A stretch of 64,000 bases of DNA from Paludibacteraceae bacterium. Its GTDB lineage: Bacteria > Bacteroidota > Bacteroidia > Bacteroidales > Paludibacteraceae. Below are positions 1-64,000 of this stretch, piece after piece (position 1 is the stretch's first letter; each line of letters opens with the position of its first letter). The DNA lies in assembly GCA_017451525.1 (NCBI GenBank), contig JAFTOD010000005.1:186001-250000 (forward strand), written 5' to 3'. The notes under the pieces were generated by a model. It had not been told where the DNA came from. It did not search any database and saw only the letters and a list, made by a program, of their open reading frames with translations. The translations under genes were made by a program, and so were the position numbers.

Positions 1-500
1 TAGAAGCCCATATCCAACATGCGGTCCGCCTCATCAAGGATAAAATACTTCACGCCCGAGAAGTCAATATCATAGATATTCATTTGGCTGAGCAGTCGCC
101 CTGGCGTAGCGATGACGATATCTGCACCCTTCTGCAAACCAGTCACTTGTGTGCCCCACGCCCCACTATCATTACCTCCGTAGATAGCCACAGAAGAGAA
201 GGGTACATAGAATCCAAATCCCTCCATCTGCTGGTCGATTTGTTGTGCCAACTCGCGCGTAGGCGCCATAATAATGGCATTGAGTTTATTTGGGTCGTGA
301 TTATCGTACTCCAAATTGGTGAGCAGGGGCAGGATATATGCAGCAGTCTTACCTGTGCCCGTCTGTGCACAGGAAATCACATCATGTCCGTCCAGTATCA
401 CGGGAATAGTCTGTTCTTGCACAGGCGTGCAAGTATCAAAGTGCATGTCCCACAGGGCATCCAACACCTCATCCGATAATGCTAACTCGTCAAAATACAT
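1..500 (-). CDS. DEAD-box ATP-dependent RNA helicase, 5' part only
   Basis: The minus strand reads in frame from an ATG at 500 to the window edge, giving about 166 residues with no stop. The order of motifs is that of DEAD-box helicases: a Q-motif region (TPVQEQTIP), Walker A (AQTGTGKT), motif Ia (PTRELAQQI), TPGRL and DEAD (FILDEADRMLDMGF). The C-terminal RecA-like lobe lies outside the window. These enzymes use ATP to unwind short RNA duplexes in ribosome assembly, RNA decay or cold adaptation. The part seen cannot separate RhlE, CsdA or DbpA types, so I give no symbol. Confidence 0.93.
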   Translation of the reverse strand, partial: MYFDELALSDEVLDALWDMHFDTCTPVQEQTIPVILDGHDVISCAQTGTGKTAAYILPLLTNLEYDNHDPNKLNAIIMAPTRELAQQIDQQMEGFGFYVPFSSVAIYGGNDSGAWGTQVTGLQKGADIVIATPGRLLSQMNIYDIDFSGVKYFILDEADRMLDMGF

Positions 501-550
501 GTCTTTTCGCTCAAGCGATTACTTCTTATCTCAGCTTTCGCATCGAACGA

Positions 551-2077
551 TTATTTCTCCCAACCGTCAAACACTTCAGGGCCATACACATTGTCCTCGT
601 TAGCGTCATGAAGCGGAGCCCATAGTTGTGCAAAGAATGGGTTCTTCTTTGCCACTTTGTCCCATTGCCATGGACGAGCATTCTTCTCGCCCGCATAAGG
701 ATAAGGCATACACTCCTCACACCAGTGACCACCCAGCAATACCAAGCGTGGCGTAGCGGTAAACTTATGCCCCTCTGCGCACTCCCACTCCAATGGAGTA
801 TCCCAATCGCCTTGCACCATGTCTTTGGATAGGCACTTGCCTCCGCGGAAAGCCGCCGCTTTTTGCATATCCTCAATGGTAAACAATGCTTTGGGCTTTT
901 GCTCATCGTAGCCGTGGTCAAGCAATACATATTCCTCGCTATTGTGCGATACATCGGTATGCTTCCAATTTGGAATGGCTTTGTATGCCTCCAAAGTGCC
1001 ATAATATGCGCTGATGCGTTGGGTCTTGTTGTGCTTAATCCACCATTGCGTACCATGCTCCTTAGACATCGCCATGGCGTACATCGCAAGTTTCACGCAG
1101 CGTGGGAAGAGCTTGGCAATCTTGGTCTTAGCCGCGAACTTGATGCCCCAAGGCACACTGTCTGCCTTAGCCATCTGCTTGAAATACTCTTTCACTGGCA
1201 CATTGGCGCGGAAGTGCAAGTAGTTCTCCAAGCGGTCGCCGTCGATATACCACATACCGTGGAAATTGCGCGTAGTAAACCACTTTGCTTCAAAGATTTT
1301 CTCTGGGCGAGGGCAACCGATGGCATCAAGAAGCAGGCACTCAAACTCGTAGTTGCTGATGCGGTACTCTTGACCAGAGCCGATATTGTAGTAGTTTTTC
1401 CAGAACTCCTCTGGCACTTCGTCGCGGCAGACACGCTCAAGAAGGCGTCCACTATCTTCTACCGTTGCCCATTCCAACACACCTCGGATAGGCACATGGA
1501 ACATGATTGGGTCGTAGTTCTTCAAGATAGCAGGATAGAGGATACCTGACTGACGAAGCGCAACCCATTGTTTGATAGGCGAGTTGGTGATGATGCGCTC
1601 TGCTTGTGCTTTAGTCAAACCATAGTGGTCATAAGCCGATACGCAGATTGGGTCGCCAGCGCGTCCCCAGTGCAATGGCTCGCGGCGATCACCCATCTGA
1701 GCTACACTACCGATATACACCACTTTAGGTTGCTTTTCCTCTGGTTGCGCCAACACCGCGTCGCGAATATAAGTCGCAGCGGAGATATTGGTGCGGAGAG
1801 TTGCCTTAGGACGATAGTCTGCTTGTGGAGATACCATACCGCCCACGTGGAGTACGATGTCGGCGCCTGTTACACCACGAAGGATATCGTCGTAGTTGGT
1901 AAGGTCGCCCCATATGATTTCTACTTTGTCAGCCAAAGGCGCAAGTTTCTCTTTATTTTTAGCGCTTGGACGTGCTAAGATACGCAAGTTGTATTTCTCA
2001 GGATAACGCAGGATCTCTGTCATACCTGCGTATCCCATAGTGCCAGTAGCACCAGTCAGGAAGATAGTTTTTTTCAT
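551..2077 (-). CDS. SDR-family NAD-dependent epimerase/dehydratase with C-terminal zinc-knuckle-like domain
   Basis: About 508 residues from the ATG at 2077; an in-frame ATG at 2110 is less likely because MKKTIFLTGATG begins directly at the Rossmann strand. Residues 1-300 are an extended SDR: nucleotide-binding TGATGTMG, an acidic residue at the end of a later strand (WGDL), and a catalytic YDHYGLTKAQAE segment giving the YxxxK signature. The remaining ~200 residues are unusual for an SDR. They end in a Cys/His-rich segment (ECAEGHKF, then HWCEEC) that looks like a small metal-binding knuckle, followed by a Trp-rich tail. The substrate is unknown. The promoter at 2122-2153 serves this gene. 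The helicase lies just downstream on the same strand. Confidence 0.88.
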   Translation of the reverse strand: MKKTIFLTGATGTMGYAGMTEILRYPEKYNLRILARPSAKNKEKLAPLADKVEIIWGDLTNYDDILRGVTGADIVLHVGGMVSPQADYRPKATLRTNISAATYIRDAVLAQPEEKQPKVVYIGSVAQMGDRREPLHWGRAGDPICVSAYDHYGLTKAQAERIITNSPIKQWVALRQSGILYPAILKNYDPIMFHVPIRGVLEWATVEDSGRLLERVCRDEVPEEFWKNYYNIGSGQEYRISNYEFECLLLDAIGCPRPEKIFEAKWFTTRNFHGMWYIDGDRLENYLHFRANVPVKEYFKQMAKADSVPWGIKFAAKTKIAKLFPRCVKLAMYAMAMSKEHGTQWWIKHNKTQRISAYYGTLEAYKAIPNWKHTDVSHNSEEYVLLDHGYDEQKPKALFTIEDMQKAAAFRGGKCLSKDMVQGDWDTPLEWECAEGHKFTATPRLVLLGGHWCEECMPYPYAGEKNARPWQWDKVAKKNPFFAQLWAPLHDANEDNVYGPEVFDGWEK

Positions 2078-2121
2078 TGTTCTTTTCGGATTTGTGGTGT
2101 CTTTACACACTTTTACGACTG

Positions 2122-2153
2122 CAAAGGTAGTGTTTTTTTATGAGATATGCAAA
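2122..2153 (-). promoter_or_regulatory. Bacteroidetes-type promoter for the SDR/zinc-knuckle gene
   Basis: On the minus strand TTTG (2153-2150) is followed after 20 nt by TACCTTTG (2129-2122), a perfect match to the -33/-7 elements of the Bacteroidetes housekeeping sigma factor. The predicted start lies about 40 nt upstream of the ATG at 2077. Confidence 0.8.
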
Positions 2154-2268
2154 ATGAAGTGTATTTTTCTTTATATTTCGTATCTCTTTTACTTCTCTTT
2201 GGCATCCATTTTCTAAATACTCACGAACGCAAAACGAGTGTCAAAATAACTATATATCCGCTATAAAT

Positions 2269-2312
2269 CTTTAGTGATTCTTTAGTGATTCTTAGGTGAT
2301 TTATAGGTGATT
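2269..2312 (+). repeat. Four 11-bp direct repeats upstream of the methyltransferase-nuclease operon
   Basis: Four consecutive 11-bp units occupy 2269-2279, 2280-2290, 2291-2301 and 2302-2312. The first two are identical (CTTTAGTGATT), the third is CTTAGGTGATT and the fourth TATAGGTGATT. The period is close to one helical turn, so a protein bound to each unit would sit on one DNA face. The array lies 90 bp upstream of the promoter of the restriction-modification-like operon. A regulatory role is inferred; it may also be a simple tandem repeat. Confidence 0.7.
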
Positions 2313-2401
2313 CAGCAACTTTCACTATAGGATTACCGAATAATTATACGCCCGATTATCCTCAAAATATTAAATACTCCTAACACTTTTTCCACGCAAA
2401 A

Positions 2402-2433
2402 TTTGCATATCCGCAAATTTTATTGTACCTTTG
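2402..2433 (+). promoter_or_regulatory. Promoter of the structured leader and methyltransferase-nuclease operon
   Basis: TTTG (2402-2405), a 20-nt spacer and TACCTTTG (2426-2433) match the Bacteroidetes promoter exactly. The -33 element sits in a palindrome, TTTGCATATCCGCAAA (2402-2417). The whole stretch 2402-2434 is identical, except for one base, to the promoter at 39003-39035. Transcription should begin near 2440, leaving a leader of about 280 nt before the methyltransferase ATG. Confidence 0.85.
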
Positions 2434-2441
2434 CCGTTGAT

Positions 2442-2705
2442 TTGGTAAAGCGTTACCAATCATAACATATTTTTATTAACAGCATTGGCTATTATTTCGC
2501 GCATACCGAAAACCCTGCAAGATTAACGGAGATAGCAAGAAATAATAACAAAAGGCATTCCTGTGGATGTCTTTTTCCTCTCGTATATAACCATGCTCAC
2601 ACGCCCAGTGTGAGTTCTTAGAGAGGAAAAGGTCTCCTTGCAGGGTTACCTTGGTATGCGATAAGAACTTGCACTTTTTCTTATCGCATGCGAAACATAA
2701 TAGCC
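2442..2705 (+). ncRNA. Large structured RNA element (leader of the methyltransferase-nuclease operon)
   Basis: Directly after the predicted transcription start is a perfect 7-bp hairpin (2442-2448 with 2453-2459). Then comes a nested multi-branch fold. The closing helix pairs 2487-2495 with 2697-2705 and 2496-2500 with 2690-2694. Inner helices are 2501-2507/2653-2659, 2511-2521/2637-2647 (11 bp), 2571-2582/2621-2632 (12 bp with one G-U) and 2596-2602/2608-2614. A side hairpin pairs 2660-2667 with 2678-2685 and can extend to 11 bp by competing with the second helix. No long open frame crosses it, and its 3' foot ends 15 nt before the downstream ATG. It matches no RNA family I can name. It could be a cis-regulatory leader, a separate small RNA or a MITE-like insertion. 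Confidence 0.7.
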
Positions 2706-2720
2706 GTAGATCATTAATCT

Positions 2721-3776
2721 ATGGCGGGAAATTCTAGTTTGCAGGCTGCAAATAAAGCAAAGCAAGATGAGTTTTATACACAACTCACTGACATCGAAAA
2801 AGAACTTCGTCACTATACCGAACATTTTCGGGGTAAAGTTGTATTCTGCAACTGCGACGATCCTTACGAAAGTAATTTCTTTAAGTATTTTGCTCTAATG
2901 TTCAATAAGTTAGGATTAAAGAAACTTATTGCTACTTGCTATAATGGTTCACCGGTATCGGGTAATGAGTTGTTGCTTGACTTTGGCGATACAGTAGATG
3001 ACCCCAAGAAAGTTGCCTATAAAGTAGAGATAACAGAGGTTATCGATACCAACGGTGACGGGGCTATCAATTTGGCAGACATTCAATACCTTATGCAAAA
3101 TGACAAGAATGTTATTTCCGTATTGAAAGGCAATGGCGATTTCCGTAGCGAGGAGTGTATCGAATTGCTTAAACAAGCCGATATTGTGGTAACCAATCCC
3201 CCTTTCTCTTTGTTTAGAGAGTATATTGCTCAACTAGTAGAACATAACAAAAAGTTTCTAGTAATCGGCAATCAAAATGCGTTGACTTTCAAAGAAATAT
3301 TCCCTCTTCTAAAAGATAATAAAATCTGGCTTGGATATAAAGCAGGCGATATGTCTTTTACAGTTCCAGCCTATTACGAAGCTCGAGAGACCAGATATTG
3401 GCAAGATGAAAATGGACAAAAATGGAGAAGTCTAGGTAATATTTGTTGGTACACAAATTTAGACTTGCCAAAACGACACGAGGATCTTATGCTGTACAAG
3501 CAATATACCATAGAAGAGTTTCCTAACTACGACAATTATGCTGCTATAAATGTAAATAAGATTTCCGATATTCCTTATGATTATGATGGTGTTATGGGAG
3601 TTCCTATTACATTTTTTGACAAACACAATCCTAATCAGTTTGATATTATTGGAGCCACAGAAAGCGAAGGAAAAGGATTCTCAAACGGTTTGTGGAAATC
3701 TGAAAGTAAAGTAGCACAACCCCTGATAAATGGCAAAAGAATATACAAACGTATTTTCATTCGAAGAAAACGCTAA
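2721..3776 (+). CDS. EcoRI-type adenine-specific DNA methyltransferase
   Basis: 351 residues. It carries the hallmarks of the EcoRI methylase family (N6-adenine methylation from S-adenosylmethionine): CNCDDP near residues 43-48, the catalytic NPPF at 159-162 followed by SLFREYIAQL, then IGNQNALTFKEIFPLL and the late MGVPITFFDKHNP block. Residues 108-120 contain an EF-hand-like loop (DTNGDGAINLAD); I believe related proteins share this, but could not check. The gene is followed 12 nt later by a DUF262-HNH nuclease, so it probably protects self DNA from that enzyme. Its base composition is more A+T-rich than its neighbours, which suggests acquisition by transfer. The recognition sequence cannot be predicted. 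Confidence 0.9.
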   Translation: MAGNSSLQAANKAKQDEFYTQLTDIEKELRHYTEHFRGKVVFCNCDDPYESNFFKYFALMFNKLGLKKLIATCYNGSPVSGNELLLDFGDTVDDPKKVAYKVEITEVIDTNGDGAINLADIQYLMQNDKNVISVLKGNGDFRSEECIELLKQADIVVTNPPFSLFREYIAQLVEHNKKFLVIGNQNALTFKEIFPLLKDNKIWLGYKAGDMSFTVPAYYEARETRYWQDENGQKWRSLGNICWYTNLDLPKRHEDLMLYKQYTIEEFPNYDNYAAINVNKISDIPYDYDGVMGVPITFFDKHNPNQFDIIGATESEGKGFSNGLWKSESKVAQPLINGKRIYKRIFIRRKR

Positions 3777-3788
3777 AACACTAATTCT

Positions 3789-4871
3789 ATGCAAATCGAA
3801 TTACATGAAATCACTATCCGTGAGTTGGCGAACGGGTATCAAGACAATGCCGAAGGTGGCGTAGTGGCTTTTGGTGGCAAACTGGATGTGCGCCCACCTT
3901 ATCAACGCGAGTTCGTATATAAGGACAAGCAGCGTGATGCGGTCATCACCACAGTCAATCAGGGCTTTCCGCTCAATGTGATGTATTGGGCAGACAAAGG
4001 CGACGGCACGTACGAAGTGATTGATGGTCAGCAACGTACCATCTCTATATGTCAATATGTGAATGGCGATTTTAGTTATAATCTCAGTTATTTTCATAGT
4101 CTGCCTTCTGACCAACGTGAGAAGTTTTTGGACTACAAACTGATGGTTTATATTTGCACAGGTACAGACAGCGAGAAGCTGGGTTGGTTTAAGACGATCA
4201 ATATCGCAGGCGAGAAACTGACCGACCAAGAATTGCGCAATGCAGTCTATTGCGGCAGTTGGGTAAATAGTGCAAAAATATGTTTCAGCAAAAGCGGTTG
4301 TGTGGCATACAAACTGGCAAGTGACTATCTCAATGGCAGTTGCATCCGCCAAGATTACTTGGAGACGGCTATTTCATGGATTAGCAAAGGGCGTATTGAG
4401 GAATATATGAGTAAACATCAAAACGACCCCAACGCCAACGAACTATGGCTATATTTCACAACCGTCATCAACTGGGTACAAACCGTCTTCCCAAAAAAAC
4501 GTAAAGAGATGAAAGGGCAAGATTGGGGTGCGCTGTATGACCAGTTCCACAATCAAGCATGGGATACTGCTGCCTTGGAGGAAGAGATTGCACGATTGAT
4601 GAAAGATAGCGATGTGAGCAACAAAAGAGGTATTTATCCGTATGTATTAGACAGAAAAGAGCATCACTTGAATATCCGTGCGTTTGATGACAACACCCGT
4701 CGTGAGATTTACGAAAAGCAACAGGGCATTTGCCCACATTGTGGCAAACACTTTGATATTGAGTTCATGGAAGCCGACCATATTACACCATGGTCAAAAG
4801 GCGGTCGCACCGTAGCAGAGAACTGCCAAATGCTTTGCCAAGAATGTAACCGCAGGAAGTCTGCAAAGTAG
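3789..4871 (+). CDS. DUF262 domain protein with C-terminal HNH nuclease
   Basis: 360 residues. The N-terminal DUF262 (ParB/GmrS-like) domain shows PPYQREFVYKDKQRD and the signature IDGQQRTISI at about 78-87; in GmrSD and SspE relatives this motif is needed for nucleotide hydrolysis. After a helical middle part the C-terminus (about 310-358) is an HNH nuclease with CPHC, ADHITPWSKGG and CQEC motifs, that is, four zinc-binding cysteines around a beta-beta-alpha-metal core. DUF262 nucleases known so far cut modified phage DNA, or act with modification systems. Pairing with a methyltransferase 12 nt upstream suggests a two-gene restriction-modification or modification-sensing defence system. No experimentally described system with exactly this gene pair is known to me. 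Confidence 0.88.
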   Translation: MQIELHEITIRELANGYQDNAEGGVVAFGGKLDVRPPYQREFVYKDKQRDAVITTVNQGFPLNVMYWADKGDGTYEVIDGQQRTISICQYVNGDFSYNLSYFHSLPSDQREKFLDYKLMVYICTGTDSEKLGWFKTINIAGEKLTDQELRNAVYCGSWVNSAKICFSKSGCVAYKLASDYLNGSCIRQDYLETAISWISKGRIEEYMSKHQNDPNANELWLYFTTVINWVQTVFPKKRKEMKGQDWGALYDQFHNQAWDTAALEEEIARLMKDSDVSNKRGIYPYVLDRKEHHLNIRAFDDNTRREIYEKQQGICPHCGKHFDIEFMEADHITPWSKGGRTVAENCQMLCQECNRRKSAK

Positions 4872-5149
4872 CAGATTATGAGTGCAACTGATTTTCTGCG
4901 ATTATCACTTCTCCTTCGGCAAGGGTTCGGTATCCCTTCAGAAAACGGAAAGGTGAAAACGGGAAACTGAATTTTGATAAACCGCTACCCATGAACATCG
5001 CAGTGGTAATCGATTGGTAGCCAAGTGGTATGCGAACTGAAAGCCAGCCAAATGTCGCCCATAGATAAGGCACAACTAGCCCACAGATGTGCAACAATGG
5101 TCGCGAAGTGGTCGCGTAGCTCGAAAAGAACTTGAAGAAACGCTTTTGC
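4872..5149. repeat. Intergenic copy of a dispersed degenerate repeat
   Basis: No convincing gene. Part of the stretch is a diverged copy of sequence at about 56150-56320, in the opposite orientation. The best match is 5098-5120 against the reverse complement of 56220-56242, 23 nt with one mismatch. Beyond it, blocks such as GCACATCTGTGGGCT (minus strand) and TTTGGCTGGCT still align. A further fragment with GCACATCTGTGGGCT occurs near 62190. It marks the right edge of the methyltransferase-nuclease island. Confidence 0.5.
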
Positions 5150-6763
5150 CTATTGTTTGTGTTTACCTGCCACGAGTTGTTGCCATTTCTGCTTGGCGAA
5201 GTCCCACGTGTTGTTGATGAGTTGTACGCCCCAATGTTTGCTCTCCTCCTCATTTGTTTCTTCAAGATATTGAGCAGCAAGCATAGCATCGTTGTCGGTG
5301 ATAACCAATAGTTGGTCGCCCACTTCCAATTCGGAATTGCCCGTTGGCACAAAGAAGTCTTCGCCACGGCGCACCATGATAACCAAGGTCTTATCTGGGA
5401 AAATGAGGTTCTTGAGCATATTGCCATGCGCAAGCATTTCCTCTTTCACCTCAATCTCTGTGGCAGAAGACTCTACCTCCTCTGGCAGATCAATATCAAA
5501 GTGGATGAGTTTCTTGAGTTCTACAGGCGGAGTAGCCAGTTTGAGTTTCTTTGCTACCACCGACAAGGTTGTACCTTGCGCGATGAGCGAAACAATGGTG
5601 CAGAGGAAGACTATATTGAATATCAAATCAGCATGAGGCACATTGTTCGCCTCGCACATAATAGCGAAGATGATAGGTACAGCACCCTTCAATCCTACCC
5701 AACTGAGCAGCATCTTGTCGTTGCGCTTGTACTGCTTGAAGGGCCACATACAGAGGAATACCGCTATAGGGCGCGAGATGAAAATCATCACAATACTGAT
5801 TATTAGACATGGCAGCAAGACCTCTAATTGGAACAACTCGTGCGGACGCACCATTAGACCCAAGACAAGAAAAATCACCAATTGACTCAACCATGTCAGT
5901 CCATCAAAGAAACTGCGCGTTTGGCGTTTACGAGTGAACTTGCTATTACCAATCACCAGACCACCGATATACACTGCCAAATAGGTATTACCCTTTAGGA
6001 AATAGGTGATACTAAAGATAAAGATACATGCTGTAAGCACCATAAGAGGATACAGCGACTCATTGCCAAGGTCCGCCTTACGCATGATACTAACAATACC
6101 TTTACCAAATATAAAACCAAGCACCGCACCCATAATCAGCTGAATAACAATATCCTGTATTACAGAAAGAGCTGTTACTTGATGGCTGGTAGCAGTGACA
6201 ATACCAATCATAGTAGTGGTAAGCACATACGCCATGGGGTCGTTGGCACCTGACTCCAACTCCAACAAAGGACGAAGGTTATGCTTAAGTCCTATTTTGT
6301 TGGTACGAAGAATAGAGAATACCGAAGCAGAGTCAGTGGATGACATCGTGGACGCCATTAGCATTGCCACAGCAATACTCACACTTGCCACTGAATGTAG
6401 CCAACCAAACACATAATAAGTAATCACGCCCGTCACGAGCATGGTGATTAGCACACCGATAGTCGCTAAAGTCAGACCAGGCACCATCACAGGGCGGATA
6501 TCCGAAAGTTTGGTATCCAAACCACCCGAGAAAAGGATAATACACAGCGCGATTGTACCAATGGCTTGGGCTGAGCCCACATTCAGCATATAACCCACTC
6601 CGTCGTCGTTGATGAGGCGTCCAATACCGTCAGGACCGAACAACATACCCACTGCTAAGAAGAGCAACAGGGCAGGTACACCAAATTTATAGCCGATTTT
6701 ATCGGTAAAAATGCTCGCAAAAAAGAGGAGCGAAAGGACGAGGAGAATGAGTTCTACTTGCAT
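5150..6763 (-). CDS. nhaP2: Potassium/proton antiporter (CPA1 family) with C-terminal TrkA-C-like domain
   Basis: 537 residues. About 400 residues of N-terminal sequence contain twelve or so hydrophobic segments, starting IGYKFGVPALLLFLAVGMLFGP. The segment ESGANDPMAYVLTTTMIG carries the acidic pair used for cation binding in CPA1 exchangers, and WVGLKGAVPIIFAIM is typical of the family. The cytoplasmic tail (about 420-500: LVIMVRRGEDFFVPTGNSELEVGDQLLVITD) is a TrkA-C-like nucleotide-sensing domain as in CvrA/NhaP2. It should exchange cytoplasmic K+ or Na+ for H+ across the inner membrane. The ion is inferred from the family. Confidence 0.87.
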   Translation of the reverse strand: MQVELILLVLSLLFFASIFTDKIGYKFGVPALLLFLAVGMLFGPDGIGRLINDDGVGYMLNVGSAQAIGTIALCIILFSGGLDTKLSDIRPVMVPGLTLATIGVLITMLVTGVITYYVFGWLHSVASVSIAVAMLMASTMSSTDSASVFSILRTNKIGLKHNLRPLLELESGANDPMAYVLTTTMIGIVTATSHQVTALSVIQDIVIQLIMGAVLGFIFGKGIVSIMRKADLGNESLYPLMVLTACIFIFSITYFLKGNTYLAVYIGGLVIGNSKFTRKRQTRSFFDGLTWLSQLVIFLVLGLMVRPHELFQLEVLLPCLIISIVMIFISRPIAVFLCMWPFKQYKRNDKMLLSWVGLKGAVPIIFAIMCEANNVPHADLIFNIVFLCTIVSLIAQGTTLSVVAKKLKLATPPVELKKLIHFDIDLPEEVESSATEIEVKEEMLAHGNMLKNLIFPDKTLVIMVRRGEDFFVPTGNSELEVGDQLLVITDNDAMLAAQYLEETNEEESKHWGVQLINNTWDFAKQKWQQLVAGKHKQ

Positions 6764-6770
6764 TGTTTTT

Positions 6771-6820
6771 TAGTTTAGAGAACGCGCCTTAGGCGCTACA
6801 GTTTAGAGTTTAAAGGCGAG
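6771..6820. repeat. Short intergenic repeat with GCGCCT-T-AGGCGC palindrome
   Basis: The spacer contains GAACGC, a palindrome (6784-6796) and GTTTAGAGTTTAAAGGCGAG. A related stretch (GAACGC, small hairpin, CTATAGTTAAAGGCGAG) lies at 27957-27989, and inverted versions of the GAACGC/GTTTAGTG theme occur at 45381-45422. This looks like a dispersed intergenic repeat family. Confidence 0.5.
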
Positions 6821-6822
6821 GA

Positions 6823-7254
6823 TTATTCCACCCCAAGAATCTGCTTGATAGCTTCTTGCCAATAGTCGAGTTCGTGGTAGCCCTGAGCAATGCGTGGACC
6901 GCCTTCCATGGGGCAGAAAACTACTGTAGGATAACTGCGCACACCAAACAATGCTGCCACTTCGGGCTCTTTCTCTGCGTCTAACGTATAAACATAGACC
7001 TTGCCCTCGTATTGTTTGGCTACTTGCTCCAAGATTGGGTGCAACTTCTTGCACCAACCGCACCATGTGGTGGAGAAATCAATCAAACAAGGTTTATCAC
7101 CAATATATTTCCATTGGGGTTGCTGACCTGATGCGAGATCGTAATAGCAAACTTTCGCCTTAAAATCAGCGGTTGAGAGATAAGTCAATCCCTCAGCCAT
7201 GGTTGTAAGGGCAAAAAACACCATCAAAATGGTAAAAAAGACTCTTTTTCGCAT
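6823..7254 (-). CDS. Secreted thioredoxin-fold protein
   Basis: 143 residues. A signal peptide (MRKRVFFTILMVFFALTTMAEG) leads into a thioredoxin domain with the redox motif CGWC in FSTTWCGWCKK and the cis-proline segment VRSYPTVVF. It probably works in the periplasm as a thiol-disulfide reductase, similar to DUF255/thioredoxin_7-type proteins of Bacteroidetes. The reading frame is complete. A TAnnTTTG box (TAATTTTG, complement of 7274-7281) lies 20 nt upstream of the ATG, between this gene and divergent aroB. Confidence 0.88.
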   Translation of the reverse strand: MRKRVFFTILMVFFALTTMAEGLTYLSTADFKAKVCYYDLASGQQPQWKYIGDKPCLIDFSTTWCGWCKKLHPILEQVAKQYEGKVYVYTLDAEKEPEVAALFGVRSYPTVVFCPMEGGPRIAQGYHELDYWQEAIKQILGVE

Positions 7255-7294
7255 AATTTTGTTAATTTAGGGCGCAAAATTACAAAAAAAATCG

Positions 7295-7360
7295 TAACTT
7301 TGCAAGCTTTTTACTACAAAAAACAATTCTACACTACGCTACACCATTTTACACAATACA
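7295..7360 (+). promoter_or_regulatory. aroB promoter box and 10-bp periodic leader
   Basis: TAACTTTG at 7295-7302 fits the -7 element; the -33 element is weak. The stretch 7328-7367 then shows a 10-bp period (ACACTACGCT, ACACCATTTT, ACACAATACA, ATGCTATACG) that runs into the aroB start codon. It resembles the array inside aroB at 8081-8130. Confidence 0.5.
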
Positions 7361-8431
7361 ATGCTATACGATTTAACGCATCTCCATACTATCCTTGTGA
7401 ATTTGCCTAAAGGGCAATTATTTGTGCTAACCGATAGCCATACTGCGGAGTATTGTTTGCCCATTTTAGCCGATTCCATCGGGCAAATCCCTTACCATTT
7501 GCTCACGATTGAAGCAGGTGAACAGAGCAAAAACTTAGCCTCGGTGCAGGCGGTTTGGGATTTTATGCTCAAACACCGTGCCACACGTGAAGCGCTGCTT
7601 ATCAATCTGGGTGGTGGCATGATTACTGACTTAGGCGGTTTTGCCGCAGCGACCTATATGCGCGGTATAAGGTTTGTTAATATTCCAACCACTTTACTCG
7701 CCATGGTAGATGCCTCTTCAGGCGGAAAGACGGGCGTTGATTACCAAGGGATAAAGAATGTAATAGGTACCTTCACGCCACCAGTGGCTACACTGATTCA
7801 TCCTGATTTTCTACGTACATTGCCCGCTATCGAACTACTCAGTGGCTTTGCCGAGATGCTCAAACATGCATTGATAGCTAGTCCGAAGGAGTGGATAAAA
7901 CTACTGCAACTTGCGCAAGAGGAGTTACCTCAAGAGCAGTTTGTAGAAGCATTATCCTCAATAGATGCGTTACAAGCGAGCATTCAAATCAAAGAAAATG
8001 TCGTTTCTCAAGATCCACACGAAGCGGGTTTGCGCAAGATACTCAATTTCGGACACACCGTAGGACACGCCATCGAATCAACCATGCTGCACCAGACTAC
8101 ACCACACTACACCATGCTACACCACACTTCCCATGGTTATTGCGTACTCTGGGGCATGGTGGCAGAGGTATATCTAAGCGTGGTACACACAGGTTGTCCA
8201 CGAGAGGTACTACAGCAACTCACACAAATAATGCTACAATGGTATGGCAAACCACAATGCGATTGCAAGCAACGTGATCAACTGATCCAACGGATGTATC
8301 AAGACAAGAAAAATAACGCCAACCAAACACCAAACTTCACACTTCTTCGCAACATTGGTGAGCCAATTATAAACCAACACCTCACCGAAGCAGATATCAA
8401 TGAGGCGTTGGAATATTTATTTAGTTTATAA
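7361..8431 (+). CDS. aroB: 3-dehydroquinate synthase
   Basis: 356 residues. It converts DAHP to 3-dehydroquinate, step two of the shikimate pathway, with NAD+ and a divalent metal. Family motifs are present: EQSKNLASV, INLGGGMITDLGGFAAATYMRG, IPTTLLAMVDASSGGKTGVD, SGFAEMLKHALI and FGHTVGHAIE. The metal-binding HG of the usual LHGEAV motif appears as SHGYCVLWGM. Between GHAIE and SHGY there is a ~15-residue insert (STMLHQTTPHYTMLHHT) encoded by a 10-bp tandem repeat. A change of one unit would shift the reading frame. The present frame is open, so the enzyme is probably functional. Confidence 0.93.
   Translation: MLYDLTHLHTILVNLPKGQLFVLTDSHTAEYCLPILADSIGQIPYHLLTIEAGEQSKNLASVQAVWDFMLKHRATREALLINLGGGMITDLGGFAAATYMRGIRFVNIPTTLLAMVDASSGGKTGVDYQGIKNVIGTFTPPVATLIHPDFLRTLPAIELLSGFAEMLKHALIASPKEWIKLLQLAQEELPQEQFVEALSSIDALQASIQIKENVVSQDPHEAGLRKILNFGHTVGHAIESTMLHQTTPHYTMLHHTSHGYCVLWGMVAEVYLSVVHTGCPREVLQQLTQIMLQWYGKPQCDCKQRDQLIQRMYQDKKNNANQTPNFTLLRNIGEPIINQHLTEADINEALEYLFSL
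8081..8130 (+). repeat. Five 10-bp tandem repeats inside aroB
   Basis: Units ACCATGCTGC, ACCAGACTAC, ACCACACTAC, ACCATGCTAC and ACCACACTTC follow each other without gaps. The unit length is not a multiple of three, so gain or loss of one copy breaks the aroB frame. The encoded peptide is absent from the usual family alignment at this position. Confidence 0.8.
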
Positions 8432-8875
8432 CTTGGTGCTAATCTCGTTGTATGTAAATCCTCGTTGCATACAAAACCGAATAAGTTTCTCACGCGTTAA
8501 AGGATCGTTTTTTAATGTACGTTTTTTAGATGTGATGATTTTATCTAATGCTTGATTATATTCGATTTTATCAATACTTTCTAAAGCATCTTTGATAAAC
8601 AACGCTGATAAATGTTTTGTTTGCAGAGCAGCTTTTATTTTTAATTTCCCCCATCCCTGATAATTTACTTTATCATGCGCGAAGGCTCGACAATAGCGAG
8701 CTTCATCAATGTATTTATGCTGCTGCAAATGGATTAAAATATCCTCTATATAGTTTTCGTTGGCTCCCCATTGTAGCAACTTATTCTTTACTTCCGAGCA
8801 GCAACGTTCAGCATTAACACAATAGTTTTCTGCTTTATGCTTTAATTCGTCCAAAGACCATTCGGGCTTTTCCAT
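8426..8875 (-). CDS. recX: Regulatory protein RecX
   Basis: About 149 residues from the ATG at 8875 (an in-frame ATG at 8899 would lengthen the overlap with prmC). It shows RecX three-helix repeats: AENYCVNAERCCSEVKNKLLQWG, then YIDEARYCRAFAHDKVNYQGWGKLKIKAALQTK, and a C-terminal RGFTYNEI. RecX binds RecA filaments and limits recombination. The start overlaps the 3' end of prmC by about 41 nt, so the two are probably translated from one message driven from 9656-9687. It runs tail to tail with aroB, with a 6-bp overlap of the reading frames. Confidence 0.85.
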   Translation of the reverse strand: MEKPEWSLDELKHKAENYCVNAERCCSEVKNKLLQWGANENYIEDILIHLQQHKYIDEARYCRAFAHDKVNYQGWGKLKIKAALQTKHLSALFIKDALESIDKIEYNQALDKIITSKKRTLKNDPLTREKLIRFCMQRGFTYNEISTKL

Positions 8876-9650
8876 ATATATCGTTTTTGATTTGCACATC
8901 TTTATATCCTAATTTGTTCATCATATTACACACTTGATTTCCGTATGCTTCATTGATTTCAAAATATAAGACGTTACTTGATTTCATTGACGCTATTCTC
9001 TGATAAAATAACAACGGATTATCATCTGGTACGAATAATGCATTGTGTGGCTCATAGTCTAGTACTCGACTATCCATGGTGGCTTTTTCTTTGTGACAAA
9101 TATAGGGTGGATTACTGACAATAATATCAACAGTATCTGGTTTTTGAGATAGAATATCCATTTTTTTCCATTCTATCTGTACCCCATTTCTCTTTGCATT
9201 AGCTTTTGCAACGACTAATGCCTCATCACTCACATCTACTCCTTTTATTTGCCATGCTGGGCATCTCTTCTTTAATGCAATAGCTATGCATCCACTACCA
9301 GTGCCAATATCCAACACTTGTAACGGAGCTGAGGTATCGCTATTTGCAATAATCCATTCTACCAGTTCTGCGGTTTCAGGACGAGGAATCAGAGTATCAG
9401 CATTTACTTGCAAATCCAATCCCATCCATTGAGTATGACCAAAGATATATTGAATAGGTTCGTGATTTATAAGCCTTTCCAGTATTTGCGGAAGATTCGG
9501 AATATCTACTTTACTATGAGATTGAGTAAAGAGTTGTGTTCGTGTTAGTCCTACTGTCTCTTCAATAATCCAATAAGCTAACTCGTGCAATTCTTCCCTC
9601 GGATAAAATCCCTGCAATTGAGAAATAATATAATTAATTTGTTCTTTCAC
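8835..9650 (-). CDS. prmC: Release factor glutamine N5-methyltransferase
   Basis: About 271 residues from a GTG at 9650. PrmC methylates the GGQ glutamine of release factors RF1 and RF2. The N-terminal helical domain (VKEQINYIISQLQGFYPREE) precedes PIQYIFGHTQWMG, the SAM-binding LDIGTGSGCIAIALK and the catalytic VSNPPYI. A longer frame to an ATG at 9797 exists, but it would run through the promoter and ribD's start. The GTG lies only 5 nt after the -7 box, so the mRNA may be leaderless or nearly so. Confidence 0.9.
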   Translation of the reverse strand: MKEQINYIISQLQGFYPREELHELAYWIIEETVGLTRTQLFTQSHSKVDIPNLPQILERLINHEPIQYIFGHTQWMGLDLQVNADTLIPRPETAELVEWIIANSDTSAPLQVLDIGTGSGCIAIALKKRCPAWQIKGVDVSDEALVVAKANAKRNGVQIEWKKMDILSQKPDTVDIIVSNPPYICHKEKATMDSRVLDYEPHNALFVPDDNPLLFYQRIASMKSSNVLYFEINEAYGNQVCNMMNKLGYKDVQIKNDIYGKARMVFGRIKA

Positions 9651-9655
9651 GTTTG

Positions 9656-9687
9656 CAAAGGTAGTGTTTTTATTGGAAATATGCAAA
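9656..9687 (-). promoter_or_regulatory. Promoter for prmC-recX
   Basis: Minus-strand TTTG (9687-9684), a 20-nt spacer and TACCTTTG (9663-9656). The initiating GTG of prmC begins at 9650, so the predicted start of transcription nearly coincides with the start codon. Confidence 0.82.
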
Positions 9688-9721
9688 TTTTGTCTGCAAA
9701 ATAGTAAATTACGAGATACAA

Positions 9722-9753
9722 TTTGTACAAATCCATTTTTTTTTGTACCTTTG
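9722..9753 (+). promoter_or_regulatory. Promoter for ribD
   Basis: TTTG (9722-9725), 20-nt spacer, TACCTTTG (9746-9753). The ribD ATG is 16 nt further on. The promoter is divergent from that of prmC, about 35 bp away. Confidence 0.82.
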
Positions 9754-9769
9754 CGACAAAATATATAAT

Positions 9770-10771
9770 ATGTCCAAGCAAAATCATCAATATGCAACTA
9801 TTTACATGGCTCGTTGCTTGCAATTAGCTCATCTTGGTGCGTATTATGTCGCTCCCAATCCAATGGTTGGGGCAGTATTAGTGTGTGGAGATGTTATTGT
9901 AGGAGAAGGGTGGCATCAGCAATACGGTGGACCGCATGCGGAACCTAATTGCTTGCGCAATGCTGAAGAAAATTACCCCAAAGGGATTGACTATCAATCT
10001 TGTACCTTGTACATAAACTTAGAACCTTGTAGCCATTATGGAAAAACACCTCCTTGTGCAGAGTTGATTATCAAGAAGGGAATAGGTCGTGTTGTAGTTG
10101 GTTGTCTTGATCCCAATCCGAAAGTGGCTGGTCGTGGAATAAAGATGATGCAAGATGCTGGAATAGAGGTTGTTGTCGGAGTGTTGGAGAATGAGTGTCG
10201 AACATTGAATAAACGTTTCTTCTGTTTGCATGAAAACCATCGTCCATATGTTATTCTGAAATGGGCACAAACAGCAGATGGGTATATTGATATAGAGCGT
10301 ACAAGTGGCAAACCAATTACGATTTCAACGCCCTTAACCAAGCAGATTGTTCATCAGCAACGTGCAGAGAATATGGCGATTATGGTTGGTACACGCACAG
10401 TATTGCTTGATAATCCTCGTTTGTTGACAACTCATTGGAGCGGAAGGAATCCTATACGAATAACGCTAGATAGACACGGAGTGATTCCTGCAGATAGCAA
10501 ACTATTTTCTAAAGATGCTCACACAATCGTTTATCGAGAAAATACAGATTGGCAGTTTGTTTTAGAGGATTTGGCAAAGAAAAATATCCACTCTATTTTA
10601 GTGGAAGGTGGTGCGACATTGTTAAACCATATTATTCAGTCGGGTATATATGATGAAGTCCATGTAGAAGTGGGCAATGAATATATCGGTAATGGTGTCG
10701 CAGCCCCAAAGTGCATACTGAAGAGTTCTCCTAAAAACATAGATAGCCATTGGGTATTTATAGAATCATAA
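9770..10771 (+). CDS. ribD: Bifunctional riboflavin biosynthesis deaminase/reductase RibD
   Basis: 333 residues from the ATG at 9770; an upstream in-frame ATG at 9743 overlaps the promoter and is rejected. The N-terminal deaminase domain has the zinc-binding HAEPNCL (HAE) and PCSHYGKTPPC motifs. The C-terminal reductase domain begins near 150 with RPYVILKWAQTADGYI and contains MVGTRTVLLDNPRL and ILVEGGATLLNHII. It deaminates and then reduces the pyrimidine intermediate of riboflavin synthesis. No other rib gene is in the window. Confidence 0.94.
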   Translation: MSKQNHQYATIYMARCLQLAHLGAYYVAPNPMVGAVLVCGDVIVGEGWHQQYGGPHAEPNCLRNAEENYPKGIDYQSCTLYINLEPCSHYGKTPPCAELIIKKGIGRVVVGCLDPNPKVAGRGIKMMQDAGIEVVVGVLENECRTLNKRFFCLHENHRPYVILKWAQTADGYIDIERTSGKPITISTPLTKQIVHQQRAENMAIMVGTRTVLLDNPRLLTTHWSGRNPIRITLDRHGVIPADSKLFSKDAHTIVYRENTDWQFVLEDLAKKNIHSILVEGGATLLNHIIQSGIYDEVHVEVGNEYIGNGVAAPKCILKSSPKNIDSHWVFIES

Positions 10772-10789
10772 TATTTAATTTTTATTGCT

Positions 10790-11734
10790 ATGAAAGTAAG
10801 ACTTTTATTCTTTATTTTCTGTATTTTATCTGTTCAAATTGCTAGTGCCGATTATCCTAAATATGAGTTTCGCGCAACATGGTTGACTGGCAATGGTATT
10901 GATTGGCCTAAATCACACAATGTAGCCCAACAAAAAGAGAGCCTTTGCAAAATATTTGATGTGATGGCAAAAGGAAATATGAACGCTGCATGCCTGCAAG
11001 TACGTTCGTTTAGTGACGCAATGTATAAATCATCATACGAACCTTGGTCGGCTTCCTTGACAGGTACTCGTGGTGGTGACCCAGGATATGATCCGTTGGC
11101 TTTTGCGATTGAAGAAGCACACAAACGTGGTATAGAACTGCACGTTTGGGTAAATCCTTTCCGTGTCACATCTTCTGGTGTATTGGATACAACCGATCTT
11201 GTTTGGAAAAATGCAGGGCAATGGATTATTAAATATAATAACAGTTCCTTCCAAGGACAAATCATTGACCCTGGTTATCCAGAAGCACGTAATTACGTGC
11301 ACAATGTTTGTATGGAAATCATCAATAATTATGATATAGATGGTATTGTAATGGATGATTACTTCTATGCGTATGGTGGCACCTATAGTGAAGATGCTGC
11401 ATCTAAGGCACTATACAAACCTGCTAACGTAAAAGATGTGGACAAAGATGGTACTACTGACGACGATTGGCGTCGTGCAAATGTGGACTCGGTGATTTGT
11501 AATCTATACAAAGCTATTCAAGAAGTCAAACCTTGGGTGCGATTTGGCATGGGTGTTCCTGGTAACTGGTCGATGAAAGCGAAAGCTGCGGCGGCATATG
11601 GAATCTCTCTCCCTTCTGGCATTAGTGCCATGGAGTCTTATGATTATCTCTATTGTAACGCTGTTGAATGGGCAAAACAAGGGTGGGTAGATTACCTTAA
11701 TCCGCAGATATATTGGTCCACTCAAGTTACTTAG
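10790..11734 (+). pseudogene. Truncated GHL10-type (DUF187) glycoside hydrolase-like protein
   Basis: 314 residues with a signal peptide (MKVRLLFFIFCILSVQIASA). The body matches the glycosyl-hydrolase-like 10 family: RATWLTGNGIDWP, ACLQVRSFSDAMYKSSYEPWS, ELHVWVNPFRV, IIDPGYPEARNYV, DIDGIVMDDYFYAYGG and VDYLNPQIYWSTQVT. Family members continue well beyond the QIYWS strand, but here the frame stops after VT. Only 33 bp then separate it from the convergent gldB gene. The C-terminal part therefore seems to have been deleted, not just interrupted by a point mutation. Whether the shortened protein folds is unknown. Confidence 0.75.
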
Positions 11735-11767
11735 GCAATACTATTTGTAAGTATAGGAGTGGGAACC

Positions 11768-12811
11768 TCAAGGCTTGTAAAAACTTTGTTCTAATATCTT
11801 TTGTGCATCGCCTTCGTTGATTAAATCATGAATAGTAATCTCCTGATTATGAAGCATATAACTTTTTATTATTTGCCATCCAACCCACAATCCTAATCGA
11901 CCTGGTGAGTCTTGGGTTACTTCCGCGGTGAATGGGCCTTCGTTCATATACGAATTTAATATGCGGGATTCGGTCTTAAACAAATCTCGCTTTTCCATTA
12001 TGCGATTCCAGATAGCACGCTCGTTTTGTTCACACCATCTCCATTGTTCAGGGGTATAACCTATTACTTGCCATGCGGGTGTATCGGGTAGCAATTGGCT
12101 GAGTAGAAATAACTGCTTTCCTCGGAAAATCATTTGTTCTAACAGTCTGTTATACTCGCTATTGTACGCAATATTATATGTCAAATACATACTCATTATA
12201 TCGCGTACTACATATTCTTTCTCCATGGTGGACTTTTGGTAGTCGTACACTACTTGGTTATAATAAGGGTAGTCACTTCCAAGGTACATATCTACCCCTA
12301 CGCCGAGCATATCCTCGTAGTAGATTACAGTCGAGTTAAAACCCGATACAAACAGATATACCGTTGGAATTACCCAATCTGGATACAAGTAATGCAGGCG
12401 CGAAAAAGCGATATTCAGCGCATTTTGGATAGAGTCAATGTTCGCAAATCGCTCTTTTGCCAGAACATTGGTCTGCGCTAATCCCATGGTAGTGTCCACC
12501 AAAAAAATGGCTAATTGCTCGCTAAAATACGCTGTATCCGACATAGGCAAACGCAAAACACCTTCTACGTACAAAGGTATAAACGCTTCATATTCAGCAT
12601 ATAATCGCCTTACATCCTGCATGGTGCTATCCGCGCGTACTGCCAACAGCGCACTGTCAAATCGCACAATATCTATAGTAACGGGCTCAATGTCTTTGGG
12701 AATATACTGATACCGATTCCCACACCCGCACAATACAAGCGAGAATATCAATACACTCAAAACTCGATACCCGATATTCAACATCCAATCTCTTTTCTTA
12801 AATCTTTCCAT
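11768..12811 (-). CDS. gldB: GldB-like gliding motility lipoprotein
   Basis: 347 residues. A signal peptide ends in a lipobox (LVLCGC), predicting a lipoprotein. The body ([63 protein letters not shown]) matches GldB, which is linked in Bacteroidetes to gliding and the type IX secretion machinery but is also kept in non-gliding Bacteroidales. The start overlaps the upstream ABC ATPase gene by 14 bp, so the two are probably co-translated. Confidence 0.85.
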
Positions 12812-13445
12812 CTTTTATCTCGATCACTCGGTCGCTAATCTCTGCTAATTCTTTGTCGTGTGTAACAATGATAATAGTCTGTCCGTACTGCTCTCGCATC
12901 TGCAATAGCAGTTTGTGTAACTCCTTTTTATTGCTCTCATCTAAACTGCCGCTTGGTTCATCCGCCAATATCACATCGGGCGACATCATCATTGCTCTTG
13001 CTGCGGCAACCCTTTGCTTCTCACCACCCGACAACTGATTGGGTTTATGTGTAAGTCGCTCTGCCATACCCAGTTCTGTTAGCAATTGCACCGCCCTTTT
13101 CTCTGCTTCTTTCTCTGGCATACGAGCAATCATTGCAGGCATCATTACGTTCTCCAATGTAGTAAACTCTGGCAGCAACTGATGAAACTGAAAGATAAAT
13201 CCGATATGCCGATTGCGGAAATCCGCCAATTCTTTATCTTTCAATGCAAACACATCCACTCCATCAATTACCACACTGCCCGAATCGGGTTTGTCTAATG
13301 TACCAATGATTTGGAGTAGGGTAGTCTTTCCCGCACCACTTTTGCCGATAATACTAATGATTTCTCCTTTTTCCACCATTAGGTTGACTCCTTTTAAAAC
13401 CTCTAAGGTATCAAATGACTTGCGTATGTCTTGTACTTCTACCAT
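12798..13445 (-). CDS. lolD: ABC transporter ATP-binding protein, LolD-like
   Basis: 215 residues. It has Walker A ([11 protein letters not shown]), Q-loop ([23 protein letters not shown]), signature [15 protein letters not shown], Walker B ([12 protein letters not shown]) and an H-loop (VTHDKELA). Length and sequence fit the MacB/LolD group, which powers release of lipoproteins from the inner membrane or efflux. No permease gene is adjacent, so the partner lies elsewhere. The lolD name is the best family guess. Confidence 0.85.
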
Positions 13446-13482
13446 AACATAAACGAACGTTGCTACAATTTTTGGAATAATA

Positions 13483-14298
13483 TTAAATTAGATAGCGTTT
13501 GATTTGTACCAAATGGTGGGTTAGTTCACCATTTGGAAGGTGAATACCATTTTCATCTATATCATCTAGATGCACGCATCCAGAACAATGAATGATTTTG
13601 TTATTATCTAAAAGCAATCCTACATGAGAGATATTTGTAGCGTTTGGATCGCGATCTGCATGGTCAAAGAAAGCCAAGTCGCCAGGTTGTGCATCTGTCA
13701 ATGAATCCACCTTTGTGCCCTGTGTCATTTGTTCGCGTGCATTGCGCAGCAAGTTTACTCCAAACACGCTATATACTACTTGTGTAAATCCCGAACAGTC
13801 TATACCCATAATGTTCTTCCCCCCCCAGAGATAGGGAGCGTTTAGTAATGTTTGCGCGGTGGAGCAAACATTGTTCAAAAGTTCAGCACGACTTGTGTCG
13901 CTGTTCAATAGTTGTTCTGTACTGTTTACGCAAGAGGGAGCAATAAGGTATTTCTTATTGAGGACCTCAAAGGTCCCATGTGCGTAATTGAATAAAGGAG
14001 TTCCAAGTGTAAGCATCAATTCTTCGCCCGTTTCCATATCTGTAGCTACTGCCATCGGCACAGCTACAGAAGCATTTGGTAGGTGCGATGCTATTGGTAA
14101 TAGGTTATAGTCAGGGGAGAGCATCTTAAAATCTACCCAACCTTCTTGTCCGTCCATGGTAGAACGGATTTTAGTCCAGCGGGGCAGACTGTCTAATAGT
14201 TCACATATTTCTCCAAAGAGCAACTGAGTAAGTTGCTCACTACTTTCTGATGGTTCTTGACGTACTGGAGTAACTGTACAAAGATTAACAACAAACAT
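13483..14298 (-). CDS. NlpC/P60 family peptidoglycan endopeptidase with SH3-like domains
   Basis: 271 residues. The N-terminal half looks like bacterial SH3 domains ([25 protein letters not shown] and [20 protein letters not shown]). The C-terminal half is NlpC/P60: the catalytic cysteine in [17 protein letters not shown] and the histidine in [10 protein letters not shown]. Such enzymes cut D-Glu-gamma-diaminopimelate bonds in muropeptides, often in recycling. No clear signal peptide is visible, so it may act in the cytoplasm like YkfC relatives. The promoter box is at 14329-14336. Confidence 0.88.
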
Positions 14299-14328
14299 GC
14301 ACTAAAAACAATTAATAGAAATCACATG

Positions 14329-14360
14329 CAAAGGTAATGCTTTTTTTTTAGATATACAAC
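14329..14360 (-). promoter_or_regulatory. Promoter for the NlpC/P60 gene
   Basis: Minus-strand TACCTTTG (14336-14329) with a weaker -33 element GTTG (14360-14357), 20 nt apart. Confidence 0.6.
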
Positions 14361-14425
14361 AAAAAATAATTTTAATTTGAAAATTAAATTTTCTATAGTA
14401 GAGGATGTGTTAATTACTAAAAAGA

Positions 14426-14457
14426 TTTGTATATTTGCAAAAAATGTAGTACTTTTG
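14426..14457 (+). promoter_or_regulatory. Promoter for the DUF5063-exonuclease-rlmI genes
   Basis: TTTG (14426-14429), 20-nt spacer, TACTTTTG (14450-14457), 16 nt before the start codon at 14474. Confidence 0.8.
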
Positions 14458-14473
14458 CAGAAAATTTGGGATT

Positions 14474-14998
14474 ATGGGTGAGTTAAATATGCATTATGTT
14501 TATCAGGAGCCTGCGATAGAATTTGTGACGGTAGCAGTGCAGCTCTGCCTATATCTTGAGCAAGTGGCAGAACAAGAAAGAGCCGATTTCATCGAGAAAA
14601 TGCTCTGCCTTTTGCCATTGCTATATCTCAAAGCACGTCTGTTACCAAAAGCTACCGAAGAGATGGATGGCTATCCAGAACGCTTTGTTACCGAATATGA
14701 GTACGAAAATATGCGTCAAGCAATCGCTCAAAAGTTGGGTTCGGATGATGCATATTTAGAGGTTTTTGTAGAGGATATGCGCTATTCTGATGAGCCTATC
14801 ACAGCCTTTATATCGGAAAATATCGCCGATATCTATCAAGAGGTCAAAGACTTGGCTTGCAATTACCAAACACGTGAAGAGGCGGTGATGAATGATGCGT
14901 TGGTCAGTTGCTTGGAGGCATTTGAACAGCATTGGGGACAAAAGTTGCTGAATGTACTCCGCCCTTTACACACCTTATCATTACATGTAGATGAGTAG
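14474..14998 (+). CDS. DUF5063 domain-containing protein
   Basis: 174 residues, acidic and all-helical in appearance. It resembles the Bacteroidetes-specific DUF5063 family (FLYLEQ-like helix, LLPLLYLKARLLP, then YLEVFVEDMRYSDEPITAFISENIADIYQEVKDL). The function is not known. It is conserved next to the 3'-5' exonuclease gene, which it overlaps by 8 bp, so the two are likely translationally coupled. The start could also be the ATG at 14489. Confidence 0.8.
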   Translation: MGELNMHYVYQEPAIEFVTVAVQLCLYLEQVAEQERADFIEKMLCLLPLLYLKARLLPKATEEMDGYPERFVTEYEYENMRQAIAQKLGSDDAYLEVFVEDMRYSDEPITAFISENIADIYQEVKDLACNYQTREEAVMNDALVSCLEAFEQHWGQKLLNVLRPLHTLSLHVDE

Positions 14999-15707
14999 TT
15001 TTTTGCCCAATACGTTTGCTCAACACATTGATAAAGCAGCTATTCAAACGCTGCCCGTTACCTTTTTCGAAGGCGAAGTGATTGTGGTAGATAAGCCCGA
15101 AATGGTGGCTGATGCTGCTGCATACTTGCGCCAGCATACCGTACTCGGAGTGGACACCGAGGCTCGTCCTTCTTTCAAAAGAGGAGTGCATTATCCTACG
15201 GCATTGGTACAAATAGCTACCTTGGAACGTTGTTACCTATTTCGCCTTACGCATGTAGGTTTGCCCGTTGAAATCGCAGAAATATTCGCTAATCCTAACA
15301 TATGTAAAGTGGGGTTGGCTTTCAAAGATGATATTACTGGTCTTCGCAGAAGACGCGACTTCAAGCCTGCCAATTGTGTAGATTTGCAATCGATGGTATG
15401 CAAATATGGTATTATGGAACTCGGTTTGCAAAAGATCTTCGCGATTATCTTTGGCAAGAAGATTAGCAAATCCCAGCAACTCACCAATTGGGAGAACTCG
15501 CATCTCACTCCCGAACAAGCGCGCTATGCTTCTACCGATGCATGGGCTACGTTGAGCATCTATCTTGCGTTGCAACAAGTGAAGCCCCTGTCCAAACGCG
15601 CAGTAGAAGCCCTCAAGCGTGCTGAGAAAGAAAAACAAATCCAACGCCAACAAGAGGCTATGGCGAAAAGGAGTTTAGAGGATGCCGCTAAGGCGGGTAT
15701 TGTTTAG
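14991..15707 (+). CDS. DEDDy-type 3'-5' exonuclease (RNase D-like)
   Basis: 238 residues. The nuclease core carries the DEDDy residues: LGVDTEARPS (D and E), KVGLAFKDD (D) and RYASTDAWATLSIY (Y and D). It is close to the exonuclease domain of RNase D and WRN, without the HRDC domain. It may trim RNA or DNA 3' ends. The gene lies between DUF5063 and an rRNA methyltransferase gene, which hints at a role in RNA metabolism; this is inference. Confidence 0.87.
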   Translation: MSSFLPNTFAQHIDKAAIQTLPVTFFEGEVIVVDKPEMVADAAAYLRQHTVLGVDTEARPSFKRGVHYPTALVQIATLERCYLFRLTHVGLPVEIAEIFANPNICKVGLAFKDDITGLRRRRDFKPANCVDLQSMVCKYGIMELGLQKIFAIIFGKKISKSQQLTNWENSHLTPEQARYASTDAWATLSIYLALQQVKPLSKRAVEALKRAEKEKQIQRQQEAMAKRSLEDAAKAGIV

Positions 15708-15737
15708 TGTTTAGAGTTTAGTGATTAGTGTTTAGAG
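15702..15737. repeat. Imperfect GTTTAGTG tandem repeat in the spacer before rlmI
   Basis: The end of the exonuclease gene and the 33-bp spacer consist of variants of GTTTAGTG/GTTTAGAG repeated four to five times. The same words occur at 6771-6812 and, inverted, at 45381-45422. Confidence 0.5.
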
Positions 15738-15740
15738 ATT

Positions 15741-16952
15741 ATGACAACGGTATATTTGAAACCTCATAAAGAAGAATCGCTTCTTCGTTTCCACCCTTGG
15801 GTATTCTCGGGTGCCATCCGCAGTATTCAGTTGGATGCGGATTATCCATATGCTCAGCCACAAGAGGGTGAAGTGGTACAGGTGCTCGATTCCAACGGAA
15901 AAATATTGGGCGTGGGACACTATCAGATAGGCTCTATAGCAGTACGTATCTTGGCATTTGGAGTAGGGGAACTGCCTGCTAATTTTTGGCAAGAGCGTAT
16001 TCGTGCAGCATACGAAGTGCGCTGTTCGTTGGGATTGATTACTGCGGACAACAACACCTACCGCTTGGTACATGGCGAAGGCGATTTCTTGCCTGGACTG
16101 ATTGTGGATATTTATGCCGATACAGCAGTGATTCAAGCCCATTCCATCGGCATGCACTGCCATCGCGAGGAGATAGCAGAGGCAATTATCCAATCCGTTG
16201 CACAAGTGGATAAAGTATATTACAAGTCGGATGACACATTGCCTCACAAAGCCCCTATTCAAGGTGAGCGTGTTGGCTACCTAATAGGTGCAGATAAAGC
16301 CGATTTCAACGGAGATTTTTGGGCAAGAGAGAACGGGTTGGACTTCCGTATCGATTGGTTGCGTGGACAAAAGACAGGCTTCTTTATTGACCAGCGCGAT
16401 AATCGTGCGTTGCTAGAGCATTATGCACAAGGTAAAGAGGTGCTGAATATGTTTTGCTATACGGGCGGATTCTCCGTGTATGCGTTGCGTGGTGGAGCGA
16501 AGTTGGTGCACTCGGTGGATGTGAGCCAAAAAGCCATTGACTTGGTACGCAGCAATGTGGCGCATAACTTTGGAGAGCATGCACCCCATGAGGCTTTTGC
16601 CGAGGAGGCATTCGAGTTTATGGCAAAGAACCAAAGCAAATATGATTTGATTGTGTTGGATCCTCCTGCCTTCGCCAAACACCGCGATGCGGTGAAGAAT
16701 GCTTTGCGCGGTTATCAACGTTTGAATGCCAAGGGCATACAAAGTATTCGTCCTGGTGGTATATTATTTACATTCTCTTGTTCGCAGGCGATTGATAAGG
16801 ATATGTTTCGTTTGGCTGTGTTTTCTGCCGCAGCACAGGTGGGTCGCAAAGTGCGTATCTTGCACCAATTGCATCAACCTGCTGACCATCCGATTAATAT
16901 TTATCACCCTGAGGGAGAATATCTAAAAGGTTTGGTACTTCAAATAGAATAA
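15741..16952 (+). CDS. rlmI: Class I rRNA large subunit methyltransferase, RlmI-like
   Basis: 403 residues. A PUA-like RNA-binding domain (LKPHKEESLLRFHPWVFSGAI) is followed by the Rossmann methyltransferase: GFFIDQRDNR, VLNMFCYTGGFSVYALRGGA (SAM binding), IVLDPPAFAK and FTFSCSQAI with the cysteine nucleophile. This fits 23S rRNA m5C methylation as by RlmI/RlmCD-like enzymes. It is the last gene of a plus-strand group and is followed by an intrinsic terminator. Confidence 0.9.
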   Translation: MTTVYLKPHKEESLLRFHPWVFSGAIRSIQLDADYPYAQPQEGEVVQVLDSNGKILGVGHYQIGSIAVRILAFGVGELPANFWQERIRAAYEVRCSLGLITADNNTYRLVHGEGDFLPGLIVDIYADTAVIQAHSIGMHCHREEIAEAIIQSVAQVDKVYYKSDDTLPHKAPIQGERVGYLIGADKADFNGDFWARENGLDFRIDWLRGQKTGFFIDQRDNRALLEHYAQGKEVLNMFCYTGGFSVYALRGGAKLVHSVDVSQKAIDLVRSNVAHNFGEHAPHEAFAEEAFEFMAKNQSKYDLIVLDPPAFAKHRDAVKNALRGYQRLNAKGIQSIRPGGILFTFSCSQAIDKDMFRLAVFSAAAQVGRKVRILHQLHQPADHPINIYHPEGEYLKGLVLQIE

Positions 16953-16979
16953 AAAATAGCACTGCGGTGCTATTTTTTT
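16951..16979. terminator. Bidirectional intrinsic terminator
   Basis: TAGCAC (16957-16962), a TGCG loop and GTGCTA (16967-16972), with A-run before and T-run after. It serves both rlmI and the convergent TonB receptor gene ending at 16984. Confidence 0.85.
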
Positions 16980-16983
16980 ATTG

Positions 16984-19314
16984 TTATATTTTCAAGTTTA
17001 TTCCTGCAAAGAATGTTCTTGGTGAAGCAGGTCCATACACGTATCCTGCATCGCGGTCCATGCCTTGGTCGATGTCGCGTTGGAAATGGTCGAGTAGGTT
17101 CTTTACGCCTGCGTTGACTTCCAAGGTATAGTGCTTATAGAGAGGAATATCGTAGCAGAGTTTCACGTCCCACTCGAAGAAGACTGGTGTTTCTACCTCT
17201 TCATCTTCTGGCACGTAGCCCGCAAAGTGCTGCACGAGCATACTGCCAGTGACCTTGCCGTTGGTGACAATATGGAAATGCTTGAACGGCTCAATATTGC
17301 AGAGGAAGTAGCCATAGTGGTCAGGGGTGCGGAACATGCGACGTTGAGGGGCGATATTGGGATTCTCGCTCCATTGTTCGGGTTCGATATAACGGCTATG
17401 ATTGTAGGTATAACCCGCTTGGAAAGTGAGCAAGTGACCATAGCCGACTTTAGCTTCTACATTCAGTCCCGCTACGCGTGCACCGCTCGCGTTGGTGCGC
17501 GTCAAGAGTAGGTTGCCTTGTGCATCATGTCCGTTCTCTACGAGTGTGAAAACATCGTTGAGTTGGGTGAAAAATCCTTCAAGGGTGAGGTTGAGATCCC
17601 ACTTACCAAAGCGTTTGTACATGTCGATGCTTCCGCTGACGGAGTGGCTGTATTCGGGGCGTAGGTTTTCGTCTAAGGATATGAGCGAAACTTCGCCACC
17701 CACTGCACCTACGTGCAAGTCCTCTTCGTAGATTTGTGGTGCGCGGTAGCCGCTGGCATAGCTCAGGCGCAAGATAATAGGGTCGATAGGCGTATAGCGC
17801 ACATTCGCACGAGGGGAGAAGACAGGCTTCTCCAGCAAAGAGTGCTGCTCCAGACGTCCACCTACGAGAATCGACCAGTGTTTGTTCTTCCATTCGTTTT
17901 GGACATATCCTCCTCCGAGATGTACGCGTTGGAGGGTGTTGCGGTCATAACCAAGAATCTGGTCGCGTAGTTGGTTATACGAATACTCGGCACCCGCGCT
18001 GAGGTCAGCATTCATCAGACCACATGGATAAGAGAAACGGTATTGCGCGCCCGTAACCGACACAATATCTGTGGATTTGCCGTAGGCATTGGGATTGTAG
18101 TTCGTGCCGAAATAACTATTGCGACCGATATGCTGGAAACTGCTATATACACTCAAGAAGTGTTTGTTGTCAGCGGTGAACATATCCCATTTGAGGGTAG
18201 CGGCATCGATATTGTGTCGTAGTTGTTCGCAGAGAGGCGACTCATGTGGTTGTACGCTATCAATGCCATATCCGCCACGGCGATACTCAGTGGTATGGTG
18301 GTACTCTGCTGTCAGTTTAGAGTAGTCGGAAGTCTTGAAGAACGAGCGGAAACCAGCGGTGGTGGTATTGAGTAATGGGATGTCAGAATAGCCATCTTTG
18401 TCGCGGTCGTATTGCTCGCGGTTGCGCTGTACGCCGAAGAGGAAGATACCTGCTTTTTGGTTCTCCGACACGACACTGGCATTCATAGCGGTGTTGATAT
18501 CGTAGGTTCCACTTTGCGTGAAGGCTGTAGTATGATTGACATTGAAGAAATTGCGCGAAGGCTCTTTGGTGATGATGTTCACTACGCCCGCGATGGCGTT
18601 GGCACCATAGAGCGCGCTACCGCCACCACGAATGACCTCGATGCGATCCACCATACCCGCAGGCAGTTGCTCCAAGCCATAGACCGAAGCCAACGAAGAG
18701 AAGATAGGACGGGAGTCCATGAGGATTTGAGTGTATTGTCCTTCTAGACCATTGATACGAATTTGTGGCACACCGCAGTTGGAGCATGTCTCCTCGACGC
18801 GCAAGCCCGTTTGGAAATTGAGCACGTCTGCCATCGTATTGGAAGTCGTGGACTCGATGATAAGAGGAGGGATGACATTGACAATGGTTGCCACTTCCTT
18901 TTGTTTGGTTTCGTACTTATTGGCAGTAACGACCACGTTGTCAATCATAAAGGATGTTTCTGCAATCTCTACGTTCATCTCAAAGAGCGTGTTTTTTTTC
19001 AGTTTAACCCCCTTTTCCAGAGTTTCATATCCCATCATGGAAAATACTACTGTTAGGTCGCCTTCAGGAAGGTTTTTGAGGTAGAAATGCCCCGATTCAT
19101 CGGTGAGGCACCCCAGAGAAGTGCCCTTGATTTGTACATTGACAAAAGCGAGATGTTCGCCCGTATGAGCATCTAATACGTGTCCTGCGATATGGGCATC
19201 GGACTTCTTGTCTTGGTGGTGATGATGTTGATGATGATCTTGCGCCAAAATAGGCATATTGCTTACTAAGAAGCATGCAATGATAGAAAAGAAAATGAGT
19301 GTTTTGTTGTTCAT
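16984..19314 (-). CDS. TonB-dependent outer membrane receptor with His-rich N-terminus
   Basis: 776 residues. The signal peptide is followed by a histidine-rich stretch (DHHQHHHHQDKKSDAH), then a carboxypeptidase-regulatory-like domain (AGHVLDAHTGEHLAFVNVQI), a plug domain (residues ~125-240, with CSNCGVPQIRINGLEGQ and RIEVIRGGGSALYGANAIAG) and a 22-strand barrel ending in FFAGINLKI. It is of the BtuB/FepA type. The His-rich segment and two plug cysteines suggest a metal or metal chelate as substrate, but this is inference. The promoter (19482-19512) has a CCCTATTTTTAGGG palindrome upstream, and the divergent neighbour is a hemerythrin-type regulator. Confidence 0.92.
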   Translation of the reverse strand: MNNKTLIFFSIIACFLVSNMPILAQDHHQHHHHQDKKSDAHIAGHVLDAHTGEHLAFVNVQIKGTSLGCLTDESGHFYLKNLPEGDLTVVFSMMGYETLEKGVKLKKNTLFEMNVEIAETSFMIDNVVVTANKYETKQKEVATIVNVIPPLIIESTTSNTMADVLNFQTGLRVEETCSNCGVPQIRINGLEGQYTQILMDSRPIFSSLASVYGLEQLPAGMVDRIEVIRGGGSALYGANAIAGVVNIITKEPSRNFFNVNHTTAFTQSGTYDINTAMNASVVSENQKAGIFLFGVQRNREQYDRDKDGYSDIPLLNTTTAGFRSFFKTSDYSKLTAEYHHTTEYRRGGYGIDSVQPHESPLCEQLRHNIDAATLKWDMFTADNKHFLSVYSSFQHIGRNSYFGTNYNPNAYGKSTDIVSVTGAQYRFSYPCGLMNADLSAGAEYSYNQLRDQILGYDRNTLQRVHLGGGYVQNEWKNKHWSILVGGRLEQHSLLEKPVFSPRANVRYTPIDPIILRLSYASGYRAPQIYEEDLHVGAVGGEVSLISLDENLRPEYSHSVSGSIDMYKRFGKWDLNLTLEGFFTQLNDVFTLVENGHDAQGNLLLTRTNASGARVAGLNVEAKVGYGHLLTFQAGYTYNHSRYIEPEQWSENPNIAPQRRMFRTPDHYGYFLCNIEPFKHFHIVTNGKVTGSMLVQHFAGYVPEDEEVETPVFFEWDVKLCYDIPLYKHYTLEVNAGVKNLLDHFQRDIDQGMDRDAGYVYGPASPRTFFAGINLKI

Positions 19315-19396
19315 ATTGTTGATTTATTTTATACAACTATGTATGGGTTATTACGGTGATCCTTCGATGCTCTTAGGTTAACAACCCGTTTATCCT

Positions 19397-19440
19397 ACGT
19401 ATATCCTACGTATATGTTACGTATATCCTACGTAATTGAT
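19397..19440. repeat. Dispersed 44-bp repeat, copy 1
   Basis: The 44 nt here, built from TACGTATATCC and TACGTATATGT-like words, are the exact reverse complement of 37848-37891. They lie in the leader of the TonB receptor gene, 40-85 nt downstream of its predicted transcription start. Confidence 0.9.
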
Positions 19441-19481
19441 AAGGAATTGACATGTAATATAAGTCCGAAGAAATCGGGTGC

Positions 19482-19512
19482 AAAGGTACTACGTTTTGCG
19501 AATATGAACAAA
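19482..19512 (-). promoter_or_regulatory. Promoter for the first TonB receptor
   Basis: Minus-strand TTTG (19512-19509), 19-nt spacer and TACCTTTG (19489-19482). This leaves a leader of about 160 nt containing the 44-bp dispersed repeat. Confidence 0.78.
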
Positions 19513-19527
19513 TATTTCATTTGATTT

Positions 19528-19541
19528 CCCTATTTTTAGGG
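19528..19541. promoter_or_regulatory. Candidate operator CCCTA-TTTT-TAGGG
   Basis: A perfect inverted repeat with a 4-nt centre lies 38 bp upstream of the -7 box of the TonB receptor promoter. Related sites are at 19574-19587 and 23847-23860; the shared pattern is CCCYA-N4-TAGGK. Confidence 0.6.
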
Positions 19542-19573
19542 ATATGAGTGAGATGTATTGGAATGGCTAAGTC

Positions 19574-19587
19574 CCCCAAAAATAGGT
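19574..19587. promoter_or_regulatory. Candidate operator CCCCA-AAAA-TAGGT
   Basis: Second copy of the motif, 41 bp upstream of the -7 box of the hemerythrin-LuxR gene. The flank GAATGGCTAAGTCCCC (19561-) also matches that of the feoB copy (GAATTGCTAAATCCCC), so about 30 bp are shared with a single gap. Confidence 0.6.
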
Positions 19588-19601
19588 ATTTTTCCGTGAG
19601 A

Positions 19602-19636
19602 TTTGTTGTTTATATGAATATTTTTTAGTAACTTTG
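19602..19636 (+). promoter_or_regulatory. Promoter for the hemerythrin-LuxR regulator
   Basis: TAACTTTG at 19629-19636 is a good -7 element; the nearest TTTG (19602-19605) has a long 23-nt spacer, so the -33 element is weak and an activator may be needed. Confidence 0.55.
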
Positions 19637-19674
19637 CAGCGTTTTTTAGCAACAGTTGAAATCACCAATAGCGT

Positions 19675-20547
19675 ATGTATAAATCCACTGATAAAATATG
19701 TGATTTGATGTCGCATGAAGAAGATGCGATACATATCATTAGTCGCTTTGGACTGGGAATGGGGGTTGGCGAACAAACTATTGCCCAGGCATGCGAATCA
19801 CATGGTGTACACACCCCGACTTTTTTAGCCATTATCAACTACAAAGTGTTTAAACAACGTGTATTACCCGAAGATATTGATATTCCCACTCTACAGCAAT
19901 ATCTGCGTAATGCGCATACATATTTCTTGGATTTTCGGTTGCCTCATTTGCGTCGAGCATTGATAGAAGCACTCATTCCAGCAGATCCTACCACAAAAAT
20001 CCCCATGCTTATCTTGCGTTGTTACGATGAATTTGCAGAAGAAATACGCATACATATTGAGCATGAGAATGAGGGTTTGTACGAGGAGCATGCACATGAT
20101 GATCAACGTATAACAGATAAGTTGAGTGAAATTAAAAATTTGATAATCAAGTACTATCCATCCAATGGTATTTTGAAAGAAGGTACTGTGATGTACACAT
20201 TGATTAGCGTGATGAGTGACCTGTGGCATACAGAGCAGGATTTTGCAGATCATTGTGCGATTGAGGATGAGATTTTGCGTCCCGCGCTTGTGAATGTGCA
20301 AGTGCAGAATGTGTTTAATGCTCCAACACAAGAAACAGAAGAATTGAGCGAACGAGAGCAAGATGTGTTGATACAGATAGTTAAAGGGCTCAGCAATAAA
20401 GAGATAGCAGATACCTTGTGCATATCTGTGCATACGGTAATTACCCATAGAAAAAATATCACTCGCAAACTAAATATACATTCTACGGCAGGATTAACCA
20501 TTTATGCAATAGTTCACAAGCTGGTGAATATCAATTCTTTAGATTGA
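19675..20547 (+). CDS. Hemerythrin-domain LuxR-type transcriptional regulator
   Basis: 290 residues, three parts. Residues 1-65 resemble the ScdA_N/DUF542 domain of the RIC iron-sulfur repair proteins, but the usual CC pair is replaced by GMGVGE. Residues ~85-215 are a hemerythrin-like HHE bundle with putative diiron ligands in PHLRRALIEAL, HIEHENEGLYEEH, HTEQDF and HCAIEDEIL. Residues ~225-290 form a LuxR helix-turn-helix (LSEREQDVLIQIVKGLSNKEIADTLCISVHTVITHRKNITRKL). The likely role is sensing oxygen, NO or iron through the diiron site. It is divergent from a TonB receptor and shares an upstream motif with it and with feoB, so it may control them. Confidence 0.88.
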   Translation: MYKSTDKICDLMSHEEDAIHIISRFGLGMGVGEQTIAQACESHGVHTPTFLAIINYKVFKQRVLPEDIDIPTLQQYLRNAHTYFLDFRLPHLRRALIEALIPADPTTKIPMLILRCYDEFAEEIRIHIEHENEGLYEEHAHDDQRITDKLSEIKNLIIKYYPSNGILKEGTVMYTLISVMSDLWHTEQDFADHCAIEDEILRPALVNVQVQNVFNAPTQETEELSEREQDVLIQIVKGLSNKEIADTLCISVHTVITHRKNITRKLNIHSTAGLTIYAIVHKLVNINSLD

Positions 20548-20558
20548 TTATAATTTGA

Positions 20559-21938
20559 ATGTTTAAATTGTTGCTCATATTATCCATACTCACTACTCAT
20601 CCCGATACGAGGGATGCCAATATGGGTGTGCTGATTTGTGATTATCACTCGGGGGATACGATAGATGCTTTTCGTGCTAACTCTGTGATTCCTTCAGCAT
20701 CAACTATGAAATTGCTGACAACTGCCACTGCGGTGGAGATGTGGGGAGGTGATTATCGAATCAAAACTCCGATAACCTATTCGGGGTATATTCAGGATGG
20801 GACGCTGCATGGGAATCTATATATTGAGGGACGCGGTGACCCGACGTTTGGTTCGAGATATGTAGGCAGTCACTCGTTTATGTACCGCTGGTTGCGTGAG
20901 GTGCGCAATGCGGGTATCAAGCATATCACAGGTTCGGTGGTAGGCGATGCAAGTTATTTTGATGGTAATGCCCTGAATCCATCGTGGTTGTGGGAAGATG
21001 CTGGCAATTATTATGCGCCAGGTATATTTGCGCTGTCGTATTTGGATAACACGATGAATATTGTGCTTCAGAGTGGGCCTGTGGGAAGCATTGCTACGGT
21101 GCTAAACACCACGCCGCAGGTACCAGAGGTGGAATTTGAGAATCATATTCGCTGTACGCATATCTCTTATGATGGGGCTTTTGTGCATGGAGTACCCTAT
21201 AGTAATCGCAGGTATTTGGTAGGAAGTGTGCCATCGAATAGGCAGACTTTCGGCGTAAAAGGCGATTTGCCTAATCCACCATTGATTTTGGCGAGGGATT
21301 TTACAAACCTACTCAATAGTAGTGGAGTAAAAGTGGATGGTGAAGCAACATATCTGAGTGAAAAGCCACAAAATAGCGTAGCAAGAACGGAGTTGTTCGT
21401 GTATGAAAGTGAGCCATTGTCGGAGATTATTCGTCATACGAATCACGAATCAGATAATTTGTATGCGGAAATGCTATTCCGCATATTTGGTTCGCGATAT
21501 TCTATACCGTGTACCATACATAATTCATCGGACTTCGTACGTGAGTATTGGAAGAACAGGGGTGTTAGTTTTCGGAGTGCGAAAATATTGGATGGTTGTG
21601 GATTGGCTCCTCAAAACACCATTTCGCCAACTATGTATGTGCAATTACTTCGATATATGTATGGTTCAAAAAACAAGGATGTATTTTTAGAATCTTTACC
21701 ATGTAGCGGAGAAAGTGGAACATTGAGTTCGTTTTTGCGTGGTACTCCTTTGCACGGCAAAGTATGTGCTAAAAGTGGTACTATCGGAGGGACGAAGAAC
21801 TACGCGGGGTATATCTTTTTGCCTGATGGTCGGGTGTGGGTGTTCGCAGTTATGGTGAATAGCGCCAATTGTAAAACAAGAAAAATACAACGCGTGATAG
21901 AGCAATATCTGTTGGATGTATATCAAAGAAACACATAG
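20559..21938 (+). CDS. dacB: D-alanyl-D-alanine carboxypeptidase/endopeptidase (PBP4 family)
   Basis: 459 residues with an N-terminal hydrophobic export signal (MFKLLLILSILTT). Penicillin-binding motifs are present in order: SxxK (SASTMK, serine about 48), SxN (HESDNLYAEM) and KSG (CAKSGTIGGTKNYAG). The large insertion between the first two motifs is typical of PBP4/DacB. It removes or cuts D-Ala cross-links in periplasmic peptidoglycan. The 3' end overlaps birA by 23 bp, so the two are probably co-translated; the unit may be read from the regulator gene 11 bp upstream. Confidence 0.9.
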   Translation: MFKLLLILSILTTHPDTRDANMGVLICDYHSGDTIDAFRANSVIPSASTMKLLTTATAVEMWGGDYRIKTPITYSGYIQDGTLHGNLYIEGRGDPTFGSRYVGSHSFMYRWLREVRNAGIKHITGSVVGDASYFDGNALNPSWLWEDAGNYYAPGIFALSYLDNTMNIVLQSGPVGSIATVLNTTPQVPEVEFENHIRCTHISYDGAFVHGVPYSNRRYLVGSVPSNRQTFGVKGDLPNPPLILARDFTNLLNSSGVKVDGEATYLSEKPQNSVARTELFVYESEPLSEIIRHTNHESDNLYAEMLFRIFGSRYSIPCTIHNSSDFVREYWKNRGVSFRSAKILDGCGLAPQNTISPTMYVQLLRYMYGSKNKDVFLESLPCSGESGTLSSFLRGTPLHGKVCAKSGTIGGTKNYAGYIFLPDGRVWVFAVMVNSANCKTRKIQRVIEQYLLDVYQRNT

Positions 21939-22668
21939 CACATCAACGTTGTTGCGTGAGCAATACTCTGATACCCTGCCTCATCTCTACACCATCCGAA
22001 CGGATTATCAGACGGCAGGGCGTGGACAGGCTGGTAATAGTTGGGAGAGCGAAAAGGGAAAGAATTTGCTGTTTTCTACGTTGCTACGCTATGAGGGGAT
22101 ACTTGCAACAAAACAATGGCGATTATCCATGTTGGTAGCAGTGGCACTTTGGGAAACATTGGCGAAGTACTTACCACAAGAGCAATTGCGTATAAAGTGG
22201 CCCAATGATATTTATTTTGGAGATGAGAAATTGGTCGGCATATTGATTGAGAATAGTTTAGTGGGACAATATGTGGGGTACAGCATAGCAGGAATAGGTG
22301 TGAATGTAAATCAAACAGAATGGCAGAGCGATGCACCTAATCCAATATCAATGAAACAAATAACTGGTAAGAATTACGATGTAGAGGAAGTGATGGAGGA
22401 ATGGATTTCTTCGATGAAATCGTGGGAAACGCGCACAACAGAAGCGATTAAAGCGATGTATATGCAACATATATACAGAGGAAAGGGCTGGCACAATTAT
22501 GTGGAAAGAGAGGTTAGTGTACAACCAACATCCATCGCACAGAAAGGAACATTTGGCGCTTTTAGGGCTGAACTAGTAGGGATTTCTGAACAAGGGGAAT
22601 TGATATTAAGGAAAGAAAACAACAAAGAGAAAACATACCATTTTAAGCAAATACGCTTTGTGATATAA
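21916..22668 (+). CDS. birA: Biotin--[acetyl-CoA-carboxylase] ligase
   Basis: 250 residues, without the N-terminal DNA-binding domain, so a class I ligase. Motifs: ETHSTSTLL, QTAGRGQAGNSWESEKGKNLLFS (biotinyl-AMP binding GRGQ), IKWPNDIYFGDEKLVGILIE and IAGIGVNVNQ. It attaches biotin to carboxylase carrier domains. The start lies inside dacB. Confidence 0.92.
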   Translation: MYIKETHSTSTLLREQYSDTLPHLYTIRTDYQTAGRGQAGNSWESEKGKNLLFSTLLRYEGILATKQWRLSMLVAVALWETLAKYLPQEQLRIKWPNDIYFGDEKLVGILIENSLVGQYVGYSIAGIGVNVNQTEWQSDAPNPISMKQITGKNYDVEEVMEEWISSMKSWETRTTEAIKAMYMQHIYRGKGWHNYVEREVSVQPTSIAQKGTFGAFRAELVGISEQGELILRKENNKEKTYHFKQIRFVI

Positions 22669-22698
22669 CCATTGAAACTAATTAAAAATCATTATATT

Positions 22699-23829
22699 AT
22701 GAAATCTATTATCATTACTGGTGGCGCAGGTTTTATTGGTAGCCACGTAGTACGACTTTTCGTAAACAAGTACCCTAATTACCGCATCATCAATGTGGAC
22801 AAACTCACATATGCAGGTAATTTGGCTAACCTCAAGGATATTGAGAATAAACCTAACTACCGCTTTGTCAAAGCTGATATCTGCGACTTCGACACCATCT
22901 ATGCCCTCATGCAAGAGGAGCAAGTGACTGGTATTATTCATCTCGCAGCTGAGAGCCACGTGGATCGCTCCATCAAAGACCCTTTCACGTTTGCTCGCAC
23001 CAATGTGATGGGTACACTATCGCTTTTACAAACAGCAAAATTGTATTGGGAGGCATTGCCAGAGAAGTACGACGGCAAACGCTTCTACCATATCTCTACA
23101 GACGAAGTATATGGTGCACTCGAAATGACTCACCCAGAGGGTATTGAGCCACCATTCTCTACTCAAGCTTCTTCCGAACATCACGAGGCATACGGCGAAG
23201 ATTTTTTCGTGGAGACTACCAAGTACAATCCGCACAGCCCATATTCAGCGTCCAAAGCTAGTAGCGACCACTTCGTGCGAGCTTTCCACGACACCTATGG
23301 CATGCCTACAATCGTTACCAACTGCTCCAATAACTATGGACCATATCAGTTCCCTGAGAAACTTATCCCTCTGTTTATCAACAATATCCGCCACCGCAAA
23401 CCATTGCCTGTCTATGGTAAGGGAGAGAATGTGCGCGACTGGTTATATGTAGAAGACCACGCACGCGCTATTGACTTGATTTTCCATCAAGGCACTGTGG
23501 CTGAAACGTATAATATTGGCGGTTTCAACGAGTGGAAGAATATTGATATCATCAAGGTGGTGATTAATACTGTGGATCGTTTATTAGGTCGCGCAGAGGG
23601 TGAGGATATGAACCTCATTACCTATGTTACTGACCGTGCAGGACATGATATGCGTTATGCTATTGACTCACGCAAATTGCAAGCAGAATTAGGTTGGGAA
23701 CCTTCTTTGCAATTTGAAGAGGGTATTGAGAAGACTGTTCGTTGGTATCTCGAGCACCAAGAGTGGATGGATAATATCACTTCGGGTGAGTACGAGAAGT
23801 ACTACGATGATATGTATAAAAACAGATAA
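22699..23829 (+). CDS. rfbB: dTDP-glucose 4,6-dehydratase
   Basis: 376 residues from the ATG at 22699; the upstream in-frame ATG at 22672 adds nine poorly fitting residues. Extended SDR with TGGAGFIGSHV (NAD+ binding), HLAAESHVDRSI, STDEVYG and the catalytic YSASKASSDHFVRAF. RfbB makes dTDP-4-keto-6-deoxyglucose for surface polysaccharides. Here it stands apart from rfbA, rfbC and rfbD, between birA and feoB. Confidence 0.94.
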   Translation: MKSIIITGGAGFIGSHVVRLFVNKYPNYRIINVDKLTYAGNLANLKDIENKPNYRFVKADICDFDTIYALMQEEQVTGIIHLAAESHVDRSIKDPFTFARTNVMGTLSLLQTAKLYWEALPEKYDGKRFYHISTDEVYGALEMTHPEGIEPPFSTQASSEHHEAYGEDFFVETTKYNPHSPYSASKASSDHFVRAFHDTYGMPTIVTNCSNNYGPYQFPEKLIPLFINNIRHRKPLPVYGKGENVRDWLYVEDHARAIDLIFHQGTVAETYNIGGFNEWKNIDIIKVVINTVDRLLGRAEGEDMNLITYVTDRAGHDMRYAIDSRKLQAELGWEPSLQFEEGIEKTVRWYLEHQEWMDNITSGEYEKYYDDMYKNR

Positions 23830-23846
23830 TTTCTGAATTGCTAAAT

Positions 23847-23860
23847 CCCCATTTTTAGGT
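23847..23860. promoter_or_regulatory. Candidate operator CCCCA-TTTT-TAGGT upstream of feoB
   Basis: Third copy of the CCCYA-N4-TAGGK motif. It abuts the -33 element (ATTG 23861-23864), closer to the promoter than the other two copies, which would suit repression here. Confidence 0.6.
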
Positions 23861-23892
23861 ATTGCGCACCCCATAAATTCGCAGTACCTTTG
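23861..23892 (+). promoter_or_regulatory. Promoter for the feoB-like gene
   Basis: ATTG (23861-23864), 20-nt spacer and TACCTTTG (23885-23892). The GTG start codon begins 4 nt after the box, so the transcript should be leaderless or nearly so. Confidence 0.72.
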
Positions 23893-23896
23893 CAGT

Positions 23897-25624
23897 GTGA
23901 ATCAGAATGCATCGGAATATATTGAGAAGGGTATCCAAATACAGGAAGTAGATGCTCGTGAGTTGGAGGTGCAATTGGTGCGTACCGCAGCACTGATGGA
24001 TCGCCATCAGCCGTTTGTTGTTCTCTTGACACATTATCAAGACCTTCTGCAAACCGATCATAGGCTCAACTATCCCCTACTGGGCAAACTTTTTGGTGTC
24101 CACATCGGACTCATTGAGGATAAAGCAGCTATCTTAGCCGAGGAAGAGGGTTTCCGTCATGTGCATGTTGCATATGGCAAAGATGTAGAAGAAGCTATTT
24201 CACATATCATAGATGTAATCATTACGCTGCCCAATGTGCGCGAGTTATATTCCAAGCGATATATGGCCATTCGCCTGTTGGAACGCCCTGATGAGATGTT
24301 GGCACTGTTGCCACATAGCGAAGAACTGATTCGCGTAGCCAACCATGAGCGCGAAGGGTTGCAGCAGGAATATGGGATGTCTGCTAAAGAAGTGATAGCA
24401 CAAGCGCGTCGGGGTTTTGTGCATGGTGCACTTGAAGAAACACTCACCCACGCCAAGAATGATACTGGGCACTCATTGGCAGATAAAATAGATAAGGTTC
24501 TGACCAACAGATGGTTGGGATTGCCAGTGCTCATGTTGGTGCTATATGTGGTCTTTGAGTGTACCTTTACTTTGGGGGCTTATCCACAAGAGTGGATAGC
24601 CAATGGAGTAGAGGCATTGGCAGAATGGCTACGTGGGTTGATGCCGATGGCGTGGTGGAGTAGCATGCTGATAGATGGGGTGGTAATGGGTATAGGTGCG
24701 GTATTGGCATTTTTGCCTAATATCATTATCATGTTTTTCTTCCTCAGTATCATGGAAGACTCGGGTTATATGGCACGTGCTGCATATATGATGGATAAAA
24801 TGATGCACCGCATTGGTTTGCACGGAAGTTCGTTTATCCCGATGCTCATGGGATTTGGATGCAATGTACCTGCTATTATGGCTGCTCGTGACATCACTAA
24901 TAAGAAAGACCGTGCTATCACGATGATGATGGTGCCTTTTATGAGTTGCTCGGCACGCCTGCCCGTGTATATGCTGTTTGTTGGAGCATTTTTTGCCGAG
25001 CAAAAAGCGATTGTGATGCTCTCCCTATACATAATAGGTATATTACTGAGTATTGTATTTGCTTGGATAATGCAACATATGCCTGCATTTCGTCAGCCTA
25101 AACATGACTATGTGAGTGAATTGCCACCATATCGTCGTCCGACCTTGCGCAATACGGGCTTGCATATCTGGGAGCGAGTCGCGGACTATTTACAAAAGAT
25201 ACCAGCTGTAATCATTTGGGCGAGCGTGATAATTTGGGCATTGACTTATTTCCCTACAGGCAGTATGGAGAAGATGGAGGCAAGTTATTTAGCCACTATT
25301 GGACATTGGATGGAGCCTGTGATGCGTCCGCTGGGATTTGATTGGAAGATGTCGGTCTGCTTGCTCACAGGACTACCAGCCAAGGAGGCGATAGTATCTA
25401 CAATGGGGATTCTATATCCAGCGGAATCTGCATTATCGGCGTTTACACCAGTCACAGCATATGCGTTTATGGTGTTTGTACTGTTGTATTTCCCTTGCGT
25501 GGCTACCATAACTACATTGCGTCGCGAAATTAGTGCAAAGTGGGCATGGTATAGCGTAGCACAATCGCTGGTATTAGCGTGGCTGCTGAGTTTTATGATA
25601 TATCAAATAGGAAGTTTGTTTTGA
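23897..25624 (+). CDS. feoB: FeoB-like ferrous iron transporter lacking the first half of the G domain
   Basis: 575 residues from a GTG. FeoB normally has an N-terminal GTPase of ~170 residues with a P-loop, a helical spacer and two gate membrane domains. Here the protein begins in the middle of the G domain (VDARELEVQLVRTAALMDRHQPFVVLL). The P-loop and switch motifs are absent, and the G4 NxxD appears as THYQD. The membrane part is intact: LADKIDKVLTNRWLGLPVLMLVLY, ILAFLPNIIIMFF-type core, GYMARAAYMMDK, GFGCNVPAIMAAR, MMMVPFMSCSARLPVYML and GLPAKEAIVSTMG. No missing piece lies upstream, since rfbB ends 67 bp before. It may be a transporter of Fe2+ or Mn2+ with altered energetics. The promoter carries the shared operator-like motif. 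Confidence 0.85.
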   Translation: MNQNASEYIEKGIQIQEVDARELEVQLVRTAALMDRHQPFVVLLTHYQDLLQTDHRLNYPLLGKLFGVHIGLIEDKAAILAEEEGFRHVHVAYGKDVEEAISHIIDVIITLPNVRELYSKRYMAIRLLERPDEMLALLPHSEELIRVANHEREGLQQEYGMSAKEVIAQARRGFVHGALEETLTHAKNDTGHSLADKIDKVLTNRWLGLPVLMLVLYVVFECTFTLGAYPQEWIANGVEALAEWLRGLMPMAWWSSMLIDGVVMGIGAVLAFLPNIIIMFFFLSIMEDSGYMARAAYMMDKMMHRIGLHGSSFIPMLMGFGCNVPAIMAARDITNKKDRAITMMMVPFMSCSARLPVYMLFVGAFFAEQKAIVMLSLYIIGILLSIVFAWIMQHMPAFRQPKHDYVSELPPYRRPTLRNTGLHIWERVADYLQKIPAVIIWASVIIWALTYFPTGSMEKMEASYLATIGHWMEPVMRPLGFDWKMSVCLLTGLPAKEAIVSTMGILYPAESALSAFTPVTAYAFMVFVLLYFPCVATITTLRREISAKWAWYSVAQSLVLAWLLSFMIYQIGSLF

Positions 25625-25626
25625 TT

Positions 25627-27933
25627 ATGAAAGTTACAAAGATTATATTAGTTGTATTTTTGGCTGTACAGCCTTGGGTATGGGCGAGTGCGCATGCGTG
25701 GGGTACGGTGCTAGATGATAAAGGCGAACCACTGGTAGGTGCTAATGTATATTGGGCAGGTACCACAGTGGGAGTAGCAACCGATGTAGATGGTCGATTT
25801 CAATTAGAGCCCGTAAAGAGCACTAATCTATTGGTTACCAGTTTTATGGGCTTTCACAATGACACGACCGAAGTTACTTCACATAGCGAACTAACGATTG
25901 TGTTGGTTAGCGATTTGTTGCTTGAAGAGGTGGATATTGTAGAACGCAAGATGGCTGTGCTTCGTTCGCGCATTTCTCCTCTTACTACAGAAACGCTTAC
26001 TGGTGAAGCTCTTTGTATGGCAGCTTGCTGCAACCTGAGTGAGAGTTTTGAAACTAGTGCTTCGGTGGACGTCGCATACTCCGATGCTGCCACAGGGGCA
26101 AAGCAAATCCGTTTGCTCGGATTGAGCGGTACGTATGTACAAATGCTCACCGAGAACACCCCCAATATTCGTGGATTAGCACAGGCATTTGGTATGGAAT
26201 ATATTCCTGGTCCATGGATGGAAGCCATACAAGTGAGCAAAGGTACCTCATCGGTACTTAATGGCTATGAGGCTATAGCGGGACAAATCAATGTGGAGTA
26301 CTTGAAGCCACAGACCCAAGACCCAGTCGCACTCAACGCGATGATTAGTACCGAAACCCATGCCGAAGTGAATGTCACTGGCGGGTGGGATATTAACGAT
26401 AAAGTATCAACAGGTGTGCTTTTCCACGCACAAAATATGTCGCTCGAATTAGATCATAACCACGATGGATTCTTGGATATGCCCAAGAACACCAACGTGA
26501 ACTTGCTCAATCGATGGTATATCAGGGATGGTGATTATACTGGACAAATCCTCGTGCGCGGACTGTATGATCGCCGCATAGGTGGACAAACTAAGGAGGC
26601 AGTTACTGTTGCGCCTACACCTTATCATATTGACCTTAATACTTGGCGAGTAGATGGATTTATGAAGAATGGCTATGTATTTGACCAAGAGACAGGTATG
26701 TCCATTGGTATTATTACTTCGGCTTCGTATCATAACCAACAAAATTCTTATGGTTCGCGCCAATGGAATGCGGCGCAAACCAATGCCTACCTGAATGCCA
26801 TTTTCCAGACGGGATTTGATGATTCAGCAACTGACCTATGGGATGACCATTCGCATAACCTCTCTGCAGGTCTAAGTGTAAACTATGATGGCTATCAGGA
26901 GGAGTTATCTTTGGTTTCTCCAATCGATAATCTCAACCGTTGGGAGATGACACCTGGTGTATTTGCAGAATATACCTATACTTATAAGGATAAGATAACC
27001 TTGCTTGTGGGTATACGCGAGGATTATTCTACGCGCTATGGTTTCTTTACAACGCCTCGTATGAACTTGCGTTATGCACCATTTGAGTGGTGGACATTAC
27101 GTGGTTCGGTGGGTTTAGGATATCGTTCACCTAATGCTATTGCCGATAATGCAGCCTATTTGTCAAGCAATCGAATATATCATTTTGATGAGGTGAATTT
27201 AGCTCAAGAACGCTCGATGAATACAGGACTTTCTACTGTCTTCTATATCCCTATGGGCAACAAAGAATTGCAACTGTCGGGCGAATACTACTATACGAGA
27301 TTCTTAGACGGTGTAATAGCCGATATGGACCGCGATTTACATGGTGTAACTTTGTATAATATGCACGATGTGGCAGATGCGCAATATTTCTCCCACAACT
27401 GGCAGGTGGAAGCCAACATGGAGATATTACGTGGTTGGACCATGACGGCAGCCTTCCGCTATACGGATGTGAAACAAACTTCGTTTAACACGGCAGCCAA
27501 TGAATGGCAACTGCGCGACAAACCATTGCAAAACAAATTCAAAGGTATCATCACCACCAGTTACCAAACACCGTTGAAGACGTGGCAGTTTGACTTGACG
27601 GCGCAATTCAATGGAGAAGGACGTATGCCTGATGGTTTCGTAATACCTGAGGGAAGTAAGCAGTATAGGATGCATAATGGATATATATACCATAAATGGT
27701 ACCCACAACTATTGGGACAAGTGACTAAATTTTTCCGTACTTGGTCTATCTATCTTGGAGCTGAGAATATAACTAACTTCACGCAGGATAATCCGATTGT
27801 GGGAAGTAAGATTGGTGATACTCATTTTGTGGATACTCAATCAGCAAACTACGACGCTTCCATGATTTGGGCTCCCATCCACGGATGGAAACTGTATCTG
27901 GGATTCCGTTGGGCGCTAGAACGAGAAGAATAG
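25627..27933 (+). CDS. TonB-dependent receptor of the heavy-metal-associated type
   Basis: About 768 residues from the ATG at 25627, two bases after the feoB stop. A signal peptide (MKVTKIILVVFLAVQPWVWA) precedes a carboxypeptidase-like domain (AHAWGTVLDDKGEPLVGANVYW), a plug with CCNLSESFETSASVDVAYSDA and GTSSVLNGYEAIAGQINVE, and a long barrel. An acidic loop (LDHNHDGFLDMPKNTN) resembles a calcium site. Receptors with the CCNLSESFETN-type plug often sit beside HMA-domain proteins in Bacteroidetes, as here, which suggests import of a transition metal. It is likely co-transcribed with feoB. Confidence 0.9.
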   Translation: MKVTKIILVVFLAVQPWVWASAHAWGTVLDDKGEPLVGANVYWAGTTVGVATDVDGRFQLEPVKSTNLLVTSFMGFHNDTTEVTSHSELTIVLVSDLLLEEVDIVERKMAVLRSRISPLTTETLTGEALCMAACCNLSESFETSASVDVAYSDAATGAKQIRLLGLSGTYVQMLTENTPNIRGLAQAFGMEYIPGPWMEAIQVSKGTSSVLNGYEAIAGQINVEYLKPQTQDPVALNAMISTETHAEVNVTGGWDINDKVSTGVLFHAQNMSLELDHNHDGFLDMPKNTNVNLLNRWYIRDGDYTGQILVRGLYDRRIGGQTKEAVTVAPTPYHIDLNTWRVDGFMKNGYVFDQETGMSIGIITSASYHNQQNSYGSRQWNAAQTNAYLNAIFQTGFDDSATDLWDDHSHNLSAGLSVNYDGYQEELSLVSPIDNLNRWEMTPGVFAEYTYTYKDKITLLVGIREDYSTRYGFFTTPRMNLRYAPFEWWTLRGSVGLGYRSPNAIADNAAYLSSNRIYHFDEVNLAQERSMNTGLSTVFYIPMGNKELQLSGEYYYTRFLDGVIADMDRDLHGVTLYNMHDVADAQYFSHNWQVEANMEILRGWTMTAAFRYTDVKQTSFNTAANEWQLRDKPLQNKFKGIITTSYQTPLKTWQFDLTAQFNGEGRMPDGFVIPEGSKQYRMHNGYIYHKWYPQLLGQVTKFFRTWSIYLGAENITNFTQDNPIVGSKIGDTHFVDTQSANYDASMIWAPIHGWKLYLGFRWALEREE

Positions 27934-27956
27934 TGCTTGCGTGCAAGCAGTTTATA

Positions 27957-27989
27957 GAACGCCGCTCTGCGGCTATAGTTAAAGGCGAG
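27957..27989. repeat. Intergenic GAACGC-hairpin-AAAGGCGAG repeat
   Basis: GAAC followed by GCCGC-TCT-GCGGC and CTATAGTTAAAGGCGAG; a related copy is at 6780-6820. A second small hairpin (TGCTTGC-G-TGCAAGCA) precedes it at 27934-27950. Confidence 0.45.
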
Positions 27990-28007
27990 AATATAATAAA
28001 CAACAAT

Positions 28008-28376
28008 ATGAAACGAATTATTTTATTTTTAATGGCGATATTGCCAATGGCATTTATGCTCTCTACTGCAGATGCTAAGCCAAACAAACAAAAAGTAGTG
28101 TTGTACGTATATCTGCATTGCCAAGATTGCTGCGACAAAATTATGAAAAATATTCCTTTTGATAAGGAATTAAAGAATGGAGTAAAGGATATCGTTTTTG
28201 ATATGGAAGAGCAAACGGTAACCGTAACTTATGATGCTAACAAAATAGATGTGCCTGCGTTGCAAAAGGCATTTGCTAAGATTGGCAAACCTGCTACTAC
28301 TACCGCTCCTCAATGCGAGCACAAATACGATGATCACTATCATCATGAAGGGCATCATCATTCACACACGCACTAA
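28008..28376 (+). CDS. Secreted heavy-metal-associated (HMA) domain protein with His-rich tail
   Basis: 122 residues from the ATG at 28008. A signal peptide (MKRIILFLMAILPMAFMLSTADA) leads to an HMA fold: KVVLYVYLHCQDCCDKIMKNI, where the metal-binding cysteines appear as CQDCC, and VTVTYDANKIDVPALQKAFAKIG. The C-terminus is rich in histidine (HKYDDHYHHEGHHHSHTH). It should bind Cu, Zn or Ni in the periplasm, probably passing it to or from the receptor encoded 74 bp upstream. It overlaps the convergent glycosyltransferase gene by 15 bp. Confidence 0.87.
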   Translation: MKRIILFLMAILPMAFMLSTADAKPNKQKVVLYVYLHCQDCCDKIMKNIPFDKELKNGVKDIVFDMEEQTVTVTYDANKIDVPALQKAFAKIGKPATTTAPQCEHKYDDHYHHEGHHHSHTH

Positions 28377-29318
28377 TCGTTGCGCTAGATATTCCTGTTC
28401 GCTTTGCCCTGGCGTAGGATGAAGTTCCGCTTTTGAAAGTACACCAAGTACTTCTAAATCCATGATTGTACTATAACCACTGCGCGCAATGATTTTTTGT
28501 GCGTTTGTTATGGCTATCATCATTTCTAAATCACTGAGATTAGGAACAATGGTAATGTTGCTCTTTTGAATTGTTGTCTGTGGTTCTGAAACCTTGCCTC
28601 TTACTAATAAAAGAGAATCGTTAGACATTGAAAATCGATTTAGAATTTGTTGTTCAAAAATAGTGCGTTGTGGTTCAAGACCAGAAAGGATTGCTACTAT
28701 TGAATAAGTATGATTGAATCGCGTTTGCCCCTCTTCAGCGGTACATAGACTAAATCGCGAAAGTGGGCCGATGTATTTAGCACGCTCGTCAAAATGTCCA
28801 CCATGACTCAAAGCCCCAGATAAATTATATTTAGTATCTTCATAGTCTGGAACCCATACTTCATCATATCTATTATATACACGCGCGTGCAACCAACGTA
28901 CTAATGGTTGAAATAAAAACAAACGTTTAGGTAAGATAGGATACAATTGGTGTGTAATATATACGCAACGTACATCCCGTGAAAAGAAACCAAATCGATT
29001 ATCTGAAATAACCAAATCAAATAGCTCTATTGCTAGAAATTGACGCAAATAATAGTGATCTGCTATCGCTGAGCGTAATAAGATAGGAATCGAACGCCAA
29101 TAAAATTTACGTTGCTTAAAATCCTTATCATAACACAATTCTAGTGATGGTAGATTAATTATGCGTAACTCTGGGAAAGTACGATGAAGTAATAATAGGC
29201 TATCGCCATCACCGCCTAAAACAACTTCATCGCCATTTGCCATGTATTGACGAATAAGTGGGATACAACGGGTAGCATGCCCCAATCCCCAATTGAGTGG
29301 TGCAATCAAAATCTTCAT
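28362..29318 (-). CDS. MurG-like glycosyltransferase (GT28-type)
   Basis: 318 residues. The start MKILIAPLNWGLGHATRCIPLIRQ is the GLGHATR loop of the predicted glycosyltransferase group related to MurG. A C-terminal donor-binding region (IVAILSGLEPQRTIFEQQI; IARSGYSTIMDLEVLG) follows. Acceptor and sugar are unknown; family members are annotated as UDP-GlcNAc transferases. It overlaps the upstream radical SAM gene by 4 bp. Confidence 0.82.
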   Translation of the reverse strand: MKILIAPLNWGLGHATRCIPLIRQYMANGDEVVLGGDGDSLLLLHRTFPELRIINLPSLELCYDKDFKQRKFYWRSIPILLRSAIADHYYLRQFLAIELFDLVISDNRFGFFSRDVRCVYITHQLYPILPKRLFLFQPLVRWLHARVYNRYDEVWVPDYEDTKYNLSGALSHGGHFDERAKYIGPLSRFSLCTAEEGQTRFNHTYSIVAILSGLEPQRTIFEQQILNRFSMSNDSLLLVRGKVSEPQTTIQKSNITIVPNLSDLEMMIAITNAQKIIARSGYSTIMDLEVLGVLSKAELHPTPGQSEQEYLAQRLVRV

Positions 29319-30079
29319 GCGCTTACAATTACATCAACCCCCTTTTTGCGCAACGATTCAGCTATCGCTTCCATCTCTTCGGCAGGGACTTTTGATAGTG
29401 TTTTTAGTGGCGTAGCGCGGTCAATCACATATATCATAACTTGCTTAGGGTGCAAGTTATCTACCATTTTGTACCATGCTGTTAATTCTTCTGGAGTAGT
29501 ATTATCTATTGTTTGACCTTGATATTCTCCACGCAAAAAACATGTTTGCAGTATAAAATCACCATCAAATATCGAAAGCCTTTGAGTAATTTGTTCCACA
29601 GTCAATTGCGCATTAACAGGTTGGTCTATCAAACGCATAGTGTCATCAATGGCGGAATCAAGCTTTAGGATTCGATTGTCGCAGAGAAGCAGCGCCTCCA
29701 CCACTTCTGTACGTTCGAGTTGTGTAGAGTTACTAAGTACAGATATTTTGGCTTTCGGACAATATTGGTCGCGTAGGCTGCAAGTATCTTGGATAATACT
29801 CAAGAAATCAGGGTGTAACGTAGGTTCGCCATTGCCACTGAAAGTGATAACATCAATGGGGCTTTTAGACGATAAGGCGATAAGGCTAGTAGAGAGAGCC
29901 TCACGTACTTGTTCGCGGGTGGGAAGTTGGGGATGCGAAACTGGTTGATTCCAACCACACTCACAATAAACACAATCAAACGTACACAACTTAGCCGTGG
30001 TCGGCATTAGATTGATGCCTAATGATACACCTAGACGACGTGAGCGAATAGGACCATATACTATTGAATCAAAAAGCAT
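29315..30079 (-). CDS. Radical SAM protein
   Basis: 254 residues. The [4Fe-4S]-binding motif CTFDCVYCECG is at about residue 33-43, followed by ITFSGNGEPTLHPDF (a GGE-like motif) and ISVLSNSTQL. The N-terminal YGPIRSRRLGVSLGINLMP is typical of a widespread uncharacterised radical SAM family. The reaction is unknown. It lies 2 bp downstream of dnaG and overlaps the next gene, so all three form an operon. Confidence 0.87.
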   Translation of the reverse strand: MLFDSIVYGPIRSRRLGVSLGINLMPTTAKLCTFDCVYCECGWNQPVSHPQLPTREQVREALSTSLIALSSKSPIDVITFSGNGEPTLHPDFLSIIQDTCSLRDQYCPKAKISVLSNSTQLERTEVVEALLLCDNRILKLDSAIDDTMRLIDQPVNAQLTVEQITQRLSIFDGDFILQTCFLRGEYQGQTIDNTTPEELTAWYKMVDNLHPKQVMIYVIDRATPLKTLSKVPAEEMEAIAESLRKKGVDVIVSA

Positions 30080-30081
30080 AA

Positions 30082-32106
30082 CTATTTTAATATCACTCGA
30101 TTACCCAATACCTTGCATAATTGCTGACGAATATCCATCAACATGGGTTGCTGTTCCAATATCGTACGAATCAGTTCCCAATCATTATGTTTTTGCGCTT
30201 CTTTCAGCATTGTCTGCATTGAATCTATACGTTCATTGACAATTGTATATTTCAATTCTAACAGCATACGTTGTACCAACTCTGGTAAAATATCCAAGTC
30301 ACTCGGTACATTCACTTCTTTCACCACATTTTCCGATACCATTTGTTTAGAATACATACGACTCAGTTCGTATTTATCAGCCAACATATCCACTGCGAAT
30401 TGAGAAACTTCTGCTTTAGGATGATGTTGAAAATATTTAGCTGCAACCCAATTAGGTTCCTGATAATGAGCCATATATTCATCTAAAATCAATTGATAAA
30501 GTGGATTGTCAATCGTTATGCTATCCCTACGCAATTCGTTGATGATATACTCTCCTGTGCGAATGACTGTGGCTTCTAATTGAAACAATACTTGCTCCCC
30601 ATAACGAATAATTATCTGCATTAGATTTTCGATATTTTGCTCCTTAGAAGATTTTTCAGGAGTTTTCATTCTTTCTTCAGTCATTTGGGTTTGTGCTACT
30701 TGCTGAGATTGTGGCTCCATATCATTTGACTGATGATCAGGAGATTGTAGTTTTGTAGGGATCTTTTTGCGCTGTTCGTTTAGATGTTTTTTACGAAGTT
30801 CTATGACTTTTCGTATGAGTATATTTTCGTGAATATTCAGTGTTGAAGCACAATCTTTGGTGTAGATTTGTCGTTTGATGATATCTGGAATAACAGCGAT
30901 TGATTGCACAATTTGCGTAATCATATCTGCACGTTTTACAGGGTCATTTCCTGCATCTTCACTCAAAAGTTGAGTCTTAAAACGAATAAAATCTGTCTGG
31001 TGCTGCTGAATATATCCCAATACTTCCGTCGCATTACGTTGACGTGCAAAACTATCAGGGTCTTCTCCTTTTGGTAATAATACCACCTTAACATTTACTC
31101 CTTCTTCCAACATCATATCTATTCCACGTAATGCTGCCTTAATACCTGCATTATCGCCATCATATAAAATAGTGACGTTCTCCGTAAATCGATGAATCAA
31201 CCGCACCTGTGGATAAGTTAATGCCGTACCACCAGAAGCCACTACATTTTCTATACCAGATTGCACAAGCTGGATCACATCCAGCTGACCTTCAACCAAA
31301 TAACAGCAATCTTCACGTTTAATCGCCTGCTTGGCTTGATAAAAACCATACAATTCATGCTTTTTCTCATATAAAATTGAGGTCGGCGAATTGACATACT
31401 TTCCCGCTTTATCGCTCTGCTTTATTAATCGTCCTGCAAAGCCCGTCACCTTACCACTAACCGAGAAAAATGGGAAAATAACTCGTCCGCGAAAACGATC
31501 AAACAGACGACCTTGTTCATCTTTCAAACAAACACCCGTACCTATTTGCGTATCAGGATTATTGACGAGATAGGTATCTTGAAAACCTGCTTTTTTAGCA
31601 GCTTCCCATAATTTTGCTTTCTCTGGAGAATAACCTAACTGAAATTTTCTAATGACATCTTCTCGTATTCCTCTTTGGCGAAGATATGCCATACCAACAG
31701 CCGTACCATTCTGTGTATCATGCAATTGCGATTGAAACCATTTGTTGGAAAAATCATTCACTACAAACATTGATTCACGATCATCTTGCCGTTGCTTCTC
31801 CTCTTGGGTCAATTCACGTTCCTCTATAGTAATGTGGTAGCGCTGTGCTAATTGCCTGATAGCTTCAATATACGAACACTGCTCAATCTCCATGATGAAG
31901 CCTACAGCATTGCCTGCTTTGCCACAGCCAAAACATTTAAAGATTCCTTTGGAGGGCGACACAGTAAACGACCCCGTTTTTTCGTGATGAAATGGGCATA
32001 GACCAAGCAAATTAGCACCTCGTTTTTTTAAGGTGACATAACTGCCAACAACCTCTTCTACTTTGGTTGCTTCGAAGATTCGGTCTATAGTTTCGCGTGG
32101 AATCAT
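30082..32106 (-). CDS. dnaG: DNA primase
   Basis: 674 residues. The CHC2 zinc finger (CPFHHEKTGSFTVSPSKGI then CFGCG, cysteines/histidine about 37-61) is followed by the RNA polymerase core. The TOPRIM domain is at YLVEGQLDVIQLVQSGIENVV, with ILYDGDNAGIKAA and VVLLPKGEDPDSFA. The C-terminal ~200 residues would contact the DnaB helicase. It makes RNA primers at replication forks. Length is normal for Bacteroidetes. Confidence 0.95.
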   Translation of the reverse strand: MIPRETIDRIFEATKVEEVVGSYVTLKKRGANLLGLCPFHHEKTGSFTVSPSKGIFKCFGCGKAGNAVGFIMEIEQCSYIEAIRQLAQRYHITIEERELTQEEKQRQDDRESMFVVNDFSNKWFQSQLHDTQNGTAVGMAYLRQRGIREDVIRKFQLGYSPEKAKLWEAAKKAGFQDTYLVNNPDTQIGTGVCLKDEQGRLFDRFRGRVIFPFFSVSGKVTGFAGRLIKQSDKAGKYVNSPTSILYEKKHELYGFYQAKQAIKREDCCYLVEGQLDVIQLVQSGIENVVASGGTALTYPQVRLIHRFTENVTILYDGDNAGIKAALRGIDMMLEEGVNVKVVLLPKGEDPDSFARQRNATEVLGYIQQHQTDFIRFKTQLLSEDAGNDPVKRADMITQIVQSIAVIPDIIKRQIYTKDCASTLNIHENILIRKVIELRKKHLNEQRKKIPTKLQSPDHQSNDMEPQSQQVAQTQMTEERMKTPEKSSKEQNIENLMQIIIRYGEQVLFQLEATVIRTGEYIINELRRDSITIDNPLYQLILDEYMAHYQEPNWVAAKYFQHHPKAEVSQFAVDMLADKYELSRMYSKQMVSENVVKEVNVPSDLDILPELVQRMLLELKYTIVNERIDSMQTMLKEAQKHNDWELIRTILEQQPMLMDIRQQLCKVLGNRVILK

Positions 32107-32116
32107 GTTAATACGA

Positions 32117-32824
32117 TTAGAATTCCCAGAGATAAATACCTAATTTGATTTGCCATTGGTCAAAGCGACCTCGGGTGTAGATATCTTTTCCCGTAAATGA
32201 TTGTGATAGGTAGGGATTAATCAATCCAAAATCATACCCTCCGCGCAGGAAATAGCGCTCGTATTGAAATCCCGCACCAATACCCCATGTGACATTCAAG
32301 CGTTTGAGTGCGTAGTCGCTCACTTCTTGCTCTGAATACAAATCATCTATTGGATTTTTTTGGTTGACTTGCTCTTGTTTACCGTCATCGATGTAATTTT
32401 TCGTTTTCAATGACAATCCGCATTGCAGCGTTGGCCCAGTGTAGAGCAACAACCATGTGCGTTTGGCAATTTCAAATTTATATTGCCAATCCACAGGAAT
32501 TTCTAATTGATGATATTGTCCGCGTGTACGTTCTTGAGGATATAATGAAGCGGTTATTTGTTTCCAATCTGTTGTGTTGGCTCCAAATGTATAGTTTAAT
32601 CCTATGGAGAATCCAAAACCTTTCACAATTGTTGCATCATATACCAATCCGACTTTAAAACCATTGTAAGCAGTAGGTGTTAAAGTTTTTTCTTGATCTA
32701 CTATAGGTTGATTTAATCGTGTGATTGGACGTGCATACCCCAAGTTCACACCTATAAATTGTTGAGCAGATACCAACATGGTAGCTACAATAATTGCCAA
32801 CATTAAAAAAACTATTCTTTTCAT
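32117..32824 (-). CDS. Outer membrane beta-barrel protein (PorT-like)
   Basis: 235 residues with signal peptide MKRIVFLMLAIIVATMLVSA. Alternating strands (FIGVNLGYARPITRL; FKVGLVYDATIVKGFGFSIGLNYTFGA; LEIPVDWQYKFEIAKRTWLLLYTGPTLQCG; FFLRGGYDFGLINPYL) and the C-terminal WQIKLGIYLWEF fit an 8-10-strand barrel of the PorT/OMP_b-brl_2 type. It lies between dnaG and the OstA-like gene. Its function is unknown. Confidence 0.82.
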   Translation of the reverse strand: MKRIVFLMLAIIVATMLVSAQQFIGVNLGYARPITRLNQPIVDQEKTLTPTAYNGFKVGLVYDATIVKGFGFSIGLNYTFGANTTDWKQITASLYPQERTRGQYHQLEIPVDWQYKFEIAKRTWLLLYTGPTLQCGLSLKTKNYIDDGKQEQVNQKNPIDDLYSEQEVSDYALKRLNVTWGIGAGFQYERYFLRGGYDFGLINPYLSQSFTGKDIYTRGRFDQWQIKLGIYLWEF

Positions 32825-32847
32825 TTGTCTATATTTTTTTTACTCTT

Positions 32848-34530
32848 TTATTCTTCATCTTCCTCCTCTTCATCTTCTGCTGACGCCGAAATAGCTGTAG
32901 CATCTGGACGAGGAGTTCGTTCTGGATGCAAGAAGATATCACCAGGTCGAAGAGGACGCTCATTGACTGCCCAGAAGAATGTTGCCAATCTTGTTTCACC
33001 CTCTTCCGTTTGATCCAACGGAATCATTACACCTGTTGTAGTAGTAGTGAATACCACATGATCTACTTGTCGATTTTCCAAATATAATTTTACAAAACTA
33101 CTTTGTGTCTTATTCACTCCCAAATAACTTCCATCCTCTTCTCTTGGATAGAAAATTGTCTCAGCATTTCCCTGAACATCAACCAAATACACATCGCCAT
33201 CCTTTACATAAGCAATCATCTCTTTGCCCGCCAACTGATTAAATTCTTCCAAACCCTCACGCTTAATAGCTATCGTATTCCCTATCCCGTGCAAATAGTC
33301 AATCGTACCATTTTTCATATAAATGTGTATTGAGTCTGCTGATATTTGATTGTCGCCATTCCAACAAACAGGATCTCCATACAATGAGATTATAGAATCC
33401 TTACCATGATAACGTACCGAATCGCAAACAGATTGCATATCTTCACGATAAATACGGACATGATAATATGCTCTAATGAGCTGATAGGCTGTATCGACCC
33501 ACATCGTGTCAGGTTTTTGTGCTTGCAATACAGAGTCCACAAGAATGCTATCTTTCGGTAGCAATTTGTATGTTTGATACGGAAATTCTTCGGTAAACAA
33601 CGTATCAGCATGCATATAAGTATACATCGTTGAATCCGACCAATCCACCAACATCGCACTATCGGTCACATAGCCATGATTATCATCCTCCCATATCTCG
33701 CCTTTATCGCCATAAAGCGTCATCTGATTGGTCGAATCTACACTCTGCATATTTCCCAACACCTTACCAAAACCGATAAACTTATCGTAATAAATTGTAT
33801 CACCAGTCAAGGTCATTCCATCGGTATGAATAATTTGCGAACGATCAAGCAACATTGACTTTTCAGTAGATGTATTATACCATCCGTTTTTAGACAAGAT
33901 AGTAGTCTCTTTGTCATATACAATCTTTGTCGGACCTACCAAATCAGCTTGATAACTATCTGTATTATAGCACAATGTATCTGCTGTTAATACAAAATTT
34001 GGATTGACCAATTTTACCTTGTCACGAAATACTGCTTGATTATTATCTGGTGTATATTGTCCCCAACGTGAAGTCAATGTATTCAGGCTATCTTCTATCA
34101 TTCCACCCGAAAAATAGTACGCAATATTGCGTGCACGGTCATAATTCAAACTGTCTGTAGTCAAGGTGGTTGCATCATTGTGTATCAATTTCACATGCTT
34201 ACGAAAACGTGCCATCTTTGTATTTCCATTATAATACAACACATCTCCAAAACCTTCAATACTATCTCCTTGCAACAAATGCACATGACCAAACGCATGC
34301 AGTGAATTCTCTTTCTCGAAAAAATATGCTGAGTCGCAATACATCAACGCTGAATCATGACGAAAACGCACTTCACCCTTCAATATCTGTACATCAGGCA
34401 GACGTTTTTCATCAAAAGACAACGTTTCAGAATGCTCCAAAAACACCAACGAGACCTTTGATTCCCCCTGTGCCATCATTGACATTGCCAACGACGCAAC
34501 GAGTATAATATGTATAAGTCTAATTATCAA
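32848..34530 (-). CDS. OstA-like (LptA/LptD N-terminal-like) LPS transport protein
   Basis: 560 residues with an N-terminal signal (MIIRLIHIILVASLAMSMMAQG). The body consists of repeated beta-jellyroll strands typical of OstA-like proteins (VQILKGEVRFRHDSALMYCDSAYFFEKENSLHAFGHVHL; ADTLCYNTDSYQADLVG). It probably bridges LPS across the periplasm as LptA does. The C-terminus is strikingly acidic (SAEDEEEEDEE). The downstream SurA-like genes and this one share an operon from 36737. Confidence 0.85.
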   Translation of the reverse strand: MIIRLIHIILVASLAMSMMAQGESKVSLVFLEHSETLSFDEKRLPDVQILKGEVRFRHDSALMYCDSAYFFEKENSLHAFGHVHLLQGDSIEGFGDVLYYNGNTKMARFRKHVKLIHNDATTLTTDSLNYDRARNIAYYFSGGMIEDSLNTLTSRWGQYTPDNNQAVFRDKVKLVNPNFVLTADTLCYNTDSYQADLVGPTKIVYDKETTILSKNGWYNTSTEKSMLLDRSQIIHTDGMTLTGDTIYYDKFIGFGKVLGNMQSVDSTNQMTLYGDKGEIWEDDNHGYVTDSAMLVDWSDSTMYTYMHADTLFTEEFPYQTYKLLPKDSILVDSVLQAQKPDTMWVDTAYQLIRAYYHVRIYREDMQSVCDSVRYHGKDSIISLYGDPVCWNGDNQISADSIHIYMKNGTIDYLHGIGNTIAIKREGLEEFNQLAGKEMIAYVKDGDVYLVDVQGNAETIFYPREEDGSYLGVNKTQSSFVKLYLENRQVDHVVFTTTTTGVMIPLDQTEEGETRLATFFWAVNERPLRPGDIFLHPERTPRPDATAISASAEDEEEEDEE

Positions 34531-34543
34531 TGTATTAAGTTTT

Positions 34544-35887
34544 TTATTTTACCCACCCTGGGTATTGAAAATCACAGCCACGCCAAGCAGGGTCAATCTG
34601 CACATATATTTCTTGTTGTTTGCTGCGAATCCAATTATCTATCGTTTCCGCACTCAATTTCTGTTCCAACATCCCCCTAATTACCTGAAAGTCGTCCACC
34701 ATATTCGCTTTATGTGCATCACGTTTGGTCTTCAAACGCGCTATCACACATACTTCTTTGTTCTTGGCTTTATCCATCATCACAAATGGTACACTCACAT
34801 CTCCCTCTTTCAAAGAATAAATTTGGCGCGCAATCTCAGGTGGCAAATCTTGATACTCAAATTTGCTTGCACCCGTCTGAGGATTAGTCATCAATCCGCC
34901 ACTCATCAACGTATTTTTATCCTCCGAAAAACGAGCTACAGCTTCCTCAAATGGCATACCGCTATCCACTACCAGTGCGCGAATGGAATCCAAACGACCT
35001 ATCGCATTCACCTTATCCTCTGCTGACACGCGAGGTTTCAGCAAGATATGACGACAGTTGATACGCTCGCCCTTGCGCTCAATCAACTGGATAATATGAA
35101 AACCATATTCAGTTTGAACGATACGTGACACACGCTTGGGGTCGGTCAAATTAAATGCTACATCAGCAAACTCGCTAACCAACTGACCTTTACCCACAAA
35201 GCCTAACTCACCACCACGCTTTGCAGACTCAACGTCCTCAGAGTACAAGCGTGCCAACATGCTAAAATCGGCACTTCCACTATGAACGCGGTCGGTAAAC
35301 TCGCGCAATCGTGTTTTGATACGCTCTGTTTCTTCCAATGGCACAGCAGGTTCAATGCTTAATATCTGTACCTCTACCTGAGCAGGCACCATCGGCAGTG
35401 AGTCTGCGCTCAACGAATTGTAGTACCTACGTACTTCTGCTGGAGTAGGGTTGATTTTCTCAGTCAATTTGCTCTGCATCTGCTGGATAATCATTTGGTT
35501 ACGCACCATCGTCATCATCTCTTCGCGAATTTCAGTACTCGTTTTACGGAAGTACTCCTCCATTTTCTCCTTACTACCAATCTGCGAGATATAATAATTC
35601 ATACGCATATCCACCTGACTACTCACAGTAGATTCGCTCACTTCAATGGAATCCAATTCCGCCTGGTGTAAAAACAGTTTTTGAATAGCCAACTGCTCTG
35701 GAATCACGCAATAGGGATCACCAGCTATCGGCTGTCCCTCGTATTGTGCACGCAGGCGCTCTTCTTCCACTTCGCTCCTCAAAATTGCTTCTTCGCCAAC
35801 TACCCATATCACTTCATCAATAATATTGTCTTGCGCAACAGCAAAGATAGAGCAAAATAGGCTGATTATCAATAGTTTATTTCTCAT
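34544..35887 (-). CDS. surA: SurA-like periplasmic peptidyl-prolyl isomerase/chaperone
   Basis: 447 residues. A signal peptide (MRNKLLIISLFCSIFAVA) is followed by a SurA N-terminal chaperone domain (VIWVVGEEAILRSEVEEERLRAQYEGQ) and two parvulin domains: AQVEVQILSI...FSMLARLYSEDVESAKRGGELGF and CRHILLKPRV...FEEAVARFSEDKNTLMSGGLM. It assists folding of outer membrane proteins. The gene overlaps the lipoprotein gene upstream by 11 bp. Confidence 0.9.
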   Translation of the reverse strand: MRNKLLIISLFCSIFAVAQDNIIDEVIWVVGEEAILRSEVEEERLRAQYEGQPIAGDPYCVIPEQLAIQKLFLHQAELDSIEVSESTVSSQVDMRMNYYISQIGSKEKMEEYFRKTSTEIREEMMTMVRNQMIIQQMQSKLTEKINPTPAEVRRYYNSLSADSLPMVPAQVEVQILSIEPAVPLEETERIKTRLREFTDRVHSGSADFSMLARLYSEDVESAKRGGELGFVGKGQLVSEFADVAFNLTDPKRVSRIVQTEYGFHIIQLIERKGERINCRHILLKPRVSAEDKVNAIGRLDSIRALVVDSGMPFEEAVARFSEDKNTLMSGGLMTNPQTGASKFEYQDLPPEIARQIYSLKEGDVSVPFVMMDKAKNKEVCVIARLKTKRDAHKANMVDDFQVIRGMLEQKLSAETIDNWIRSKQQEIYVQIDPAWRGCDFQYPGWVK

Positions 35888-36719
35888 ATCGTATCAATTT
35901 ATTTTGTTGTAATGCCTTATTATATAGTTTATCACGTTCTTGCTCCAGAAATTCCACTCTCCGCTCATTCAGTAATATCTGTTCGATTTTTGTTCGTGCA
36001 TAATCCAATGGCATCTCTGTGCCTTTCATGTGCACATCCGTCACTTGCAACAAATACGTATTGACCGAATCTTCCACCACAATTTGACGCTTCTGATTCA
36101 ATTGTTTGTGTAGGTTGGTTTCCGAAAATGGCATGCGGAGCAATATCTGACCCGAGCGAGTCCAATCTTCCAAAAACAACTCATACCCAATAGCATAATT
36201 GTATGCGTATTTTTCTATCAATTCCAAATTCTCATCATCAAACGGCTTTGCCATCTGTCGCTTCAATTCGTCCATGTTTGGCGCACCCAGAGGCACGATT
36301 AACAACATGCCTTTTACTATGGTTTCATCCAACACAAAGCGCGATGAATGGGTTTCATAAAATCCTTTCACCAAACTGTCCTCCACGTGTTTGGGCATGC
36401 GCTGTGCTATCATACGCTCTTCATAGTCATGCACATACAACGAGCGACGATAGTCTTCCACCAGACGCTCAATCTCTTTGCTTTCCACCTCTTTGGCTGC
36501 ATCGTACACCAGCAAATCCATCGCCCACTGACGGATATAAGACTCTGCTACACGTGCACTATCTTCACTTCGCAAACCGTTTGTCAGTGCATCAATTTCC
36601 ACTTGCGTCAAACTATGACCATTGCACTCTACCACAATACCACTCTTACGTTGTCGTTCAAACAACGTACAACCGACCATTATCGGCACAACTATCAATA
36701 ATACTACGAATTCACGCAT
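35877..36719 (-). CDS. SurA-like lipoprotein without clear isomerase domain
   Basis: About 280 residues from the ATG at 36719. The signal ends in a lipobox (IMVGC). The middle (GHSLTQVEIDALTNGLRSEDSARVAESYIRQWAMDLLVYDAAKE) resembles the SurA_N/trigger-factor-like helical chaperone region; the rest (VLDETIVKGMLLIVPLGAP) only weakly recalls a parvulin domain. It probably acts as a companion chaperone of the SurA-like protein encoded just downstream. Promoter at 36737-36768. Confidence 0.78.
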   Translation of the reverse strand: MREFVVLLIVVPIMVGCTLFERQRKSGIVVECNGHSLTQVEIDALTNGLRSEDSARVAESYIRQWAMDLLVYDAAKEVESKEIERLVEDYRRSLYVHDYEERMIAQRMPKHVEDSLVKGFYETHSSRFVLDETIVKGMLLIVPLGAPNMDELKRQMAKPFDDENLELIEKYAYNYAIGYELFLEDWTRSGQILLRMPFSETNLHKQLNQKRQIVVEDSVNTYLLQVTDVHMKGTEMPLDYARTKIEQILLNERRVEFLEQERDKLYNKALQQNKLIRYEK

Positions 36720-36736
36720 AAAACACATTTAACCGA

Positions 36737-36768
36737 CAAAAGTACAAAAAATCTGCCAAATATCCAAA
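36737..36768 (-). promoter_or_regulatory. Promoter of the SurA/OstA operon
   Basis: Minus-strand TTTG (36768-36765), 20-nt spacer, TACTTTTG (36744-36737), 18 nt before the ATG at 36719. Confidence 0.8.
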
Positions 36769-36796
36769 TTTTTTAACAATTATTTGCCAAATCCGC

Positions 36797-37630
36797 TTAA
36801 TTGCCGCAAAAAAGTATTGGCTCGTTTTCATCCACATGACCGTATGGAGTATTCCACATTATCGGATAGTCATATCCTGCAAGTGCCTGATGAATAGATT
36901 CTTGCACCGTGCACCCCATCAACTTATCATCGTCGCAATCTGTAAATTGTCCCACTATCACACCGCTCAAACGACCTAATATACCACTCATCCGCAAGTT
37001 GTTCAGCATCCGATCAATATGATAATGACGCTCACAAATATCTTCTATCAACAATACTGGTGCTTCTTCCAGTTTATCTATTATGGCGTTCAAGGAGTAT
37101 GGCGTTCCCTGCAAACCATATAGTACACTCAAATTGCCCCCAATAATCTTCTTTTTATCGAAATGAGACATGCCGAAATGTTGAAATTCTTTCCCTTTTT
37201 CTATGGCTTCACGCAGAAGCAACACTTGTGGGGCGTCTTCTGGCAGAGTTGCCAATGCTTTGCACATCGAAGCATGCAATGATGGTACGCCATGCAAACT
37301 CATAAGTGCGTGTAAAACAGTAATATCCGAGAAACCAACCACCAATGGCCATTCCGATTTTGGACGAGTAGGTAGCACGATTTTATCCACTATTTGCTGC
37401 AATCCATATCCTCCGCGCGAACACAATATCACATCCACCGAAGCATCTGCAAATGCCTCATTCAAGTCTTCCAAACGTTCTTCTGGGGTTCCTGCAAAAC
37501 GACCACACGCTCCGAAGGCATGCTTCCCTATCGACACTTGAAAACCCCAACCCTCCAAACGTTCACGCGCTTGTTCAATATAACTCCTCTCTATCGCACC
37601 CGAAGGTGATATTATACGTATATGTTTCAT
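36797..37630 (-). CDS. ldcA: LD-carboxypeptidase (S66 family)
   Basis: 277 residues. S66 motifs are visible: IRIISPSGAI at the start, VDVILCSRGGYGLQQIVDKI, the nucleophile region VVGFSDITVLHAL, and later VLLIEDICERHYHIDRMLNNL and NTPYGHVDENEPILFCGN with the catalytic His and Glu. The enzyme removes the terminal D-Ala of tetrapeptide muropeptides during recycling. It is slightly shorter than typical members (~300). Promoter at 37650-37680. Confidence 0.9.
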   Translation of the reverse strand: MKHIRIISPSGAIERSYIEQARERLEGWGFQVSIGKHAFGACGRFAGTPEERLEDLNEAFADASVDVILCSRGGYGLQQIVDKIVLPTRPKSEWPLVVGFSDITVLHALMSLHGVPSLHASMCKALATLPEDAPQVLLLREAIEKGKEFQHFGMSHFDKKKIIGGNLSVLYGLQGTPYSLNAIIDKLEEAPVLLIEDICERHYHIDRMLNNLRMSGILGRLSGVIVGQFTDCDDDKLMGCTVQESIHQALAGYDYPIMWNTPYGHVDENEPILFCGN

Positions 37631-37649
37631 ATTAGTATGCTTTATGCTG

Positions 37650-37680
37650 CAAAGGTAGTAAAATTTTCCGAATTGACAAA
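37650..37680 (-). promoter_or_regulatory. Promoter for ldcA
   Basis: Minus-strand TTTG (37680-37677), 19-nt spacer, TACCTTTG (37657-37650). Confidence 0.78.
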
Positions 37681-37725
37681 GTCATTTCCAATACATTCTA
37701 CAAATTCTATACTAATTCAAGTCTA

Positions 37726-37791
37726 TTCTCTATATTATCGACTATTATTCTCCACATTATCAACTATCATTCTCCATATTATCAACCATTA
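37726..37791. repeat. Three 22-bp tandem repeats
   Basis: Units at 37726-37747, 37748-37769 and 37770-37791 share TTCTCYAYATTATCRACYATYA with a few changes. They lie in the 483-bp stretch 37631-38113, which holds no gene I can recognise, only this array, the 44-bp dispersed repeat and a terminator. Confidence 0.85.
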
Positions 37792-37847
37792 TATATTTCT
37801 CTTTTATCCGACCACCTCCTCCTCGACTTCTTGCTGTTCTTTCCTTG

Positions 37848-37891
37848 TCAATTACGTAGGATATACGTAACATATACGTAGGATATACGTA
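37848..37891. repeat. Dispersed 44-bp repeat, copy 2
   Basis: Exact reverse complement of 19397-19440. The words ACGTAGGATATACGTA and ACGTAACATATACGTA alternate; a decayed further unit (TGATACACGTAAGATATA) continues to 37908. Confidence 0.9.
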
Positions 37892-38047
37892 TGATACACG
37901 TAAGATATAGCAGTTAATAAGCAGAGAACACCTATGAAGTGTCCCAAAAAAAGTTCTACAACCAACCTTTTTAATGCAGAAAAAATAGACTATTGGGGCG
38001 TTTGTATAGTTTCAAAAAATGCCACAATAGATTGAGTTTTAAAATTA

Positions 38048-38080
38048 AAAAGGATGCATCAAACATTGACACATCCTTGC
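38048..38080 (-). terminator. Probable terminator of the small lipoprotein gene
   Basis: On the minus strand AAGGATG pairs with CATCCTT (38050-38056 with 38072-38078), followed by TTTTAATTTT. The loop is long (15 nt), so it may be a modest terminator. Confidence 0.55.
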
Positions 38081-38113
38081 ATAGATATTCAAAAATAGTT
38101 AATCAATAATGCA

Positions 38114-38572
38114 TTATTTCTTCAACGTAATGGTATATTTATATTCATATTCGCCATCTTCCGAGTACCTTTGAGGCGTTTCAAGAATCATTTTATTTTT
38201 GGTCAGACTTTTGATTATGAAATAGTTTGCTCCAAAGTTTTCTGCTAATTCAGTTTGTAATTTATCTCCCTTTAGTTGATAATCATACTCCTCATAACCA
38301 CTCCAATATTCAAGTACTGTGCCAAATTCGTCGAATTCCCATACCCACTCCCCTTCTTCTAAAGTGTCTGTTTCTGATTCATATTCATTACCATCTATAT
38401 AGGCACACGAACATGACTCTCTAACGTGCCATTTTCCAATGATTAATTCTTCATAATGCTCTTTATCATTATTAGAACCATCAATAGAAGATTGTGACTG
38501 CTCACAAGATGTAAACACCATTGGCATTATTGCTACCAGCAACATTACCAAAAAATAATTCATTTTTTTCAT
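38114..38572 (-). CDS. Small lipoprotein, lipocalin-like
   Basis: 152 residues. A signal peptide with lipobox VFTSC is followed by an acidic domain starting ELIIGKWHVRESCSC and ending FIIKSLTKNKMILETPQRYSEDGEYEYKYTITLKK. The pattern GKW...W.F...G.. and L.....L..... is that of lipocalin-like domains common in Bacteroidales lipoproteins. The function is unknown. It stands alone between non-coding stretches. Confidence 0.75.
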   Translation of the reverse strand: MKKMNYFLVMLLVAIMPMVFTSCEQSQSSIDGSNNDKEHYEELIIGKWHVRESCSCAYIDGNEYESETDTLEEGEWVWEFDEFGTVLEYWSGYEEYDYQLKGDKLQTELAENFGANYFIIKSLTKNKMILETPQRYSEDGEYEYKYTITLKK

Positions 38573-38625
38573 AATTTCATTCTAGTTATTATTACTGAAT
38601 ACCTATTGTCTGTGTACAATGACAC

Positions 38626-38670
38626 AAAAAAAGCGCAGACCTCATGTTGCTTATTCGCAAAACGAGGTCT
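38626..38670 (-). terminator. Intrinsic terminator of the structured RNA gene
   Basis: AGACCTC (38670-38664 read on the minus strand) pairs with GAGGTCT (38643-38637); GCGC and a run of seven T (38632-38626) follow. Confidence 0.8.
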
Positions 38671-38942
38671 TAGCATACCTTTAAGGTCAAATAAACAACA
38701 GGAAACCTACGCTGGTATGAAGACACGCTACACTCTGTACAAGCATAGCATGGATACAATCATACCCATAGGCATCTACTGATTACTTTGATTTTGACCT
38801 TAATGTTGAAAAGTTGCTAAGTTTTCGTTTTGCCAAACGCAAAGCGTCAATAAACGCTATTAAATATGTCAGAAACCTACCCTTAGAAAGAACCTAACGA
38901 AACACTTTTCGCAGGACATATTTCCCTCCAGCGTAGGATTTG
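38626..38942 (-). ncRNA. Free-standing structured non-coding RNA (~310 nt)
   Basis: No open frame fits here. On the minus strand a perfect promoter (38947-38978) is followed by a folded region and a terminator. Pairings: 38928-38937 with 38706-38715 (10 bp, CCTACGCTGG/CCAGCGTAGG), 38793-38803 with 38681-38691 (11 bp, TTAAGGTCAAA/TTTGACCTTAA), local hairpins CGAAA-AGTG-TTTCG, AGCGT-TTATTG-ACGCT and CGTTT-GGCA-AAACG, and AAATATGTC with GACATATTT. The first two long helices interleave, so together they would form a pseudoknot; otherwise they are alternatives. The terminator pairs 38637-38643 with 38664-38670, followed by seven T. I see no tmRNA tag or CCA end and no RNase P core. The Bacteroidales-1 motif is one candidate identity; I cannot confirm it. 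Confidence 0.7.
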
Positions 38943-38946
38943 ACCA

Positions 38947-38978
38947 CAAAGGTACAACATTTTTTTGAATTACACAAA
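38947..38978 (-). promoter_or_regulatory. Promoter of the structured RNA gene
   Basis: Minus-strand TTTG (38978-38975), 20-nt spacer, TACCTTTG (38954-38947). No start codon follows in a usable frame. Confidence 0.82.
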
Positions 38979-39002
38979 AATAAAACAAAATTTCTAACAA
39001 AA

Positions 39003-39034
39003 TTTGCATATCCGCAAATTTTGTTGTACCTTTG
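39003..39034 (+). promoter_or_regulatory. Promoter of the TPR/PD40 gene
   Basis: TTTG (39003-39006), 20-nt spacer, TACCTTTG (39027-39034), with the palindrome TTTGCATATCCGCAAA over the -33 element. The ATG at 39043 is only 8 nt after the -7 box. Confidence 0.82.
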
Positions 39035-39042
39035 CAGTTGAT

Positions 39043-40404
39043 ATGCGAAAAATTCTACTTGTCATAGTATTCATCATAGGTACATGTACGCTATGGGGAC
39101 AAACGCACCATAGTGCAGACAAATTATTTCAAGCAGGCGACTACGCTGGCGCACAAGAGTCATATCGTGCTTTGCTCAAAAACTATCCCACAAATCCACT
39201 TTACCTATATCGTTACGCGCGGTGCGCACAAGAGCAAGGTGATGATACCACTGCGATAAAATACTTCCAAAAAGCGGGCGATAAGTATATCCTCAAATAC
39301 TTTTATATGGCAGAAAGTTATATGCGACTTTGGCATATGGACAAGGCCATCGAATCGTATTCCACTTATCTCGGCAGCCTCAGGGAACCAAACGAAAGAG
39401 AACCACATATCAATCAACAAATAGAATATGCAGAAAAAATACAACGCTATCTCAAGCGAGTGGAGCGTGTGCAAGTGATTGATTCTGTGGAAGTAGCCTT
39501 AGATAGTATGCTACATGTTTGCATCCTGTCCGCTGAAGCAGGAAAACTGTCTTATGACTCTTTGGGAAATACGATTTACACCAACCAACGAGGTGACCGA
39601 AAGTTTTGGACTACAACTAAAGATTCCATCAATATCTTGGTTTCCAACCACCGACTTTTGGATGAATGGTCACAACCCGATACATTGCCTGCCATCATCA
39701 ACTTCACCGATAATCAATGTGCTCCATACATCCTTAACGATGGCATAACACTCTATTTTGCAGCGAATGATACTAACGGATTAGGCAAGCTTGATATATA
39801 TGTCGCACGTTACAACATGGCATCCGAGACTTATACTACACCCGAAAATTTAGGTATGCCGTACAACTCACCAGCTAATGAGTACCTATTCGTTGTGGAT
39901 GAAATGCGCAGTATTGCCTATTTAGCTACCGATCGCTTTGCTGCTCCAGGGCGAGTACACATCTATACTTTGGCGCTCCCTGAGCAAAAACAGTATTGGC
40001 GAAATATACCTACCGACTCTCTTGTCGCATACGGACGATTGGATATTTTCGAACAAGCGTGTTTAGAATCTTCTACAAAAAACGAAGTATTATTTGAAGA
40101 AGAAAATACCGATGAAATCGAAGATTTATGCTTCATAATCAACGATTCTACCATATACCATTCTATCAGTGATTTCCGTCAGCCGAAGGCTAAAGAAAAA
40201 TATCTTGAATGGAAAAAAGTGGAAAAACAATATCTTTCCGAACAACAACAATTAAAGCAACTCCGTCTGCAATATGCTGAAGCAGATGCAGCAACACAAA
40301 AAGAATTGACTCCAGCCATTCTGCAACTAGAGAACAACCAGAGTCAATTATCTAAACGTTGTCAAATCCTCTTAACTGAAATTCGATTAGAGGAAATCAA
40401 GTAA
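39043..40404 (+). CDS. TPR and PD40-type beta-propeller repeat protein
   Basis: About 453 residues from the ATG at 39043; a longer frame from 39004 would include the promoter. A signal peptide (MRKILLVIVFIIGTCTLWGQ) is followed by TPR helices (ADKLFQAGDYAGAQESYRALLKNYPTNPLYLYRYARCAQEQGD) and WD40-like PD40 strands (QCAPYILNDGITLYFAANDTNGLGKLDIYVARY; PYNSPANEYLFVVDEMRSIAYLATDR). The tail is a glutamine-rich coiled coil. The arrangement recalls PorE-type type IX secretion proteins but has no OmpA domain. The role is unknown; probably periplasmic or envelope-bound. Confidence 0.8.
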   Translation: MRKILLVIVFIIGTCTLWGQTHHSADKLFQAGDYAGAQESYRALLKNYPTNPLYLYRYARCAQEQGDDTTAIKYFQKAGDKYILKYFYMAESYMRLWHMDKAIESYSTYLGSLREPNEREPHINQQIEYAEKIQRYLKRVERVQVIDSVEVALDSMLHVCILSAEAGKLSYDSLGNTIYTNQRGDRKFWTTTKDSINILVSNHRLLDEWSQPDTLPAIINFTDNQCAPYILNDGITLYFAANDTNGLGKLDIYVARYNMASETYTTPENLGMPYNSPANEYLFVVDEMRSIAYLATDRFAAPGRVHIYTLALPEQKQYWRNIPTDSLVAYGRLDIFEQACLESSTKNEVLFEEENTDEIEDLCFIINDSTIYHSISDFRQPKAKEKYLEWKKVEKQYLSEQQQLKQLRLQYAEADAATQKELTPAILQLENNQSQLSKRCQILLTEIRLEEIK

Positions 40405-40432
40405 GCATTAGAATACGTTTCTTGCCGTCTAA

Positions 40433-41374
40433 TTAGAGTACGTTGATTTCTTTCAAGATAGCGGTAGTCTTAGCAACTGCCTCTTCGCTTGCTGCAAACA
40501 ACGCCTTCTCTGCATCATTTAATTCGATTTCAACGATCTTTTCAATACCGTTCTTACCGATGATACATGGTACACCGATGGTGATGTCGTTATAACCATA
40601 CTCACCCTCGAGATAAGCAGAGCAAGGAATCATCTTCTTTTGGTCGTTGATCACGCTATCTGCAACAGCTGCAGCAGCTGCACCAGGAGCCATCCATGCG
40701 CTAGTACCAAGCAAGCCTGTCAATGTAGCACCACCTACCATAGTAGCCTTAGCCACTTCTTCCATCTCCTCTGCACTAATCATATCGCTAACTGGCATGC
40801 CCTTGTAGGTAGCATAGCGAGTCATAGGAATCATAGTGGTATCACCGTGACCACCAATAACGAAACCTTCTACTTCATTAGCATTGCAACCCAACTTTTG
40901 GCTCAAGAAATATTTGAAACGGCTGCTATCCAATGCACCACCCATACCAATCACGCGATTGCGTGGCAAACCGAGTGCCTTGTAGGTGAGATAAGCCATC
41001 GTGTCCATAGGATTAGAAACAACGATGAGAATAGCGTTTGGAGAGTAGGTAAGGATTTGATTAGCAACGCTTTTCACGATACCTGCGTTCACACCAATCA
41101 ACTCCTCACGGGTCATACCTGGTTTACGTGGAAGACCTGATGTGATTACCACTACATCACTACCTGCGGTTGCGCTATAGTCGTTGGTTACACCTTTTAC
41201 TACGGTGTCAAAGCCCAACAATTGAGCAGTTTGCATGATGTCCATTGCCTTGCCTTCTGCAACGCCTTCCTTAATGTCGATCAATACGACTTCGCTGGCT
41301 ACTTTCTTTACTGCCAACACATTTGCGCACGTAGCACCTACGTTACCTGCGCCTACAACGGTTACTTTTGACAT
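40433..41374 (-). CDS. mdh: Malate dehydrogenase
   Basis: 313 residues. It has the NAD-binding VTVVGAGNVGATCA, the substrate-binding arginines in ITSGLPRKPGMTREEL, VVSNPMDTMAYL, and the catalytic histidine in GGHGDTTMIPM. The type is the LDH-like malate dehydrogenase, linking malate and oxaloacetate in the reductive TCA branch. Single gene with promoter 41424-41455. Confidence 0.95.
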   Translation of the reverse strand: MSKVTVVGAGNVGATCANVLAVKKVASEVVLIDIKEGVAEGKAMDIMQTAQLLGFDTVVKGVTNDYSATAGSDVVVITSGLPRKPGMTREELIGVNAGIVKSVANQILTYSPNAILIVVSNPMDTMAYLTYKALGLPRNRVIGMGGALDSSRFKYFLSQKLGCNANEVEGFVIGGHGDTTMIPMTRYATYKGMPVSDMISAEEMEEVAKATMVGGATLTGLLGTSAWMAPGAAAAAVADSVINDQKKMIPCSAYLEGEYGYNDITIGVPCIIGKNGIEKIVEIELNDAEKALFAASEEAVAKTTAILKEINVL

Positions 41375-41423
41375 AATTTAATTAGATTAGTATTTTAGTT
41401 AAATGAAATTGCCAATTAACGCA

Positions 41424-41455
41424 CAAAGGTAGTATATTTTTTGCATATACGCAAA
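41424..41455 (-). promoter_or_regulatory. Promoter for mdh
   Basis: Minus-strand TTTG (41455-41452), 20-nt spacer, TACCTTTG (41431-41424). The -33 element is one arm of the palindrome TTTGCATATACGCAAA (41440-41455, plus strand). Confidence 0.82.
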
Positions 41456-41501
41456 TTTTCGAAGATTTTTGTACAGTAAAAGTGGCAAATATAATTTTAT
41501 A

Positions 41502-41533
41502 TTTGCATTTTCCGAAAAAAAGTTGTACTTTTG
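41502..41533 (+). promoter_or_regulatory. Promoter for gpmI
   Basis: TTTG (41502-41505), 20-nt spacer, TACTTTTG (41526-41533); leader of about 60 nt before the ATG at 41602. Confidence 0.82.
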
Positions 41534-41601
41534 CAGTCCGATATTAAAATGCCGAAGTTTGCGGCGAAAACAGTGAATAAACGATTAAAAAATATACAAC
41601 T

Positions 41602-43131
41602 ATGTCAAAAGCATTACTTATGATTCTCGACGGCTGGGGAATCGGAAACAAATCTAAAGCCGACGCAATCTCTTGCACTCCAACTCCACATTGGGATGCG
41701 CTCCTAGAGAAGTACCCTCATAGCCAACTGCAAGCCAGTGGCGAAAATGTGGGTTTACCAGACGGACAAATGGGTAACTCTGAGGTAGGTCACCTCAATA
41801 TCGGCGCAGGTCGCGTGGTATATCAAGACCTCGTGAAGATCAACCGCGCTTGCAAGGATGGCAGTATTCTGGAGAACCCAGAAATCAAATCTGCTTTCGG
41901 TTATGCGAAAGAGACAGGCAAGAAGCTCCATATCATGGGCCTCACCTCTAACGGTGGTGTGCACTCTTCTTTCGACCACCTCTTCTACCTCACCCAAATT
42001 GCTAAAACCTACGGATTAGACGGACAAACTTTCATCCACTGCTTCATGGACGGCCGCGATACCGACCCTAAGTCAGGTCTCGGATTCATCGACCAGTTGC
42101 AGCAACACTTAGCTGAGACTTGCGGTGAAATCGCTACTATCCAAGGTCGCTTCTATGTGATGGACCGCGACAAACGTTGGGAGCGCGTGAAGGTGGCATA
42201 CGACTGCCTCGTACATGGCGAAGGCAAAGCATCTGAGGACATGCTCCAAGCCATGCAAGAGAGCTACAACGAGGGTGTGACCGATGAGTTTATCAAACCT
42301 ATCGTTCATGTTCGTGATGGCAAGCCACTCGCTACTATCGAGGAGGGCGACGTAGTGATTTTCTTCAATTACCGCAACGACCGCGCGAAAGAAATCACCA
42401 TCGTGCTTACCCAACAAGACATGCCAGAGCAAGGCATGGCTACCATTCCTAATCTGCAATACTACTGCATGACCCCATACGATTCTTCGTTCCAAGGTCT
42501 ACATGTCCTCTTCCCAAAAGAGAACGTACAAAACACTATGGGTGAGATCGTGTCGAATGCGGGCTTGAAGCAACTCCGTATCGCTGAAACTGAAAAGTTT
42601 GCACACGTAACCTTCTTCTTCAACGGTGGTCGCGAAGCAGAGTACCCAGGCGAGGAGCGTATCCTAATTCCTTCACCTAAGGTGGCTACCTACGACCTCC
42701 AACCAGAGATGTCTGCGCCAGAGGTGACAGAGGCACTTTGCGAGGCATTGGATACACAAAAGTACGACTATATCACTTTGAACTTCGCCAACGGCGACAT
42801 GGTGGGTCACACAGGAGTATATGCTGCTATCGAGAAAGCAGTTAAAACTATCGATGAATGCGTGGATAAAGTGGTGAATACTGCTCTCAAGAACGACTAC
42901 GAGATCATCATTATCGCTGACCACGGCAACTGCGACAATGCTATCAATGCCGATGGTTCGCCAAATACTGCTCACTCGCTCAACCCTGTACCATTCGTGT
43001 ATGTAAGCAAGGACCACACAGACGCACAACTTGAAGACGGTATCCTCGCCGACGTGGCTCCATCCCTCTGCCACATCCTCGGCGTAGAGCAACCAGCAGA
43101 AATGACAGGACATAATCTAATTAAGAATTAA
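41602..43131 (+). CDS. gpmI: 2,3-bisphosphoglycerate-independent phosphoglycerate mutase
   Basis: 509 residues. Metal and phospho-serine motifs of the alkaline phosphatase superfamily are present: [27 protein letters not shown] (catalytic Ser), [42 protein letters not shown] and ADHGNCD. It interconverts 3- and 2-phosphoglycerate in glycolysis. The codon usage is strongly biased, as expected for a highly expressed gene. ychF follows 12 bp later. Confidence 0.96.
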
Positions 43132-43143
43132 GAATTTTGAATT

Positions 43144-44250
43144 ATGGCACTTCAGTGTGGTATAGTAGGACTTCCTAATGTCGGCAAATCGACCCTATTC
43201 AACTGCTTGAGCAACGCCAAGGCGCAATCGGCTAACTTCCCTTTCTGTACGATTGAGCCCAACGTAGGCGTTATCACCGTACCTGATGAGCGACTCATCA
43301 AGCTCGGCGAACTCTGCAAACCCGAACGCGGAGTGATTCCAACCACCGTTGAAATCGTGGATATTGCTGGATTGGTGAAAGGTGCAAGCAAAGGCGAAGG
43401 ACTTGGCAATAAGTTCTTGGCTAACATCCGCGAGACGGATGCTATCATCCACGTACTCCGTTGCTTCGATGATGAGAACGTAGTACACGTGGACGGATCT
43501 GTGGATCCTATCCGCGATAAAGATATCATTGATGCCGAACTCCAACTCAAAGACCTTGAGACGGTGGAAGCGCGCATTCAGAAGATAGAGAAACAAGTAC
43601 GCGTGGGTGGCGACAAACAAGCCAAAGTTGCCCTCGATGTGCTTCTCAAATACCGCGAGGCACTTTCTCAAGGCCGTTCTGCTCGCACTGTAGAACTAGT
43701 GAATAAGGACGAGGAGCAAGTGGCGAAGGAGACGATGCTCCTCACCAGCAAACCCGTGCTCTATGTCTGCAACGTGGACGAGAACTCTGCGGTTAATGGC
43801 AATGCCTATGTGGAGCAAGTGCGCGAAGCGGTCAAAGATGAGAACGCACAAGTGTTAGTTGTGGCAGCGAAGATTGAGAGCGAGATTGCCGAACTCGAGA
43901 CCTACGAAGAGCGTCAGATGTTCCTCGATGAAATCGGGCTTTCCGAGTCAGGTGTGAGCCGTTTGATTAAGGCAGCATACGCACTACTCAACCTCCGCAC
44001 TTTCCTCACCGCAGGTAGCGACGAGGTACGTGCTTGGACCTTCCGTGCAGGTAGCAAAGCTCCTCAATGTGCGGGCGTTATCCACACCGATTTTGAGCGA
44101 GGCTTCATTCGCGCAGAGGTGATCAAGTACGAAGATTATATCGCACTCGGTGGCGAGTCCGCCTGCCGTCAAGCAGGTAAACTCGGCATCGAAGGCAAAG
44201 AATACGTCGTGCAAGATGGCGACATCATGCACTTCCTTTTCAACGTGTAA
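43144..44250 (+). CDS. ychF: Ribosome-binding ATPase YchF
   Basis: 368 residues. Obg-family nucleotide-binding motifs (GLPNVGKSTLFNCLS; DIAGLVKGASKGEGLGNKFL), NxxE-like specificity (VCNVDENS) and a C-terminal TGS domain (FLTAGSDEVRAWTFRAGSKAPQCAGVIHTDFERGFIRAEV). YchF binds ATP instead of GTP, associates with ribosomes and affects the oxidative stress response. Highly conserved, standard length. Confidence 0.96.
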   Translation: MALQCGIVGLPNVGKSTLFNCLSNAKAQSANFPFCTIEPNVGVITVPDERLIKLGELCKPERGVIPTTVEIVDIAGLVKGASKGEGLGNKFLANIRETDAIIHVLRCFDDENVVHVDGSVDPIRDKDIIDAELQLKDLETVEARIQKIEKQVRVGGDKQAKVALDVLLKYREALSQGRSARTVELVNKDEEQVAKETMLLTSKPVLYVCNVDENSAVNGNAYVEQVREAVKDENAQVLVVAAKIESEIAELETYEERQMFLDEIGLSESGVSRLIKAAYALLNLRTFLTAGSDEVRAWTFRAGSKAPQCAGVIHTDFERGFIRAEVIKYEDYIALGGESACRQAGKLGIEGKEYVVQDGDIMHFLFNV

Positions 44251-44304
44251 TTAAAGACCTTAAGGACTTTAAAGACTTTAAGGACCTTACAAGTAGAAAT
44301 AACA

Positions 44305-45384
44305 ATGTTCGAATTTTTAAATACTTGGCTCGCCACTGGCGGCTTTTGGGTAGCAGTACCACTGATTATTGTGGGTTGTGTAGCCCTTATCAAGGGTGCT
44401 GACTTCCTCGTGGACGGTGCTTCGGGTCTGGCAAAAAAATATGGCGTCAGCGATATTGTGATTGGTTTGACCGTCGTGGCCTTCGGTACCAGTATGCCCG
44501 AGTTCGTAGTAAACATGGTGGCAGTAGGGCAAGGAAGCACGGAGATTGCTATCACCAATGTGCTGGGTAGTAATATTATCAATATCTTCGTGATATTGGG
44601 CTTTACTGCACTAATATTCCCGATTTCATCGCAAAAATCCACTCGCCGTTTTGACATTCCATTCAGTCTTCTGGCGGCTCTTCTTGTATTGCTTTTTGCG
44701 GTATATAACAGCCCATCGTGGTTGCAAATCGAGCATATATTCAATATGAATATTGCCGACCCAACCCTTAGCGACTTAGGCTCTATCCAAATGGGACAAG
44801 GCAATGGTGGATTTATTTCTGGTGTAGGTGGTAGTATTCTGCTTATCTTCTTCTTGATTTTCCTATGGCATAACTTCAAAGGTATTGGTAGTGCCCCACA
44901 AACGGAGAGCAACGAAGAATACAAACCCATGTCTGCTCGCCGTGCGCTTGCACTCATTATCGGCGGTCTCGTAGGTTTAGTCGTTGGTGGCGAAGTTATT
45001 GTCAAGAGTGCTACTTCTATCGCCCAATCATTGGGCGTAAGCGATGCGATTATCGGTTTGACCGTAGTGGCTTTGGGTACATCGCTCCCAGAACTTGCCA
45101 CCTCTTGCATGGCAGCTTTCAAGAAGAACTGCGATATTGCCCTTGGCAATGTCATCGGCAGCAATCTCTTCAACATCTTTTTCATCTTGGGTACGAGCGC
45201 ATGCGTTAAAGCACTGCCTGGCTACCACGGACTGGAGATTGATGCGTTGATGGCTGCATTAGGTAGTGTCTTGGTGATGCTCTTTGTCTATCTCACCAAG
45301 AAACACGAGATCAAACGTTGGCACGGAGCCATCCTTCTTCTCACCTATGCCGCTTACCTCGCCTATCGAATCATAACCCTCTAA
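44305..45384 (+). CDS. Calcium/sodium antiporter (CaCA family, YrbG-like)
   Basis: 359 residues with about ten membrane segments in two inverted halves. Each half carries the alpha-repeat: IVIGLTVVAFGTSMPEFVVN with NVLGSNIINIF, and IIGLTVVALGTSLPELATS with NVIGSNLFNIF. The glutamates in these repeats bind Ca2+. It exports Ca2+ in exchange for Na+ or K+. The 54-bp spacer before it contains a repeated AAGACTTTAAGGAC theme. Confidence 0.92.
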   Translation: MFEFLNTWLATGGFWVAVPLIIVGCVALIKGADFLVDGASGLAKKYGVSDIVIGLTVVAFGTSMPEFVVNMVAVGQGSTEIAITNVLGSNIINIFVILGFTALIFPISSQKSTRRFDIPFSLLAALLVLLFAVYNSPSWLQIEHIFNMNIADPTLSDLGSIQMGQGNGGFISGVGGSILLIFFLIFLWHNFKGIGSAPQTESNEEYKPMSARRALALIIGGLVGLVVGGEVIVKSATSIAQSLGVSDAIIGLTVVALGTSLPELATSCMAAFKKNCDIALGNVIGSNLFNIFFILGTSACVKALPGYHGLEIDALMAALGSVLVMLFVYLTKKHEIKRWHGAILLLTYAAYLAYRIITL

Positions 45385-45422
45385 ACACTAAACAGTAGCG
45401 AAGCGTTCACTAAACACTAAAC
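45381..45422. repeat. CTAAACACTAAAC repeats around GAAGCGTTC
   Basis: The spacer between antiporter and ZIP genes has two copies of CTAAACACTAAAC around AGTAGCGAAGCGTTCA. The inverted sequence (GAACGCTTCGCTACTGTTTAG) resembles 6780-6805. Confidence 0.5.
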
Positions 45423-45425
45423 AAA

Positions 45426-46199
45426 ATGCACCTCATACTAACCCTTCCTTTCCTCGGCACAGCACTTGGTGCAGCAATGGTCTTCTTGCTACGCGGCAAG
45501 ATGAGCGACCTGCTGCGTAAGTTGCTCTTGGGCTTTGCATCAGGCGTGATGGTAGCAGCATCGGTTTGGTCACTGCTTATTCCCAGTCTAGAGATGGCGG
45601 CTGAAAACGGCGGCATCACGTGGCTACCTGCTGCAGTAGGGTTTGTATTAGGAATACTCTTTCTTTTACTACTTGATACCCTTATCCCCCACTTGCATAT
45701 CGGAGCAGACAAGCCAGAAGGTTTGACACGCAACTGCCAATGGAAGCGCACCACGATGCTCTCTGTGGCAGTTACCCTGCACAATATCCCCGAGGGTATG
45801 GCAGTGGGAGTGATACTCGCCAGTGCTATGGCAGAGGGTAGCACTATCCCTATGTCCGCAGCATGGGCTTTGGCAATAGGTATAGCCATTCAAAACTTCC
45901 CTGAAGGTGCCATCCTATCCATGCCTCTTCACTCCGAAGGCATGGGCAAGGAAAAGGCCTTTGCGATAGGTGCGTTGTCAGGAATAGTGGAGCCGATAGC
46001 CAGTCTACTCACAATCCTACTAATCAGTTTCATATCCCCTGCCCTGCCTTACCTATTGGCATTTGCCGCAGGAGCCATGATGTACGTAGTGATTGAAGAG
46101 TTGATACCCGAAGCCCAAGCCGAACCACACAGCAATATCCCTACGATTGGTTTTACTCTGGGCTTTGTATTAATGATGATTTTAGATTACGCACTATAA
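45426..46199 (+). CDS. ZIP family metal transporter
   Basis: 257 residues, eight hydrophobic segments. Segments TM4 and TM5 carry the metal-binding motifs HNIPEGMAVGVILA and QNFPEGAILSMPLHSEG; the last region has FAAGAMMYVVIEELIPEAQ. It belongs to the ZupT/GufA branch and should import Zn2+, Fe2+ or Mn2+. It is followed by a bidirectional terminator. Confidence 0.92.
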   Translation: MHLILTLPFLGTALGAAMVFLLRGKMSDLLRKLLLGFASGVMVAASVWSLLIPSLEMAAENGGITWLPAAVGFVLGILFLLLLDTLIPHLHIGADKPEGLTRNCQWKRTTMLSVAVTLHNIPEGMAVGVILASAMAEGSTIPMSAAWALAIGIAIQNFPEGAILSMPLHSEGMGKEKAFAIGALSGIVEPIASLLTILLISFISPALPYLLAFAAGAMMYVVIEELIPEAQAEPHSNIPTIGFTLGFVLMMILDYAL

Positions 46200-46216
46200 T
46201 AGTGCTGTTGGTAGAA

Positions 46217-46249
46217 TAAAAAAAATGAGCGATACCGCTCATTTTTTTA
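46217..46249. terminator. Bidirectional intrinsic terminator
   Basis: ATGAGCG (46225-46231), loop ATAC and CGCTCAT (46236-46242), with A-run and T-run on the two sides. It ends both the ZIP gene and the convergent plsC gene. Confidence 0.88.
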
Positions 46250-46957
46250 TTTCAATCCTGCCTCTACTTGTTGCTTAAGACAAGCCATAGCTTCATTGAT
46301 ATCCTTGAATTGGCTAATATCAACAGGCTTACCTATATGTAACTGCACGCGCGCGCGAGGCGATACATAAAATTGATGACGTGGCATAGCATCAAAGAAC
46401 CCGCTTAATGATAATGGAACTACTGGCAACTCCATATCCATGGCGATTTTAAATGCTCCTTGCTTAAAACGTCCCATTTCACCAGTCTTAGTACGTGTGC
46501 CTTCAGGAAAAATCACAGTACTAATACCATCGTGTAGTTGTGCCTTGATATATTTCAAACTATCCATCGCTGCGCGAGGATTACTACGATCCACAAAAAT
46601 GTGACCTGCTACAGCGCAGGCAGTACCTACAAAAGGTATCTTACGCAATTCCTTTTTCATTAACCATTTGAAGTTATTAGGCAACCAGCCATATACTGCA
46701 AATACATCCAAGAATGATTGATGATTAGCTACAAATACGTACGACTGCTTAGGATCTACATTCTCTCGACCTGTCACTTCAATAGGCACTAACAGTAACC
46801 ATAGAACGCTACGTGACCAAAACACCTGTACGGTACGAGGCAACTTGCCATTTCTCCAAGGAAAACAAATAATAGTAAGCAATGCTGTAAATAGTGTTAC
46901 TACAATTATCAAGGGGAATCCTATCAAATATTGGTATAAAATGTATAATACTTTCAT
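46247..46957 (-). CDS. plsC: 1-acyl-sn-glycerol-3-phosphate acyltransferase
   Basis: 236 residues with an N-terminal membrane segment. The HX4D catalytic motif (NHQSFLD) and the substrate-binding FPEGTRTKTGEMGRFKQGAF are present, as is VPLSLSG. It acylates lysophosphatidic acid in phospholipid synthesis at the inner membrane. Its stop codon lies inside the terminator T-run. Confidence 0.9.
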   Translation of the reverse strand: MKVLYILYQYLIGFPLIIVVTLFTALLTIICFPWRNGKLPRTVQVFWSRSVLWLLLVPIEVTGRENVDPKQSYVFVANHQSFLDVFAVYGWLPNNFKWLMKKELRKIPFVGTACAVAGHIFVDRSNPRAAMDSLKYIKAQLHDGISTVIFPEGTRTKTGEMGRFKQGAFKIAMDMELPVVPLSLSGFFDAMPRHQFYVSPRARVQLHIGKPVDISQFKDINEAMACLKQQVEAGLK

Positions 46958-46975
46958 ATTGTAAATATGTTAAAA

Positions 46976-47974
46976 TTAAAATTTCAGTTTATGCATAAAT
47001 CCACGATAGAGTGCGCAAATACGACGAATCTCATCCCAAGTTTCTTCTGGAAGTTTTGTTCCTACAATTTCCACTACACGTCCTGCAGCTATAGTACCTA
47101 TTTCGCCACAACGACGAAGATCAAATCCATCAGAGATAGCATGTAAGAATCCTCCTGCATATAAGTCGCCAGCTCCTGTTGAATCAAGGCAATTTGAGGT
47201 GATAGCACCAATATGATGCATTTGACTCCCCTGACGCACGTATGATCCACGTTTTCCCACTTTTACTATTGCAATATCGCATTGCTCTGCTATATTTGCT
47301 ACAGACTCTTCTGGGTTGAGATGGGTATATGCAAAAGATTCATCTTCATTTGCAAAGACGATATCTACATATTTATAGACAAGTTCTTTGAGGAATTGAT
47401 GGTTTTCGTTCACCACATTGTAACTGGCTAAATCTAATGATACAGTACATCCTTGCTCTTTTGCCGTACGAAGGGCTTTCTCAATCAGGGCATGATCTTG
47501 TACCAAATAGCCTTCTACGTGGCAAATATCATATCCTATGAATGCCTCTTTGCGAATATCCTCTGCCTTTAAGTCTGCTGCGGCTCCCAAATAGGTGCAG
47601 AAAGTACGTTCGCCATCAGGAGTGATTAGTACCACACAACAGCCTGACATCAATGAAGATGTAAGCAAATGAGGTTTTACATTGTTTTTGATTAAATCTT
47701 CACGATAAAATTTGCCTACTTCATCGTTTCCAATTTTGCCGATAAATGCAGCTTTACCACCAAGTTGTGCAATGGTGGCTACCGTATTAGAGGCACTACC
47801 TCCTGCTACAAGATGTTTGCGCACAGAGATAAATCGTGTTTGGATGCGTTCCAATTGTTCAGCATCAATAAGATTCATACTGCCTTTGGGGAATCCTATC
47901 TCACGAAGATCTCCTTCCGACACTTGTAGCAAAATGTCGGTTAAAGCATTTCCTAAACCTAAAACTCGTTTCAT
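46976..47974 (-). CDS. PfkB family carbohydrate/nucleoside kinase (adenosine kinase-like)
   Basis: 332 residues. PfkB signatures: N-terminal GGSASNTVATIAQLGGKAAFIGKIGNDEVG and C-terminal DSTGAGDLYAGGFLHAI with the catalytic Asp. The sequence is close to adenosine kinase-like proteins of Bacteroidetes. The substrate (adenosine, inosine or a sugar) is not decided by the sequence. It lies 18 bp upstream of plsC on the same strand. Confidence 0.87.
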   Translation of the reverse strand: MKRVLGLGNALTDILLQVSEGDLREIGFPKGSMNLIDAEQLERIQTRFISVRKHLVAGGSASNTVATIAQLGGKAAFIGKIGNDEVGKFYREDLIKNNVKPHLLTSSLMSGCCVVLITPDGERTFCTYLGAAADLKAEDIRKEAFIGYDICHVEGYLVQDHALIEKALRTAKEQGCTVSLDLASYNVVNENHQFLKELVYKYVDIVFANEDESFAYTHLNPEESVANIAEQCDIAIVKVGKRGSYVRQGSQMHHIGAITSNCLDSTGAGDLYAGGFLHAISDGFDLRRCGEIGTIAAGRVVEIVGTKLPEETWDEIRRICALYRGFMHKLKF

Positions 47975-48076
47975 TTGTATTTTGGATTAAAATTTGCTAT
48001 TTTGGGGGCAAAAATGCATGATTTTTGGGGTAAAATCAAAATTTTCTGCAAAGATAGTAATTTTTTTTCAAAAAAA

Positions 48077-48108
48077 CTTGCTCATATCAAAAAAAAGCAG
48101 TACTTTTG
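48077..48108 (+). promoter_or_regulatory. Promoter of the tRNA-Asn gene
   Basis: CTTG (48077-48080), 20-nt spacer and TACTTTTG (48101-48108), about 45 nt before the mature tRNA. Confidence 0.7.
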
Positions 48109-48152
48109 CACTCGATTTCGGAAATGGAGTGATTTTCGGGGTCAAAAAATAT

Positions 48153-48226
48153 GCTTCCTTAGCTCAGTCGGTTAGAGCATCTGACTGTTAATCAGGGGGT
48201 CCAAGGTTCAAGTCCTTGAGGGAGCG
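48153..48226 (+). tRNA. tRNA-Asn (anticodon GTT)
   Basis: A complete cloverleaf: acceptor GCTTCCT (48153-48159) with AGGGAGC (48219-48225), D stem GCTC/GAGC, anticodon stem TCTGA/TCAGG around loop CTGTTAA, and T arm CAAGG-TTCAAGT-CCTTG. The discriminator base is G and CCA is not encoded. Confidence 0.95.
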
Positions 48227-48230
48227 CGAT

Positions 48231-48263
48231 CGTGATGACAAAATTTTGTCATCACGCTTTTTT
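48231..48263 (+). terminator. Terminator of the tRNA-Asn transcript
   Basis: A 26-bp perfect palindrome (48231-48256, centre AAAATTTT, arms CGTGATGAC/GTCATCACG) is followed by C and six T. Confidence 0.9.
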
Positions 48264-48391
48264 ATGAAACAAATAATTGTTGTATACATCAATAAAAAGT
48301 TGTATCTTGGTGTCCGAAAAGTAGGAACTATGCGATTCATGAGGATTATATGGTTTCTATTTTGTGAACTTGCTGCACTAAAAAGTAAGAT

Positions 48392-49426
48392 TTAATGTAC
48401 GCAATTTTTGCACATTTCAGGCAAATGGTCTTTTTCGTTCAATATCCGAGTACGCAACTGATTTGCCTTTTGTGAATGAAATATATCTAAAAGCGATTGA
48501 TTTGTTAGATTTCCAAATGAATGTTTGTGCTCTTTGTCGTAACAGCAAGGCAATACTTCTCCTATAGTACTAATCACGCAACCTGACCATAATCTAAAAC
48601 ACAGATTCTTATTCCACTTTTTCTGCGACCAAGCTTGATGCAATTGATACGTACCATCTATATTTTTGCGGTAGCGAGAATAACGCTCATTGGTAGGCAT
48701 GAGAGGATGGCCATGCTCAAAATCATAGAGTTGGGCAGTCTTGAAGACAAGGTGAGTGGCACCAAGTTTCTTATAATGCTTTTTGATCCATTGCCATTCA
48801 TGTTCGTTGGTACGCAAACGCAAGACCTGCAACTCAATACGAATAGATGAACCATTTTGCACCTTAGCTTCTTGTAAATATTGCAATCCCTCTAGTGCAC
48901 GGTGCAGATTACCACCTACACGATAAGCGGCATATGACTCCTCTGAAAATCCATCAATAGATACGATGATGCGACTGAGTCCGCTCTTGACAAGCCGTTG
49001 TGCCATGAGCGAAGTGAGAGCTTGTGCATTGGTGGAGACGATGGTGTAGAGTCCTGCCTGCTGGGCACGAGCAATCATCTCAGGCAATTGCTTGTTGAGC
49101 AATGGTTCGCCTTGAAAATAGAACTGCATCGTGTGTGCTGTCTTTTGAACTTGTTCCAAGATTCTCTCAAAGACCTCCATGCGCATTGTTCGTTCTATCG
49201 TTGTTGGACTAGTCGATGGCGATAAGTCTTGGCTCCTTGTTCTTGAATCTTTGTTCCATCTCCCAACCGGACATTCGGGGCAGTGGAGTTGGCAGAAATT
49301 GGCGGGTTCAACGCTGACGAAGGTGGGTAAATGACGCACACGCACTACCCCGAAGAGTGATAGTGCGTAACTAAACCAACAACGCAGTTGGTTGGAGATT
49401 CTACTGGCAAGGAATCTTGTTGACAC
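48392..49426 (-). CDS. Radical SAM/SPASM domain protein
   Basis: 344 residues. The radical SAM cluster motif is CQLHCPEC (in VEPANFCQLHCPECPVGRW), followed by FYFQGEPLLNKQLPEM and STNAQALT. The C-terminal SPASM-like region has CVISTIGEVLPCCYDKEHKHSFGNL and a final CKNC. Such proteins modify peptides or cofactors; the substrate is unknown, and no precursor peptide gene is evident nearby. It overlaps the end of rpiB by 26 bp, so the two are coupled. Confidence 0.87.
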   Translation of the reverse strand: MSTRFLASRISNQLRCWFSYALSLFGVVRVRHLPTFVSVEPANFCQLHCPECPVGRWNKDSRTRSQDLSPSTSPTTIERTMRMEVFERILEQVQKTAHTMQFYFQGEPLLNKQLPEMIARAQQAGLYTIVSTNAQALTSLMAQRLVKSGLSRIIVSIDGFSEESYAAYRVGGNLHRALEGLQYLQEAKVQNGSSIRIELQVLRLRTNEHEWQWIKKHYKKLGATHLVFKTAQLYDFEHGHPLMPTNERYSRYRKNIDGTYQLHQAWSQKKWNKNLCFRLWSGCVISTIGEVLPCCYDKEHKHSFGNLTNQSLLDIFHSQKANQLRTRILNEKDHLPEMCKNCVH

Positions 49427-49841
49427 GGCGTTCGTGGCGACCTCCTTCGAACTCGGTGGTGAGGAAGATTTGAATCAATTCGATAGCCTTCTCTGCGGAG
49501 ATATAGTTGGCTGGCAGACCGAGGATATTGGCATTGTTGTGTTGGCGTGCCAAACGAGCCAACGGTTCGTCCCAACAGAGCGCAGCACGAATGCCTTGGT
49601 GGTGGTTGCAAGTCATGGTGATGCCATTGCCTGTGGAGCAGATTGCTATACCCATATCGTTGGTGCCGTTCTCTACCGACGTTGCCATAGGGTGAGCGAA
49701 GTCAGGGTAGTCGCAGCTGTCGGTAGATGGGCAGCCGTAATCGGTAACTTGAATGCCTTGCTCTTGGAGCCAAGCGATAACAGTTTGTTTGAGTGCAAAG
49801 CCAGCGTGGTCAGAGGCGATGCCAAGTTTGAGATCTTTCAT
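49401..49841 (-). CDS. rpiB: Ribose 5-phosphate isomerase B
   Basis: 146 residues. RpiB/LacAB motifs: LGIASDHAGFALK, YPDFAHPMA, the catalytic cysteine loop ICSTGNGITM, and NHHQGIRAALCWDEPLARLARQHNNANIL. It interconverts ribose and ribulose 5-phosphate. The usual CGTGIG loop reads CSTGNG here, which is a conservative change. Confidence 0.93.
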   Translation of the reverse strand: MKDLKLGIASDHAGFALKQTVIAWLQEQGIQVTDYGCPSTDSCDYPDFAHPMATSVENGTNDMGIAICSTGNGITMTCNHHQGIRAALCWDEPLARLARQHNNANILGLPANYISAEKAIELIQIFLTTEFEGGRHERRVNKIPCQ

Positions 49842-49844
49842 GTG

Positions 49845-49871
49845 AGTGATGAACTATGAGTGATGAGTTAT
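49845..49871. repeat. 27-bp repeat, inverted copy of 53012-53038
   Basis: The 27 nt with AGTGATGAACTATGAGTGAT are the exact reverse complement of 53012-53038. It lies between rpiB and queG. Confidence 0.85.
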
Positions 49872-50560
49872 AAGTTAAATGGACAAATCAATTGACATTC
49901 GAGGCAATGGTGGGTGGTATAGGAGATGCATTGGGTGGCATCCCACACATTGTTTCTCAATGCACCTGTTGGGCAAGCATCTAAGCATAGATGGCAGTCG
50001 GTACAGAGTGTGGATATTGGGTATGGGGTATTGGATATTGGTAGTGGTTTGTTGATAATAATCTCTCCTGGATGAACCATGCTGCCCAATGTGGGATGAA
50101 TGAATTGGTGATTCTTGCCAATAAACCCTAGTCCTGCTTCTACGCACCAACGGCGTTCGAGTATGGGCGCCGAGTCGCAAAAAATATGTTGGTGGGTGGA
50201 AGAAACTATATCTTCACCAAATGCTTCTTTGAGCTGTGCTTCTAGCGCATAAAGCAAAGACTTTACACGTCGGTGATAGTCACGTCCTGAATGCTCGTAA
50301 CTTAGCAGACATACCACCACCGCTTGTGCGCCAGGCACCAGCAGAGCAGGGTCGTAGCGTTTGTCACAATTGCGCTTAAGATAGTCCATCTCGCCGTGCA
50401 ATCCCTGAGTAATCCAATTGGTCATAAACTCAGCATCATCGTCCAGACGATGGGCAGGCGCTACAGCGCAGGCGTCAAAACCAATCTGAAGGGCAAGTTT
50501 AGAGATATTTTCGGATGTCAGCGTCAAGTTGCTCGAAGTTGGAGTATCGTCCTTGCACAT
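49868..50560 (-). CDS. queG: Epoxyqueuosine reductase-like protein, shortened
   Basis: About 230 residues from the ATG at 50560; a longer frame to 50650 would lie deep inside the upstream gene. QueG reduces epoxyqueuosine in tRNA, using cobalamin and two [4Fe-4S] clusters. The N-terminal B12-binding part (IGFDACAVAPAHRLDDDAEFM; LVPGAQAVVVCLLSY; AGLGFIGKNHQFIHPTLGS) and cluster cysteines (CTDCHLCLDACPTGAL; CLECQLICPFNL) are kept. Between CISY and CLEC only about five residues remain where relatives have about twenty-five, and the protein ends right after CPFNL. It overlaps the upstream gene by ~62 nt. It could be a minimal functional form or a decaying gene. Confidence 0.78.
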   Translation of the reverse strand: MCKDDTPTSSNLTLTSENISKLALQIGFDACAVAPAHRLDDDAEFMTNWITQGLHGEMDYLKRNCDKRYDPALLVPGAQAVVVCLLSYEHSGRDYHRRVKSLLYALEAQLKEAFGEDIVSSTHQHIFCDSAPILERRWCVEAGLGFIGKNHQFIHPTLGSMVHPGEIIINKPLPISNTPYPISTLCTDCHLCLDACPTGALRNNVWDATQCISYTTHHCLECQLICPFNL

Positions 50561-51563
50561 TGCCTTTTCGATCAAGGAGGAAAAGGGTGGGGAGTGATTG
50601 TACATTGTATTGCATGAGTACCTCAGTGGCATTCTCGCCTGCATAGACATTGGTCCATGGAAGGTTGACTACGCCATCTTCCCACAGCAGACGGTTGCGG
50701 TCAAGCGATACGGAATAGATTGCCATACCACGTTTGCTGTAGCGGTTGTAGAGTTCGCGAAGTTCGAATATATATCCCTTGCTTTGCTCCATCTCAATAG
50801 CTGAGAAATCAAGCACAATTACTTTGCCACGCAGGTCGGACAGTGATTGGGTAATGCCATTGTCGTCCTGCAGGGCAATGTCTAAAAAAGCATTTTCAGC
50901 ATTGTCAATGAGCTGACGCATAGCAACTTGCTGCTGTATCTCGCGTTCTGCCTTCAGCGCGCTGCTGACCTGTGCATAGAGTGCTTTGCTGCGTTCATAA
51001 TCGGGCATCCAAGTATGGAAGGATGTAGCTACAGCTTGGTACATACGGCGATCGGCAGGATTGTATAAATCCCAAATATATTCTCCTCCCTGCTTGAGGA
51101 ATACTGCATAATAAGCAGCAAGTGAACGAGGATTTTGCACGATGGTCTGCTGTGCCTGCTCACGCAGTTGCTCGCGTGTAGCGGTGCGCGCCGTAGTTCG
51201 CAACTGTGCGATGGTAAGCGAGGCATTGCTTCCATCAATAGATAAGGTGTATGGCAGACTATCTAGTGAGGTAGAAACAACGATTGCTTCGATGGAATCG
51301 ACTGCTAATGGCAGTGAACGAGTGCCCACGCGCAGGCGATAGAAATCTGGGTAGGTAGGAGCGGGTGCTTTTAGCGAAAAATTGCCATTTTCGTCCAAAA
51401 CGCACGAATCCATCGGTGTTGTATGGGTGAGAGCGGTATGCTCTAAGTATAGCACTTCTCCTACTGCACCATCCAGTGTGCCAGAAACGGAGAACTGTGG
51501 TGAGTGTTGACAAGCAACGAAGAGTGTGGTGACTAGTACGAGACAAATATGTTGTGATTTCAT
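50499..51563 (-). CDS. DUF4369/thioredoxin-fold lipoprotein without CxxC
   Basis: 354 residues. A lipobox (LFVAC) marks a lipoprotein. Residues ~25-110 are a DUF4369-like domain (FSVSGTLDGAVGEVLYLEH). The last ~140 residues are a TlpA/AhpC-type thioredoxin fold (LSDLRGKVIVLDFSAIEMEQSKGYIFELRELYNRYSKRGMAIYSVSLDRN; SLPTLFLLDRKG). The redox CxxC expected after the first strand is replaced by SAIEMEQ, so it cannot do normal thiol-disulfide exchange. It may be a structural or binding protein. Confidence 0.86.
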   Translation of the reverse strand: MKSQHICLVLVTTLFVACQHSPQFSVSGTLDGAVGEVLYLEHTALTHTTPMDSCVLDENGNFSLKAPAPTYPDFYRLRVGTRSLPLAVDSIEAIVVSTSLDSLPYTLSIDGSNASLTIAQLRTTARTATREQLREQAQQTIVQNPRSLAAYYAVFLKQGGEYIWDLYNPADRRMYQAVATSFHTWMPDYERSKALYAQVSSALKAEREIQQQVAMRQLIDNAENAFLDIALQDDNGITQSLSDLRGKVIVLDFSAIEMEQSKGYIFELRELYNRYSKRGMAIYSVSLDRNRLLWEDGVVNLPWTNVYAGENATEVLMQYNVQSLPTLFLLDRKGNVQGRYSNFEQLDADIRKYL

Positions 51564-51572
51564 AAGCAGAGA

Positions 51573-52166
51573 TTAGCCAAATACCATTGCAAGATTACCA
51601 AACATCAACTTACATGCAATCGCCAACACGATGATACCAAAGAACTTGCGAAGGATGTACAATGTAGTCTGCCCCACATATTTGTTGAGCCAATTGGTGC
51701 CTCTAAGCACAAGGAATAGTGCAACTGTGTTGAGCGCAACAGAAATAACAAGGTTGATAATATCGTATTCAGCGGTAATAGAGAGTAATGCCGTGAATGC
51801 ACCAGGACCTGCGTACATGGGGAACGCTAATGGCACGATACTACCAGAACCCTCAAGACCTTCGTTCTTGAAAATGGTAACATCTAGCACCATCTCCAAA
51901 GCCATAAGGAAAATGACAAATCCACCAGCAATGGCGAAATACTCAATCTTCACACCAAATAGTTTGAGCACCCATTCACCAGCGAAAAGAAAGGTGATAA
52001 GAATAACGATAGTGGCAATACATACCTTCAAGGGAGAAATCTTAATCCCTTTTTTCACCATATTCAGTGTAATAGGGATATTGCCAAATGGGTCAATGAT
52101 GGCAAATAGGAAAATGAATGATGACAGCACCTGCCAAATGTCGAATCTACCAAAAAACTCACTCAT
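51573..52166 (-). CDS. MarC family integral membrane protein
   Basis: 197 residues with six hydrophobic segments; motifs FIFLFAIIDPFGNIPITLNM and PLAFPMYAGPGAFTALLSI are characteristic of MarC/UPF0056. The biochemical role of the family is not settled; NAAT amino-acid transport has been proposed for some. Promoter at 52203-52234, divergent from efp. Confidence 0.9.
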   Translation of the reverse strand: MSEFFGRFDIWQVLSSFIFLFAIIDPFGNIPITLNMVKKGIKISPLKVCIATIVILITFLFAGEWVLKLFGVKIEYFAIAGGFVIFLMALEMVLDVTIFKNEGLEGSGSIVPLAFPMYAGPGAFTALLSITAEYDIINLVISVALNTVALFLVLRGTNWLNKYVGQTTLYILRKFFGIIVLAIACKLMFGNLAMVFG

Positions 52167-52202
52167 AAACTTGAAAATTTATTAATTTAACAATTCATGC
52201 TG

Positions 52203-52234
52203 CAAAAGTAGTGCTTTTTTTTCATTTATGCAAG
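52203..52234 (-). promoter_or_regulatory. Promoter for marC-family gene
   Basis: Minus-strand CTTG (52234-52231), 20-nt spacer, TACTTTTG (52210-52203). Confidence 0.7.
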
Positions 52235-52239
52235 TTTTT

Positions 52240-52271
52240 CTTGCGTATGTGCAAAAAATATCGTACCTTTG
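52240..52271 (+). promoter_or_regulatory. Promoter for efp
   Basis: CTTG (52240-52243), 20-nt spacer, TACCTTTG (52264-52271); leader of about 80 nt. TTGCGTATGTGCAA (52241-52254) over the -33 element resembles the palindromes at 2402, 39003 and 41440. Confidence 0.75.
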
Positions 52272-52357
52272 CACGCAATTTAAAGTTGGCGCTTTGTGCG
52301 CACATTAGAATAGGAACTTTTAAAATTCGCAACATTTTAATAAACTAGTTTATAATT

Positions 52358-52921
52358 ATGATTAACTCTCAAGACGTAAAGAACGGCGTATGCATCCGCA
52401 TGGATGGCCGTTTGTATTTTGTAATTGACTTCCTGCACGTAAAGCCAGGAAAGGGTAACACCATTATGCGTGTGAAATTCAAAGATGTAGTAGATGGTCG
52501 CGTTTTGGAGCGCCGCTTCAACATTGGTGAGAAACTCGAGGATGTTCGCGTAGAGCGCCGTCCATACCAATACCTCTACAAAGAGGGTGAGGACTATATC
52601 TTCATGAACCAAGAGACTTTTGAGCAAGTGCCTATCGGTCACGACCTTATCACTGGTGTAGATTTCTTGAAAGAGGGTTTTGTTTGCGACGTTGTATCTG
52701 ACGCAAGCACCGATACTATCCTCTTTGCTGAGTTGCCAACCAAAGTAGAGTTGGTGATCTCTTACACCGAGCCAGGTCTCAAGGGCGATACTGCTACCAA
52801 CACCCTCAAACCTGCTACTCTCGAGACAGGTGCTGAGATCCGCGTTCCTCTCTTCTGCAACGAAGGTGAGACTATTCGCGTAGATACCCGCGACGGTAGC
52901 TACTGCGAGCGCGTTCGCTAA
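52358..52921 (+). CDS. efp: Translation elongation factor P
   Basis: 187 residues in three beta-barrel domains. The KOW-like domain I carries the tip loop HVKPGKGNTIMRVK with the lysine (about 32) that stimulates peptide bond formation at polyproline. Domains II-III include GEDYIFMNQETFEQVPI and the end LFCNEGETIRVDTRDGSYCERVR. Strong codon bias and a long leader suggest high expression. A strong terminator follows. Confidence 0.95.
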   Translation: MINSQDVKNGVCIRMDGRLYFVIDFLHVKPGKGNTIMRVKFKDVVDGRVLERRFNIGEKLEDVRVERRPYQYLYKEGEDYIFMNQETFEQVPIGHDLITGVDFLKEGFVCDVVSDASTDTILFAELPTKVELVISYTEPGLKGDTATNTLKPATLETGAEIRVPLFCNEGETIRVDTRDGSYCERVR

Positions 52922-52948
52922 TCGTTTAAATCAACGAGTTTCAAGATA

Positions 52949-53000
52949 AAAAAGTTTCAAAGGTTTCAATCATTCACTACTGGAACCCTTGAAACTTTTT
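52949..53000 (+). terminator. Terminator downstream of efp
   Basis: AAAAAGTTTCAA (52949-52960) pairs with TTGAAACTTTTT (52989-53000), with an inner GGTT/AACC step and T-rich end. Confidence 0.8.
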
Positions 53001-53011
53001 CTTCTAAATTC

Positions 53012-53038
53012 ATAACTCATCACTCATAGTTCATCACT
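53012..53038. repeat. 27-bp repeat, inverted copy of 49845-49871
   Basis: ATAACTCATCACTCATAGTT and seven further bases are the exact reverse complement of the spacer between rpiB and queG. It immediately precedes the GTG of the cca gene. Confidence 0.85.
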
Positions 53039-53042
53039 ACTC

Positions 53043-54443
53043 GTGCTAGCTAGTCACCCCAAAATAGACCTCCCCATTCTTCACCTTGTAGGCGAGGAAG
53101 CCGACCGTCTCGGCTTGGAGTGCTATGTCATTGGCGGATATGTGCGTGATATATTCTTGCATCGCGACAGTACCGACATTGATGTCGTTGTCGTCGGGAG
53201 TGGTATTGATCTCGCACAAGCAGTCGCCAAACGCCTCGGCAAAGGAGCGCATCTCAGTGTGTTCAAGACATATGGCACTGCCCAAGTCAAGCGCGGCAAG
53301 ATAGAATTGGAGTTTGTAGGTGCACGCCGCGAGAGTTATCAACATGATTCGCGCAACCCAATCGTCGAAGACGGCACGCTGGAGGACGACCAGAACCGTC
53401 GCGATTTCACTATCAATGCTATGGCTGTATGTCTTAATAAAGACCGCTATGGCGAACTGCTTGATCCCTTCGGCGGCATACACGATATGAACAAGTGCAC
53501 CATTCGCACACCCCTTGACCCTGATATCACCTATAGCGATGACCCGCTTCGTATGATGCGTGCCATCCGCTTTGCCACGCAACTGGGCTTCTGCTTAGAT
53601 AGAGAAACCTTCGATTCCATCGAGAGAAATCGCGAACGAATCAAGATCATCACTAAAGAGCGCATTGTAGAGGAACTCAACAAGATCATGCTCTCGCGTA
53701 AGCCATCTGTGGGGTGGATATTACTTGACAAGACTAGACTCCTCCCGCTGATTTTCCCCGAACTCTCCGCACTCAAGGGCGTAGAAATCAAAGACGGAAA
53801 AGGACACAAAGATGTGTTCTTCCATACTTTGCAAGTGTTGGATAACCTTGCACAAAAGTCAGACAACCTCTGGCTTCGTTGGGCGGCATTGCTACACGAT
53901 ATCGGCAAACCTAAATCCAAAGCATGGGACGACCATGCGGGATGGACTTTCCGCAACCATAACTATCTCGGCGCAAAGATGATTCCGCGTATCTTCAAGA
54001 CCATGAAGATGCCACAGAACGAGAAGATGCAGTATGTCATCAAGATGGTGGATCTGCATATGCGCCCAATCAATCTCATCGAAGATACAGTCACCGATTC
54101 CGCTGTTCGCCGCCTACTCTTTGAGGCAGGCAACGATATCGATGACCTCATGCTCCTTTGCGATGCCGACATCACTTCGCGTAACGAGGAGAAGGTGCGT
54201 CGCTTCCACAAAAACTACGAACTGGTACGGCAGAAGATGATTGAACTGGAGGAGAAAGACCGTATCCGCAATTTCCAACCGCCTGTGCGTGGCGAAGAGA
54301 TCATGCAGTTGCTTAATCTCGAACCTTGTGCCCGTGTCGGTGAACTCAAAAACGCAATCAAAGACGCCATACTCGACGGCATTATCCCCAACGAGTACGA
54401 GGCAGCCAAAGCATATTTAATGAAGATAGCTAACCAAGAGTAG
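53043..54443 (+). CDS. cca: CCA tRNA nucleotidyltransferase / HD-domain poly(A) polymerase family protein
   Basis: 466 residues from a GTG; no ATG precedes the conserved region. The nucleotidyltransferase head has CYVIGGYVRDIFLHRDSTDIDVVV (GG and DxD), the RRDFTINAMAV motif and DPLRMMRAIRFATQLGF. An HD domain follows (WAALLHDIGKPKSKA). It adds or repairs the tRNA 3' CCA. This matters here because the tRNA-Asn gene lacks an encoded CCA. nadB starts 2 bp after its stop. Confidence 0.92.
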   Translation: MLASHPKIDLPILHLVGEEADRLGLECYVIGGYVRDIFLHRDSTDIDVVVVGSGIDLAQAVAKRLGKGAHLSVFKTYGTAQVKRGKIELEFVGARRESYQHDSRNPIVEDGTLEDDQNRRDFTINAMAVCLNKDRYGELLDPFGGIHDMNKCTIRTPLDPDITYSDDPLRMMRAIRFATQLGFCLDRETFDSIERNRERIKIITKERIVEELNKIMLSRKPSVGWILLDKTRLLPLIFPELSALKGVEIKDGKGHKDVFFHTLQVLDNLAQKSDNLWLRWAALLHDIGKPKSKAWDDHAGWTFRNHNYLGAKMIPRIFKTMKMPQNEKMQYVIKMVDLHMRPINLIEDTVTDSAVRRLLFEAGNDIDDLMLLCDADITSRNEEKVRRFHKNYELVRQKMIELEEKDRIRNFQPPVRGEEIMQLLNLEPCARVGELKNAIKDAILDGIIPNEYEAAKAYLMKIANQE

Positions 54444-54445
54444 TT

Positions 54446-56044
54446 ATGAAAAAGTATGATTTTCTCATCATCGGTGGCGGTGTAGCGGGCATGAGTTTTG
54501 CGCTCAAAGTGGCTCGCACCCAGAAGTATCGTATTGCACTCTGCTGCAAGACGACCCTCGAAGAAACCAACACCAGCCGTGCGCAAGGCGGTATCGCCAG
54601 TGTGACCAACATGCTCGTAGATGACTTCGAAAAGCACATCCACGACACCATGGTGGCGGGCGACTGGCTCAGCGACCCTGCTGCGGTAGAGCAAGTAGTG
54701 CGCCAAGCCCCTAAGCAGATCGAGGAACTCGTCAACTGGGGCGTGAACTTCGACAAGAAAGAGGACGGCACCTTTGACCTCCACCGCGAAGGCGGACACT
54801 CCGAATTCCGTATTCTCCACCATGCCGACGACACTGGTGCAGAGATCCAACGCGGACTCATGGCTGCGGTTCGCAATAACCCCTATATTGATGTCCTCGA
54901 AAATTACTTTGCCGTAGAGATTATCACCCAACACCATTTAGGTGTGCGTGTTACTCGCCGTACACCCGATATTGAGTGCTATGGCGCGTATATCCTCAAC
55001 CCTGAGACGGGCAAGATCGACACCTACCTCAGCCGCATCACCCTTATGGCTACAGGTGGCACAGGCGCTGTCTATGCCACTACCACCAACCCTAATGTCG
55101 CTACGGGCGACGGTATTGCGATGGTCTATCGCGCTAAGGGTATGGTCAAAGACATGGAGTTTGTGCAGTTCCACCCAACAGCCCTCTATAACCCAACCGA
55201 GACACACCCAGCCTACCTCATCACCGAGGCGATGCGTGGTTATGGTGGTATATTGCGTTTGCCTAATGGCGAGGAGTTTATGCAGAAGTACGACAAGCGT
55301 CTCTCGCTTGCGCCACGCGATATTGTGGCACGCGCCATTGACAACGAGATGAAGATCCACGGCCTTGACCATGTCTGCCTCGATGTCACACACAAAGACC
55401 CCGAAGAGACCAAGCACCATTTCCCAAATATCTACGCCAAGTGCCTCAGCATAGGCATTGATATCACGAAAGAGTATATCCCAGTAGCCCCTTGTGCGCA
55501 CTATATGTGTGGCGGTATCAAGGTGGACTTGGATGCGCAATCCACTATCCGCCGCTTGTATGCGGTGGGAGAGTGCAGTTGCACGGGCTTGCATGGTGGC
55601 AACCGCTTGGCTAGTAACTCACTTATCGAGGCAGTGGTGTATGCCGATGCGGCAGCCAAACACTCGCTCAGTGTGATTGAAACCTACGATTTCAACGAGA
55701 ATATCCCCGACTGGAACGACGAAGGCACCATGACCAACGAGGAGCATGTGCTTATCTCGCAAGACATGCGCGAGGTCGGTCAAGTGATGTCCACGTATGT
55801 GGGTATTGTCCGCAGCGACTTGCGCTTGCGCCGCGCTTGGGAGCGTCTAGATTTGTTGTATGAAGAGACCGAAGACCTCTTCAAACGCGTCAAAGCCACC
55901 AAGGACATCTGCGAGCTGCGCAATATGATCAATGTGGGTTATTTGATTACCCGCCAAGCTCTGGAGCGCAAAGAATCCCGCGGCTTGCACTACACCATCG
56001 ACTATCCCAAATCGCCCAATACCAACAATAACGAAGTGTGGTAA
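54446..56044 (+). CDS. nadB: L-aspartate oxidase
   Basis: 532 residues. FAD-binding Rossmann motif DFLIIGGGVAGMSFALKVA, the SRAQGGIAS loop, HREGGHSEFRILHHAD, and the succinate dehydrogenase-like active site EFVQFHPTAL and PCAHYMCGGIKVD. It oxidises aspartate to iminoaspartate, the first step of NAD synthesis; nadA and nadC are not in the window. Probably co-transcribed with cca. Confidence 0.94.
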   Translation: MKKYDFLIIGGGVAGMSFALKVARTQKYRIALCCKTTLEETNTSRAQGGIASVTNMLVDDFEKHIHDTMVAGDWLSDPAAVEQVVRQAPKQIEELVNWGVNFDKKEDGTFDLHREGGHSEFRILHHADDTGAEIQRGLMAAVRNNPYIDVLENYFAVEIITQHHLGVRVTRRTPDIECYGAYILNPETGKIDTYLSRITLMATGGTGAVYATTTNPNVATGDGIAMVYRAKGMVKDMEFVQFHPTALYNPTETHPAYLITEAMRGYGGILRLPNGEEFMQKYDKRLSLAPRDIVARAIDNEMKIHGLDHVCLDVTHKDPEETKHHFPNIYAKCLSIGIDITKEYIPVAPCAHYMCGGIKVDLDAQSTIRRLYAVGECSCTGLHGGNRLASNSLIEAVVYADAAAKHSLSVIETYDFNENIPDWNDEGTMTNEEHVLISQDMREVGQVMSTYVGIVRSDLRLRRAWERLDLLYEETEDLFKRVKATKDICELRNMINVGYLITRQALERKESRGLHYTIDYPKSPNTNNNEVW

Positions 56045-56502
56045 TAGGTATCCTATAAATTAGGGACATAAAGTAGTACGACGGAACGTACTCCGAGCAA
56101 TATACCCGAAGAGTCCTTGCTATAGAAAATAAGCGCAAGCATAGAACAAAACAAAGAGATATACGGAGTATCTGTGGAAGTTCAGCGGGCTTTCTATGGC
56201 TATTGCAAGTTCTCTGTAGGCTACGCGACCACTTCGTGACCACAAATGCCTATCTATAACTTATTAGTACCATATCTGTAGGCAAGATTTGGCTGGCTGT
56301 ATTTTTCGAAACCATTTGTACAATGCGCCCACTTGTTTAGGCTTTAGAGATATGGGCAATCTTGTAGAGTGAGGACTCTTTGGGCGCAATGCTCAAATTG
56401 CCATTTAAGGCACTTTTCTAGCTTGATTTTTTATTTGGAGAGATATAGAAGGTGCATGGGAAAGTAATAATCGAATGATTTTATAAAGACAAACGGAATC
56501 TA
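56045..56502. repeat. 458-bp intergenic stretch with a degenerate dispersed repeat
   Basis: I find no gene. Part of it (about 56150-56320) is a diverged inverted relative of 4872-5149, best at 56220-56242. Words such as GCGGGCTTTCTATGGCT recall GTGGGCTTTCTGTGGCT at 62221-62237. The rest shows nothing I can interpret. Confidence 0.45.
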
Positions 56503-57222
56503 TCAAAGCGATACTTTGAAGAGTTTGTCTATATGTCCGCTACGGATCATCTTTTGAGTGGGGAGATGGTGCATGGTGGGCGAATCGATGAGCGCAATCG
56601 TATCGCAGAGCGACTGGGCAATATCTAGTTCGTGGGTGGAGAAGATAATGCATTTGTTTTCCTGATGTGCCAAATCAGCAAGCAATCGGCACAAGTCATA
56701 TCGGTTAGGCATATCCAAAAACGATGTGGGTTCATCAAGCAAGATAATAGGCGTTTGCTGCGCTAAAGCACGGGCAATCATCACGCGCTGACACTCGCCA
56801 TCCGACATCTTATCCATGGTGCGGAAGGCATAAGAAGCCATACCCACTTTCTCCAAAGATTGCATAACAATCGCCTCATCTTCTGCTTGCATACGACCTA
56901 TCCAATTGGTGTAAGGAGCCCTACCAAGAGCCACCACATCGCGGCATGCCAAATTGGATATACGAATACGCTCGGTAGTCACGAAAGCCACCTGCTGCGC
57001 CAGCTGTTGCGGAGTAATCTGCTGAATATCGGTGCCATTGATGAGAATGGTGCCATGTTTGAGTGGTTTGGAACCAATGATTGCACGTAGCAATGTAGAT
57101 TTGCCCGTGCCATTGCGACCGATGAGCGCAGTGGTTGTACCACAAGTGAAAGTGGTGGATACATTGTCTAATAGCAAGTGCTGGCTGTTGTATCCGAGGG
57201 ATATGTTTTGGAGTTGAATCAT
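56503..57222 (-). CDS. btuD: Cobalamin ABC transporter ATP-binding protein
   Basis: 239 residues. Walker A (LIGRNGTGKSTLL), Q-loop, signature MSDGECQRVMIARALAQQ, Walker B (IILLDEPTSFLD) and H-loop (FSTHELDIA). It is the FecE/BtuD type. As last gene of the riboswitch-led operon it should power BtuC-mediated uptake of vitamin B12 across the inner membrane. Iron-siderophore import would be the alternative, but the riboswitch argues for B12. Confidence 0.9.
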   Translation of the reverse strand: MIQLQNISLGYNSQHLLLDNVSTTFTCGTTTALIGRNGTGKSTLLRAIIGSKPLKHGTILINGTDIQQITPQQLAQQVAFVTTERIRISNLACRDVVALGRAPYTNWIGRMQAEDEAIVMQSLEKVGMASYAFRTMDKMSDGECQRVMIARALAQQTPIILLDEPTSFLDMPNRYDLCRLLADLAHQENKCIIFSTHELDIAQSLCDTIALIDSPTMHHLPTQKMIRSGHIDKLFKVSL

Positions 57223-57254
57223 ATTCTATGAGGTGATGAAGCGATGGGGCTTGA

Positions 57255-58259
57255 TTATACTATGGATTTGTTGCGGACGACTACCCAAATGACAACAGGA
57301 ATGCCGAGCAAGGCAGTGACCGTATTGATAGGCAGTGTGAGCCATTTAGAGATAATATCGCAGCCGAGTAAGACCACAGCTCCACACAAAGCGGTGGCAG
57401 GCAAGAGGACACAATGATCGGCATTGCAAAATAGCATGCGAGCAATATGCGGAATAGCCAAGCCCACAAAGCCGATAGGACCGCAAAAAGCAGTCACAGT
57501 ACCCGCCAACAGGGTGGTGGAGAGGAATATCAGATAGCGCGAACGGCGGACATTCAATCCCATAGTGCGAGCGTATTGTTCGCCGAGAAGGAGCAAGTTC
57601 AGTGGTTTGATTACTGCCACTGACACGACCAAACCAATCAATACCGCAGGCAGTAAGAGCATGAGTTGGCTACTCGTGACATCGCCCAACGAACCCATTG
57701 TCCAGATAACAAAGGATTTGAGCGCTTCTTCGTTGCTCAAATATTGTAGAATCTGCACTACTGCACTCACGCCCGAAGAAATCATCATACCTAGAATAAG
57801 GATGACCATAATGTCTTTGATTCGGGTGCTGACGGAAGCTACAAAAGCGAGAATCAATGCCGCGCCTAACCACGCAGCACCCGCGGTGCCGATAGACGAC
57901 AAGGTACTATTGGTTGCTACACCCAACAATGGCATACCCAAAATAAAGATAGCCACACCTAGACTGGCACCCGAACTGATACCCAATACATAGGGGCCTG
58001 CCAAGGGGTTGCGGAAAAGCGTCTGCATCTGCAAACCGCTGACCGATAGTGCTATGCCCGCCAAGACCGCTACAACGGCTTTGATGAGGCGAATATCCAA
58101 CACGATAAGGCGCGTGGCAGCATCCACATCTCCGCCAAAGAGGGCGCCCAAAATATCACGGAGCGGGATATGAACAGAGCCGATGAGCAGGTCAAGTACA
58201 AACAGAATGACCAGCAGGAGCGATAAGATGACAAATAATATGGTAGAATGACGCTGCAT
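57255..58259 (-). CDS. btuC: Cobalamin ABC transporter permease
   Basis: 334 residues with about ten membrane helices. FecCD/BtuC motifs: LSVSGLQMQTLFRNPLAGPYVLGISSGASLGVA, ILGMMISSGVSAVVQ, and GPIGFVGLAIPHIARML (the coupling region to BtuD). It follows btuF by 12 bp. Confidence 0.92.
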   Translation of the reverse strand: MQRHSTILFVILSLLLVILFVLDLLIGSVHIPLRDILGALFGGDVDAATRLIVLDIRLIKAVVAVLAGIALSVSGLQMQTLFRNPLAGPYVLGISSGASLGVAIFILGMPLLGVATNSTLSSIGTAGAAWLGAALILAFVASVSTRIKDIMVILILGMMISSGVSAVVQILQYLSNEEALKSFVIWTMGSLGDVTSSQLMLLLPAVLIGLVVSVAVIKPLNLLLLGEQYARTMGLNVRRSRYLIFLSTTLLAGTVTAFCGPIGFVGLAIPHIARMLFCNADHCVLLPATALCGAVVLLGCDIISKWLTLPINTVTALLGIPVVIWVVVRNKSIV

Positions 58260-58271
58260 GTTATAAAAGTT

Positions 58272-59420
58272 TTAAAGGTTGGGGAGTTTTCTATAATAAA
58301 CGAACTCTTTGTCTGATTCTAATTCAGGATGAAAAATCTTGATTAAATCGCGCAAAACAACATCAGGTTGCACTACACCCGACTCCCAATAATCGTTGCC
58401 TCCACCAGTGACTCTGCGTTTGTCGCAATTGTACACTTCGCCGCGTTGCACGCAAGGCATCTTGGCAAACTTAGGGAACTGGCGACACAAATCGTCCACA
58501 GAATTAACATTGCCCACATTAATCCATACATCGGCTTGGGTAGTCAGTAATGCTGCCTCTTCCATATCGATTGGCAAAGAGTGGTTAGAGGTGTTTTTCT
58601 TATAAATATAATCGCCTCCTGCATCTGCAATCAGTCGTGCTAAATAGCTGGTGGCGGAAGCCATAAACCACGAGTCGGCGTATGGTGTGTTGATCATTAC
58701 TTTGGGAGTGGGAGTTTGGGCTGAAGCGGCTAAAGACTTAAGATGATCGTAGCGTTTTGGCACTTCAGAAAAATAAGTGATACCGTGCTTTCGGCAACCA
58801 ACAATCTCAGCAATGGCAATAAGCCATTCGGTCTTTCCTAAAGGATCTTCTTCTACATACTCGCCAATATACATATACGGAATACCTAATTCATCGAGTT
58901 TAGACTCCATGACACATGCACCCGTTACACCAAAGAGAAGTACAATATCAGGTTGTTGCGCCACGAGAAGTTCGAAATTCATATTACCGTCATACCCCAC
59001 ATCGGGGATAGTGTGTTGATTAGCCCCAATATAGGGGTTGGTGATGAAATCCTTGCCCGACACGCCCACTACGCTCTCTATAGCTCCTATGGCATCAAGC
59101 ATAGCAATATGGGTGGACGACATACATACCACTCGCTCAGCATCGCCTTGCAGCACTTGACCACGGAAACCATCGGGCGCTTTCTCGCCTCCACGAGCGA
59201 TAAAGAGCATTGTTTCTACATCGTTGGCACTTTGCCACGGATTAGTCACTCGGATGATGGTGCTCTGCTTGCCCTCTGCACCGACAATGCGAAAACCTGT
59301 GGCATATGTGGGGATATAAACCTCCAGGTTGTAATCATCAATATTGCCAGATGAACCACACGAACACATGCACCACACGATGGCGCATAGAATGATAGTA
59401 TGTAAATATTGCTTTTTCAT
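58272..59420 (-). CDS. btuF: Cobalamin-binding periplasmic lipoprotein
   Basis: 382 residues. A lipobox (IVWCMCSC) is followed by a class III solute-binding fold: RVVCMSSTHIAMLDAIGAIESVVGVSGKDFI and LLVAQQPDIVLLFG. The C-terminal lobe is marked by KVMINTPYADSWFMASATSYLARLIADAGGDYIY. It hands B12 to BtuCD. The specificity comes from operon context. Confidence 0.88.
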   Translation of the reverse strand: MKKQYLHTIILCAIVWCMCSCGSSGNIDDYNLEVYIPTYATGFRIVGAEGKQSTIIRVTNPWQSANDVETMLFIARGGEKAPDGFRGQVLQGDAERVVCMSSTHIAMLDAIGAIESVVGVSGKDFITNPYIGANQHTIPDVGYDGNMNFELLVAQQPDIVLLFGVTGACVMESKLDELGIPYMYIGEYVEEDPLGKTEWLIAIAEIVGCRKHGITYFSEVPKRYDHLKSLAASAQTPTPKVMINTPYADSWFMASATSYLARLIADAGGDYIYKKNTSNHSLPIDMEEAALLTTQADVWINVGNVNSVDDLCRQFPKFAKMPCVQRGEVYNCDKRRVTGGGNDYWESGVVQPDVVLRDLIKIFHPELESDKEFVYYRKLPNL

Positions 59421-59427
59421 TAAAGGG

Positions 59428-60636
59428 TTATTCCTCTATATTCAAGTCGCGCGCATGAGAAATCTCGGTAGATATCTCGCCTATCCACCCACATTGCTGG
59501 TGTACACCCGTATAGACACGCACGAAGTCGGCACATGGCAAGTTAACAGGCTCGCCTTCGGCGGTAACTGCCCAAGCGATGTCAAACGAACAGCGGCTGA
59601 TACTATCATTAGGATGGCTGTCTGCATAGCCATAATCGTATGCTGTTTGCACCCACATATTGCCTTTTCCGCTCTTGTCCACAGCATTGTCTGGCAAGCG
59701 AGTACCATAGAAAGTAAGCGTAGAATCGGTAAACCAAAGAGGATAATAGTCTTGTGAATGGAAAGTGTTCTTGTGTACATACCCCTGCTCGCCTTGATTA
59801 TTCTTCCATAGTATATATGTGGTGTCAGAGAGCGAGTTTTTTGTGTCTGCTTGTGGTGTATGCTCGGCAGGTGTACGATGGTAGGTGAGAGCATATTGGT
59901 GGATTGTAGCAGGATTGGTATATTCACTACCTGCGAGTTCATAGAAGGGGTCATCGGGCAGACCATTTTGATTCACATCTATACTGATCATCACTATTCC
60001 TGGTTCGCTACTGCCGTTGCGGTTGCCTGCTGAAGCATAGAACGCGTTGCCTTCTACGGTGAAATCGGGCAAATTAGGAGTATTTACCACCGAGTGATCA
60101 AAAGCAAATGTCACATATCCACCCCAACCACCGAGCGAGATTAGGCTGCGATTAGTGCCTGCAATGGCATCTTCTACCTTACCAAGCATGGTTTGATAGG
60201 TGTCGCCTTCTTCGTATTCGGGCATGGTATTGATAAACTGTCCCGGAGCAGGATTATACTCAAATACGCGCGAGATATATGGTGAATACGCCACTTCCTC
60301 GTCAAAAACGACAATCGTAAATGAATGATTTATAGGGTTGTATTCATCATGTATTTCTAATCGCAGATGATATGTACCTGCTTCTGCTTGGCAGAAGATT
60401 AGGTCTCTTTCTGTAGAAAGTAATCTCTCGCCTTCTCGCCTCATCACCTCATTGCCTTTCGCCTCACATATCCACCACTCATATGCTTCTCCCTCATACT
60501 CAGGATGAAGGATAAGCGTGCGCATACGCTCAATGGTATAGGTATCATCTATACCAAGGCCTACCATGGGTATTTCGGACTCACAACTAACGATAGACAA
60601 AGCACATATGAGCAGGGATATCACCCGTGCGCACAC
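59428..60636 (-). CDS. Surface lipoprotein of the cobalamin locus (PKD-like)
   Basis: About 402 residues if the GTG at 60636 is used. That start gives a short signal peptide ending in lipobox LSIVSC; an ATG at 60690 is possible but lies deeper inside btuG. The N-terminal ~100 residues look like a PKD/Ig domain (YEWWICEAKGNEVMRREGE; AGTYHLRLEIHDEYN). The rest (ISLGGWGGYVTFAFDHSV; PGIVMISIDVNQNGLPDDPFYELAGSEY) resembles surface proteins often found beside BtuG in Bacteroidetes B12 loci. A calcium-binding-like DVNQNGLPDD loop is present. It may help capture B12 at the cell surface; this is inference. Confidence 0.8.
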   Translation of the reverse strand: MCARVISLLICALSIVSCESEIPMVGLGIDDTYTIERMRTLILHPEYEGEAYEWWICEAKGNEVMRREGERLLSTERDLIFCQAEAGTYHLRLEIHDEYNPINHSFTIVVFDEEVAYSPYISRVFEYNPAPGQFINTMPEYEEGDTYQTMLGKVEDAIAGTNRSLISLGGWGGYVTFAFDHSVVNTPNLPDFTVEGNAFYASAGNRNGSSEPGIVMISIDVNQNGLPDDPFYELAGSEYTNPATIHQYALTYHRTPAEHTPQADTKNSLSDTTYILWKNNQGEQGYVHKNTFHSQDYYPLWFTDSTLTFYGTRLPDNAVDKSGKGNMWVQTAYDYGYADSHPNDSISRCSFDIAWAVTAEGEPVNLPCADFVRVYTGVHQQCGWIGEISTEISHARDLNIEE

Positions 60637-61762
60637 TCCATTTGCGTTTGCCTTCGCGTGAGTAGCAATGTAATTGACCACTTGAGACATAGTTTTTTGC
60701 ATCTGTAACATATATATCACCATTATAAGGATTGACTTGTATACCATATGGAATCTTAATCTCTTGTTCCGTTCCGTCTGTAATAAAATGTTCGGAAACG
60801 AGTGTTTGTTTTCGGATGTCAAAAATGCCATATGTTATTTGATTTGACATAGTTTGTTCACTCCAATGTGTTCCATAAAAATACATACTATCACCACAAA
60901 TTACCATCTCTGAAACAGTTGGTGCTTTAGCCATGGGCAATATTTCTTTGGATATGAGTGAGAAGTATGTAAGTATAGGTTGAACATCTTTATAATCTCC
61001 GCGAGATGTAATCCACAACCGACTATATTGGTCTTTGCGCAAACGGTGCGGATTGATGCAGACAGGTATTTTTTGCACCTGACGGAAATCTTTGAGAGAA
61101 ATGATTGACATGGTAGAATCGTAGTCTGGTGCCCTATAACCACCAGAATTTACCACATAAATATGCTCATTGTTAACGATCAATTCCTCAGGTTGATAAC
61201 CCACAGTCACTTTGCGAGTGATCTGCAAGGTAGCCGTATCAATCTCAAAGACGGCACCTAATTGGGCATTAGGGTCAATACTCACGGGACCCACATACGA
61301 ACTAACATAAGCTTTTCCGTCATAAAAATTAATATATCGGCAATTGGGGATATCTACTTGACCAATACGGCGACAGGTACGGGCATCCATCACTTCTACC
61401 TTGTGCGAGCAGTTGATGACTGCGTAGAGACGATTGCCATAGATCTGTATGTCGTTACCCACATCGCCTAACTCTTTGATAACATTCGGATTGCGTTCGC
61501 CATAGATATTGCGAATATAACAACCGTTGCAGAAATCAAGGTAATCAATAGTAGCTTTATTGCTACCCATATTCCCCTCGTTGAGCAGGTACATACCAAT
61601 GGGTTCGTTCGCTGCAAAACTGCTCAATTCTCTCGGTTCCATCGGCAAAACCTCGTACTCAGATGGGTAGGTAACCTCGTCGGTACGACAGGAGGTCAGC
61701 AGCAAAACAGCAGATGCTATCATGCATAGCAACAAACTACGCTTGATACTTTTATCAAGCAT
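60587..61762 (-). CDS. btuG: BtuG-like surface vitamin B12-binding beta-propeller lipoprotein
   Basis: About 391 residues from the ATG at 61762. A signal peptide with lipobox (AVLLLTSC) precedes a YncE/DUF5074-like seven-bladed propeller: DVGNDIQIYGNRLYAVINCSHKVEVMDARTCRRIGQVDI, then QPEELIVNNEHIYVVNSGGY and IPYGIQVNPYNGDIYVTDAKNY. In Bacteroides BtuG sits on the BtuB receptor and binds B12 very tightly. It is the first gene after the riboswitch. The start codon lies within an 8-bp hairpin (61741-61760). Confidence 0.85.
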   Translation of the reverse strand: MLDKSIKRSLLLCMIASAVLLLTSCRTDEVTYPSEYEVLPMEPRELSSFAANEPIGMYLLNEGNMGSNKATIDYLDFCNGCYIRNIYGERNPNVIKELGDVGNDIQIYGNRLYAVINCSHKVEVMDARTCRRIGQVDIPNCRYINFYDGKAYVSSYVGPVSIDPNAQLGAVFEIDTATLQITRKVTVGYQPEELIVNNEHIYVVNSGGYRAPDYDSTMSIISLKDFRQVQKIPVCINPHRLRKDQYSRLWITSRGDYKDVQPILTYFSLISKEILPMAKAPTVSEMVICGDSMYFYGTHWSEQTMSNQITYGIFDIRKQTLVSEHFITDGTEQEIKIPYGIQVNPYNGDIYVTDAKNYVSSGQLHCYSREGKRKWSVRTGDIPAHMCFVYR

Positions 61763-61840
61763 ATACGCATTTGCGTACCTACAATCATATGGAAAACTAC
61801 TTGTCATGTCTAAGCCCTATTCCTCGAGAGCGTTCAACTT

Positions 61841-61874
61841 CGGGGTCCCCGACGAGCCTCGTGGGCGAGTGGGG
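61841..61874. repeat. 34-nt direct repeat, copy downstream of the riboswitch aptamer
   Basis: Matches 62041-62074 at 32 of 34 positions; it begins CGGGGTCCCCGACGAGCC on the plus strand. The two copies are exactly 200 bp apart and flank the conserved aptamer core. It lies where the expression platform is expected. Confidence 0.85.
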
Positions 61875-61884
61875 ATGCCCTTAT

Positions 61885-62092
61885 GCATGCAGCAGGTCTT
61901 CTGACTTATTGCTCGTTTGCTTAGCCTTCCCAGCTTGTCAGTTGACAATTGACAGTTAGCCAGTGACTTAGATACGAAGCAAACGATTTTGCAAATCACA
62001 GCAGCGGGTCTGTGCAGGAATCTCACCTGCTTCCCTTAAGCGGGGTCCCCGACGAGCCATGTGGGCGAGTGGGGTGCTCTTAACTGAATGCG
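61885..62092 (-). promoter_or_regulatory. Cobalamin riboswitch
   Basis: The minus strand contains the B12-box landmarks in order: AAGGGAAGCAGGTGAGATTC, then CTGCACAGACCCGCTGCTGTGA, and further on AAGTCAGAAGACCTGC. These match the conserved core of adenosyl/methylcobalamin riboswitches. Transcription should start near 62090 from the promoter at 62097-62128, and the element precedes btuG, giving repression at high B12. An extra ~34-nt repeat sits in its 5' part (62041-62074). Confidence 0.92.
62041..62074. repeat. 34-nt direct repeat, copy in the 5' part of the riboswitch
   Basis: Plus-strand CGGGGTCCCCGACGAGCC continued by ATGTGGGCGAGTGGGG. In the RNA it lies between TTAAG and CTTAAGGGAA, that is, as an insertion in a peripheral helix of the aptamer. 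Confidence 0.85.
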
Positions 62093-62096
62093 GGTG

Positions 62097-62128
62097 CAAA
62101 GGTAATCATTTTTTCTTTATTATCCAAA
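62097..62128 (-). promoter_or_regulatory. Promoter of the cobalamin operon
   Basis: Minus-strand TTTG (62128-62125), 20-nt spacer, TACCTTTG (62104-62097), directly upstream of the riboswitch. Confidence 0.85.
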
Positions 62129-62159
62129 TTTATGGTAATATTTTTGGATTGTATCTTCA

Positions 62160-62440
62160 TTTAATACTCATAAGTTACTTGCAAGTTTCGGGACCACCAT
62201 AGGAGATCTCTAGCACATCTGTGGGCTTTCTGTGGCTTTTGTGATGTGCCTCTATAATAATGCTGCAAAAATCTTCGGCACGGAAGGGATTTTGTGCCGA
62301 AGATTTGTAAATATTGCTATAAAAAGGTGCTGAAAGCAAGCGGAAGGTGTTGATTACCAACGCCTCCCGCTTGGGTGTGTTTTTTCGTGATTTTTTTCTT
62401 CGTGCCGAAGATTGTGCCGAAAGTTCCTACTAAAATCATA
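62160..62440. repeat. Intergenic region with nested inverted repeats
   Basis: No gene is apparent. A 12-bp inverted repeat AATCTTCGGCAC/GTGCCGAAGATT spans 62270-62281 and 62294-62305. A further GTGCCGAAGATT occurs near 62403, followed by GTGCCGAAAG. Between them a hairpin (CAAGCGG, GGTGTTG / CAACGCC, CCGCTTG at about 62337-62374) is followed by GGTGTG and six T, like a terminator for plus-strand transcription. The left part resembles 4872-5149 and 56150-56240. Confidence 0.5.
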
Positions 62441-62561
62441 TCTGTTCAAATGTTAAAAATGTATAAAAATGCTGCTATATAGTTATAGGTTTTGCATAGA
62501 ATTTGTACGAGAATATAAAGATTTATTAAATATAACTACATGATTTATTAAACATAATTGT

Positions 62562-64000
62562 ATGAAGAAACAATTCATTCTATTTAGTGTATTGGTCTGT
62601 AACGCAATATCGTTGTTCGCCTCAAATAACACGGCAGACACATTTGATTGGCGTGGCGCTTCGGTATATTTTGTCATTACTGATCGGTTTTGCAATGGAG
62701 ATACCACCAATGATATCAACTATGGGCGCATCGTTGATTATGGTACAGAACAATTGAATGCTGCCACCTTTCATGGCGGAGATTTCAAAGGTATGTTGCA
62801 AAAAGCCAAAGAGGGGTACTTCACCGATTTAGGAGTGGATGTTGTATGGATGACTGATGTCTATGAACAAATCCATGGTTGGATGTCAGGCAGTGGCTCA
62901 ATCAACGATTTTCCGCACTATGGCTATCATGGCTATTATCCACTGGATTACACCCAAATAGATAAGAACTATGGAACAGTAGAGGAGTTTCGTGCATTGG
63001 TAGATACACTGCATGCACAAGGAATACGCGTGATGCTCGGAGCTAACTTGAATAATCCAGGTTATCCGACTCTATTAGATGCCATACAGTATGGTTTTGC
63101 AGAAGTGGGATTGACCCCGCAACAAGCAGCAGAACACATACGTGAGTGGAGTTTTGATGATTTCTTTGCGCAGCGATTGACATGGTCTGGTTGGTATGAC
63201 CGTCCATGGATTCGTATGCCAGATGAGCATTGGGACGAGAATAATCCGTTAGAGGCAACGGTGTTTGGTATGCCTGACTTCAAAGAGGAAAGTACGGAGA
63301 TGGTTCGTATCCCTGCGTTTCTCAAACGTAAATGGAAAGCAGAGGGCAAAGCGAATGATGCGTGGGTGAATCCTTCTGCACGAGTGCTACGCAAAGACCG
63401 AAAAGCCACTGTACAAAAATATTTAGTAGATTGGATTGCCTCGTGGGTTCGCGAATTTGGTATTGATGGTTTCCGTTGTGATATTGTTGAGAATGTTCAT
63501 ATAGATAGTTGGAAAGCTCTGCATATCGCCTGCAACGAGGCATTGCGAGAGTGGCGTTTGGCTCATCCCAAAGATGCCGCAGCCCAATGGAAAGAGGATT
63601 TTTATATGATGGGCGACTTCGATTGCGCATCAATAGATTATAAACCCGAATATGCAAGTGCGGGATTTGGTAGTATGGTCAATTTCTATTTCCCTAAGCA
63701 CGGCGATTTGGATGGGATAGTATATACTTGGCAAGCGTATGCCGATAGCCTGAATATGTACACGAATTGGCACCCATTTAGCTATCTCAACAACTCGTAT
63801 CATCGCGATGCAGACATGTCTAATATGATTGATTGCGCTACCACGCTATTGTTGGCTCCAGGTGCAGTGCAAGTGTTTTATGGAGATGAGACTGGTAGAA
63901 AATTGAGTGATGCGCGCTTCAATGTAGATAGTGATCAAGCCTTTCGTTCAGATATGGATTGGAGCGATATTAATGAAAATCAGTTGCAACATTTTCAGCG
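62562..64000 (+). CDS. Secreted GH13 alpha-amylase-like enzyme, 3' end outside window
   Basis: About 479 residues are visible. A signal peptide (MKKQFILFSVLVCNAISLFA) precedes a GH13 barrel: ASVYFVITDRFCNGD (calcium site), WMTDVYEQIHGWMSGSG, YHGYYPLDYTQIDKNYGT and FGIDGFRCDIVENV with the nucleophile Asp. It resembles MalS-type periplasmic amylases. The acid/base position reads MGDFD, where most family members have Glu, and the last conserved motif is SYLNNSYHRD instead of a plain HD. It could therefore have altered activity. The gene runs off the window. Confidence 0.88.
   Translation, partial: MKKQFILFSVLVCNAISLFASNNTADTFDWRGASVYFVITDRFCNGDTTNDINYGRIVDYGTEQLNAATFHGGDFKGMLQKAKEGYFTDLGVDVVWMTDVYEQIHGWMSGSGSINDFPHYGYHGYYPLDYTQIDKNYGTVEEFRALVDTLHAQGIRVMLGANLNNPGYPTLLDAIQYGFAEVGLTPQQAAEHIREWSFDDFFAQRLTWSGWYDRPWIRMPDEHWDENNPLEATVFGMPDFKEESTEMVRIPAFLKRKWKAEGKANDAWVNPSARVLRKDRKATVQKYLVDWIASWVREFGIDGFRCDIVENVHIDSWKALHIACNEALREWRLAHPKDAAAQWKEDFYMMGDFDCASIDYKPEYASAGFGSMVNFYFPKHGDLDGIVYTWQAYADSLNMYTNWHPFSYLNNSYHRDADMSNMIDCATTLLLAPGAVQVFYGDETGRKLSDARFNVDSDQAFRSDMDWSDINENQLQHFQ

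Follow-up and report, generated by a model that had tools for sequence, protein, structure and literature searches.

In type III, type I and BREX systems, exchangeable target recognition resides on one component and the nuclease is constant. Known controls of restriction-modification (R-M) genes are C proteins, antisense RNA or autorepression by the methylase, and to our knowledge each of these is private to one system. Among RNAs of Bacteroides, the available part of one report (PMC11697453) describes FopS, paralogous sRNAs of ∼65–70 nt with a single-stranded 5′ end and a terminator, which repress SusC-like genes in trans. Here we analyze a 64,000-nt stretch of DNA from a Paludibacteraceae bacterium (the window) in which an EcoRI-type methylase gene and a DUF262-HNH nuclease gene follow a structured leader RNA (Table 1).

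Table 1. Coordinates of the features of the locus within the window.
Feature	Position	Strand	Basis
Inserted stretch	2085..5161		absent from empty site in same-genus genome L461
Putative promoter, TTTG + TACCTTTG	2402..2433	+	read by eye
Structured leader RNA	2482..2706	+	R1/R2 model matches 2482-2685; fold z −8.6
Possible closing helix, 5′ strand GGCTATTAT	2487..2495	+	partner 2697-2705 (ATAATAGCC), MFE fold; no covariation
P2, 5′ strand	2512..2521	+	partner 2637-2646; 8/9 pairs with both-side changes (alignment A4)
P4 terminal hairpin GCTCACAC...GTGTGAGT	2595..2615	+	helix 4 of A4
P5 hairpin	2658..2687	+	complementarity test, U-run, duplex energy
EcoRI-family N6-adenine methylase, 351 aa, NPPF motif	2721..3776	+	Pfam, PADLOC
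Methylase variable cassette 1 (aa 205-245)	3333..3455	+	comparison of relatives
Methylase variable cassette 2 (aa 306-351)	3636..3773	+	comparison of relatives
DUF262 (GmrSD_N)-HNH nuclease, 360 aa	3789..4871	+	Pfam, PADLOC, structure model
Dispersed repeat, near right edge of insert	5042..5134	+	inverted copy, 73%, at window 56298-56206

The methylase-nuclease pair and its insertion

Both family assignments made in a preliminary description of this DNA held. The first ORF matched PF13651 (EcoRI_methylase) over residues 7–350 (E 1.9e-151), and the second matched PF03235 (GmrSD_N; E 4.1e-20) and PF01844 (HNH; E 5.2e-15). A Pfam search at E≤1e-3 did not find DUF1524 in the nuclease, the C-terminus of which matches HNH families. 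The structure model of the nuclease (pLDDT 87) had its best Foldseek matches in Noc/ParB, BrxU (second, E 3.8e-3) and HNH nucleases, and no match reached E≤1e-3. The structure model of the methylase was poor (pLDDT 67.5). The methylase also has an EF-hand-like loop, which varies from one relative to another.

The proposal that the two genes form a unit was supported by the genome search for adjacent pairs that had been suggested with it: a methylase homologue lies at most 1 kb upstream in 77 of 80 nuclease relatives, which come from many phyla, with gaps of up to 933 nt in these 77 loci, and at the other three loci the contig begins within 362 nt upstream of the nuclease gene. Rare adjacency, named beforehand as evidence against the proposal, is therefore not what these genomes show. 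The same proposal had called the module new, which is not supported for the protein pair, as the two proteins align along almost their entire length with the PADLOC profiles MTase_II (PDLC03297) and REase_II (PDLC03418), and the neighboring genes are already annotated in several plasmid records. The accessible portions of two papers from the DUF262 literature (PMC8713573 and PMC12707154) contain no description of the pair. Judged by its sequence, the module is a mobile two-gene R-M system, a widespread pair and not a new one.

Comparison of loci also indicates that the module is an insertion, since its neighbor genes adjoin without it in 22 of 29 same-genus loci. At the empty site of L461, sequences matching window positions 599–2084 and 5162–6763 lie 14 bp apart; because the relative L462 still matches the window from 4931 (to 7285), the right boundary of the insert is not fixed. 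The dispersed repeat near this edge has more copies in the same genome and in two other genomes of the genus. GC content is 0.37–0.39 at 2001–4000, 0.49–0.51 to the left and 0.44–0.47 at 4001–7000. Acquisition by transfer, as suggested earlier, is supported by the empty sites and by the relatives from many phyla.

The 11-bp tandem repeat array that had been noted is present at 2268–2313 (4.2 copies, 77% matches), upstream of the putative promoter. It falls outside the block common to the window, L009 and L011, because similarity of these two loci to the window starts only at 2403 and 2421, respectively; L010, at the same chromosomal site, carries the array. The putative promoter elements, TTTG at 2402–2405 and TACCTTTG at 2426–2433 (letters checked), are ones that we take to fit the Bacteroidota promoter consensus. 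An E. coli-type promoter scan found 6 promoter-like sites compared with 8.5 in shuffled sequences.

Exchange of methylase cassettes

Cassette 1 was less than 40% identical in 70 of 117 locus pairs whose nucleases were at least 80% identical. Over 105 pairs, the rank correlation (rho) with nuclease identity was 0.43 for the methylase backbone, 0.03 for cassette 1 and 0.15 for cassette 2, and in a scan of the nuclease for correlation with the cassettes no 20-aa stretch rose above 0.16. This comparison of relatives shows that the two methylase cassettes are reassorted separately, each without regard to the other or to the nuclease. Divergent cassettes need not imply different targets. We infer that the cassettes act as target-recognition elements, such that the methylase may set the target, and that the DUF262-HNH nuclease would have no matching specificity of its own but would take it from the methylase, either via complex formation or by reading methylation. 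The shuffling of cassettes in the methylase alone lends indirect support to the idea of a context-dependent nuclease. The nuclease may also be NTP-dependent, and the pair may protect against phage, as proposed earlier.

A covarying leader RNA in Bacteroidales

The leader had been described as folded, and window positions 2440–2720 indeed fold at −95.3 kcal/mol, compared with −57.1 (sd 4.4) for 200 dinucleotide shuffles, none of which was as stable (z −8.6). A leader model (R1) trained with the window left out finds the window's leader at 55 bits (E 6.2e-12); the model has 218 positions and five helices. Changes on both sides of a pair occurred in 17 of 37 pairs of a MAFFT alignment (48 cells compared with 14.6 shuffled, 0 of 500; 19 of 500 shuffles had as many pair types) and in 31 of 37 pairs of a model-fitted alignment (269 compared with 71.8, 0 of 500), the counted structure being derived in both cases from the same sequences as the counts. 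P4 was paired in 96.9% of cells of alignment A4, with both-side changes in 6 of its 9 pairs. As an alternative to the possible closing helix, 2490–2498 could pair with 2539–2547. We conclude that the leader is a structurally conserved, covarying RNA family in Bacteroidales.

The window's leader had no match in Rfam 15 at the gathering score or at E≤1 (two chance matches had E 4.5 and 5.3), and none of six matches with E≤1 from 14 other loci lay on the leader RNA. The open-licence papers that we searched hold no description of the leader, which may be in print elsewhere; it does not appear in the available portions of two structured-RNA surveys (PMC8040213 and PMC2864571). Several other identities were rejected. 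The long hairpin suggested 6S RNA, but Rfam gave no 6S match even at E 10. A mobile repeat or retron-like copy was set aside, as blastn found no second full leader copy in the genome; the leader's first 34 nt also occur at two other sites (88%), and other matches were shorter and weaker. A leader peptide from an ATG in P4 was judged by eye to have no conserved frame or length, and some members of the short class have no such ATG. A 15-mer of the 5′ motif matched at least 120 stretches in viral contigs, which we took as chance, and one leader (L017) had no blastn match among plasmid and phage records.

The genome search for the leader, also suggested earlier, yielded 38 strong matches in 393 genomes of the order; among 395 genomes across the phylum, the only strong match was in the window's own. 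The strong matches precede this methylase in 19 cases, other R-M or defence genes in 9 and probable envelope enzymes in 4, and among 71 downstream ORFs of the leader family these numbers are 36, 8 and 14. Not every downstream gene is a defence gene: 6 of the 38 and 13 of the 71 belong to neither the R-M nor the probable envelope class. The leader was found before sulfatase-family and acyltransferase genes, and in the RNA tree leaders of different genes intermix, for example with the MmeI-type L331 grouping with the EcoRI-type L266/L273 (0.97) and the sulfatase L314 with the EcoRI-type L230 (0.97). This distribution hints at one RNA control element common to several lines of phage defence. Of the regions upstream of 123 methylase relatives, 48 had z≤−4.5, 60 had z>−2.5 and 15 fell in between; since 60 relatives lack a well folded upstream region, the enzymes do not depend on the RNA for their function.

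One explanation for these results is that the locus is an ordinary type II R-M pair whose folded 5′ UTR is incidental, in which the enzymes read the same site independently and cassette divergence is neutral. Although the PADLOC matches and the wide occurrence of the pair without a folded leader are consistent with this idea, the leader shows covariation and is found again before unrelated genes, and the cassettes swap while the nucleases stay near constant, and we regard it as unlikely.

A possible attenuator

The 3′ element of the leader copies one strand of an inner hairpin, and in 49 of 49 members a U-run comes after it. The complementary run between the P4 3′ side and P5 was 8.8, compared with 7.25 when partners were swapped (0 of 500); for 26 divergent members the two values were 8.7 and 6.3 (0 of 1000). 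Duplex energies were −12.7 and −9.4 kcal/mol, respectively, for true and swapped partners. Several members pair only weakly at P5 (run of 4–6 in 8 of 49). In the window, 2662–2675 of P5 can pair with 2607–2620 on the P4 3′ side, and the U-run follows. The alternative stem would have a loop of ∼40 nt. A simple terminator scan limited to short loops gave no match in the window's leader, and the two Saccharibacteria leaders that were scanned had terminator-like hairpins above the shuffled number.

The leader is thus possibly an attenuator, in which the P1-P2-P4 domain would fold first. If this domain is stable, the 3′ element would fold on itself as P5 and hide the U-run, and the operon would be read; if it is open, the P4 3′ strand would pair with the 3′ element to form a GC-rich stem ending at the U-run, and transcription would stop. 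Because the alternative stem crosses P1/P2, it needs these helices to be open. A ligand, a protein or an RNA may act as the trigger. The explanation as a whole, a mobile R-M pair with a cis-acting attenuator leader and a methylase that sets the specificity of its nuclease, is the one that we consider probable.

A translational switch, in which a pre-start hairpin (GATTGATAG..CTATCAATC in relatives) and the invariant 5′ motif GCATTAGCTATTA compete to control ribosome access, would account for the presence of both elements in many members (by eye), and the window retains the possible closing helix GGCTATTAT/ATAATAGCC. However, the 5′ motif is nearly invariant, so that no covariation backs its pairing, and the pre-start hairpin is degenerate in the window, which makes this reading rather improbable. 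Less credible still is the reading that the RNA is bound by a specialised elongation factor, a NusG paralogue of the UpxY or LoaP type, that would antiterminate R-M and envelope operons; probable envelope enzymes among the downstream genes and the U-run element agree with it. Finally, we consider it very improbable that the RNA is a guide or scaffold for the methylase or nuclease, for although it is linked to nucleic-acid enzymes and the HNH domain bears a resemblance to its counterparts in Cas9d and IscB (at scores far under the cut-offs for these), homologous pairs lacking a folded leader are common, the RNA also precedes sulfatase-family and acyltransferase genes, and L010 and L011 share 97.9% identity in the leader but differ in their cassettes.

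Relation to known systems

We tentatively suggest, with more doubt than confidence, that this new RNA class governs an anti-phage regulon of Bacteroidales as its master control and that the pair represents a minimal R-M type, with a target defined solely by the methylase and a constant DUF262-HNH nuclease that follows it. The same switch would then sit on type II, IIG and III R-M systems, helicase-nuclease systems and remodelling enzymes of surface glycolipids, which would let the cell turn on restriction and change its phage receptors by one signal. If true, a leader common to many unrelated R-M systems and surface enzymes would suggest that RNA coordinates phage defence at several levels, and an R-M system of two genes, with a nuclease that follows the cassette swaps of its methylase, would offer a compact way to gain new specificities.

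Like FopS, as far as the available part of its description goes (PMC11697453), the leader is a multicopy RNA family in Bacteroidales; at 218 model positions and five helices, compared with ∼65–70 nt, it falls outside that family. It shares with riboswitches and attenuators a 5′ position, a covarying domain and a switching strand followed by a U-run, but has no Rfam match and precedes many unrelated gene families. The nuclease resembles GmrSD, BrxU and SspE in its DUF262 N-terminal domain with a DGQQR motif and a His-metal type nuclease at the C-terminus; in contrast to them, it has HNH (PF01844), with no DUF1524 found, has an N6-adenine methylase as its neighbor at 77 of 80 loci and, at 360 aa, is shorter than BrxU (580 aa). 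With type III, type I and BREX systems the pair would have in common one swappable recognition component and a constant nuclease, but it consists of two genes only, with no Res helicase, HsdR or BREX protein. It is like type II R-M systems in its adjacent genes and in the nearly full-length matches of both proteins to the MTase_II and REase_II profiles, and differs from them in its two exchangeable methylase cassettes, constant nuclease and shared RNA leader.

Insertion site and the methylase-nuclease pair

The exchanger region downstream of the module was matched in 49 of 61 same-genus genomes. A comparison of the 29 best loci other than the window's own, which took in at most 1.5 kb of flank per locus, found neither methylase nor nuclease at the exchanger site in any of them. 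In 22 the epimerase adjoined the exchanger, the two matches lying 14 to 478 bp apart; the epimerase was not seen in the other seven, three of which lie close to a contig start. The 22 loci in which epimerase and exchanger adjoin without the module uphold the preliminary description's suggestion of acquisition by transfer, and the pair is mobile. The limits of the insert follow the 14-bp case (locus L461), although its right boundary is not fixed, because the match of another locus, L462, to the window continues from 4931. Close to the right edge lies a dispersed repeat, with an inverted copy in the window and more copies in the window's genome and in two congeneric ones.

Both proteins were matched near full length by PADLOC profiles, and the two genes are annotated side by side in several plasmid records; as a protein pair, the proposed new defence module is thus a known kind of restriction-modification (R-M) system. 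NPPF (residues 159-162) did not vary among 30 aligned methylases, and DGQQR (79-83), C315, C318, D330, H331, N345, C350 and N354 were invariant among 29 aligned nucleases, the window's included. In the predicted nuclease structure (pLDDT 87), the N-domain is similar to ParB/Noc and BrxU and the C-terminus to HNH nucleases, weakly throughout (best E 2.5e-3). An EF-hand-like methylase loop, DTNGDGAINLAD (residues 109-120), is present in several relatives and missing from others.

The adjacency of the two genes recurs in other genomes: among the best 80 of 233 nuclease relatives (62-99% identity, many phyla), 77 are preceded by a methylase homologue, at a distance of up to 933 nt, and in the remaining three (L012, L036, L040) the contig starts within 362 nt of the nuclease. 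Of 393 genomes examined from the order, 52 contain methylase relatives. At five loci (L044, L068, L078, L250, L267) an extra ORF, ORF6N-, KilA-N- or DinD-like by eye, separates the two genes by 570-930 nt. Three Neisseriaceae loci (L026, L043, L057) carry short tandem repeats close to the methylase start (by eye, CGCAAGTT, CACCG and GCTCAGT units), suggesting phase variation instead of an RNA leader.

Coordinates of features (window numbering unless a locus is named)
Feature	Position	Strand	Remarks
Insert	2085-5161		from L461
Possible closing helix	2487-2495/2697-2705		from complementarity, not covariation
Possible pseudoknot	2490-2498 with 2539-2547		from complementarity, not covariation
P1	2501-2507/2653-2659		helix of leader
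P2	2512-2521/2637-2646		helix of leader
P4	2595-2615		terminal hairpin
P5	2658-2687		helix of leader
EcoRI-family adenine methylase	2721-3776	+	
EF-hand-like loop	3045-3080		in methylase
DUF262-HNH nuclease	3789-4871	+	12 nt after methylase gene
Dispersed repeat	5042-5134		inverted copy 56206-56298
Cobalamin riboswitch	61874-62076	-	73.5 bits
Short RNA class (L332-L341)	e.g. L335 803-974; L341 843-999		on the RNA's strand
DUF805 RNA (RF03081)	L338 1080-1145; 2044-2112		second copy 1 kb on

Methylase cassettes exchange under a constant nuclease

The nucleases of the window and of loci L009, L010 and L011 are 98-99% identical, and among the same four, identity falls to 26% in methylase residues 205-245 (cassette 1) and 23% in residues 306-351 (cassette 2). 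L010 and L013 have cassette 2 in common (86%) but not cassette 1 (28%), and the window and L009 cassette 1 (95%) but not cassette 2 (33%). Among 105 complete methylase-nuclease pairs, which include two pairs of identical loci, 303 locus pairs share cassette 1 (≥75%) with cassette 2 below 40%, and 47 show the reverse; cassette 1 is below 40% in 70 of the 117 locus pairs whose nucleases are at least 80% identical. The rank correlation with nuclease identity was 0.43 for the methylase backbone, 0.03 for cassette 1 and 0.15 for cassette 2, and no 20-residue nuclease stretch tracked either cassette above 0.16. This shows that methylase cassettes exchange under a constant nuclease. From sequence comparison we infer that the cassettes may be target-recognition elements and that the nuclease would depend on the methylase. 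The leader does not track the cassettes, since L010 and L011 have leaders 97.9% identical and cassettes 26% and 36% identical. The methylase gene of L010 (related genome, same chromosomal site; nuclease 99% identical to the window's) contains one in-frame stop.

The leader RNA family and its downstream genes

The leader upstream of the methylase folds far better than its own shuffles. Upstream of 123 methylase relatives, folding gave z ≤ −4.5 in 48, intermediate values in 15 and z > −2.5 in 60. The first group takes in Bacteroidales, two Lentisphaerae/Lentisphaeria and five Saccharibacteria loci; in a by-eye inspection of this group except L257, the leader of L044 appeared unrelated. Seven copies of the pair, from Lentisphaerae and Saccharibacteria (L034, L046, L049, L059, L066, L069, L077), are each preceded by a strongly folded leader of their own, several of similar repeated-strand design by eye, but with no model match.

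Two MAFFT alignments made without structure fitting have common helices with compensatory changes. Because the structure was derived from the same sequences, both covariation counts lean towards it: both-side changes occurred in 17 of 37 pairs in the first MAFFT alignment (48 cells versus 14.6 in shuffles; 0 of 500) and in 31 of 37 in a model-fitted alignment of 49 members (269 cells versus 71.8; 0 of 500). The number of pair types in the former was equalled by 19 of 500 shuffles; in the latter, 95% of cells were paired, but no more than 49% once partners had been slid by 1-3 columns. When a model was trained on 17 leaders, the window's excluded, it recovered the leader of the window with 55 bits (E 6.2e-12). 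No match to the leader was found in Rfam 15, and a structured RNA family absent from that collection is well supported. The possible closing helix would put the leader's 3′ end 15 nt upstream of the start codon.

All the leader searches scored just five or nine candidates per genome, which leaves both counts and absences as lower bounds. In the 393 genomes from the order, a wider model gave 38 matches with 86 bits or more, separated by a gap from the rest at or below 55 bits, and the first model had already picked up all 38 at 42 bits or more. As raw counts, the first genes after these 38 were EcoRI-type methylases (19, a share inflated by the training sets), other R-M or defence genes (9), probable envelope genes, a label inferred from family names (4; three sulfatase-family, one acyltransferase) and others (6; GDSL lipase, SPFH, two small HTH ORFs, two without assignment). 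Twelve of the 38 belonged to the first model's training set, all preceding EcoRI-type methylases, and that set contained no leaders of other downstream classes. The nine comprise a Tsp45I-type pair, an N6_N4 methylase with REase_II, two MmeI-type IIG proteins, a D12 methylase with HNH_2, two more N6_N4 methylases (one followed by a ResIII gene), a DEAD helicase with HNH and a DrmD-like SNF2 protein.

In the window's taxonomic family, 118 of 250 genomes had a leader match at E ≤ 1e-8, up to five per genome. From 73 sampled matches, 71 downstream ORFs were obtained: 36 EcoRI-type methylases, eight other R-M genes (L390, L392, L397, L403, L426, L431, L434, L442), 14 probable envelope genes (sulfatase 8, MBOAT 3, acyltransferase 2, glycosyltransferase 1), one DUF2334 and 12 of no family. 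Across the phylum (395 genomes) a strong match occurred in the window's own genome only, with weak ones (≤44 bits) in three others. R-M and probable envelope genes predominate downstream of the leader family. In the RNA tree, leaders that precede unrelated genes are interspersed with one another, and thus the leader seems to transfer between genes.

A weaker, shorter RNA class (about 165 nt, ≤55 bits), left out of these counts, precedes lipoprotein- or secreted-protein-like genes in other Bacteroidales; its layout and U-run element are similar to the leader's by eye. A DUF805 RNA lies directly 3′ of one such RNA, in L338. One more divergent leader match in the window's genome, at 47 bits, precedes a lipoprotein-like ORF; others there score 27 bits or less. 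The window also contains a cobalamin riboswitch.

Predicted strand exchange in the leader

The 5′ strand of the P4 hairpin recurs in the P5 loop and 5′ arm, which can therefore capture the hairpin's 3′ strand; in the window, 2607-2620 is complementary to 2662-2675 (14 nt, two G-U pairs). The longest complementary run averaged 8.8 in 49 members versus 7.25 after partners had been exchanged among the members (0 of 500); in 26 sequence-divergent members the values were 8.7 versus 6.3 (0 of 1000). The energy of the alternative duplex was −12.7 versus −9.4 kcal/mol for swapped duplexes (100 swaps). In all 49 members the 10 nt after this duplex are at least 60% U. The P5 loop and 5′ arm would thus take the P4 3′ strand to form an alternative stem, followed by the U-run. 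Against an attenuator, the alternative stem would cross P1 and P2, and the complementary run is just 4-6 in eight members. A simple terminator scan of the window's leader found nothing; both Saccharibacteria leaders scanned contain terminator-like hairpins. The layout, a switching strand and then a U-run, is that of an intrinsic attenuator, the mechanism by which the leader is predicted to act.
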